A stretch of DNA of 37,435 nucleotides from Acidobacteriota bacterium (lineage in GTDB: Bacteria; Acidobacteriota; Blastocatellia; UBA7656), in NCBI GenBank assembly GCA_016201275.1, contig JACQDB010000021.1, positions 1 through 37,435 of the forward strand, read 5' to 3'. The position numbers and the translations under genes are program-made. The notes under the pieces are model-generated. The model had not been told where the DNA came from. It saw nothing but the letters and a program-made list of their open reading frames with translations, and did not search any database. Shown piece after piece: positions 1 to 37,435 of this stretch (position 1 is the stretch's first letter; every line of letters starts with the position of its first letter).

Positions 1-402
1 ATGACTGATGGGGCGGCCACTGTCGGAGGGTTCTTCGCAAGCAATGGCGATGATCTGGCAAATGTGCTCGGCGGTGAAGGTCGGCGGCGTGCCAGGGCGC
101 GGCAGATCGCTGAGTCCGCTAAACCGCAACTCGCGCAACTCGGGGTCGCTGATGGCAGAGGCTCCAGCGGTGTTGAGTTTGGGCAGCCGTTCAAACCAGC
201 GATTGCGCCAAGCGCGCACCACGCCGCGATCCATTTTGAGTTGACGCGCCAGAGCGTTATTGCCGCTGCCGTCAGCCATCGCCAGCAGCAAGCGGGCGCG
301 CATGACTTGGCGGTGTTCGCAACGACGTTGCCAGGCGATTTCTTCAACGAGCTTTCGGAGTCTTTCGCAGAGTTCGATCTTCGGTGCCGTTTGGTTGGGC
401 AT
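1..402 (-). CDS. IS630-family transposase, N-terminal part, cut by the window edge
   Basis: The minus strand is open from an ATG at 402 to the window edge and encodes 134 residues. It begins MPNQTAPKIELCERLRKL and contains a helix-turn-helix region (LLLAMADGSGNNALARQ, then MDRGVVRAWRNRWFERLP). It continues with GLSDLPRPGTPPTF and SGRPISH. The linker GL.D.PR.G.PP.F and the SGRPISHW-type motif are hallmarks of IS630-family transposases, which move by cut and paste into TA dinucleotides. The DDE catalytic domain would lie beyond position 1, so completeness cannot be judged. A MITE copy lies 90 bases upstream. The plus-strand reading frame over the same bases is a shadow. Confidence 0.85.
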   Translation of the reverse strand, partial: MPNQTAPKIELCERLRKLVEEIAWQRRCEHRQVMRARLLLAMADGSGNNALARQLKMDRGVVRAWRNRWFERLPKLNTAGASAISDPELRELRFSGLSDLPRPGTPPTFTAEHICQIIAIACEEPSDSGRPISH

Positions 403-836
403 TTGTGCCTCCACAGGATTGAGATGTAATTCATCAGATGACGATTCTATCATTGAAAAACAAGGCGGAGAATTTCACGAAGGCTCCACTAGCGCTGGTC
501 GCATCAATGGATATTTTGTCTATATATTGTATATGATGGTTTAATTATCGCAACATATAGGCAGTTTTTGACATTTTGCGACACTCTCCAGTTACCCGTT
601 TTTCGAGCCTCGTGCAGGCGTCCTTTCCAGAGAAATTCAGACCAACTTCCTCCACAGATATTTCTTGTAGCGTATGCTTCGGAGTTGTGGGCCGATGCGC
701 TGTTGTCCTGATTCGGTGAGTCTTCTTCACGCGAAAAGGGGAGCGCGAGCATCTCTGTTTGCATCTTCAAGCAAGCGCACAGGGATGTCCGTGCTTCCCG
801 TTTGAACATATGGTCTTCGTAAGCAAACCGTTCGTC
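403..836. other. Intergenic stretch between the IS630 transposase and the AarF-like gene
   Basis: This 434-base stretch holds one MITE copy at 492-588. Bases 403-491 should contain the promoter, and perhaps the end, of the IS630 element, but no clear terminal inverted repeat was identified there. Bases 589-836 have short open frames on both strands without recognisable domains; I see no gene in them. Confidence 0.5.
492..588 (-). mobile_element. MITE family 1, copy A (IS630-like, 97 bp)
   Basis: This is the first of four copies of a palindromic element; strand is given relative to the end that reads GAGCGGGTCGCAGA. On the minus strand the copy starts GAGAGTGTCGCAAAATGTCA and shares the core CCTATATGTTG...ACAATATATAGACAAAAT with the other copies. 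The plus-strand left end is preceded by TA (490-491), as expected for IS630/Tc1-type insertion. The right flank is CA, so one target base seems changed. It lies 90 bases upstream of the transposase start. Confidence 0.75.
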
Positions 837-2249
837 TCAATCGCCGAGGTAAAGCGCGTAGGCCATCTTGGCCATCGTCCAGAGCTTGCCCCACTGGAAG
901 CGACCGGTCTTGGCGTCTCGCAACGAGTCCCAAGCCATCTGGCGCAATTGCGCGGTGTTGCGCTTGAATAAAAAATCTTTGACGTAAGGCTTGGCTACTT
1001 CAAAGAAATTAAATTCGGGATTCATCACGATACTGACGCCTTCCAGCGTCATCAAAGCGCGGATCAAATAAGTGAACGCCGAGGGCGTGGTAATCGGATG
1101 TTGATAAACCACAGGCGCTAAATCGTAGGTCAACTCTTTGAAGCGTACTTCTTTCAAACGCAGATTCAATTTGCGCTGCATCACATCACCGACAATGCCG
1201 CGCAGTGCTACCACATCGGCTTCCGGTTTCAAGAAACCCAGATCAATCATGTCGTCCACGATGCCGTTTACATCACGGTTATAGAGATGAAAAAACGCGG
1301 CGATAATTTTGCGCTGCAAGACCTCGGAGATACGGCCTACCATGCCGAAATCGAAGACGGCCAATCTGCCGTCGCGCATCACCAGCAGGTTGCCCGGATG
1401 CGGGTCAGCGTGAAAGAAACCGTCTTCAAAAAGCTGCTTGAAATAGGTGCGATAAATCAATTCGTTGAGGCGGCGGGCGCTGTGGCCTGCGGCTTTTAAT
1501 TTCTCCAACTCGTTCACCTTGATGCCGGTAATAAATTCCATCACCAGTACACGTCCGCTCGAATACTCGTGAAAGATGCGCGGCACATAGATGCCCGTCC
1601 AGTCGCGAAAATTGCGTTTGAAGGTTTCCGAATTCGCCGCCTCTTTGCGGTAATCCATCTCTTCGTTGATGACGCGCTCGAATTCGTCAATCGCGCCCAG
1701 CCAGTCGGTGCCCGGAAACAAGCGCGGATAACGCGCCAGAAAACGCCCCAGGCCGCGCAGCAAGTCGAGATCAAAGGCGATGGTTTCGGCAAGGTGTGGG
1801 CGTTGCACTTTGACGGCGACGATTTCTCCGCTCTGCAAACGGGCGCGATAGACCTGACCTAAACTGGCAGAAGCGACAGGGTGTTGGCTGATGTCGGCAA
1901 AGAGGTCTTTGATCGGGCGCTGCAACTCGGTTTCAATAATGGCCATCGCCTGGGCGTTGGCAAACGGCGGCACGCTGTCTTGCAACTGGCTCAACTCGTC
2001 AACGTATTCGATAGGCAGCAAGTCGGCGCGAGTTCCCAGCATCTGCCCGACTTTGATAAAGGTCGGCCCCAGACGTATCAACCGCGAACGCAGGCGCATG
2101 GCTTGCCGACGCAATTTCTGCTCGCGCTTGAGCGTTGCTTTACCAAAAAAGTTTTTGGAATCCAGAAACACAAAGACGGCGAATAACAACAACGTCCAGA
2201 CCACATAAATTCGACGGCGAAGGCGATAGGCGATAGTAAAAATGCTCAT
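837..2249 (-). CDS. AarF/UbiB (ABC1) family kinase-like protein
   Basis: The gene encodes about 470 residues of the ABC1/AarF/UbiB atypical kinase family. Members act at membranes and often support isoprenoid quinone biosynthesis, but the substrate here is unknown. Family motifs are present: KVGQ (about residues 66-69), a Ser-rich nucleotide loop SASLGQVYRA, VAVKVQRP with the lysine near 147, HADPHPGN (280-287) and DFGM (300-303). A hydrophobic segment near residues 17-30 could anchor the protein. The C-terminal membrane pair seen in many UbiB proteins is not evident. I chose the ATG at 2249 over an upstream TTG at 2285, because a GGAG lies upstream of the ATG and none before the TTG. It stands alone, with repeat-filled DNA upstream. 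Confidence 0.88.
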   Translation of the reverse strand: MSIFTIAYRLRRRIYVVWTLLLFAVFVFLDSKNFFGKATLKREQKLRRQAMRLRSRLIRLGPTFIKVGQMLGTRADLLPIEYVDELSQLQDSVPPFANAQAMAIIETELQRPIKDLFADISQHPVASASLGQVYRARLQSGEIVAVKVQRPHLAETIAFDLDLLRGLGRFLARYPRLFPGTDWLGAIDEFERVINEEMDYRKEAANSETFKRNFRDWTGIYVPRIFHEYSSGRVLVMEFITGIKVNELEKLKAAGHSARRLNELIYRTYFKQLFEDGFFHADPHPGNLLVMRDGRLAVFDFGMVGRISEVLQRKIIAAFFHLYNRDVNGIVDDMIDLGFLKPEADVVALRGIVGDVMQRKLNLRLKEVRFKELTYDLAPVVYQHPITTPSAFTYLIRALMTLEGVSIVMNPEFNFFEVAKPYVKDFLFKRNTAQLRQMAWDSLRDAKTGRFQWGKLWTMAKMAYALYLGD

Positions 2250-2502
2250 CGCTTCAATTCTAACCACTCCACCAACGCGGCTCAATACATAAAGCGGATG
2301 GCGGAGTGCGAAGGGTCAATTGAGCGCTCGCCCAGCCCATTTTGCGGCTTCAAATTTGGTTGATGAAGAGGCAAGAGCCGCGCCGTTTTCAACTGCACGC
2401 AGCGCCAACATCTGTTGCCACCAAAATGCGAAGAACCTCAAGATTTTCTAGGGAACCTTGAGCGCCCCGGTGCGGTTGTGGCAAGCGTTTCTGGCTTATT
2501 GA

Positions 2503-2595
2503 GAGCGTGTCGCAGAATCTCAGAAGCCGCCCATATATTGTAGATGGTTAAGCATCACCTACAATATATGGACAAAATATAATTACCCAGCCCTC
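2503..2595 (+). mobile_element. MITE family 1, copy B (93 bp, perfect inner hairpin)
   Basis: The copy starts GAGCGTGTCGCAGAATCTCA and ends at CCCTC. Its inner arms CCATATATTGTAG and CTACAATATATGG form a perfect 13-bp inverted repeat around a 15-base loop, the cleanest in the family. The flanks are GA and TT rather than TA, so the target duplication has decayed or the ends are slightly eroded. Confidence 0.75.
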
Positions 2596-2681
2596 TTTGC
2601 CCTGAAGCGGTGTAGGAGATTAGCCCGTGCAGTAGGCACTGGAACCACAGGCACTGGAATCATGTTTGAGGACAAACGCGG

Positions 2682-2743
2682 CGCGCCCTGAAAGGGTGCA
2701 GGAGATGGATTGCCGCCAGCCTCCTGCACCCTTTCACGGCGCG
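2682..2743. repeat. 23-bp inverted repeat with 16-base loop
   Basis: Arms at 2682-2704 and 2721-2743 match at 22 of 23 positions. The uninterrupted part is TGAAAGGGTGCAGGAG / CTCCTGCACCCTTTCA. There is no T-run after it, so it is more likely a repeat element than a terminator. Confidence 0.75.
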
Positions 2744-2763
2744 ACCGTCAAGCCGCCTGCGCC

Positions 2764-2868
2764 TTCCCGTGGCTTTCCCAGTGGCTAATCTCCTGTGCGC
2801 CTCTGGCGCAAAAACGAATTCCCGTGGCTTTCCCACGGGCTACTCTTCTGTGCGCCTCTGGCGCAAAA
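2764..2868. repeat. Tandem pair of 50-bp direct repeats
   Basis: Copies at 2764-2813 and 2819-2868 agree at about 46 of 50 positions. Each begins TTCCCGTGGCTTTCCCA and ends GCGCCTCTGGCGCAAAA; the period is 55 bases. It is non-coding and resembles the small dispersed repeats elsewhere in the window. Confidence 0.8.
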
Positions 2869-2904
2869 CTAAGAGAGGGGAAAAAATATAATCCCATGAT
2901 TCCC

Positions 2905-2930
2905 GTTGAGCAGCGGTCTCTGACCGCTGG
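2905..2930. repeat. GTTGAG hairpin family, partial copy
   Basis: GTTGAGCAGCGGTCTCTGACCGCTGG contains the inner arms CAGCGGTC / GACCGCTG. The outer arm that closes with CTCAAC in the other copies is missing, so this looks like a half copy. Confidence 0.5.
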
Positions 2931-3026
2931 CTTGGCTACGGTGCGCCGACGGCGTAAAAACTCATAGACCGGCAATTTTCAAACCAACTGAGTAGATAGG
3001 ACAAAAAACCATTGATGCGACAAGCT

Positions 3027-3836
3027 CTATTTGATGCCTCTGATTAAGGTGGCTTTGATAGACACCTCAAAGCTGCCTTGGTGTCGTTCGCGGTCAATGA
3101 TGGCGATGATTTCATCGCGCACTTGCTGGCGTTTGGCTGTCGGCACGATGGCCATCCAGGTGTCCAGAAAAATATCTTCGATCAAGGGCGACTCCAGAAA
3201 ACTTTTCGCTGTTTCGTACTCGAACTCCTCTTTGCTGATGAACGAGACGACTTGACGTAGCCCGGCGCGCTTGGCTATGGCTTCGGCCTCGGCGACGCTG
3301 AAGCGTGCGTGAATCAAACCCTCCAACTGGCTCAACAATTCATCGGCCAGCCCCGCGTTCAACAACGCTTCCCAGTAGATCGAGAAAAATTCATCGAAGC
3401 TGCCGTGCGTGGTCAACTTCAAAATCACTGGAGCTTCGGATTCGGCGACGCGAAGCATCTCCTGCAAGGTGCGTTCGATCTGTTCCCTCGGCAACATCGA
3501 AGCGTCGCCGATGACCAGCGTGAAATCGTTATTGGGAAAACGCAAAGCCGTGGTGTCGCCGGTTTCAAAGCTTACGTCTTCCTGTTTTTTGACCAGCGCT
3601 TTGGCGCGCGCCAGATGCAAGCGCTCGGCATCTGCATCAATAGCAATGACCTCGCCTTTGCCGCGCATCCGCTCCGCCATCTCAATGGCGAATTCGCCAG
3701 TGCCGCAATTCACTTCCAGAATGCGGCCTTCGCTGGGCAGCACAAAGTGTTCTTCTAGGAAGCTGTCGAAGCGGTCGCGCCAGTCCGACGAGATCAATAA
3801 ATCGTAACGATAGGCCAGTTCTTTCTCTCTACTCAT
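3027..3836 (-). CDS. Class I SAM-dependent methyltransferase
   Basis: The 269-residue product has a Rossmann-type methyltransferase core: ILEVNCGTGEFA (residues 39-50, motif I, with Asn-Cys in place of the usual Gly-x), VIAIDADAERL (63-73, acidic residue for the ribose) and a motif resembling ETGDTTALRFPNNDFTLVIGD (from residue 91). This pattern belongs to small-molecule or methylase-11/25-like enzymes that transfer methyl groups from S-adenosylmethionine. The acceptor cannot be told. I chose the ATG at 3836; an in-frame TTG at 3872 has no ribosome binding site. The gene is divergent from the subtilase, and the promoter for the latter starts 60 bases upstream of this start codon. Confidence 0.82.
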   Translation of the reverse strand: MSREKELAYRYDLLISSDWRDRFDSFLEEHFVLPSEGRILEVNCGTGEFAIEMAERMRGKGEVIAIDADAERLHLARAKALVKKQEDVSFETGDTTALRFPNNDFTLVIGDASMLPREQIERTLQEMLRVAESEAPVILKLTTHGSFDEFFSIYWEALLNAGLADELLSQLEGLIHARFSVAEAEAIAKRAGLRQVVSFISKEEFEYETAKSFLESPLIEDIFLDTWMAIVPTAKRQQVRDEIIAIIDRERHQGSFEVSIKATLIRGIK

Positions 3837-3897
3837 ACTGCAAGTTTGCGATGAGTATTTATAGTTTTGCAAGGGTGTAAGGCAGCGGCCAGCGCCT

Positions 3898-3926
3898 TTG
3901 ACAAATGCGGCATTTTTGCTTATGTC
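3898..3926 (+). promoter_or_regulatory. Sigma-70-type promoter for the subtilase leader
   Basis: TTGACA (3898-3903), a 17-base spacer, and TATGTC (3921-3926) match a housekeeping promoter well. Transcription would start near 3933, giving a leader of about 155 bases before the ATG at 4090. Confidence 0.55.
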
Positions 3927-3978
3927 ACAAATGATTGGTTGACTGGCAGACCGTGGTTCTAGCGAATCGTCGCGGCTT

Positions 3979-4075
3979 GGCTATATCAATAGCCGTCCAC
4001 TTCGTGGAAGCGTTTCCAGCAAAATATAGATTGCGGCTATTCCGTTTGAACAATTAGAATAGCCGCATTCTTTTT
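3979..4075 (+). promoter_or_regulatory. Candidate transcription attenuator in the subtilase leader
   Basis: Four segments could pair in two ways. Segment 1 GGCTAT (3979-3984) pairs with segment 2 ATAGCC (3989-3994). Segment 3 (4032-4042) pairs with segment 4 (4057-4067) to form a terminator. Alternatively segment 2 AATAGCCG (3988-3995) pairs with segment 3 CGGCTATT (4034-4041), which would break the terminator. A small hairpin CCAC-TTC-GTGG (3997-4007) sits between. The layout is the classic 1-2-3-4 attenuator plan; the effector is unknown. Confidence 0.45.
4032..4075 (+). terminator. Intrinsic terminator just before the subtilase start
   Basis: A perfect 11-bp stem, TGCGGCTATTC / GAATAGCCGCA, with a 14-base loop is followed by TTCTTTTT. 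It ends 15 bases before the ATG at 4090, so it can only be useful if it is conditional or ends a separate short transcript. Confidence 0.75.
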
Positions 4076-4089
4076 GATGGGAACACGAA

Positions 4090-5430
4090 ATGGAAAAAGT
4101 TTTCTGCCCGGTGTGCAGGCGCGAAGTTCAATCCGACCACATCGCTCACCTGGATTTGATTGATGATTCGATTACTCCGCTGCTGGCGGTCAACGCTTTC
4201 GGTTGGGAACCCGGACGCGATATCTGCATGGATTGTTTGACGCGGTTTTCGCGTGTGCGTGCGGAACTCGACAAAGTGTTTCCCGATTTCGCCCGCCAGG
4301 AGTTGAAAATTCTGCCGACTCCTATGCGCCTCGATGCGCCTCCTCGTTGGCGCGGACGCGGCGTTACTATAGCCTTTATTGACGCGGGTTTTTACGCTCA
4401 TCCCGATTTATGCGAACCACGCAATCGCCTGCTCAAATATGTCAACCTGGTCGGCAAAACCAATCCCGATGATTTGAAGACGCCGCAAATCTCTTCCTGG
4501 CATGGCATGATGACTTCGACGGTCGCGGCGGGCAATGGCTTCATGTCCAATGGCCTCTATCGCGGCATCGCTTCGGAAGCCAACCTGGTGTTACTCAAAG
4601 TCGGCGAGGCGTCGCGCATACGCCACAGCGACATCGAACGCGGCTTGCGCTGGGCTGTCGAGCATAAAGAGAAATACCACATACGCATCATCAATATCTC
4701 TTGCGGCGGCGATTATGAAGAGACCTATTTGACCGATAAACTTTGTCAAGCTGCCGAAGACGCGACCCGCGCTGGCATACTGGTGGTCGCTGCCGCAGGC
4801 AATTCCGGGCATCTGCCCAATCATCCGGTTTTGCCGCCAGCGTCGTCGCCTTCCGTGGTCACGGTTGGCGGTCTGGATGATAAAAACAATCTCGATTTTT
4901 CCGACAACGAGATGTACCGTTCCAGTTACGGGCCGACGGTTGACGGTTTGCAGAAACCGGAAATCATCGCTCCGGGCATTTGGATCGCCGCGCCGATACT
5001 GCCAGGCACACCGACCGCCGAACAGGCCAACTTGTTTTCTCAACTGGAACACGCCAATGATCATGAAATGCGCGCCATCATTAAACGGCATCCCGGCGTG
5101 GACGCCGATTTAGATCAGGCGGCAGACCTGGCCGCTTACATGATTCGCAACATCGTGTGGATAAAAATCCGCGATCACAATGTCATCAGCGGACATTACA
5201 AACACGTTGACGGCACCAGTTTCGCCGCGCCCATTGTCGCTTCGATAGCGGCGCAGATGATGGAAGCCGCGCCAGCTTTGAAGCCGCATCAGATTAAAAG
5301 CGCGTTAATCAAGACCGCCGTGCGCCTGCCGCATATCGCCGTTGACCGACAGGGCTGGGGCGTCGTCAATGCCCGCGCCGCCATTGAGTCCGCTATGCAG
5401 ATGAATCAACCACTCAAAGAGCGTCCGTAA
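4090..5430 (+). CDS. Subtilisin-like (S8) serine protease with N-terminal zinc-ribbon-like region
   Basis: The 446-residue protein carries the S8 catalytic triad: Asp98 (VTIAFIDAGFYAHPDL), His138 (SSWHGMMTSTVAAGNG) and Ser377 (VDGTSFAAPIVAS). Asn238 (AAAGNSGH) is in the oxyanion position. It has no signal peptide. Its first 50 residues hold two CxxC knuckles (C6/C9 and C46/C49), suggesting a zinc-binding region. Most subtilases are secreted with a propeptide, so a cytoplasmic enzyme with a zinc ribbon is unusual; this points to an intracellular processing role (inference). An insertion around residues 300-370 separates the Asn and Ser blocks. The start is supported by a weak GGGA eight bases before the ATG. 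The next gene begins 48 bases after the stop and probably shares the transcript. Confidence 0.9.
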   Translation: MEKVFCPVCRREVQSDHIAHLDLIDDSITPLLAVNAFGWEPGRDICMDCLTRFSRVRAELDKVFPDFARQELKILPTPMRLDAPPRWRGRGVTIAFIDAGFYAHPDLCEPRNRLLKYVNLVGKTNPDDLKTPQISSWHGMMTSTVAAGNGFMSNGLYRGIASEANLVLLKVGEASRIRHSDIERGLRWAVEHKEKYHIRIINISCGGDYEETYLTDKLCQAAEDATRAGILVVAAAGNSGHLPNHPVLPPASSPSVVTVGGLDDKNNLDFSDNEMYRSSYGPTVDGLQKPEIIAPGIWIAAPILPGTPTAEQANLFSQLEHANDHEMRAIIKRHPGVDADLDQAADLAAYMIRNIVWIKIRDHNVISGHYKHVDGTSFAAPIVASIAAQMMEAAPALKPHQIKSALIKTAVRLPHIAVDRQGWGVVNARAAIESAMQMNQPLKERP

Positions 5431-5478
5431 GCCTTGCCAGGGTTCACCGCGACGCCGCTGAAAAGATAAGGTGACGAT

Positions 5479-6027
5479 ATGGCCAAGTGGAAAAAAGAGA
5501 ACCTCAAACTTCGCCAGCATCACAACTGGCGAGGCAAACCCGGATATAAAATTTTTGTCGCCGACAAAGGCGCTGTGCGCTTCAACTATCCGCAAACCTG
5601 GGTGGTCGAACCGGCTTCCGATTGCATCAAGTTTTTCAACGTGAAGCCGCCGCATCACAAGTGCATACTGGCGGTTTCTTACATCAAGCTGCCAGCAGGG
5701 ATTGATTGGCGCGGCTTGCCCTTGCGTGAACTGGTCAAATCGGCGACCGACGGCAAAGAGCGCGACCCGCGTGGCGAGATCGTGGAAGCCCATCGCCCGG
5801 ACCTGGAGATTGCGTGGCAGGATTACAGCTATCTGGAACCCGACGAACAACGCGAAGCCTGGTCGCGCATCTGTTTGTCGCGTGCTGAAAATATTCAATG
5901 CCTGTTGACCTTCGATTATTTCCCCGAAGACGCGCCGCAACGCGAAGCGGTGTGGCAGGAGGTGCTGCGCTCTCTGGAGCTGGGGCGATACATCAGCGAC
6001 CCGTCAATGGGCGATATGAGCAACTGA
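5479..6027 (+). CDS. Uncharacterised 182-residue protein, possibly PsbP/DUF1795-like fold
   Basis: The product is a soluble protein of 182 residues without a signal peptide or membrane segment. The stretch VRFNYPQTWVVEPASDCIKF recalls the opening strand of PsbP/DUF1795-type domains (aromatic, Tyr-Pro, Trp, Val), and a later YFPEDAPQREAVWQEVLRSLEL fits the closing helix of such domains. That assignment is tentative. A good ribosome binding site, AAGGTGA, sits six bases before the ATG. It lies 48 bases downstream of the subtilase and is probably its operon partner, so it could be a substrate, adaptor or regulator; nothing in the sequence decides this. Confidence 0.75.
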   Translation: MAKWKKENLKLRQHHNWRGKPGYKIFVADKGAVRFNYPQTWVVEPASDCIKFFNVKPPHHKCILAVSYIKLPAGIDWRGLPLRELVKSATDGKERDPRGEIVEAHRPDLEIAWQDYSYLEPDEQREAWSRICLSRAENIQCLLTFDYFPEDAPQREAVWQEVLRSLELGRYISDPSMGDMSN

Positions 6028-6064
6028 AGCGAGGTGCAGAAAATTTCGGGCGTGCAGAGCAAGT

Positions 6065-6230
6065 TGTCTGCGGGGGAAGGATAAAAATACAGCGAGGGCA
6101 ACCGCGCCGCCGTGTAACCGCCAATTTGTGAACCTGCGTTTAACAGGTGGGTGACCCGCGCAACGGCGATTCGCATCCCCAACGCATGAGGCATTGCCCT
6201 AGCCGCTACGATTCCCGGCCCCCGCTTACT
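6065..6230 (-). ncRNA. ssrS: Candidate 6S RNA
   Basis: Read on the minus strand, this stretch folds as a long interrupted hairpin. The outer stem is GCGGGGG/CCCCCGC (6219-6225 with 6070-6076), then CGCT/AGCG, then AGGGCAA/TTGCCCT (6194-6200 with 6095-6101), then CGCCGT/ACGGCG, and near the top ACCTG/CAGGT. The 3' half, CACCTGTTAAACGCAGGTTC followed by GGTTACA and CGGCGGCGCGG, resembles from memory the E. coli 6S 3' half (CACCUUGAACCAAGGGUUCA, then GGUUACAGCC and GCGGCGGCAU). 6S RNA binds the housekeeping RNA polymerase holoenzyme by mimicking an open promoter. The ends are approximate. A different structured RNA remains possible. Confidence 0.5.
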
Positions 6231-6440
6231 CAACATTCGGTTTTAAATCAGCAAGCTATCACGAACTTTGCAGAAAGCCCTCAACCTGTTTGGGATGGTA
6301 TCAATCGCCGCTATCCGGGTCAAGAAAAACTTTTTTCGCAACGGCTATTTCTTCGGTTTTGCCGTTTGACGCGCCCCAAAGCTGCGTAGTGTTGGCAATT
6401 TTTTTCAAGCTGGCCGGTAGCACAAAAAATTTGGCAGAAG

Positions 6441-6485
6441 AAATAAAAAAAGAGGACGAGACTTGGCACATCCATCATCTCGTCC
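6441..6485 (-). terminator. Intrinsic terminator of the P450 gene
   Basis: On the minus strand, GGACGAGA and TCTCGTCC close a 16-base loop and are followed by TCTTTTTTTATTTC. It lies about 60 bases after the P450 stop codon, separating that gene from the 6S candidate. Confidence 0.8.
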
Positions 6486-6542
6486 CCTACCATTCCGCTC
6501 ACTTCAGGAATTGAGGAGGCACCTCAATTGTTAGTGATTATT

Positions 6543-7955
6543 TTATAGCACAGCCGCAGATTCGCCGCAACTGATATTCAAAATTTCAACTGACGAGGGC
6601 GGCGTTTGGTTGCCCGTGCGCTTCTCCATCTTCATACGCATTCCAAATTTTGGCCTCAAGGTCACCAGCGGCTGCGGCTTCACGATCTGCCCGTCGGCCA
6701 AGCGCATACGCCAATTCTGCGCGAGGGTCGCCAATACCAAAGCCCCTTCCATCCACGCAAACGATTCGCCTATGCAGACACGCGGGCCGCCGCCAAACGG
6801 AAAATAAGTAAACTTCGGGCGCGCCTCTCGCGCTTCCGGCGTCCAGCGCTCCGGGTCAAATTTGAAAGGCTCCGGGTAATACTTCGCCGTGTGGTGCATC
6901 ACGTATTGGCTCATCAGAATAATCGCCCCTTTCGGCGCGACGAATTCGCCCAGCCGATAATCCTCTAACACTTGCCGTCCCAGCGTCCACGCCGGCGGAT
7001 ACAACCGCATGGCTTCGGCAAAAACCTGCTCCGTATAAGGCAATCGCATCACGTCTTCAAAATTCGGCAGACGCCCCTGCAACACATGGTCTATTTCATC
7101 GTGCAAGCGCGCTTCGACTTCCGGGTTTTGCGATAGCAGATACCAAGTCCAGGTCAACGCATTGGCCGTCGTTTCGTGACCGGCTAAAAACAAGGTCAAC
7201 GATTCGTCGCGCACCTGTTTGTCGGTCATGCTGCTGCCATCGCCTTCTTCGTCCTGCGCCAGCAACAGCATCGAAAGCAGATCGCCGCGGTCCACATGAT
7301 TGCGGCGGCGTTCGTTGATGATGCGATAGATGGTCGCGTCCAAACGCTGGTGGGCTTTTTTCATCTTCGCGTTACTGGGCAAGGGAAGCTTGGCGATGAT
7401 GGCAGCGAACGGATTGGTGATGCGATCAAAGGTCTTCATAATCGCCGTCAGCGCCTCGCCGATCTCCGAAGCTTCGGTTTCAACCTCTGCGTCAAACAAG
7501 GTTTTGCCGACGATGCTCAAGGTCAAACGCATCATCGCTTCGGCCATGTTCAAGGTCTCGCCATCGCGCCAGCCATCGCCCATCTTCGCGGCGTAGTTGA
7601 CCATCACTGCGGCATAAGCGGCGATGCGCTGGCGATGAAAAGCCGGTTGTGCAAGGCGGCGTTGACGGCGATGAAATTCGCCTTCGCTGGTCAACATCCC
7701 TTCGCCTAAAAAGCGCTTCGCCATTTGCAGCCCGCGACTCTTGATGAAGTTTTTGTGATGCGTCACCAGTATGTCTTTGATGAGTTCGGGATCGTTGACC
7801 AGAAAAACATTCTGTGGACCGAGTTTGAGATAGACGACCTCGCCATATTGATTGGCCGCGTTGAGCAAAAATTCCGGCGGGTTGCGGCGAAAGTCGAAAA
7901 GATTCCCCACCAGAGGTTTGCGCCGGGGGCCGGGCGGTAAAACACTTGTTGCCAT
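6543..7955 (-). CDS. Cytochrome P450
   Basis: The 470-residue product is a full-length cytochrome P450, a haem-thiolate monooxygenase. The I-helix has AGHETT (258-263), the K-helix ExxR is E314-R317 (EAMRLYPP), and the haem loop [10 protein letters not shown] (387-396) supplies the axial Cys394. The N-terminus lacks a membrane anchor and starts with the Pro-rich [12 protein letters not shown], so the protein is probably soluble. The style is that of bacterial fatty-acid-type P450s, but the substrate cannot be read from sequence. No ferredoxin or reductase gene is next to it, so electrons must come from elsewhere. AAGGAGA six bases before the ATG fixes the start. TTGACT lies at a plausible -35 place upstream. 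Confidence 0.95.
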
Positions 7956-8172
7956 GAAATCTCCTTGAATTTATTGCAGCATGATTGTGAATCTTTCTGG
8001 CGATGCCCAGCAAGTCAAATCACATTATTTACTTTTGAATTTAGATTGCCTGTCTATAGGGAACGACGCAGCGGCCTTCAGGCGGCTTCTCCGCAGGGCA
8101 AATCGGCCAGCCCGTTTACGACTGGTTCACCAAGCAACGATTCCCGTTCAGGCCGTGGTAGTGCCAAACAAG

Positions 8173-8296
8173 TAATGTTGAAGTGAGAAGGATTGAACCT
8201 ATGAGTAGCTCCTATGAAGCTAAATCATACATCACTCCTACAAAGCGAAACCGGCGCAGTTGGTTGCTGGTCGAGCCTTACTTTTTTTGCACTACC
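8173..8296 (+). repeat. 124-bp dispersed repeat, copy 1
   Basis: The stretch matches 19148-19271 along its whole 124 bases without an obvious length change (roughly four in five bases identical). Shared blocks include GCGAAACCGGCGCA, TTGGTTGC and CGAGCCTTACTTTTTT. It ends at the TA that flanks MITE copy C. Confidence 0.8.
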
Positions 8297-8298
8297 TA

Positions 8299-8394
8299 GA
8301 GCGGGTCGCAGAATTCCAGAGACATCCTATATCTTGTAGATGGTTACGCTATCACACACAATACCTGGACAAAATCCATTTACATGACACCCTC
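8299..8394 (+). mobile_element. MITE family 1, copy C (96 bp)
   Basis: It begins GAGCGGGTCGCAGAATTCCA after a TA (8297-8298) and ends GACACCCTC. The core reads TATATCTTGTAGATGGTTA then CACACAATACCTGGACAAAAT. The right flank is AC instead of TA. Confidence 0.8.
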
Positions 8395-8579
8395 ACCTAT
8401 GGCGTTTCAACGTCCTTCGCCAGAGAGCTTGAGCCGCTTTGTGACCAGCAAGGCTAAAGCCGCGTCGAAAAGCACGCTCAAGCGCGCTAACCGAGCGTTG
8501 CCGCCTTGCTAACCAGCGCTCAAAGCGCTGATCTGTGAGCCAACCGCCAAACCCGATTCATCGGGCTGAATCGCTTTTG

Positions 8580-11105
8580 TTACTTACTCGCCTGCGCTTT
8601 CAAGGTCTTCGGCAGACTGATCAAATTGGCCAGCAAACGATAAGCGCCTGCATTCCATTCTTGCAACGGCGCGGATAAATTCAGCCCCGTATAAACAAAA
8701 GAACCGTCTTCGTAACGGGCGAAAAGCAACAAGCCTTGCGGTGCTTGGGCGTCGGCATTTTTGGCTTCCAGCAATGCTTCATACTCCTGCGCCCATTCTT
8801 GTGCCGGATAGCAAGCGACGATCTTCGGCCACCCTTCAAAATCTTTCGCGGTGATTTGATTGGGCTTCGACAGCACCAGATGTTCAGCTTTGACCTGCGT
8901 AAAAAGCCCGGTTTTATTAGTGATTTTTTCACTCGACAACTTGATGGCAAAGGGCGCAAACGACTGACGATTGAAGATCGAACTCCAGAAGCCGGGTTGT
9001 TGATTGAACACCACCAAGTTGCCGCCACGCCTGGCGTATGCCAACAGGCAGCGGTTTTTTGCGCGCAGATTCGCATCCCGCGTATAAGCCAACGCATCAA
9101 TAATAATCGTATCGAAGCGCGAAAGATTGGCGCAGGTTTGATTGACCGCTTCGCCATTGCTCGTGCCGTGAACGCCTGCACCGATTTCGTCAGCCGACAG
9201 GGCGACGTGTTCAACTCCCAAAACCGTCAGCGCCGTCGCCATGATCGAATCGCTTTCGCCCACGTAGCCGACTTTCAAATTCTCCGCAGTGTCGCAGTCC
9301 ATCACCTGCACAGGGATTTTAATAGACGCCAACGCCTCCGGCGCGGCGGGGCGTTCGCGGCGCAGTTCCAGCAACACCTCCGGCGACAGCGGCGGCTTCA
9401 TAATCGGCAAACGCAATTTCAACCGCACCGTCACTTCTTCATCTTCATTGACGAAGTGTATGGGCAGCGGTTCGTAGCTCTCCGATTGCAAAGCCAGCGG
9501 CACCACCCACAGCGCACCTTTGAACGCGCCGCGTGTGTGATTACGAAGCCGCACCGTCAATTCCACATCTCGCGGCGCAGTCCAATCTTTAACAAAGGCG
9601 GCTGAGGGCTTGACCGAAATTTCAAAAGGCGGCGCGACCGCAAAGCGCTGCGCCACCGGCAAGGTGAGCGTGACGCGCCCTAAATTCACTTCGGCGTAGG
9701 CCAGCAACACGTTGCCCAAAAGCTCGTCGGATAAGCGCAACGCCGAAGCCGGATAAAAATTTTCAGCATCAAGATGCAGGGAATACGGCTCCGTCACAGG
9801 CGTAGCTTTCGTGGTTTGCCAATGCAGTGCCTGCGCCACGCGACTATAAGGCGGAACATTGAAGACCGCTGAGGTTTTGAAGGCCAGCGGTTGACCGGGC
9901 AACGCCAACCCTTCGGGCGTATGAAAGACCATCGCCAGATTGTTGTTGCTGTCGTTGTGAAAGATGAATTGCGCGTTGACGCTTTCGCCCTGCGCGATCC
10001 GCTTATCTTCGATAAGCAATTCGCCGCGCACTCCCAAGGTGAGCGCCATCACGCGCTCCAGAGTTTCGATGAAACGCAGCACGCGAAAAAACTCTCGACC
10101 ATAGCGCTCGCGCAAAGTTGCGACCGAACCTTCGGCGCGTTTTTCCAGCAACTTGTCGGTCAAGCCTTCCAGCAACTTATCCGGCGCGGTCAATAATTCG
10201 CTCGCCGGATAACCGCCGATGATCGGCTGGGCGACCGACAGGCGCAACTTTTCCGGCAACGTAAAGCCCTCGAAAAACGACGCGCCAACGCGCATCTGTT
10301 CGCCCGAAGCTGACAACGCCAGCCGATAAAAAATATTCGCTTGCGGCGTGACCGCGTTTGTCGGCGCGACAGGAAACGGCGCGGCGGCGCTGAACGGTCT
10401 GCCGCAAATGGCATCCAATTCGTTGACGTTGAGAATGACTTCGGCGTGGTTGGCATCGGTCTTCAAAAATAACCGCCTTGCCTGCCAAGCCTCAGAATCG
10501 GCTCCTGTAGCCAGTTTCGTGTCAGCGGCAGCATCGAATGCTGCGACCAGCATTCGCCCGACCGCCTGTTGCTGGCCGTCGCCGGTTTTGCCATCGTAAG
10601 CGGAAATGAGTACGTCTGGGTGAAGGCTGCGTATCGCCCGCAGCATTTTTTTCGTCGCTTCATCCTTGCCCCAATTGCCGAAGGCTTCGGCAGCGGAGTC
10701 GGTAAAGCCGAAATCGCGCAGGTTTAAAAAGTACACATCCGCGCCTATGGCTTGCGCCGCCTGCAACGCCTTGCGGGTTTGCCGGACGCCGGATGCTTCA
10801 TCCGCTGCAACCGGCGTGGCGTCGTTGTCGGCTTCGTTGCGAGTCGCCAGAATGATGGAGACTTTGGCACCCAATTTATGATGGCAATAATCGAGAGTGG
10901 CAAAATCTACATCTTCGAGTTTGGTCGCCACACAGGCCAAGCCATATGGATTCGTCAAATCCTTCAAGGCTTCGGCAATCGCAGCGATGCCTTGCGAAGT
11001 GGCTAGTGGTTGGCGCTGCGCGTAAAGCGACCGAGGCGTAAGCCAAGGAAAAGCGTTCGCTAATGAAGCGGTCAACAGCACAATAATGAGAATAATCTTT
11101 CGCAT
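8580..11105 (-). CDS. Secreted PIG-L (LmbE)-like protein with degraded active site and GATase-like C-terminus
   Basis: The 841-residue protein starts with a signal peptide (MRKIILIIVLLTASLANA). Residues 40-195 have the layout of PIG-L/LmbE zinc deacetylases: a beta strand and motif, a VSIILATRNE strand, a Gly-Ala-Asp-Val-Tyr-Phe-Leu block and HPDVLISAYDG. The zinc motif AHPDDE is replaced by ATKLEDVD (60-67), and the GHxDH-type motif by TGDGQQQAV (174-182), so the metal ligands are gone. The middle (about 350-600) looks like beta-sandwich domains (NEW3-like). The C-terminal 200 residues (FDTIIIDALAYTR, ARRGGNLVVFNQ) look like a class I amidotransferase-like (ThuA-type) fold. It probably binds rather than cleaves a glycan; this is inference. 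The ATG at 11105 lacks a strong ribosome binding site. Confidence 0.8.
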   Translation of the reverse strand: MRKIILIIVLLTASLANAFPWLTPRSLYAQRQPLATSQGIAAIAEALKDLTNPYGLACVATKLEDVDFATLDYCHHKLGAKVSIILATRNEADNDATPVAADEASGVRQTRKALQAAQAIGADVYFLNLRDFGFTDSAAEAFGNWGKDEATKKMLRAIRSLHPDVLISAYDGKTGDGQQQAVGRMLVAAFDAAADTKLATGADSEAWQARRLFLKTDANHAEVILNVNELDAICGRPFSAAAPFPVAPTNAVTPQANIFYRLALSASGEQMRVGASFFEGFTLPEKLRLSVAQPIIGGYPASELLTAPDKLLEGLTDKLLEKRAEGSVATLRERYGREFFRVLRFIETLERVMALTLGVRGELLIEDKRIAQGESVNAQFIFHNDSNNNLAMVFHTPEGLALPGQPLAFKTSAVFNVPPYSRVAQALHWQTTKATPVTEPYSLHLDAENFYPASALRLSDELLGNVLLAYAEVNLGRVTLTLPVAQRFAVAPPFEISVKPSAAFVKDWTAPRDVELTVRLRNHTRGAFKGALWVVPLALQSESYEPLPIHFVNEDEEVTVRLKLRLPIMKPPLSPEVLLELRRERPAAPEALASIKIPVQVMDCDTAENLKVGYVGESDSIMATALTVLGVEHVALSADEIGAGVHGTSNGEAVNQTCANLSRFDTIIIDALAYTRDANLRAKNRCLLAYARRGGNLVVFNQQPGFWSSIFNRQSFAPFAIKLSSEKITNKTGLFTQVKAEHLVLSKPNQITAKDFEGWPKIVACYPAQEWAQEYEALLEAKNADAQAPQGLLLFARYEDGSFVYTGLNLSAPLQEWNAGAYRLLANLISLPKTLKAQASK

Positions 11106-11515
11106 AAAAAACAGAGTATTAAACGCCCCCTGACGATTTCGGTTTAGTTTATCAAATGAACGCTCGCGCCGCCTCTGTCAATCTGCACCTACAGGCTTGC
11201 ATCAACCGTATGGCTTATGAATAAGTAGCCAGTAGATTGGCGAAGGTTCGAGGTTCGCCAACCCCAATGACATTCCCAGCGAATTTGGCAGATGCTGCGG
11301 ATCATCGCGGATCCTCGCGGCTCATCCGTCCCCATCCACTCAAATCCGCCGCCTCCGCTGGGAATTCACGCAATGAATTCGTCTCGGTAATTTTCCGTCG
11401 TCTGACTGCGCCGCCGCACGGATGATTCATGTCGTTTTCTTGACAAGGATGCCTGCGCTTACTACTATTTTTCGTCTTGCGGTAAGGCAATTTTCACGAT
11501 TATGGGAGACAGCTA
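11106..11515. other. Divergent intergenic region before glgA
   Basis: The 410 bases carry the glgA promoter (11440-11468) and a hairpin TTGGCGAA / TTCGCCAA (about 11236-11260). No gene was recognised; short frames on both strands lack ribosome binding sites and domains. Confidence 0.5.
11440..11468 (+). promoter_or_regulatory. Sigma-70-type promoter of glgA
   Basis: TTGACA (11440-11445), a spacer of exactly 17 bases and TACTAT (11463-11468) make a near-consensus promoter. Transcription would start near 11475, about 40 bases before the TTG start codon. Confidence 0.7.
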
Positions 11516-12946
11516 TTGAACATCCTTTTTGCGGCATCGGAGGCTGTCCCCTACGCCAAGACCGGCGGACTTGCCGACGTAGCAGGGGCGCTGCCGAAAG
11601 CCTTGGCGCGACTAGGCCACCGCGTCCGCCTCGTCCTGCCGCGCTACAATCTTGACCCCATACTGCAACGCAGCGAACGGCTGCCGGAACTCTTGACGGT
11701 TCCTTTTGATGGCGGTGTCCGGCAATCTTCGGTCTTCATAGATCGCACAGGCGAAGTGCCTGTTTATTTCATAGACGCGCCGGAATTTTTTTTTCGCAGC
11801 AAACTCTACGGCGAACGCGACGACCCTGACCGCTTCGCCTATTTCAGCCGTGCCATTTTGGAATTGGCCAAAGCCTTCAATGAACAGTTCGATATTCTGC
11901 ACCTCAACGACTGGATGACAGGTCTAGTGCCGTTGTACTTGAAAACCGTCTATGGGCGCGACGGGGTGTTGGCGCATACGAAAACTTTATTCACCATTCA
12001 CAACCTGGCTTTTCATGGGTTATTCAGCCCTTATGCAACCGGCAAATATGGTTTGCCCGAATGGGTGAATCGCACCGATGGCGGCATCGAATTTCACGGC
12101 GTGTCGAGTATGTTGAAAGCCGGTCTGGTGTTTGCCGATGCCATTTCCACGGTCAGTCCGCGCTACAGTCAAGAGATTCAAACGCCGGAATACGCTTATC
12201 AATTTGATGGTTTGCTGCGCGCTCGTCGGCATAAACTTTTCGGCATACTCAACGGCGTAGATTACGACGAATGGAGTCCCGAAAACGACACTCACATCGC
12301 TGCACGATTTTCCGAACACGATTTAAGCGGCAAGCGCGAATGCAAAAAAGATGTGCTGCGCGCTTTTGGTTTGCGCGAAGATTTGCACCAGCCGTTGATT
12401 GGCTGCGTGTCGCGGCTGTCCGATCAGAAAGGCATTGATTTAATTTTGGAAGTCATCTGGCGGGTGTTGGACCGGGGCGCGAATTTCGTGCTGATCGGTT
12501 CGGGAGCGGAATATTTTGAACACGCCTTTCAAGCCTTGCGCGATGCGCGTCCGCAACAGGTGGGCGTCTATTTCGGTTTATCGAATGAGTTGGCGCATAA
12601 AGTCGAAGCCGGTGCGGATCTGTTTTTGATGCCGTCGCGGTTCGAGCCTTGCGGGTTGAATCAACTGTACTCGTTGAAGTACGGCACGGTGCCGATTGTG
12701 CGCGCCGTCGGCGGCCTCGATGACACCATACAAAATTTCAATCGCGCCAACGGGCAGGGCAACGGCTTCAAGTTCTATGATTATCAGGCCGACAAACTGT
12801 TGGAAAAAATTTACGAAGCCCTGATGGTCTATACCGATAAAGCGTTGTGGCGAACCTTGATGCTCAACGGCATGAAGATGGATTATTCGTGGGCGGTGTC
12901 GGCGCGACACTACCTGGCTTTGTACGAGAGGCTGACGCGCCGATGA
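11516..12946 (+). CDS. glgA: Glycogen synthase (ADP-glucose type)
   Basis: The 476-residue protein is a GT5 glycosyltransferase that extends glycogen from ADP-glucose; its length matches the family. The N-terminus MNILFAASEAVPYAKTGGLA includes the KTGGL motif (15-19) that binds the sugar nucleotide. HLNDWMTGL (129-137), SRLSDQKGIDL and the C-terminal SRFEPCGLNQLY with YGTVPIVRAVGGLDDT are conserved family blocks. The start is TTG at 11516, supported by GGGAG eight bases before it and by the fact that the conserved N-terminus begins exactly there. No other glycogen genes (glgB, glgC, glgP) lie in the window. A thioredoxin gene follows after 173 bases. Confidence 0.95.
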   Translation: MNILFAASEAVPYAKTGGLADVAGALPKALARLGHRVRLVLPRYNLDPILQRSERLPELLTVPFDGGVRQSSVFIDRTGEVPVYFIDAPEFFFRSKLYGERDDPDRFAYFSRAILELAKAFNEQFDILHLNDWMTGLVPLYLKTVYGRDGVLAHTKTLFTIHNLAFHGLFSPYATGKYGLPEWVNRTDGGIEFHGVSSMLKAGLVFADAISTVSPRYSQEIQTPEYAYQFDGLLRARRHKLFGILNGVDYDEWSPENDTHIAARFSEHDLSGKRECKKDVLRAFGLREDLHQPLIGCVSRLSDQKGIDLILEVIWRVLDRGANFVLIGSGAEYFEHAFQALRDARPQQVGVYFGLSNELAHKVEAGADLFLMPSRFEPCGLNQLYSLKYGTVPIVRAVGGLDDTIQNFNRANGQGNGFKFYDYQADKLLEKIYEALMVYTDKALWRTLMLNGMKMDYSWAVSARHYLALYERLTRR

Positions 12947-12978
12947 TTGTCGGTTATAGTGTTATTCAAGACTGAGTG

Positions 12979-13095
12979 ATGAGGACTGAGGACTGAGTGT
13001 TTGAATAGAGGAAGGCAGAATGATAAGAAGGCGCTTCTTGAGGGTTCGTCATTTCTCCTTCATCCTTCAGGGTTTCTGAGTGGCTCAGTCCTCAT
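12979..13095. repeat. Inverted repeat ATGAGGACTGAG / CTCAGTCCTCAT
   Basis: Arms of 12 bases at 12979-12990 and 13084-13095 are perfect and 93 bases apart. The left arm is followed by a second GACTGAG. It fills most of the glgA-trxA gap. With such a wide spacing it may be a small decayed element rather than a terminator. Confidence 0.55.
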
Positions 13096-13119
13096 TACGA
13101 AAATATTTGGAGGTTGATA

Positions 13120-13452
13120 ATGAGTGAATATGTAGGCGAAGTGAATGACGAGAATTTCGAGAAAGAAGTTTTGCAGGCATCCACGCCGGTTTTAGTGGAT
13201 TTCTGGGCAGAATGGTGCGGCCCCTGTATCGCTTTGGGGCCGACCGTCGAAGCCGTCGCCCAGGATTATCAGGGCAAAGCCAAAGTCGTCAAACTCAATG
13301 TGGATTTCAGCCAGCAGGTCGCGCCGCGATTGGGCATACGCGGCATTCCGACATTGATTCTTTTCCAGAGCGGCAACGAAGCCGAACGCATCATCGGCAT
13401 GACGAGCAAGGATAAAATTGCTCAGATGATTGACAAGGCTCTAGGCGTTTAA
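13120..13452 (+). CDS. trxA: Thioredoxin
   Basis: The 110-residue product is a classical cytoplasmic thioredoxin that reduces protein disulfides. It has the active site WCGPC (residues 32-36) after VDFWAE, and the cis-proline in RGIPTLILF (Pro77). The residue after the second cysteine is Ile, where most thioredoxins have Lys. The ATG at 13120 has GGAGG seven bases before it and is preferred to an in-frame TTG at 13114. A hairpin without T-run follows the gene. Confidence 0.95.
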   Translation: MSEYVGEVNDENFEKEVLQASTPVLVDFWAEWCGPCIALGPTVEAVAQDYQGKAKVVKLNVDFSQQVAPRLGIRGIPTLILFQSGNEAERIIGMTSKDKIAQMIDKALGV

Positions 13453-13476
13453 GTCATCATCTTCGATACCCAAAGG

Positions 13477-13505
13477 GCAGGCGCATCTTTAAGAGGTGCG
13501 CCTGC
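13477..13505 (+). terminator. Hairpin downstream of trxA
   Basis: GCAGGCGCA and TGCGCCTGC form a 9-bp perfect stem with an 11-base gap. It begins 24 bases after the trxA stop. The lack of a T-run makes a true intrinsic terminator uncertain. Confidence 0.5.
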
Positions 13506-13559
13506 ACGTCTGTTGCAGCAGTCGCCGAATCCACCTTCCCGACATCAGAGCCAGTTTGC

Positions 13560-13685
13560 GATCACGGTTTGGGGGCGAGACAGGTGTGTTTGCTGGCGCA
13601 AAAACCATAAATTCATACGGGGAGCGCGGCGGTTCACTTCCGCCTTCTTGCGGCGGCGCTGTAAAGGTCCGCGCTCGCCGTGATC
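13560..13685 (+). promoter_or_regulatory. Structured region upstream of purA
   Basis: GATCAC + GGCGAG (13560-13565, 13574-13579) can pair with CTCGCC + GTGATC (13674-13679, 13680-13685). A competing stem GAGCGCGG (13622-13629) / CCGCGCTC (13669-13676) overlaps the first by three bases. Inside, CCGC and GCGG form a small hairpin. This looks like a folded leader for purA; it matches no purine riboswitch that I recognise. Confidence 0.35.
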
Positions 13686-13746
13686 CTTTTCGGCATCAGC
13701 GAAGTCTGGCGGAAGGCAATCGTCGGGCAATGAATTCAGGAAAAAC

Positions 13747-15048
13747 ATGAAAAACATTGTGGTAATCGGAGCGCAATGGGGCGACGAAGGCAAAGGCAAA
13801 ATCGTGGATATTCTTGCGCCACATTTTGACATCATTGCCCGTTATCAGGGCGGTCATAACGCCGGGCATACGGTTTACATAGGCGAAAGAAAATTCGTTC
13901 TGCGGCTGATTCCTTCGGGCATACTGCAACCCGACAGCTTGTGCGTCATCGGCAATGGCGTCGTCGTCAGCCCGCAAGCCTTCAATCTTGAAGTTGAAGA
14001 GTTGCGCCATCTGAATGTCGAATGCGAAGGCCGTTTGTTGGTGTCGGACCGGGCGCATCTGATTTTGCCCTATCACGCCGCGCTGGATCGCGCCAGGGAA
14101 CATCGGCTCGGCAAAGACGGCGTCGGCACTACGCTTAGAGGCATAGGCCCGGCTTATGAAACCAAAGCCGCACGCACCGGCATACGTGCAGGAGATTTGC
14201 ACCATCCCGATTGGCTCAGAGAAAAGATTCGCCTCAATGTCGAAGCCGCGAATCGAGAGATTGCCGCCAGCGGCGGCGAAATTCTTAACCCCGAAATTCT
14301 GCTTGATGAGTTCATGCCTGACGCCATGAAACTGCTGCCGTTCGTCAAAGACACGGCCACCATGTTGAACGCGGCGGTGCGACAAGGCAAAGCCATTTTG
14401 CTGGAAGGGGCGCAGGGGACGATGCTCGATTTGGACTTCGGCACTTATCCGTTTGTCACCTCGTCGAGCGCCACGGCGGGCGGCGCGGCGACCGGCACAG
14501 GGCTTGCGCCGAAATCCATCACCGGCGCTTTGGGCATCACCAAAGCCTACACCACAAGAGTTGGCGGCGGCCCTTTTCCGACGGAGTTGGGCGATGCAGC
14601 GGGGACGTTGCTGCGCGAAAAAGGCAATGAATACGGGGCTGTTACCGGTCGCCCGCGCCGTACAGGCTGGTTCGATGCGGTGGTGGTGCGCTATTCGGCG
14701 ATGCTCAATGGCCTAGACTCACTGGCCTTGACGAAGCTCGACGTGCTGGACGATTTCGACGAAATCAAAATCTGCACAGCCTACCATTATCGCGGCGCAG
14801 TGTTGACCGAAATTCCTTACGGCGCGAATGTGTTGGCAGAGTGCGAGCCGGTTTATGAAACCGTGAAGGGCTGGCGACAGAGTACCATAGGCATCACTCG
14901 CTATGAAGAGTTGCCCCAGGCCGCTAAAGATTACATAGCGCGATTGGAAGAGCTTTGCGAAACCCCTGCGGGGATTATTTCGACCGGGCCGGAACGCTCG
15001 GAGACCATCATCCGCGAAGGCTCGGCCATCCGCGAATGGATGAAGTGA
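13747..15048 (+). CDS. purA: Adenylosuccinate synthetase
   Basis: The 433-residue enzyme joins IMP and aspartate, using GTP, in the first step of AMP synthesis. The N-terminal GAQWGDEGKGKIVD (residues 7-20) is the IMP/GTP-binding signature with the catalytic Asp. QGGHNAGHT, GVGTTLRGIGPAYETKAARTGIR, LLEGAQGTMLDLDFGTYP and GAVTGRPRRTGWFD are conserved blocks. The length is normal for the family. AGGA lies six bases before the ATG. The gene ends in front of a perfect hairpin shared with the convergent tlpA-like gene. Confidence 0.97.
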   Translation: MKNIVVIGAQWGDEGKGKIVDILAPHFDIIARYQGGHNAGHTVYIGERKFVLRLIPSGILQPDSLCVIGNGVVVSPQAFNLEVEELRHLNVECEGRLLVSDRAHLILPYHAALDRAREHRLGKDGVGTTLRGIGPAYETKAARTGIRAGDLHHPDWLREKIRLNVEAANREIAASGGEILNPEILLDEFMPDAMKLLPFVKDTATMLNAAVRQGKAILLEGAQGTMLDLDFGTYPFVTSSSATAGGAATGTGLAPKSITGALGITKAYTTRVGGGPFPTELGDAAGTLLREKGNEYGAVTGRPRRTGWFDAVVVRYSAMLNGLDSLALTKLDVLDDFDEIKICTAYHYRGAVLTEIPYGANVLAECEPVYETVKGWRQSTIGITRYEELPQAAKDYIARLEELCETPAGIISTGPERSETIIREGSAIREWMK

Positions 15049-15057
15049 AGGAATTGA

Positions 15058-15111
15058 GTTGAGAGGCGGACGTTGACCGCCGCAATGCGTGGTCAACGTC
15101 CGCCTCTCAAC
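15058..15111. terminator. Perfect 21-bp hairpin between convergent genes
   Basis: The arms at 15058-15078 and 15091-15111 are perfectly complementary, around a 12-base loop. The outer part is GTTGAGAGGCGG / CCGCCTCTCAAC, shared with the dispersed hairpin family of this window. It lies nine bases after the purA stop and 41 bases from the stop of the facing gene, a good place for a bidirectional terminator, although no long T-run follows on either strand. Confidence 0.6.
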
Positions 15112-15152
15112 CGTGCGATTCTGATTTCTTGTTTAGCCTCTTCGAATCATCT

Positions 15153-15812
15153 CTACGAACTCGCAAGAGCGCGGTTGATAGCGGTATCGAGTTTCGCTGC
15201 GTCGTCGTCACTGTAACCAATCAAATGAGCGATGACTTTGCCGCTGCGGTCAAAGACCAAGGTTTGCGGGATAGAGCTTTCTTCGTTTCCCAGATAGGCG
15301 ACAAACATTTCGTTGCTGGCCATGCCGACGGTGTAATTGATGCCAAATTGCTTGATAAAATTGCGAATTGCTTCGGGCGACGAACGGCCTTGATCGTCTA
15401 TGTGCAAGCCCACGACCTCGACACCTTTATCGCGCAAATCTTTGTCTATGCGAACCAGTTGCGGTATGCCTTTGCGACACGGCGGACACCAGGTCGCCCA
15501 GAAATCCAGCACCACAACCTTGCCTCTGTAATCGGAGAGTTTGAACGAGCCGCCGCTGATTTTCGGCACCTCGAAATCGGGCGGCGCTTTTTTCGTCGCC
15601 GCCGGCGGCGTTGATTTGTTGGCTTCCGACCCATTCGCTGACGAAGCGGTGGGCGTTGCGGGTGCGGTTCCCGGCAGCACCGTATCGGTCACTGCTTTGC
15701 CTTCATCGTTATGCGTGAGCAAGGTGTAACCAATGGTCGCCACCATCGCCGCGACGATCAAAGTAGCGATGACGCGGCCTGCTGTCCAGAATTTTTCCTG
15801 CCGATCAGACAT
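15153..15812 (-). CDS. Membrane-anchored TlpA/ResA-like thioredoxin-fold protein
   Basis: The 219-residue product has one N-terminal membrane segment (about residues 13-32), a Pro/Ala/Thr/Ser linker to about residue 80, and a thioredoxin-like domain facing the periplasm. FKLSDYRGKVVVLDFWATWC leads into the CPPC active site (109-112); SSIPQTLVFDRSGKV holds the cis-proline. Such proteins reduce disulfides outside the membrane, for example in cytochrome c maturation, but no cytochrome gene is near. GGAGG lies about eight bases before the ATG. It sits 24 bases downstream of yacG and is probably cotranscribed. Confidence 0.9.
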   Translation of the reverse strand: MSDRQEKFWTAGRVIATLIVAAMVATIGYTLLTHNDEGKAVTDTVLPGTAPATPTASSANGSEANKSTPPAATKKAPPDFEVPKISGGSFKLSDYRGKVVVLDFWATWCPPCRKGIPQLVRIDKDLRDKGVEVVGLHIDDQGRSSPEAIRNFIKQFGINYTVGMASNEMFVAYLGNEESSIPQTLVFDRSGKVIAHLIGYSDDDAAKLDTAINRALASS

Positions 15813-15836
15813 TCCATAAACCTCCGACTTGTTTGC

Positions 15837-16007
15837 TTATTCGTGCGGGATTTCGGCCTTTTCCTCCGTATCTGGCAACGCCGTTTCGACGCGATAATCT
15901 TCCGCTGACCAATTGCCCAGATCAATGATGCGACAACGCTCCGAACAGAAAGGGCGGTCGGGGTTGCCTTCCCATACCGTGGTTTTTTTGCATATCGGAC
16001 ACTTCAT
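15837..16007 (-). CDS. yacG: YacG-like zinc-binding protein
   Basis: This small protein of 56 residues has four zinc-ligand cysteines in the YacG pattern: CPIC (C3, C6) and FCSERC (C21, C25), followed by RIIDLGNWSAEDYRV, the family signature. In E. coli YacG inhibits DNA gyrase by binding GyrB. AGAGG lies nine bases before the chosen ATG at 16007; an alternative ATG at 16016 would add three residues. A longer frame up to 16262 has no similar support. Confidence 0.88.
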   Translation of the reverse strand: MKCPICKKTTVWEGNPDRPFCSERCRIIDLGNWSAEDYRVETALPDTEEKAEIPHE

Positions 16008-16349
16008 AAATTCCATCCTCTGTGTTTGCTGATGTGCTTTTATGATACTACGAAACCATCGCGCTTGGCAGCCTCGTAAGTCGCCGCAACACGCCAGTGA
16101 AAGCAAATTTTTCTGCGTTGCTGGTGCGCCTGCGGTTATGGTGTCCGCCTCCACGATATGGGGTAAATAATTTTGCCAAGCCATTGCCGCACAATTTTTT
16201 TTCACCCGCGCTCTCCTCGTAAACCGCCCCGGCATTGCGCTAATCAACCGCATCATATTCACAATATTTATCCCCGCAACGCGGAATAATTATTGCTCCT
16301 TTCAATCATCTACTTTTTATAGACAGGTAATGATGGAGGTCTAATCATA
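16008..16349. other. Divergent intergenic region, yacG / FecR gene
   Basis: These 342 bases separate two divergent genes. GGAGG lies 11 bases before the FecR start. TATCAT on the minus strand about 30 bases before yacG is a plausible -10 site. Nothing else was recognised. Confidence 0.4.
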
Positions 16350-18992
16350 ATGAATCGCATCAAGCAGTCCTTTCAAAGAATGCCGAAAACGGCAGCGATC
16401 ATCGGCGCTTTTAGCGCTGGTATCGTGCTAACGAGTATATTGTTTTTGGTCTTTCGTTCGCCTTCCAAAGCCGACGACAATTTATTACCGCGTGCGGCGC
16501 GCATCGAGCGCGTAGAGGGCAACGTCGGCCTCGCGCATACCCAGGCATTGCCGAACGGTGGCGAGCCGAATTGGGAGGAAGCCAGTAAAAACACGCCTCT
16601 GGTTACCGGTGATCGCGTTTATGCGCGTGACGGTTCGCGGGCTACGGTAGCGTTCACGCGGCGCAATTATGCAAGACTTGATTCCGGTTCGGCGCTCGAC
16701 ATTCTGTCGCTCGCAGACCGCCGCACTCAACTTGCGCTACGAAACGGCGCGGCGATTTTTGATGTCGGAGAGTTGACCAATGGCGAACTGTTTGAAGTGG
16801 CGACGCCGAATGGTGCGTTTGATTTTACTGAACCGGGGCTTTATCAATTGGGCATAGGCGACAACGGCAACACCTGGATTTCCGTGTTGAGCGGATTGGC
16901 TCAAGTGGTTGGCCGTTCAGGAACCGGCAGCATCAACAAAGGCGAGATGCTGACCTTGGTTGGTCAGGCGGCCTCGCAGATTTTACTCTCGAAACTTTCG
17001 CCCGATTATGCCGGTGGCCTTGTCAATGATTATTATGGCTCGCGTTACCCAGGCGTTTATGATGGTCGCTACAGCAGCTATGACCGCTATCTGGAAGACC
17101 CCAATTATTACGATTCATATCGTCGTTCGGTCAGTTACGACTATGTGCCGGATGAGATACCGGGAGGCTCTGACTTGGACGATTACGGTGACTGGACCGA
17201 GGTGGATGGTTACGGGCATTGCTGGGCACCGCGTGTAGATGCCGGTTGGGTTCCGTACCGCGATGGGTATTGGGATGTCGGCAGCGCCTACGGCCCGACG
17301 TGGATTTCGCAGGAGCCTTGGGGCTATGCGCCGTATCATTATGGGCGCTGGGCGTACCTCAATAATCGCCAATGGGTATGGGTGCCGCAATATGTCGAAA
17401 CCCAACCCGTCTATGCTCCGGCGTTGGTGGCCTTCGTGCCGTTGGCGCAAACTCAGCAAATCGGCTGGGTGCCGCTTGCGCCCAATGAAGCCTATATTCC
17501 CAGATACTACGACGACAATTTTCAAGCGCAGTATTTCGCTTCGCCCCGTGAAGTCGCGCAAGTAATCAATGTGCAGCACAACTATGTGAACCTCAATTAT
17601 CCGCAAGCCATCACCGTGGTTCCGGTGCAGAATTTCACCCGCTTTGTCGCGCCGCAAGAGGCGCTGGCGGTCAATCCGCAGTTCCTCGCGCAGACCCGCC
17701 CGGTGCTGGATCCGTATGCGATTGCCAGTCTTCGCAACGTCGCCATCACGGGTGAAAATGAACGCCAGAAATTCAAACTGGCACGCGCTTTCAACGAGCA
17801 GGTGTTGAATGCGCCCGTGGTCGCAAGCGTTGCGCCATTAGCCGTGCCGGGGCGCGCCAATTTTAATGAAGCGATGCAGGTAGAGACGGTTCCCGCATCG
17901 CAGAAGAAAAATAAATTGAAGATGCAGGAGAATGGTCAAGCGGTAGCCGCTTATGCGCCGGATGGTCAAGGGGGCGTGGCGATGTCGTCAGCCAATGACG
18001 CAGCGGCTATGCAACAGCGCAAGCAACAGGTGCAGGAGTTGATGAATCGTTCGGCGCAAGGCGACCGCGCAGCGCGGCACGAGTTGAAAAAAATGGCGCG
18101 TGAACAGGCGTTGGGACCAACCAATGCGCCCAACGCGATTCCAGGTCAAATGCAGAATAAGGAGTTCAGAGCCTTGAATCCGCAACCGGCTATGGAAGCG
18201 ACGCAGAACCCGCGCAAGTTGCAGAAGCAGATTGACCGCCAACAAATGAACGCTATTGAGCCACCGCGTCAGCAAACCCTGCAACCAGGGCAGGGCGCGG
18301 AATTGACGCACGAGCAACGCAAAGCGCAAAAACGCGCCGCTGTAGAACAGCGCAACATCGTGATGCCGCAACCGCAAGCGACCAGACAGCAGTTGCGCGC
18401 CGCTCAACCGGCAAACGCAAACGCGCAACTTGAACAACGTCGAGCGCAGAAGCAATCCCTCCATCAACAACGTCAGATGCAGGAACAACAGTTGCAACAA
18501 CAGCGCGTTCAAGAGCAGGTCAATCAACAGCGCCAGTTGAAGCAGCAGAGAAAACAACAGCGGCATATGCAGGAACAGCAGATGCAACCGCCGCAGTCGA
18601 AACAACAGATGAAGCAAGAGCGGCGTATGCAGGAGCAACAGGTGCAACAACAAATGCAGCGTCAGATGCAACAGCAGCAAACGCAACAGCAGATGAAGCA
18701 GCAGAGAAAACAACAGCGGCAGACGCAGGAGCAACAGATGCGTCAGCCACAAATGCAACCGCAAAGCGCTCCGCCAGCGGCTTTCAATCCGCCCTCCGAC
18801 AAGCAGCAGCGCAAGGCCGAACGGCGCGCTATGCAGGAGCAGCAGCAGGTGCAACCGCAGCCGGTCGCGCCGCCTCAACCGCGTCAAAAATCGGCTGCGT
18901 ACCCAGGGCAGCCCAGGCGAGTTGATGCCGCCAGCCCTTCGCAGCGCCAAGCCGAAAAAGCGCAACGCAAGGCCGGTAAAGGCAATCAATAA
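16350..18992 (+). CDS. FecR-domain protein with DUF6600-like module and Gln/Arg-rich tail
   Basis: The 880-residue protein has an N-terminal membrane segment (about 14-35), a FecR domain (about 50-205: ARIERVEGNV, TGDRVYARDGSRATV, FEVATPNGAFDF), a Tyr/Pro-rich segment, and a tryptophan-rich module around 275-345 (GYGHCWAPRVDAGWVPYRDG, WISQEPWGYAPYHYGRW, WVWVPQ). This last pattern is typical of DUF6600 proteins. From about residue 550 the chain is dominated by Gln, Arg, Met and Ala, with many QQQ and KQQR runs, likely disordered or coiled coil. No sigma factor or FecA-type receptor lies beside it, so iron signalling is not indicated; it may be a structural envelope protein. GGAGG precedes the ATG. 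A long antisense frame over the tail is an artefact of CAG-rich codons. Confidence 0.85.
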   Translation: MNRIKQSFQRMPKTAAIIGAFSAGIVLTSILFLVFRSPSKADDNLLPRAARIERVEGNVGLAHTQALPNGGEPNWEEASKNTPLVTGDRVYARDGSRATVAFTRRNYARLDSGSALDILSLADRRTQLALRNGAAIFDVGELTNGELFEVATPNGAFDFTEPGLYQLGIGDNGNTWISVLSGLAQVVGRSGTGSINKGEMLTLVGQAASQILLSKLSPDYAGGLVNDYYGSRYPGVYDGRYSSYDRYLEDPNYYDSYRRSVSYDYVPDEIPGGSDLDDYGDWTEVDGYGHCWAPRVDAGWVPYRDGYWDVGSAYGPTWISQEPWGYAPYHYGRWAYLNNRQWVWVPQYVETQPVYAPALVAFVPLAQTQQIGWVPLAPNEAYIPRYYDDNFQAQYFASPREVAQVINVQHNYVNLNYPQAITVVPVQNFTRFVAPQEALAVNPQFLAQTRPVLDPYAIASLRNVAITGENERQKFKLARAFNEQVLNAPVVASVAPLAVPGRANFNEAMQVETVPASQKKNKLKMQENGQAVAAYAPDGQGGVAMSSANDAAAMQQRKQQVQELMNRSAQGDRAARHELKKMAREQALGPTNAPNAIPGQMQNKEFRALNPQPAMEATQNPRKLQKQIDRQQMNAIEPPRQQTLQPGQGAELTHEQRKAQKRAAVEQRNIVMPQPQATRQQLRAAQPANANAQLEQRRAQKQSLHQQRQMQEQQLQQQRVQEQVNQQRQLKQQRKQQRHMQEQQMQPPQSKQQMKQERRMQEQQVQQQMQRQMQQQQTQQQMKQQRKQQRQTQEQQMRQPQMQPQSAPPAAFNPPSDKQQRKAERRAMQEQQQVQPQPVAPPQPRQKSAAYPGQPRRVDAASPSQRQAEKAQRKAGKGNQ

Positions 18993-19007
18993 ATTTGTGG
19001 TTGGGTG

Positions 19008-19127
19008 GAATGTTGATGCCCGTAGGGGCAAGGTAAACTTGTTGCTGGAATCGTCGCAGGCAAAAGCAATCGTTGTCTCGCATCATTCGGCCAGGCGATA
19101 GACCTGCCCCTACTGGCATCAACATTC
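19008..19127. repeat. 120-bp element with 26-27-bp terminal inverted repeats
   Basis: The ends read GAATGTTGATGCCCGTAGGG and, in reverse complement, GAATGTTGATGCCAGTAGGG. The match continues through GCA-GGT with one indel. The interior codes for nothing. It looks like another small non-autonomous element and lies 15 bases after the FecR gene stop. Confidence 0.75.
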
Positions 19128-19147
19128 TCTGGTTGTGCTGAAAAAAA

Positions 19148-19271
19148 TAATATTGAAGTGGGAACGCTTGAACTGCTGAGTAGTTCCTAGGAAGCTAAAC
19201 TATAGGTCGCTCCTACGGAGCGAAACCGGCGCAATTGGTTGCCGGGCGAGCCTTACTTTTTTCGCCCTACC
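19148..19271 (+). repeat. 124-bp dispersed repeat, copy 2
   Basis: The second copy of the repeat at 8173-8296. It can fold into small hairpins: TCGCTCC-TAC-GGAGCGA, CCGGC/GCCGG and the palindrome TTCCTAGGAA. It is separated by 16 bases from the TA that flanks MITE copy D. Confidence 0.8.
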
Positions 19272-19289
19272 ATTTTCTGGAAGTAATTA

Positions 19290-19387
19290 GAGGGTGCCGT
19301 AGAAATGAATGTTTTGCCCAGATATTGTGTGCGGTGATTTAACTATCCACAACATATGGGTTGTTTCTGAAACTCTGCGACCCGCTC
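19290..19387 (-). mobile_element. MITE family 1, copy D (98 bp, TA on both sides)
   Basis: This copy is flanked by TA on both sides (19288-19289 and 19388-19389), the signature of IS630/Tc1-type insertion. The left end is GAGGGTGCCGTAGAAAT; the right end in reverse complement is GAGCGGGTCGCAGAGTTT. The whole element is an imperfect palindrome with core CCCAGATATTGTG / CACAACATATGGG. It lies in the opposite orientation to copy C. Confidence 0.85.
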
Positions 19388-19483
19388 TAGTTGCGGCTGA
19401 AAAGCTATAGCTTTTTTCTGTTCCTCGTCATTCGCAAAATCCTCGCGCTTGCGCTTATAGCGGCTTGCCGAGGTGTGCGATTT

Positions 19484-19514
19484 GTTGAGAGGCGGTCACA
19501 GACCGCCTCTCAAC
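19484..19514. repeat. GTTGAG hairpin family, perfect copy
   Basis: GTTGAGAGGCGGTC and GACCGCCTCTCAAC form a perfect 14-bp stem with a three-base loop ACA. No T-run follows. It lies about 50 bases before the next gene. Confidence 0.8.
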
Positions 19515-19562
19515 AGGTATCGTGGTCGCGGACAAATGAAATTCGCTATAGAATGAACGGCT

Positions 19563-20363
19563 ATGACTTCGACGACTGCCAATCCGCTAATCGTTTTGCG
19601 TGAGCCGCCGCTGGCTTACCTCGTTATTAATCGCCCCGAATCAAGAAACGCTGTCAACGCCCAAGTGTGGCGTGCGCTCGCCGAACAGGCGAACGCTTTG
19701 GCTGAGGACGAAGAGATTCGTGTCATCATCATTCGCGGCGCGGGTGACAAGGCGTTTATCTCCGGTGCTGATGTAGCCGAATTTCCGGCCCTGCGCGCCA
19801 ATGCCGACTTGACCGCCGAGTATGATCGTTTGGCCAACACCGCTTTGCAGGCATTGATGGATGCGCCGCAACCGGTCATCGCCATGATTAACGGCGCGTG
19901 TTTCGGCGGCGGCGTGTTGTTGGCTTTGACTTGCGATTTGCGCTTCGCCAGCGACCGCGCAAAATTTGCCATACCTGCCGGACGACTCGGCCTCGCCTAT
20001 CCTTTCGAGATGGGCGTCCGGCGTTTGGTGAACCTTGTCGGCGCTGCCCACGCCGCCGACCTTTTATTTTCCAGTCGGGTGTTGGAGGCCAGCGAAGCCC
20101 ACCAACTCAATATGCTCAATCGCGTGTTGCCTGATGCTGAGTTGGAGCGCTTCACCCGCGACTATGCGTTGCAGATTTCCGCAAGCGCACCGCTGTCACT
20201 TGCCGCGCACAAGCTGGCGATTCAACAGGCAATGTTGAATGCTTCAGAAAGCGCTGTGCAGCGCGTCGAAGCAGCCGTGCGCCATTGTTTGGACAGCGCC
20301 GATTACCGGGAAGGCATCGCGGCATTTCTGGAAAAGCGCCCACCGCAATTCAAAGGCCGGTGA
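19563..20363 (+). CDS. Enoyl-CoA hydratase/isomerase (crotonase) family protein
   Basis: The 266-residue protein has the crotonase fold: NRPESRNAVN (23-32), FISGADVAEF (65-74) and INGACFGGGVLLALTCDLRF (109-128), the latter two forming the oxyanion hole that binds the acyl-CoA thioester. Rat crotonase uses Glu144 and Glu164. Here the first is replaced within GGGVLLAL and the second within FAIPAGRLG (PA instead of PE). It is therefore probably not a plain enoyl-CoA hydratase; isomerase, decarboxylase or other crotonase chemistry is possible, perhaps using Glu149 (YPFEMGVRRL). The gene stands alone between two repeat clusters. The ATG has no strong ribosome binding site. Confidence 0.88.
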   Translation: MTSTTANPLIVLREPPLAYLVINRPESRNAVNAQVWRALAEQANALAEDEEIRVIIIRGAGDKAFISGADVAEFPALRANADLTAEYDRLANTALQALMDAPQPVIAMINGACFGGGVLLALTCDLRFASDRAKFAIPAGRLGLAYPFEMGVRRLVNLVGAAHAADLLFSSRVLEASEAHQLNMLNRVLPDAELERFTRDYALQISASAPLSLAAHKLAIQQAMLNASESAVQRVEAAVRHCLDSADYREGIAAFLEKRPPQFKGR

Positions 20364-20706
20364 ACGAGGTGGACAGGTGCGAGAGGAAGCGGCTGCCACG
20401 CCTTGCGAGCCAGTCAAACGCCACAGACCACAAAAGCGCACGCTGAAAGCGCCAGAGAAATTGCTTCTATAGCGAAGTTCATTTGCCCACCACCACCACA
20501 CTTGGTTGAGAGGCGGTCGGTGACCGCTTGTCAACCAAGCGCACACCGCTGCAACCCGTTATTAGAGGCAGTCTGTGACCACTAGAGCGGTTTTCATAGG
20601 TGTGTACGGAACCCCTTATCGTTGAGCAGCGGTCTGTGACCGCGCCAAGGTCTTCGACCGTCGCTCAACGGGTTTGAGGTTTCCGTAATCTCAAACAAAA
20701 ACCGCT
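20364..20706. other. Intergenic repeat region before the mutS stop
   Basis: The 343 bases between convergent genes hold a GTTGAG hairpin (20501-20539) and MITE family 2 (20585-20707). A further degenerate piece, AGAGGCAGTCTGTGACCACT, is at about 20565-20584. Bases 20364-20500 show nothing. Confidence 0.55.
20501..20539. repeat. GTTGAG hairpin family, imperfect copy
   Basis: CTTGGTTGAGAGGCGGTC and GACCGCTTGTCAACCAAG pair over 18 positions with two mismatches, around a three-base loop GGT. The inner part matches the copies at 19484 and 15058. Confidence 0.75.
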
Positions 20707-20707
20707 C
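20585..20707. mobile_element. MITE family 2 (123 bp), flanked by TA, abutting mutS
   Basis: The ends read GAGCGGTTTTCATAGG and, in reverse complement, GAGCGGTTTTTGTTTG; both continue into ACGGAA. TA flanks both sides (20583-20584 and 20708-20709). The first six bases, GAGCGG, are those of MITE family 1, so the same transposase type may move both. A GTTGAG-type hairpin sits in the middle (20621-20669). The right-hand TA plus the first element base form the TAG stop codon of mutS. Confidence 0.75.
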
Positions 20708-23250
20708 TAGCGCCCCTCTCTGGCGCGGCGTTGCAGGTCGTAAAGTTTGGTCAAGGCTTCGACCGGACTCAATTCGTTGACATCCAATTCCAGCAACGCA
20801 TCGAAAATCGCTTGGAGATTCGGCTCCAGGCTTGCCGCTTTTTTTCTGCCGCTTTTTGCCGGTGCTTGCTCTTCATCGTACTTGCTCAACAATTCGTTGG
20901 CGCGGCGCAAGACGGGCTTCGGCAAGCCTGCGAGTTGCGCTACATAAATGCCAAAACTTTTTTCGGCGCGTCCCTCTTTGACTTTGTGCAGGTACGTCAC
21001 CTTGCCTTTGCGCTCCTCAACCGCCAGATGAAAATTGCGAACGCGAGGCAGATAGTGCGCGGCGTCAGTCAGTTCATGATAGTGCGTTGCAAACAACGTC
21101 TTGGCGCGCACGCGAGGTTGATTGTGCAGATATTCGACAACGGCGCGAGCGATAGAGATGCCATCGGCGGTCGAAGTGCCGCGCCCGATTTCATCCAGCA
21201 ACACCAAGCTGCGCGGCGTCGCTTGATTTAAGATGTGCGCCGTTTCAATCATCTCGATCATAAAACTCGAATGGCCGCGCAAGGTGAAATCGTTGAGGCC
21301 TATGCGTGTGAAGATGTGGTCAATGATGCCAACGCGAGCCGTTTCGGCAGGCACGAAACTGCCGATTTGCGCCAACAGACATATCAACGCCACCTGGCGG
21401 AGATAGACTGATTTGCCCGCCATATTCGGTGCGGTCAACAACATGATTTGCACCTCATCGGTGGTCAGATGAGTATCGTTGGGGGTGAACTTGCCACGGT
21501 CAATCATCTGGTCAATCATCGGGTGACGACCTTTGACAATATGCAACTCGTCGCCTTCATGAATTTCCGGTCGCGTGTAGTGAAATTTCACGGCGCATTC
21601 GGCCAGCGCCGCATACAGATCAATCAACGACAGCCCAGAGGCGACGCTGCTGAGGCGGTGATGATGGCGACCGATTTCGTCGCACACCTGGCGATAGAGA
21701 TTGGTTTCCAGTTCCAGTATGCGCTCACGCGCATTGGCAATCAGCGCTTCGTGTTCTTTCAATTCCAGCGTGAAGTAGCGTTCGGCATTGGTCAGTGTCT
21801 GTTTGCGTATGAAGTCGTTCGGCACCAATTTCAAATTGGCTTTGGAAACTTCCAGGTAATAACCGAAGACTTTGTTATAGCCGACTTTCAAAGAGCGTAT
21901 GCCGGTGCGTTGGCGTTCGCGGTTTTCCAGATCGGCGAGGAATTTCCTGCCGCCGGTCAAGGTGTCGCGCAGCATATCAAGTTCAATGGAAAAGCCGTGA
22001 CGAATGATGCCGCCGCGTTCGACATCTCTGGGCGGTTTGTCGGAGATGGCGCGTTCGATGAACTCCACAAGGTCTTGGCAAGGTTCCAAGGGCGCGAGGA
22101 AATCGGCGGGCGCTTTAGCTTTTTCCAGCAAGGCGCGAAGTTGCGCGGCGGCCTGCAACGATTGCCCCAAAGCCAACACTTCAACCGCAGCGGCCAAACG
22201 TCGGCGTATGCGCCCCAAGACGCGCTCGATGTCCAGCGCTTCTTCGAGGGCGGCGCGGGTTTGCGCTCTGGCGGCTTCGCGTTTGACGAACCATTCGATG
22301 GCATCCTGGCGGGCGCGTAGCTCGGTGATTTCCAGCAAGGGGTGACGCAGCCAGCGCCGCAATCGTCGTCCGCCCATCTGCGTCATGGTCAAATCAATGG
22401 TGGCTACGAGTGAGCCTGTAGGCGTGCCGCCGGAAAAATCCCAGCCCTGAAAAACTTCGAGGTTGCGAATCGTCTGCGGATCCAATTGCATGAAGTTGTC
22501 GGCTCTGTAGCTTTGCAGATTGGTGATGTTGGTCAGCGCAGCGGCTTGGGTGTCGCGCAAATAAATGATGATGGCTCCGGCGGCCTGGGTCGCCAGTCGT
22601 TGCTGTTCGCAGCCGTAGGCTTCCAGCGACAGCACATCGAAATGGTGCAGCAGAGCGCGGCGCGTGGCGGCGTATTCGATCTGCTCGTCGGTCAGCTTGG
22701 TGATGGCGCGCACTTCGATAGAGGGAATTTCCTGGGCGTGCGAGACCATCAATTCGGCTGGCGCTATGCGTTCGAGTTCGCTGAAGGCGTGCGCTTTGTC
22801 TAGTTGCGTGGCGCGGAATTCGCCCGTCGAAATATCTATATAGGCGATGCCTGCCGAGCGTTCCATCAGCACCAAACTGGCTAAATAATTATTGGCGCGA
22901 CCTTCGAGCAAGCCCGGTTCGATGATGGTGCCGGGGGTGATGATGTGAGTGACTTGACGTTCGACCAGCCCTTTGCCGGGCGGCGTGGTCTGTTCGCAGA
23001 TGGCGACTTTGAAGCCGCGATGGATGAGTTTGGCGAGGTGGCTTTCGAGCGACCGCACAGGCACACCGGCCAGTGGGCGCACATTGTTTTTGCCGAAATA
23101 TTTTCGCGTCAAGGTGACGCCCAATTCGCGGGCGATGGTGTGGGCGTCTTCGTCAAAGGTTTCGTAGAAATCGCCGATCTGAAAAAACAGAATCATGCCA
23201 GGGTGCTGGCGTTTGATGTCTCGATATTGCGTCCACAGCGGTGTTGACAT
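20707..23250 (-). CDS. mutS: DNA mismatch repair ATPase MutS
   Basis: The 847-residue protein recognises mispairs and starts mismatch repair with MutL. The N-terminal FFQIGDFYETF holds the Phe-x-Glu mismatch contact (Phe28, Glu30). The ATPase has Walker A APNMAGKS (around residue 605) and Walker B LVLLDEIGRGTST (around 683), then the conserved ATHYHELT. The length matches E. coli MutS (853). I chose the ATG at 23250 (MSTPLWTQYRDIK), the usual family start; an upstream ATG at 23359-23361 would add 37 atypical residues. The stop codon TAG is made by the edge of a MITE, but the C-terminus VEALTKLYDLQRRAREGR reaches the usual family end, so function is probably intact. mutL is not in the window. 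Confidence 0.96.
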   Translation of the reverse strand: MSTPLWTQYRDIKRQHPGMILFFQIGDFYETFDEDAHTIARELGVTLTRKYFGKNNVRPLAGVPVRSLESHLAKLIHRGFKVAICEQTTPPGKGLVERQVTHIITPGTIIEPGLLEGRANNYLASLVLMERSAGIAYIDISTGEFRATQLDKAHAFSELERIAPAELMVSHAQEIPSIEVRAITKLTDEQIEYAATRRALLHHFDVLSLEAYGCEQQRLATQAAGAIIIYLRDTQAAALTNITNLQSYRADNFMQLDPQTIRNLEVFQGWDFSGGTPTGSLVATIDLTMTQMGGRRLRRWLRHPLLEITELRARQDAIEWFVKREAARAQTRAALEEALDIERVLGRIRRRLAAAVEVLALGQSLQAAAQLRALLEKAKAPADFLAPLEPCQDLVEFIERAISDKPPRDVERGGIIRHGFSIELDMLRDTLTGGRKFLADLENRERQRTGIRSLKVGYNKVFGYYLEVSKANLKLVPNDFIRKQTLTNAERYFTLELKEHEALIANARERILELETNLYRQVCDEIGRHHHRLSSVASGLSLIDLYAALAECAVKFHYTRPEIHEGDELHIVKGRHPMIDQMIDRGKFTPNDTHLTTDEVQIMLLTAPNMAGKSVYLRQVALICLLAQIGSFVPAETARVGIIDHIFTRIGLNDFTLRGHSSFMIEMIETAHILNQATPRSLVLLDEIGRGTSTADGISIARAVVEYLHNQPRVRAKTLFATHYHELTDAAHYLPRVRNFHLAVEERKGKVTYLHKVKEGRAEKSFGIYVAQLAGLPKPVLRRANELLSKYDEEQAPAKSGRKKAASLEPNLQAIFDALLELDVNELSPVEALTKLYDLQRRAREGR

Positions 23251-23498
23251 AGTTGAATGCTCTGGCGATGCCAAAGGGAAAACCTTAAAACCGATAAGTG
23301 GGAAGGTCAATAGGCGAACGACCGAGTGCCAAAGAAGCCCAGGTATGCTGAAACGGAACATTTATCTCAAAATGAAATTCTGTTCTGAACTGCCCAAGGT
23401 TGGCGGCTTCCCCGTGTGGATACCGTTCTCGGTGATTTTTGTCGAAACGCTTCTGTAGAAGTTGTGGCACTGCTCTTGCCTTAGTACAGAACGTAAGT

Positions 23499-23560
23499 AG
23501 TTGGCGCGGAAACATAACATATCGGGGGATAAGCTAGGCATTCGCGCCAACTCAGATTTT
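23499..23560 (+). terminator. Hairpin with T-run (terminator or end of a small RNA)
   Basis: AGTTGGCGCG (23499-23508) and CGCGCCAACT (23543-23552) form a perfect 10-bp stem around a 34-base loop. It is followed by CAGATTTTTTAG on the plus strand. No gene upstream on that strand needs a terminator, because mutS runs the other way. It may end a small RNA, or stop leader transcription of the protease gene. Confidence 0.5.
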
Positions 23561-23607
23561 TTAGACCATGCACAGGCCGACAAATCAATAGCAAGCTCAA
23601 AGCAACC

Positions 23608-23730
23608 GAGCAAAATGAATCAAGCGCTGATGGAGCCTTTCATTTTGAACTAACCACGCAGCACAAGCGGGGAAGCGCAAGTGGAGTTTTTTCAAAATCG
23701 CAACGGCAAAAAACGGCATTCATTTTGCTC
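23608..23730. repeat. 13-bp inverted repeat, 123-bp span
   Basis: GAGCAAAATGAAT (23608-23620) is the reverse complement of ATTCATTTTGCTC (23718-23730). A third shorter copy, TTCATTTTG at 23639-23647, can also pair with the left arm. It may be a small decayed element. Confidence 0.45.
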
Positions 23731-24249
23731 CGCTATTAATGAATAGCCGGATGCTTGCAGCTTGTCGCCAGCGACGACGGAGTTGCCGCGAGGCCTGATA
23801 AAACCCGGATGTGGTTTCTTCAGCGCTGGCGGACTCCGCATCCGATTTCCCTATTCACGTATAGAGACTGCCGATTTTCCGGTACGGAAAAAACTCTTGT
23901 CGAGCTATCGGCGAGCGTTTACAGTGACAGCAGTTTCACCAATGAAGTTCGCCTTCTATGGTGGACGGCTCCTCGCAGAGCGAACAAGGTATAGGGGGTT
24001 GATCGCCGGAAGTGTCGTACCGCTTGGCCGCGCAGGGTGATTTGAGCGGCAGTGAGTTTTGCTTCAGCAGTAAAAGCAGTAGATCGAAAAGCGTCCCTGT
24101 TGTGTAGTAGCAGAGAGGTGAAACTTTCTGCCGATAGTTAGAAGCCTGGCTATGTTGAGCTGCTCCCCTGATGTACTTTGTTACCCAAAAAAATAAAAAG
24201 CTCAAGCACCATATTGCAATCAATAGGGCTATGGGAACAGGAAGAAACG

Positions 24250-27200
24250 ATGAATAGAAAATCGGTTGCCGCGACCATTCACACCTTAATTACCACGCAG
24301 AAATCTTTCCGCAGCTATTTGCTGATCGCCATAGTGGTGTTGTTTCTGGCGGGGATGATGAGCCGGAATTTTCACTCTCCGGTTTACGCTGCCGGTACAA
24401 TTACCGGCACGGTCTATAAAGACTACAACGCCAACGGGGCGATGAATACCACTGGCGCGACGCCGAACTTCGCCATAGATGCGGGGGTGGCGGGCGTCGT
24501 GGTGACCGCTTATGACGGAGCGGGTGTGGTACGCGGCACGGCAACGACGGGAGCCAGCGGAACCTATTCATTAGCGGCTGCCGGAACCGGCCCGTATCGC
24601 ATAGAGTTCACTGCTTTGCCCAGCGGATATTATCCGAGCGTAACGGGAACCAACAACGCTTCGACGGTGCGCTTTGTGCCGGATGGCAATTCCTCAGGCA
24701 TTGATCTGGGCATACTCAAGCCTACGGACTATTCGCAGAACAATCCGCTGGTGGCTACGCCCTGTTACATCAACGGCAACAACACCGGCGCTGATGATGT
24801 GCTGGTAGCGCTGGCCTATGATCGCTCTGGGGCGGTGCAACACATCGCGCTGTCCAATCAGATCGGCAGCACCTGGGGGCTGGCCTGGCGTCCGCGCACC
24901 AAAACTTTATTTGCGGCGGCGATGCTGAAACGACAAACCGGATTTGGTCCCGGCAAAGACGGCACTCGCGGCACTGCCGACGACATCAGTTCCATCTACG
25001 TCATAGACTACAACGCGCCGGGAGCCAACGGCGCAGGCACCGTGGTTACAGCGCAAACCATTGATATGAACTCTTTCAGCGGCGTCAATGTTGGTGCCAA
25101 TCCGCGTGTCGGTTCGACTCCGGCTAACGATTTAGCGGGCAACACCACACCGGCGCACGATTACAATGTGCTGGATAAAGTCGGGCGACGCGGCATCGGC
25201 GGCATAGCGGTTTCCGAAGACGGCAACACCTTGTATGTCGTCAACCTCAACCTCACGCAGCCGCAACTGATCGCGCTCAACATCACCAACCTGAGCAGCA
25301 TCACGCTCAACAGCATCACCAACATTTCGAATCCCGGTTGTCCGGGAACCGACACCTTTGCGCCGTGGGCAGTGCGCGTCAAAGATGGCGAGGTTTATGT
25401 TGGCACGGTCTGCACGGCAGATGTTTCGCAGAACGCGCAGAACCTGCGCGCTTATGTGCAGCGGCTTTCCGGCAGTTCCTTCACCAATGTTGATCTGGAT
25501 TCGACCATAGCTGCCGATTATATGCAGCTCTACTATGACCGCTCGTGCAAATACTATAATACCGGCGGGGCGCGTTGTGATCGCGCCGAATGGACCCCGT
25601 GGGATGACAATTTCACCTTTGCTACCATCGGCACACAGCGCCAGGTGACCGGCGTGCAGCCGATTCTGTCCGACATTGAATTCGACCCGGATGGCGCGAT
25701 GATCCTTGGCGTCATGGATCGGCGCGGACACCAACACGGCACTGGCAATTATTCGCCGACCGCAGGGGACACGGCGCTTTATGAAGAAATCTCTGCCGGA
25801 ACCATACTCAAGCTGTGCAATGTCAGTGGTACATATGTACCGGAAGGCAAGGCCGGGTGTTCGCGCACGGTGGTTCCGCCCTATGATGCGACGACCGACC
25901 CCGCGCCGGGGGCTGCAGGCATTCCGACGACCTTCTTTAATAACTATTCGGCAACCGGCGGCGGCGACGGTCACGAAGAGATTTTTTTCGGCGGACTGGC
26001 GAATCTGCCGGGCGCTAAAGAAATCGTGGGAACGATGATGAATCCCCAGCCGACCTATTATGCGGGCGGCTGGCGTTGGCTCAGTACCGCGACTGGTGCT
26101 CCCATAGCCAACTTCACGCTCTACACCGGCAATGGTGGAACCAGCAATGTGCTGGGCAAAGCTAATGGCTTGGGCGATACCGTGTTATTGACCGACCCTG
26201 CGCCGCTGCAAATCGGCAATCGGGTGTGGAATGATGCCGACGGGGACGGCATTCAAGATGCCAACGAGAGCGCCATCTCCGGCGTGACCGTGCAATTGTG
26301 GGGAGACACCAATGGTGATGGCACGGTTGATACACAGGTGGGCAGCGCCACGACCGATGCCAGCGGTAACTATTATTTTGGCGGCAGCAGCAACACCAAT
26401 ATGCTGTCGTCGTGCGGCACTACGACCTTGACGCCGCGCGTCAATGCCAGTTCCGATGATGCCGAAGAAGCGGCTGGCACAGTTGTCACTACTGGATCAC
26501 TTGACCTGGCTTATGCCGGCTCGACGATAAATCTTGTGGGGATGCGGTTCAACGGTCTGACCATTCCGCGTGGCGCGAGAATCACCAGCGCGACGCTGCA
26601 ATTTACCGCCAGCAACAGCGATTCGACCAACACCGTCAATCTCACCATTCAAGGCGAAGCGGTAGCCAATTCCACGACCTTTACCACCGCCACCAACAAC
26701 CTGTCATCGCGCCCTCGCACCACCAGTTCGGTCGCCTGGTCTGCGCTAGGCGCGTGGACAAGTGGCGCAACCACCAATGCCACGTCGCCGAATTTCGCCG
26801 CCGTCATACAGGAGATTGTCAATAACTCCGGCTGGGCTAGCGGCAACAGCTTGAACCTTTTTCTCTCTGACAATGCTTCGACCGCCAGCGCTCGCCGTCG
26901 TGGGCGCTCGTTCGATTCATCAACCACCACCGCGCCCTTGTTGAGCGTGACCTATGATTGCCCATATACCCTGGCCACCAATCGCGCTTATGAAATTCGC
27001 ATCGCCACCGGACAGGCATCTTTAAGCGCCACGCCAGCTTTGACCACCACCAACGGCGACGCTTCGGCAAACGGCGACAGCCGCGATTCCGATGTTACGC
27101 TTTCGGGCAGCAACGCCGTCATAGCTTTTACCAGCGGCGGTGCCGGAGTTAACGATCACACTTTTGACGCCGGGTTTTTGCCCACCGCCTCAGCCATCTA

Positions 27201-30200
27201 TTCGCTAGGCAATCGCGTCTTTTTCGATACCAACAACAACGGCCAAATGGACGTAGGCGAGATCGGCATAGGCAATGTCACCGTGCAATTGCTCGACAGC
27301 AACAACACGGTTGTACAGACGCAGACGACCACCACCACAGCAGGCAGCGCCGGTTATTATCGCTTCGATAATTTGGTGGCGGGAACTTATAAAGTACGCA
27401 TCCCCGCCGCGAACTTCACCGGCGCGGGCGCGTTGGTCGGTTATCAAAACAGCGCCAATTCTATCTCCGGCACCGACCTGCGCGACAACGGCGTTGACCC
27501 GGCCAGCAACAACCCTTCGACTGCCGGGGTTCTCAGCGCCAGCCTCGTCGTCGGCAATGGTGCGTTTCCAATCAGCGAACCCGATGTCACGGCTTCGGGC
27601 GCGGGGGCGCACGCTGCTATCGGAGACGGACGTGATAACTTGACGGTGGATTTCGGTTTCTTCAATGTCGTTTTGGGCAATTTGATTTTTGTGGACGCCA
27701 ACAGCAATGGCACCTTTGATGGCATAGATACGCCTTTGTCTGGAGCGACCGTCAGACTCTATCAAGCCGATGGCACCACCGAAGTTCCGGTTGGCCCCGA
27801 TGGCATACTTGGCACCACCGACGACACCACCGGCGTAACCAATCAATTGACGACGACCAGCACCGGGCTGTACCAGTTTTCGGGATTACCAGCGGGCAGC
27901 TACGTCGTGAAAGTCAATCCGGGCAGCGGTTATCGCAGCACCGCCGATGTCGTCAATACCGGCAATCCCAACAGCAACACCGACAGTGATGATAACGGCG
28001 TCGGCAGCGCCACCGGACAAGTCAGCAGCGCTGTCAATGCTTCGGCCATCGCCTTGACGCCGGGTTCCGAACCGACGGTGGATAACAACACCGGCAAGAC
28101 CACCAACTTCACTTTGGACTTTGGCTTCAATTCGGTTACCGCTGTGACCTTGACCGCCTGTGTGGTGTCGGGTTACGACAAAGGCGCGTTGATTGAATGG
28201 CAGAGCGGCTTTGAAGAAGACAATCTGGGCTACAACATTTATCAGGAAGACAACGGCAAACGCACCCTGGTCAATCAACAGATGATCGCCGGTTCGGCGT
28301 TGACAGTGGGCACGGACACGGTGATTCGTTCCGGTTTTTCGTATGCCTGGTGGGATGATACGGCAACCGGCAAAACGGCTGCTTACTGGTTAGAAGCGGT
28401 TGACCTCAACGGCACCAGCCAATGGTTCGGTCCTTACTTTGTCAATCCGATTGGCGGCGCGCCACCGCCGCGCAGCAACGCGCCGTTGTTGAGCAAACTG
28501 GGCGCGCCTCAACAGCAGATCACCCGCCCGGTCGAAGCCATGGCCGGGATGCCTAGGTCTTCGGCCAAGCCGGTGGATAAACAGCCGTATCTGGCGCTTG
28601 CCGGAGCCGCCATCAAAATCGGCGTCAAGGAAGAGGGCTGGTACCGCATTCCTTTTGCCGATTTGCAAAGCGCCGGATTGCCCGCCAATACCAACCCGCA
28701 ATTCCTGCAACTCTTTGTTGACGGACAGGAATTGCCGATCAAGATCAGCGAGGATAAAGACGGCAAGGCGGTCGAATTTTATGGCGTCTGCGTCAATTCG
28801 CTGTACACCTTTATGCGAACCTATTATCTAGTGCCGGGGACGCGGCAAGGCTTGCGTATTGAGTCGGTGGAAGGCAAAGGCGTGCCGAGCAACGCTACAG
28901 GATTTGCCTACAGCGTTGAGCGCAAAGACCGCACCATTTACTTTTCCTCTTTGCGGAATGGCGACCGGGAAAACTTCTTTGGCGCGGTCATCTCCAGAAA
29001 TCCGCTCAATCAAACTGTGACCTTGACCAATCTTGACCCCTCGGCAACGGGCTATGCGACGCTTGATGTTTCGGTGCAGGGCGTCACGCAGGTGAACCAC
29101 GTCATATTGGTGCAACTCAATGGCGCGAGTCTGGGCTACGTCTCGTTTGCAGGGTTGACCTTGGGGGCGCAGCAATTTCACGTACCGCAATCGGTGCTGC
29201 GCGAAGGCCAGAACACCGTGACCTTGACGCCGCTTGGCGGGAATGCCGATATTGACTTGGTGGATGCGATTCGTTTGACCTATCAACATCGTTACAAGGT
29301 TGATAACAACTTGTTGAAGTTCACGGCAAGCGGCGGTCAGCGCATCACTGTGGATGGTTTTTCCAGCCCAGCCATAGAGGTGCTGGATGTGACCAATCCG
29401 TTTGCCATTAGCGAAATGACGCTCGAAACGCAGGCGGCCAGCGGCGGCGGTTATGCCGCGAGTTTCGTTGCGCCGGCCAGCGGCGAGCGCACTTTGTTGG
29501 CTTTGACCGTTGATAAAAAGAAGGCTGTGCCATCCCTCAAGCGCGATGATTTGACCACCTGGAAACAGACCAACAACGCGGCGGATTTAGTTATCATCAC
29601 GACGCGTGAGTTTGCCCCGGTGGTGGCGGACTTGAAAGCGCTGCGCGAGACCCAGGGCTTGACGGTGGTGGTACTGTGCGCCGAAGACCTCTACGATGAA
29701 TTCAGCTACGGGCAGAAGAACCCGCAAGCCATACGCGACTTTTTGAACTTCACCGCGAAATGGAAAAAGGGGCCGCGTTATGTCTTGTTGGTTGGCGATG
29801 CCAGTTATGATCCGAAGAATTATCTGGGCGCTGGCGACTTCGACTTTGTGCCGTCCAAATTGATAGACACTCATTATATGGAGACCGCCAGCGATGACTG
29901 GTTGGCCGATTTCGATGGCGATGGCATAGCCGATTTAAACATCGGGCGCTTGCCTGTACGAACCGTCGAGCAGGCCAAATTGATGATCGCCAAAATCATC
30001 GCTTATGAAAAAGCTACGCCTTCACGCGAAGTCTTATTGGTGGCCGATGCGCCTGACATCTACGATTTTGAAAGCGCTACTGACGCCTTGCGGACATTGG
30101 TTGACAATCAAACGCAGATCAGTCAGATCAAGCGCGCCAAATTGGATGCCAGCACCGCAAAAAGCCAATTGCTGGCGGCCTTGAATCGTGGGCCGAGGGT

Positions 30201-30603
30201 GGTCAATTACGTCGGTCATGGGTCGGTGAATTTGTGGCGCGGCAATCTGTTGACCAATGCCGATGCGCGGGCTTTGACCAATAGCGAACGGCTGTCGTTC
30301 GTCGTCGTGATGAGTTGTTTGAACGGTTATTTCAACGACCCGTATCTGGATGGTCTGGCGGAAAGCCTGATGAAAGCCGAAGGCGGCGGCGCGGTGGCGG
30401 TGTGGGCGTCATCGGGTTTGACCGAGCCGCACGAACAATCGGTGATGAATCAGGAACTCTACAGGCAATTGTTCAATCCCAAGATCAAGGGCAGCAAGCC
30501 GACCATCAGTGAAGCCATACGCAAAGCTAAAGCGGTGGTCTTGGATATGGACATTCGCCGTAGCTGGATTTTCTTCGGCGACCCGACCATGAAACTGAAA
30601 TAA
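24250..30603 (+). CDS. Secreted giant gingipain-like (C25) cysteine protease with SdrD_B repeats
   Basis: The 2117-residue protein has a signal peptide ending near VYAA (residues 45-48). Next come an SdrD_B-like domain (49-155), a beta-propeller-like region (about 157-652; DIEFDPDGAMILGVMDRRGH), an SdrD_B domain from 653 (IGNRVWNDADGDGIQDANES) interrupted by a DNRLRE-like beta module at about 718-901, further SdrD_B domains from about 981 and 1142, an FN3-like domain near 1297, a pre-protease domain from about 1453, and a C25 caspase-like peptidase (about 1767-2117). The His-Cys dyad is present: YVGHGS (His1990) and VMSCLNGYF (Cys2023). DGDG-type loops suggest calcium binding. The chain ends right after the peptidase (FGDPTMKLK), so no type IX sorting domain is seen. 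AGGAAG lies six bases before the ATG at 24250. It probably degrades or processes proteins outside the cell. Confidence 0.9.
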   Translation: MNRKSVAATIHTLITTQKSFRSYLLIAIVVLFLAGMMSRNFHSPVYAAGTITGTVYKDYNANGAMNTTGATPNFAIDAGVAGVVVTAYDGAGVVRGTATTGASGTYSLAAAGTGPYRIEFTALPSGYYPSVTGTNNASTVRFVPDGNSSGIDLGILKPTDYSQNNPLVATPCYINGNNTGADDVLVALAYDRSGAVQHIALSNQIGSTWGLAWRPRTKTLFAAAMLKRQTGFGPGKDGTRGTADDISSIYVIDYNAPGANGAGTVVTAQTIDMNSFSGVNVGANPRVGSTPANDLAGNTTPAHDYNVLDKVGRRGIGGIAVSEDGNTLYVVNLNLTQPQLIALNITNLSSITLNSITNISNPGCPGTDTFAPWAVRVKDGEVYVGTVCTADVSQNAQNLRAYVQRLSGSSFTNVDLDSTIAADYMQLYYDRSCKYYNTGGARCDRAEWTPWDDNFTFATIGTQRQVTGVQPILSDIEFDPDGAMILGVMDRRGHQHGTGNYSPTAGDTALYEEISAGTILKLCNVSGTYVPEGKAGCSRTVVPPYDATTDPAPGAAGIPTTFFNNYSATGGGDGHEEIFFGGLANLPGAKEIVGTMMNPQPTYYAGGWRWLSTATGAPIANFTLYTGNGGTSNVLGKANGLGDTVLLTDPAPLQIGNRVWNDADGDGIQDANESAISGVTVQLWGDTNGDGTVDTQVGSATTDASGNYYFGGSSNTNMLSSCGTTTLTPRVNASSDDAEEAAGTVVTTGSLDLAYAGSTINLVGMRFNGLTIPRGARITSATLQFTASNSDSTNTVNLTIQGEAVANSTTFTTATNNLSSRPRTTSSVAWSALGAWTSGATTNATSPNFAAVIQEIVNNSGWASGNSLNLFLSDNASTASARRRGRSFDSSTTTAPLLSVTYDCPYTLATNRAYEIRIATGQASLSATPALTTTNGDASANGDSRDSDVTLSGSNAVIAFTSGGAGVNDHTFDAGFLPTASAIYSLGNRVFFDTNNNGQMDVGEIGIGNVTVQLLDSNNTVVQTQTTTTTAGSAGYYRFDNLVAGTYKVRIPAANFTGAGALVGYQNSANSISGTDLRDNGVDPASNNPSTAGVLSASLVVGNGAFPISEPDVTASGAGAHAAIGDGRDNLTVDFGFFNVVLGNLIFVDANSNGTFDGIDTPLSGATVRLYQADGTTEVPVGPDGILGTTDDTTGVTNQLTTTSTGLYQFSGLPAGSYVVKVNPGSGYRSTADVVNTGNPNSNTDSDDNGVGSATGQVSSAVNASAIALTPGSEPTVDNNTGKTTNFTLDFGFNSVTAVTLTACVVSGYDKGALIEWQSGFEEDNLGYNIYQEDNGKRTLVNQQMIAGSALTVGTDTVIRSGFSYAWWDDTATGKTAAYWLEAVDLNGTSQWFGPYFVNPIGGAPPPRSNAPLLSKLGAPQQQITRPVEAMAGMPRSSAKPVDKQPYLALAGAAIKIGVKEEGWYRIPFADLQSAGLPANTNPQFLQLFVDGQELPIKISEDKDGKAVEFYGVCVNSLYTFMRTYYLVPGTRQGLRIESVEGKGVPSNATGFAYSVERKDRTIYFSSLRNGDRENFFGAVISRNPLNQTVTLTNLDPSATGYATLDVSVQGVTQVNHVILVQLNGASLGYVSFAGLTLGAQQFHVPQSVLREGQNTVTLTPLGGNADIDLVDAIRLTYQHRYKVDNNLLKFTASGGQRITVDGFSSPAIEVLDVTNPFAISEMTLETQAASGGGYAASFVAPASGERTLLALTVDKKKAVPSLKRDDLTTWKQTNNAADLVIITTREFAPVVADLKALRETQGLTVVVLCAEDLYDEFSYGQKNPQAIRDFLNFTAKWKKGPRYVLLVGDASYDPKNYLGAGDFDFVPSKLIDTHYMETASDDWLADFDGDGIADLNIGRLPVRTVEQAKLMIAKIIAYEKATPSREVLLVADAPDIYDFESATDALRTLVDNQTQISQIKRAKLDASTAKSQLLAALNRGPRVVNYVGHGSVNLWRGNLLTNADARALTNSERLSFVVVMSCLNGYFNDPYLDGLAESLMKAEGGGAVAVWASSGLTEPHEQSVMNQELYRQLFNPKIKGSKPTISEAIRKAKAVVLDMDIRRSWIFFGDPTMKLK

Positions 30604-30683
30604 AGCAAGCGCGACGAGGAGCAGAGGCGTAACGGCTTTGTCGAATTGCCAACCGTTGGCCTGAGTTGCTGGAAGCGCACGCA

Positions 30684-30730
30684 AAAAAGAGAAACCGGCA
30701 GGCCCGAAGGCTCGCCGGTTTCTCTTTTTC
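30684..30730 (+). terminator. Intrinsic terminator of the C25 protease gene
   Basis: AAAAAGAGAAACCGGC (30684-30699) and GCCGGTTTCTCTTTTT (30714-30729) form a perfect stem around a 14-base loop, with A- and T-runs at its base. It lies 80 bases after the stop codon and may work on both strands. Confidence 0.88.
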
Positions 30731-30853
30731 ATCAACTAACTTCATGCCGTTGGCCTGTAGGCGGGACTACAAAACCTCTCTCCTCATGAACCCGCGCCTC
30801 TGACCTTTTCCTTCCTTCAATTGCATCCGCGCTTCAGCGAAGGGTTTCAATTA

Positions 30854-30891
30854 TCTTTGAGCCAATCGGCAAGACTTTCTCGCGTTACTGG
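30854..30891 (+). promoter_or_regulatory. Shared upstream element, copy 1
   Basis: TCTTTGAGCCAATCGGCAAG followed by CTTTCTCGCGTTACTGG recurs at 32545-32583 before the next gene, with few changes. It ends 35 bases before the ATG at 30927. It may be a duplicated promoter or operator. Confidence 0.5.
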
Positions 30892-30926
30892 ATGAACACG
30901 AAAATTAACTTCGAGGAGCAACGACA

Positions 30927-32537
30927 ATGAACGCACCAGCAAACACCGCTTTGAGATGCCCGCACGGTCACGGCGAAGTCACTGTGCCAGACAGCCGCTT
31001 CTGCAACACTTGTGGAGCGCCTCTGGTTGCTGTCTTTCAACCTCTGAATCAAGCCGCGCAACCGCCAATGCCGCCGATGGTCGCAGCGCAATTCTCGAAT
31101 CAACAGATCAGACCGGCGCAATCGGTGTTTGCCAATCCCGCGCCTGCCCACAACTATCCGCAAAACGGGTACGCGCAGCCGCCATTCAACCCGCAAATGC
31201 CAGGGCAGCAATTCAACCCGCAGATGCAAGGGCAACAATTCAATCCGCAGATGCAAGGCCAAGCCGTCAACGCGACGGCGAAAAGTTTTTGCAAAGTTTG
31301 TAGCGGCAACGGCGCGACCCTCGATGCCAGCGTCATCGTTTGTCCGCAATGCCGTTGGCTGCGCCCACTGGCGGTAAATTACAAGATTGATTGCGAAGCT
31401 TTTTTATGGGCGCAGGACGGCGCGGCGATGTCGAAACTGCGTTCGATGAGCGCCCTTAACTCGGTTGCCAAATCCATCTCTGATAAAGTTGGCAGGCGCT
31501 GGATTGAAACCACGTTCAACGCCATTCGTTTGAGCGACCGGCAATTGCCCGATGTCTATGCTCAAGCGGTGCGTGCCGCTCGCCTGCTCGGCATGAGTTA
31601 TATGCCGGATGTTTATGTTTCGGGCGATAGAATGTGGGACGCCTTGATTTTCGGCAGCGACACCAATGCGTTTCTGGTCTTAGGCACGGCGTTGATTACC
31701 AATTTTCGCGGCGACGATTTGTTGTTCATACTGGCGCGTGAAATGGGCCATTGCCGCGCCGGTCACGCGCTGTGGAAAACCGTGATTCGTTTTTTGGTAG
31801 GCGAGATGGCTCCGCATCGAGGGATTATGGCGGGCGGTTTGGTGTCGGCGGTTGGCAAAGTGCTAAACCCCGGACAATTGATTGAAAGCGCTATGGAATT
31901 GCCGTTGCTGGCGTGGGCTAGACAAGCGGAAATCACCGCCGACCGTGCAGGGCTTCTGGCCGTAGGCGATGAAGCGATAGCGCGTCGCGTGTTGCTGGCC
32001 TGGTCTTTGAAATCTTCTATGCTATGTCAGCAGATCAACATCGAAGAGTGGTTGCAACAGGAAGCCGATGATGACAATATGACGCAGCTTTCCGAAATGC
32101 TCTCTTCGACGACGCCATATATCACGCGCCGTTTGCGCTTGATTCAACAGTTCGCGGCGGAACCGCAGATGCAATATTGGGGCGGATTGGTCAAAGCCTT
32201 TGCGCCCAAGACTGCTTTACCCAAAGCGGTCAACCACAACCCCAACGTGCCGCAAAAACCTGCCGCGATGCAAACTGCTGTGCATCATTCGACAGCAACA
32301 CCAACCCCCAAACCCCTAGCCGATGCCATCAAAATTAACTGTTCGAATTGCCAGACCGCTATGCGAATTCCCAAGTCCGCGCTTGCTGGAAAAGCGGCCT
32401 TGAACGTGAAATGCCCGAACGGCGTGTGCGGTAAAGTCATCACCTTGAAAAAACAGGCCGCACCCGCCGCAAAAGTTTCTGAACCGCAGCGCGCCGAGCA
32501 GTTGAAGAACGAAGCCAATCTGTCGGCTGACGAATAA
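30927..32537 (+). CDS. M48-like peptidase-fold protein with zinc ribbons and altered HExxH motif
   Basis: The 536-residue cytoplasmic-looking protein starts with a zinc-ribbon-like region (Cys11, FCNTC 25-29), a Pro/Gln-rich linker with three FNPQMxGQQ repeats (87-113), and a second ribbon (C122/C125, C139/C142). An M48-like domain follows (about 180-360). Its metal motif reads REMGH (271-275) where M48 enzymes have HExGH: the first zinc His is Arg, whereas the catalytic Glu, second His and downstream ITADRAG (ExxxD-type, around 335-340) remain. The C-terminus holds a third ribbon with CSNC and MRIPKS, recalling MJ0042-type zinc ribbons. It may be a non-proteolytic scaffold. GAGGAG nine bases before the ATG fixes the start. 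It shares an upstream element with the next gene. Confidence 0.82.
   Translation: MNAPANTALRCPHGHGEVTVPDSRFCNTCGAPLVAVFQPLNQAAQPPMPPMVAAQFSNQQIRPAQSVFANPAPAHNYPQNGYAQPPFNPQMPGQQFNPQMQGQQFNPQMQGQAVNATAKSFCKVCSGNGATLDASVIVCPQCRWLRPLAVNYKIDCEAFLWAQDGAAMSKLRSMSALNSVAKSISDKVGRRWIETTFNAIRLSDRQLPDVYAQAVRAARLLGMSYMPDVYVSGDRMWDALIFGSDTNAFLVLGTALITNFRGDDLLFILAREMGHCRAGHALWKTVIRFLVGEMAPHRGIMAGGLVSAVGKVLNPGQLIESAMELPLLAWARQAEITADRAGLLAVGDEAIARRVLLAWSLKSSMLCQQINIEEWLQQEADDDNMTQLSEMLSSTTPYITRRLRLIQQFAAEPQMQYWGGLVKAFAPKTALPKAVNHNPNVPQKPAAMQTAVHHSTATPTPKPLADAIKINCSNCQTAMRIPKSALAGKAALNVKCPNGVCGKVITLKKQAAPAAKVSEPQRAEQLKNEANLSADE
31185..31265 (+). repeat. Three 27-bp in-frame repeats (FNPQMxGQQ)
   Basis: Three consecutive 27-base units encode FNPQMPGQQ, FNPQMQGQQ and FNPQMQGQA. 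They lie in the linker between two zinc ribbons. Unit number may vary between strains through slippage. Confidence 0.85.
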
Positions 32538-32544
32538 AAAAAAT

Positions 32545-32583
32545 TCTTTGAGCCAATTGGCAAACGCTTCTCGCGTTATCTGG
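32545..32583 (+). promoter_or_regulatory. Shared upstream element, copy 2
   Basis: TCTTTGAGCCAATTGGCAAA followed by CGCTTCTCGCGTTATCTGG matches the element before the M48-like gene. It starts seven bases after that gene's stop and ends 57 bases before the next ATG. Confidence 0.5.
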
Positions 32584-32640
32584 TGACGGCGATTATAAGC
32601 CGAATCTATTGAACGAAACTGTAAGAGAGGACACCGAATT

Positions 32641-33744
32641 ATGAACACCAACGAAGTGATTATCATCAACGAAGAAGCCGATGGCACGACCACCATTGTT
32701 GACATTATCGAACCGACAACCGATACCAGCGCAACGGTGAGCGGCGACCCGAATGAATCGCTTGCTGAACAAGTGCTGGAAACCATACTCGGTCACGAGA
32801 TTGATCTTGATGGCGATGACAACACCAACAACGTGCAGCAAACCGACGACAGCGACGTGATAACTTCTTATGATGCTCAAGACGCTTCGTTGACCGACGC
32901 AGAGTTTGCAACGCTCGACGCCGATGACTTTGCCGCTGACGATTTGCAAGCGACCGCCGCCAGCGACAACGCCGATGCCACCGCCTTCAACACAACTGAT
33001 TATGCTACCGCTGAGGTCGCCGGTGCTGCTTTTGCGACGGCTGACTTTGCTGCCACGACCAGCGATGATTTCAGTGCTTCTACGGCAACCACAACTTCGA
33101 CTAATGACACCGCAAGCAATGACACCACCTCCGAAGCGCAGGCGCACATTGATGCTGCAACCCAAGCGCAAGAGCAGGCCGATGCCGCCATCGCCGCTGG
33201 CGATTACGAAACCGCCGCGCACTTGCGCGCCGACGCCGAAACCGAAGCTTATGCCGCAAGCGATGATTCTATGCTGCACGGCAACGATTCTAACGATTTG
33301 TATTTGGCGAACAACCAGCACGACCAAGCCGAAGCGGCACAGCAACAGGAAGCGCAATTTGCCGCCGCCGGGGATTATGAATCGGCGCGTGATGCCGCCG
33401 CCGATGCCGCTACTTATCAGCAATGGTCTGATGGCAACGCCGGTGGCAGCGATCACGCTGGGCAAGCGCAGCATGAACAGGCGCAGGAAGATTGGGCGGC
33501 GTGGCATCAAGATATAGCCGAAGACAATCAAGCGTCGGCAGATGCTTATGCGGCATATGGTGACGCCGATGGCGCGGCGATGTATCAAGAGGTTGCCAAC
33601 GACCATCAGGAAGTGGCAGACGATTACGGCGCGGCGGGAACCTATGACGCGACTTATGATACTTCGGATGCGACCTACACGGCGGACACCTCTTACGATT
33701 CGTCTTACAGTGCGGCGGATTATTCTTCGTATGATTCGGAGTGA
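32641..33744 (+). CDS. Lysine-free, strongly acidic Ala/Asp/Thr-rich protein
   Basis: The 367-residue product has no lysine, no cysteine and only two arginines, against a very large number of Asp and Glu. Residues 1-60 include a short ordered-looking segment (EVIIINEEADGTTTIVDIIE). About 170-310 is helical and contains three related units: AAGDYETAAHLRADAE, AAGDYESARDAAADAA and AYGDADGAAMYQEVAN, which look like degenerate TPR-like helices. The C-terminus (from about 325) is rich in Tyr, Ser, Thr and Asp. There is no signal peptide. I recognise no family. It follows the M48-like gene with a copy of the same upstream element, suggesting common control. GAGAGGA lies about nine bases before the ATG. 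Confidence 0.82.
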   Translation: MNTNEVIIINEEADGTTTIVDIIEPTTDTSATVSGDPNESLAEQVLETILGHEIDLDGDDNTNNVQQTDDSDVITSYDAQDASLTDAEFATLDADDFAADDLQATAASDNADATAFNTTDYATAEVAGAAFATADFAATTSDDFSASTATTTSTNDTASNDTTSEAQAHIDAATQAQEQADAAIAAGDYETAAHLRADAETEAYAASDDSMLHGNDSNDLYLANNQHDQAEAAQQQEAQFAAAGDYESARDAAADAATYQQWSDGNAGGSDHAGQAQHEQAQEDWAAWHQDIAEDNQASADAYAAYGDADGAAMYQEVANDHQEVADDYGAAGTYDATYDTSDATYTADTSYDSSYSAADYSSYDSE

Positions 33745-33815
33745 TGAAAATTCATCGCCTGCGGTCGGGTCTTTCGCCGGAGCCATTCAGTTGTCGTTAC
33801 AGAAAAGAAAAATGG

Positions 33816-33897
33816 AACCACCGATGAACACCGATACCGGAAAATGAAGAGCTTTCCCTGCTTTTTCATCTGTGTTTATCGGTGTTCATCGGTGGTT
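33816..33897. repeat. Perfect 21-bp inverted repeat
   Basis: The arms at 33816-33836 and 33877-33897 are perfect complements, with the shared part ACCACCGATGAACACCGAT / ATCGGTGTTCATCGGTGGT. TTTTT follows on the plus strand. The 40-base loop also folds (AAGAGC / GCTTT). A repeat of this text occurs in many bacterial genomes, from memory. Confidence 0.75.
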
Positions 33898-33964
33898 TTT
33901 CCTGGTCTCTGATAACCCAATGATTCGGGTCTTTCGCGACGAACAAAAATTCAAACCCGCCTTG

Positions 33965-33999
33965 CATAGCGCAGGCGGTCAGCTTGCGCTATGATTTTT
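33965..33999 (+). terminator. Intrinsic terminator after the acidic-protein gene
   Basis: CATAGCGCA (33965-33973) and TGCGCTATG (33985-33993) form a perfect 9-bp stem with an 11-base loop, followed by ATTTTTC. It separates the acidic-protein gene from the YbjQ-type gene. Confidence 0.7.
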
Positions 34000-34046
34000 C
34001 GCCACTCCCGCCGCAAAAAAAAATCAGAAAGGAAATGTGAAGAATT

Positions 34047-34463
34047 ATGAAAGACAGACTCGATCATCTGGAAGCGGCGCAACAGTGCGTCGCGCCAACG
34101 GCTCCTTATGCGGTCTCCGAAGGCTATCGTTTATCGCCGCACATGGTGACCACGGCGTTCACTCTGGATGGCTTTCGCGTGGTGCAAAATTTAGGCGTAG
34201 TGCGCGGCATCACCGTGCGTTCGCGTTCGATCTTCGGAACCTTGGGCGGCACGTTGCAAACCATCGTCGGCGGCAACATCACGGCGTTTACCAAGCTGTG
34301 CGAACAGGCCAGAGCCGAAGCCTTTGAAATCCTCATTCAACACGCCAGCGAAATCGGCGCGAACGCCATTATCGGTATGCGCTACGACGCGACCGAAGTG
34401 ATGAGCGGCGTCAGCGAAGTTCTGGCCTACGGCACGGCGGTTGTCGTGCAGCCGCTTGAATAG
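34047..34463 (+). CDS. YbjQ/UPF0145 family protein
   Basis: The 138-residue product matches the YbjQ (UPF0145, DUF74) family, a small pentameric domain often annotated as putative heavy-metal binding, with no firm function. Family features are [20 protein letters not shown], the glycine-rich [20 protein letters not shown], then [15 protein letters not shown] and a closing [11 protein letters not shown] strand. About 30 extra residues precede the usual start. No signal peptide is present. TGAAGAA lies directly before the ATG. A strong terminator follows, so it is a single-gene unit. Confidence 0.9.
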
Positions 34464-34552
34464 CTTTCGCACGTCAAGCGCTCAATTGGCCTTGATCCCC
34501 GCCGCGAGTTCCGGTACGCTGCCTTTCGTACACTCCTTTATTGGTGTGTTGA

Positions 34553-34607
34553 CGGCAAGGCGAACTTTGACCTACCAAGCTTGGGTCGCCTTGCCGGTTC
34601 TTTTTTT
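34553..34607 (+). terminator. Intrinsic terminator of the YbjQ-type gene
   Basis: CGGCAAGGCGA (34553-34563) and TCGCCTTGCCG (34586-34596) form a perfect 11-bp stem followed by GTTCTTTTTTT. It lies between convergent genes, 36 bases before the stop of the minus-strand gene. Confidence 0.88.
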
Positions 34608-34642
34608 ATGAGGGTTTTTTATCGCGTCAGGTTGTGAGAGCG

Positions 34643-36196
34643 TTATTTCTTCACCAAAAATGGTTTGGAGATCAAGCCATCGCGGTTGATCACGGTAAGG
34701 GTGATCTCTTGTCCGTCTTGCCAGTCTTTTTTGCCCAGGTTGATGATGATTTCGTGGTTGGGATCCGCCAAACTTCTTTCTGCCATTACGGCTTCATTGC
34801 CATTGATTTGTACGCGGACACCGGCAAGGAAATTGGTTCCCTTGATTCTCGCACGCTTTTTTTTGATTCGTACTTCTTCAATAACCGGAGCCGTTTCTAC
34901 ATCCGTCAAAACCAACTTGTTCTTGCCATTACGAAAAGCCAGAGTGGCCGGCAGTTGTCCGATCAATTGGATATAATGCTCGCTATCCGGCCCCATTTGT
35001 TTGCTGTCCACGTCTACGACTTCGCCCGTCAAGGTGTCGAAGGTGAAAAGTAAGCCGCTGTTCAAAGCCAGGAAACCTAAAGCTCCGGTTGCCGAAACCG
35101 CGACATTGTTCTCTGCTATCGCATTAAAAAAAGCACCATCGGGACTACGTTTTGGTAGCGTGACATCGGCTGTGTGTTGTAAAACGCCATCGGCGTTCAG
35201 CGCAATTATGTTGATCGTGGTAAAGCCGAAAAGCGGCGAAAAAAGGGTGTCCGTGGCGGCGACATAGGTGAGCGTATTCACTCCCGGAAAACCTCTTTCA
35301 CTGATGACGAGCAGATGAGAAGTTTTTTGCTCCAGATCATAAGAGATAAATAAGGTTTTTGAAGCCACATCAGAATGCCCCACATAAGCAATTAAAAATC
35401 GCCCGTTTTTGCTGATTGCTATACCTGTGGCCAACAGAATAGGAGGTTCCGAGGAAGGTTCATTGGGCGGCGGCGCGATCTTTGCTTCAATGCTGAGATG
35501 ATCCGGATCTGACCCTAGCACCAGTACAAATGCCCCTACGGTTAATACGGCTTTATGGGTTATGACATTGAACAGTACCGCTTCCGGCTTGCCTTCTTCT
35601 ATAGGCATTTGATCAATCACCATACCGTCTTCCGAGCGAATCAAATCAAGTTTTGTGACAAACTGAATTATTGGTGGTGTTGGAATCGTACCGGGCTTTG
35701 CTTGAGCATGAAGCACATAGATTCTGGTTCCAGTGTCGTCAAAATTTAATTCAGGCCATAAATCACCAACCGATGGGTAAGAGATCGCCCAGCGTTTCGT
35801 AAAATGACCGTTGCGGTCTATGGCGAGATTGACGATGTTCTGGGTGTTATTGATGCCCAACCCATAAGCTATCACCGCGCCGCTTTCGCTATGCGCCTTT
35901 AGCGCGGCGAAAGGCGTGTCAATCTGACGATCAAATCCAAAATCCGGTTTGAGATCGAAGTCATCAAGAATCGCTCCGGTTGCTACGGCAAAAGAGAAAA
36001 CCTTGAAAATAGAATCTGCTCTACTTAGCGTAAAGGCGACGCCAATCTGTTCTTGATAGATGAAAACGAGCGCATTCGGATGGGAGCTAATAACTCCATT
36101 GATATTAAAGGTAATTTCTCGACGTTGCGCGAATCCGGCAGAGACGAATAACAGCAGCAGAAATATCGAAAGCAGAGAACGATTTTTGTGACTCAT
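34643..36196 (-). CDS. Secreted beta-propeller-like protein with C-terminal IPT/TIG-like domain
   Basis: The 517-residue product has a signal peptide (MSHKNRSLLSIFLLLLFVSA, cleavage near GFAQ). The body has repeated strand-rich units, such as AIDRNGHFTKRW, GIAISKNGRFLIAYVGHSD and AVSATGALGFLALNSGLLFT, resembling propeller blades. The last 90 residues (APVIEEVRIKKKRARIKGTN, ISKPFLVKK) resemble an IPT/TIG Ig-like domain. No catalytic motif is seen. AAGGAGT eight bases before the ATG at 36196 decides this start over an upstream ATG. It is a close paralogue of the gene 36 bases upstream, so the two are a tandem duplicate in one operon. Confidence 0.85.
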   Translation of the reverse strand: MSHKNRSLLSIFLLLLFVSAGFAQRREITFNINGVISSHPNALVFIYQEQIGVAFTLSRADSIFKVFSFAVATGAILDDFDLKPDFGFDRQIDTPFAALKAHSESGAVIAYGLGINNTQNIVNLAIDRNGHFTKRWAISYPSVGDLWPELNFDDTGTRIYVLHAQAKPGTIPTPPIIQFVTKLDLIRSEDGMVIDQMPIEEGKPEAVLFNVITHKAVLTVGAFVLVLGSDPDHLSIEAKIAPPPNEPSSEPPILLATGIAISKNGRFLIAYVGHSDVASKTLFISYDLEQKTSHLLVISERGFPGVNTLTYVAATDTLFSPLFGFTTINIIALNADGVLQHTADVTLPKRSPDGAFFNAIAENNVAVSATGALGFLALNSGLLFTFDTLTGEVVDVDSKQMGPDSEHYIQLIGQLPATLAFRNGKNKLVLTDVETAPVIEEVRIKKKRARIKGTNFLAGVRVQINGNEAVMAERSLADPNHEIIINLGKKDWQDGQEITLTVINRDGLISKPFLVKK

Positions 36197-36232
36197 TTTG
36201 AATACTCCTTGAAGCTGCATTGCGACAAGCAA

Positions 36233-37309
36233 CTACGGTTTGATGACGAAGGGTTTGGAGATCAAGCCATCGCGGTTGGTCACCTCGATGCGGAGTTCCT
36301 GTGTGGGCGGCAGATCTTTTCTGCCCAGAGGGAGTATGATTTCGCGCCCCGGATTTTGTGCGCTGCGATTGGCCGTGGGAACCTCCTCGCCATTGAGGGT
36401 GACTTTGAGGCCGGACAGGAAGTTGAAACCGCTGATGAGGGTGCTGTCTTTTTTCACTCGAACCGCGTTGATGACCGGCGCTACTTGAGCGTCCAACATC
36501 ACGAACTTGTTGGTGCCGTTGGCGTACAGCAGAGACTGGTGCGATGTCAGGTAGTAGAGATAGGTGAGGTTGTCGGGAACCGTTTCCTCGTTGACAATCT
36601 CGCCGGTCATGGTGTCGAAGCTGAAGATTTTTTTATTCACCGTGGAGACAAAACCGAGCGCGCCGGAAGGCGAAAGCGCCATACTGTTTGAGGCGCTAAT
36701 CAAAGTCGGATTCGCGCCATCATCGGGCAACTGTAGCCGTGTAGCAGGAGCTAAGGAACCATCGGCTCCGAGGTGGAGGAAGTCGGCAAAGTTGGTGCCG
36801 CAGGAGCAGCCTTTCGCCGTGATGAGCTTGCCTTTAATTTTTATTTTGATGGTTGCGGAGTACGGCACAAACATAGTGTTGGTCGGGGCGTGAAAGAGAA
36901 CCACATTGGCAGCAGGCAGGACTCGCGCTTTCAAAGACAGAAGGCGGAAAGTTTTGGTTTGCAGGTCAAAGGTAGTAAAGCTGTTGGCTCTGTCCGTCGG
37001 CAGAGTTTGATCGTAGCTGAAGGTATAGCCGCTATAGCTGACCAGGAAGCGACCATCCTCGCTAATGCTGGTTAAATGCAGCGGAGCCTCGGCAAATTGA
37101 TCGCCGCTCCATTCAATTTCCAGGCGATCTGAAGCGGGTGCGATGAGATGAAGTTTTTCGGTGGTGAGGACAATCGGGCGGTTAGCGATTTTATCGAATA
37201 CCAGCCAGGCGCTGATGTCTCTATCGGGGAGCGGAACGGTGGCAAGGGCTTCTCCATCTTCGGCGCGAAGCAAGGCCAGCTTGGGAATGGAATCATTACA
37301 CCGGAACCT
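36233..37309 (-). pseudogene. Paralogue of the propeller/IPT gene, 5' end lost at an IS630-type element
   Basis: The reading frame encodes about 350 residues that align with the C-terminal two thirds of the neighbouring 517-residue protein: LALLRAEDGEALATVPL corresponds to LDLIRSEDGMVIDQMPI, and both end DGLISKPF(V/L)(I/V)K. No signal peptide remains. Upstream of about 37309 homology stops, an in-frame stop codon occurs at 37316-37318, and a TA dinucleotide at 37309-37310 is followed by DNA leading into an IS630-type transposase gene. The first 190 or so residues have thus been cut off. The in-frame TTG at 37273 could start a shortened product, but it would stay in the cytoplasm. Confidence 0.72.
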
Positions 37310-37344
37310 AAATTTTCAAGTGTTTTAGTCATTTCTATAGATGT

Positions 37345-37435
37345 ATGAAAAAACAACATCTAAAGCTAAGTGAAGCAGACGAAAGATATTTGACGGAACT
37401 TTTGAACAAAGGTCAAGTGAAGGCAAGAATTATCA
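37345..37435 (+). CDS. IS630-type transposase, first 30 residues, cut by the window edge
   Basis: The ATG at 37345 opens MKKQHLKLSEADERYLTELL then NKGQVKARII. The pattern L-x-x-ER..L..L..KG..-AR is that of the N-terminus of IS630-type transposases (compare the usual KLT..ER..L..LI.KGK..AR). The sequence differs from the transposase at the left edge, so two distinct elements flank the window. The DNA is AT-rich compared with its neighbour, in keeping with foreign origin. Most of the gene lies outside the window. Confidence 0.6.
   Translation, partial: MKKQHLKLSEADERYLTELLNKGQVKARII

Follow-up and report, generated by a model that had tools for sequence, protein, structure and literature searches.

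A conserved Acidobacteriota gene pair of a polyanionic protein that avoids positive charge and an apparently inactivated M48-like protease

The acidic family studied here and its zinc-ribbon M48-like partner form a gene pair that is conserved in Acidobacteriota and has not been named, and what the acidic protein avoids is positive charge rather than lysine as such. The pair was analysed in a stretch of 37,435 nt from Acidobacteriota bacterium GCA_016201275.1 (contig JACQDB010000021.1, positions 1 to 37,435), which is called the window in the following. The acidic gene was located on the plus strand at 32641..33744 by its ORF translation and its homologues. It encodes a polyanionic protein of 367 residues with no lysine, no cysteine and two arginines and with a net charge (K+R-D-E) of -79. 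Coordinates, length and composition were all exactly as given in the original prediction, which had also called the absence of lysine improbable by chance. This was borne out when the other long ORFs of the window, with 3.96% lysine and 6.16% arginine, were taken as the baseline: P(K=0) was 3.6e-7 and P(K+R<=2) was 8.8e-15. The absence of cysteine in one protein is unremarkable (P(C=0) = 0.07). The codons of the gene leave the mutational route to lysine open, with 101 of the 3303 possible single-base changes leading to lysine and 119 to arginine.

A Shine-Dalgarno-like GAGAGGA is read on the plus strand at 32625..32631, 9 nt 5' of the ATG. The ORF list also contained an antisense ORF of 397 aa on the minus strand (32593-33786) that spans the whole acidic gene; it had no Pfam match at E<=1 and is probably a by-product of the codon composition. 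The acidic protein matched no Pfam family at E<=1, TPR included, and no NCBIfam family. A chance composition or a spurious ORF was rejected on the strength of the homologues, the purifying selection and the shuffle controls described below.

The partner gene precedes the acidic gene on the same strand (30927..32537, +) and encodes a zinc-ribbon M48-like protein of 536 aa that scored 44.7 bits with PF01435, at a cut-off of 20.3. The protein has several CxxC zinc-ribbon motifs, a net charge of +12 and a pI of 9.1. By motif reading, the HExxH of M48 peptidases is replaced by RExxH (REMGH, residues 271-275, 31737..31751, +), and TPY (residues 396-398, 32112..32120, +) stands at the place of the His-Pro active-site plug, which canonical M48 proteins have according to excerpts of PMC7950410. 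RExxH was found in the partner in 35 of the 37 complete pairs, and the His-Pro plug was missing in all 40 M48-like genes, with TPY or MY in its place. The partner is thus apparently an inactivated protease, as judged from the loss of the first histidine of HExxH. The AlphaFold2 model of the M48-like protein was poor (mean pLDDT 55) and was left unused.

The linkage of the two genes was followed in genome samples of increasing breadth. In the first search, the acidic family was detected in 11 of 58 related genomes, the window's own included, and the aligned relatives were 28-43% identical to the acidic protein of the window. The acidic profile detected 33 of 162 genomes of the class, again with the window's own, and the M48 profile detected 34, among them all 33 of the former; the 34th, G029, has a canonical HEVGH M48 without an acidic neighbour. 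The two profiles were also run on 396 genomes sampled from the phylum, some of them shared with the class sample: the M48 profile matched 19 genomes and the acidic profile 18, all of which were among the 19. The odd genome, G356, carries an M48 with an intact HEIGH beside an acidic gene of 199 residues.

The motif picked 40 distinct M48-like genes, each with an acidic ORF directly 3' of it, and 37 of these pairs were complete. In 25 of the 37 the two genes overlap by 11 nt, the acidic ATG falling within the last codons of the M48 gene; in the window the two genes do not overlap and are separated by 103 nt. The pair finder demanded less than 6.5% Lys+Arg and more than 17% Asp+Glu, so the composition ranges given below carry this filter, and it dropped no M48-like gene for want of such a neighbour. 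The 37 pairs include the window's own and two HExxH pairs (L117, L146), and leave out L018/L041 (G012), L042 (Mycobacterium, canonical M48), G108 and the truncated pairs L033, L036 and L065. G108, a 41st pair that escaped the motif, likewise has RExxH and an acidic neighbour, and its coordinates indicate the 11-nt overlap. In G012 (L018, 9109-10839), a single open frame joins the first portion of the M48-like gene to a later portion of the acidic one, apparently through a deletion. While the pair persists, its flanking genes vary among lineages. The link to a zinc-ribbon pseudo-protease, for which the original prediction had suggested co-regulation, is well supported as a linkage of genes, by co-occurrence in the same 33 of 162 genomes, adjacency at all 40 loci, overlap in 25 of 37 complete pairs and RExxH for HExxH. 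Term searches of the open-access literature found no publication on such a pair.

In the 37 complete pairs, the acidic proteins had lengths of 199-490 residues, 0-7 lysines, 0-12 arginines, no cysteine and at most 5.03% Lys+Arg. Homologues with a normal lysine content, which would have refuted the original prediction, were not found. The 11 intact acidic proteins of the compared neighbourhoods had the lowest Lys+Arg among 128 ORFs of at least 250 residues. Five members of 251-423 residues (L026, L028, L029, L039 and L040), from metagenome-assembled genomes labelled Acidobacteriaceae or Granulicella, contain no lysine, arginine, histidine or cysteine. Since arginine, and in these five members also histidine, is depleted besides lysine, the trait is avoidance of positive charge. 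The net charge of the acidic protein ranges from -48 to -123 across the family. Its M48-like partner has a net charge of +5 to +25 and a pI of 8.7-9.6 in the 34 of 37 cases with a complete N-terminal ribbon, and a net charge of +9 to +24 in the other three, where the first ribbon was not found by pattern. The net charges of the two proteins correlate (Spearman -0.44, p 0.008, n=34, uncorrected for kinship), and this may reflect kinship.

The original prediction had suggested that the absence of lysine avoids modification. Lysine-desert proteins of pupylating bacteria share the long lysine-free stretches with the acidic family, and such deserts are common in these bacteria according to excerpts of PMC10665810, which report no parallel trend for arginine or histidine deserts. 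The acidic family differs from them in that it also lacks arginine and sometimes histidine. Moreover, zero lysine is only the extreme of the family, reached by 7 of the 37 complete members, whereas 30 keep 1-7 lysines. The Pup ligase family PF03136 was found in none of 14 pair-bearing genomes, the window's included, with Corynebacterium glutamicum as a positive control; 13 of the 14 carry the acidic family and the 14th is G356. Given the additional depletion of arginine and histidine and the count of 0/14 for the Pup ligase, a lysine desert that avoids pupylation or a similar modification is very improbable as the reason, and the suggestion was not upheld. Pup ligase family genes are carried by G004 (C37), which belongs to the same family but gave no match to the pair.

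The acidic family is under purifying selection. In 10 pairs of close relatives with more than 75% identity, dN/dS was 0.042-0.103; dS exceeded 1 in 6 of the 10 pairs, which are hence poorly measured, and the values cover close relatives, the window gene being too distant (nearest relative 43% identical). Similarity from composition alone was controlled with a profile of 11 Blastocatellia rows and with shuffled sequences. L029 scored 75.5 bits and L039 44.2 bits with this profile. L040, L026 and L028 scored 6.5, -10.0 and -9.3 bits, which is not significant alone, and each was above all 200 of its own shuffles; these three join the family via L039 with 112-162 bits. Similarity from composition alone was rejected for these members.

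Two of the pairs keep the catalytic motif. In G356 and G511, an acidic, cysteine-free gene with DxDGDG follows a zinc-ribbon M48 gene (L138 6403-8219; L146) as in the other pairs, but the M48 retains HExxH. The acidic gene of G356 (L117) scored no better than its own shuffles, which lends no support to homology with the family, and that of G511 reached a weak 18.7 bits with the Blastocatellia-row profile and stayed below the best shuffle with the L029 and L039 queries. In the midpoint-rooted tree of the M48 domain, the two HExxH members form a branch of their own, and this tree is compatible with an acidic pairing that predates the loss of the catalytic histidine. Parsimony on the same tree placed zero lysine at three changes (bootstrap range 2-3), namely in the window, in L144 and in the Acidobacteriaceae-labelled clade. 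Well-supported branches force only one of them, and repeated loss of lysine is likely.

The acidic protein can be divided into four parts. The N-terminal segment (residues 1-40, 32641..32760, +) is alignable across the family, with two beta strands predicted at low confidence. Residues 41-156 (32761..33108, +) are rich in Ala, Asp and Thr and mostly predicted to be disordered. They are followed by a predicted helical domain with three TPR-like hairpins (residues 157-336, 33109..33648, +), in which both arginines of the protein fall, and by a tail of Ser, Tyr, Asp, Ala and Thr (residues 337-367, 33649..33741, +) that is predicted to be disordered. The AlphaFold2 model, built with 16 alignment rows, had 153 residues at a pLDDT of at least 90 and was mostly below 50 in the remainder. 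Six long helices, with 10-residue pLDDT means of 89-98, form three hairpins at residues 158-333 in this model, in agreement with the three helical repeat units proposed earlier; the proposed Tyr/Ser/Asp tail was likewise located. The GDY turns of hairpins 1 and 2 are invariant or nearly so among 11 aligned rows.

Solved relatives were found by sequence neither for the acidic nor for the M48 profile. A Foldseek search of the helical domain against solved structures gave no match at E<=0.001 (best E 0.15), and in a second fold search the best Z was 8.8, a level common for helical bundles. TPR chains were among the weak matches, with Z up to 8.0 and an rmsd of 8.9. "TPR-like" is therefore a description of the predicted domain, its fold matches being at the level of generic helical bundles.

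The disordered arm bears on the question of whether the protein binds metal. DTDGDG repeats are inserted in this arm in many relatives from one genus, one relative (L037) matched EF-hand_5 at 4e-7, the partner carries several CxxC motifs, and the small metal-binding protein SMBP was one of many weak fold matches (Z 8.3). An Asp-rich metal buffer or metallochaperone would fit these features; it would bind calcium or zinc and either supply the partner's zinc ribbons or guard them. However, residues 41-156 of the window protein contain a single degenerate loop, DLDGDDN, and no Pfam match to EF-hand-like loops, and the five Acidobacteriaceae- or Granulicella-labelled members have neither DTDGDG loops nor histidine or cysteine, so metal loops are not a shared core. 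We consider the metal explanation unlikely.

The best-supported reading, to which we give about even credence, is that the acidic protein would serve as an adaptor and form a complex, probably in the cytosol, with the basic pseudo-M48 as the other of its two subunits. It draws on the co-occurrence, adjacency and overlap of the genes, the opposite charges, the loss of the catalytic histidine, the purifying selection, the confident helical domain and the precedent of BepA; the 103-nt gap in the window, the generic fold matches and the lack of a DUF4190 match in the window's genome speak against it. As judged from charge and the predicted fold, the acidic helical domain would bind the basic M48-like protein through charge complementarity, and in many species the binding might occur while both proteins are being made. 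The role of the pseudo-M48 would then be to bind or scaffold rather than to cleave proteins, and selection would exclude lysine and arginine as the entire surface must remain negative. The opposite charges would also suit a nucleic-acid mimic, a polyanion that occupies the basic zinc-ribbon protein and controls its binding of DNA or RNA. We know of no nucleic-acid binding by the M48-like partner, and regard this explanation as slightly less probable still than the metal one.

The same acidic, cysteine-free composition with DTDGDG repeats in some relatives could instead be a trait of export, as low lysine and cysteine and acidic repeats would be in a secreted or surface polyanion such as a type I secretion substrate. 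The truncated member L036 continues into RTX-type repeats. On the other hand, in most relatives the start codon falls within the gene for a zinc-ribbon protein whose expected location is the cytosol, a signal-like N-terminus was not seen by eye, and the RTX-type repeats of L036 probably stem from a chimeric assembly. Secretion is therefore improbable, more so than either metal or nucleic-acid mimicry. In L036 (7409-8704), which by coordinates seems to be G102:C191, the acidic ORF passes from DTDGDG into RTX-type repeats at the contig end. The locus is probably a chimera because in G102 the remainder of the acidic protein lies on another contig, C103, at its edge.

The adaptor reading can be compared with BepA of E. 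coli, where, according to excerpts of PMC7950410, the negatively charged face of the TPR domain is largely buried against the M48 domain. An acidic domain of helical hairpins would go with an M48-like domain here too. The differences are that BepA has M48 and TPR in one chain whereas two genes encode them here, that the M48-like part here has zinc ribbons but neither the first histidine nor the His-Pro plug, and that the acidic protein is almost devoid of positive charge. BepA is periplasmic, and no signal-like N-terminus was seen by eye in the proteins of the window. By analogy, the pair may function as BepA does with its parts on two genes, although it does not itself belong to BepA.

Four canonical M48 proteins, at the G029 locus L140, in Thermus, in Bernardetia and on a Tsukamurella plasmid, belong to the same peptidase family by profile or annotation. 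Unlike the partner in the window, they keep HExxH and S-H-P, and they have no acidic neighbour poor in lysine and arginine (judged by annotation alone for Bernardetia). Nine plasmid records contained an M48, with identities up to about 32%, and the three that were compared were all canonical. A mobile element was rejected, with no match in the phage collection and only distant M48 proteins on plasmids. An anti-phage defence system was rejected as well, as PADLOC gave no matches for five proteins at E<=0.01.

A wider and clearly more tentative proposal, to which we give rather less credence than to the adaptor, is that the Acidobacteriota have a two-component system of an M48 pseudo-enzyme and a supercharged, partly folded protein, whose acidic pairing is older than the loss of the catalytic histidine. 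The pairing would predate this loss because HExxH persists next to an acidic gene in two distant genomes. The acidic protein would then have stayed as the protease died, and one clade would have lost every lysine, arginine, histidine and cysteine with the helical part still recognisable. The pair offers a natural experiment on how much positive charge a folded protein can do without, and an example of a protein from a protease family that has apparently become a binding partner.

The genes before the pair suggest a place of action. When 12 neighbourhoods were clustered, 8 of them had a small zinc-ribbon gene 5' of the M48-like gene, with Pfam DUF4190 above the cut-off in L013 and below it in L025 and L026. 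Pfam was also applied to two Acidobacteriaceae-labelled loci, L026 and L039, and in both a DUF2752 gene directly precedes the M48-like gene. With a DUF2752 protein or a zinc-ribbon protein that has a DUF4190-like membrane portion encoded just before the pair in many relatives, the complex may work at the inner membrane. The window has neither gene directly upstream, and a search with the DUF4190 protein of L013 gave no match in the window's genome. For DUF2752 and DUF4190, no publication was found by term searches of the open-access literature. The other flanking genes are an S58 peptidase, an aldehyde dehydrogenase and a dCTP-deaminase-like gene in the f3 genus, and an ECF sigma factor or a DNA-repair glycosylase in G002.

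In the window, a C25 (gingipain-type) peptidase of 2141 aa with four SdrD B-like stretches is encoded 5' of the pair (24178-30603). A YbjQ-family gene (PF01906, 1e-29) lies 3' of the acidic gene at 34047-34463 and clusters with no gene of the other 11 neighbourhoods. Two adjoining minus-strand ORFs at 34643-37273 have similar C-termini, with NRDGLISKPF near both ends; they had no Pfam match above the cut-off and are probably tandem paralogues. A candidate intrinsic terminator with a 12-bp stem, a 5-nt loop and a T-rich tail was found by consensus scan at 33965..33993 (+); the scan gave 6 sites, against 5.2 expected in shuffles, and this one has the longest stem. A perfect 21-bp inverted repeat with a 40-nt spacer was also observed 3' of the acidic gene (33816-33897). 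Its arm is a dispersed repeat, since 29 copies with at most 2 mismatches (12 forward, 17 reverse) were found in the genome and none for the reversed control.
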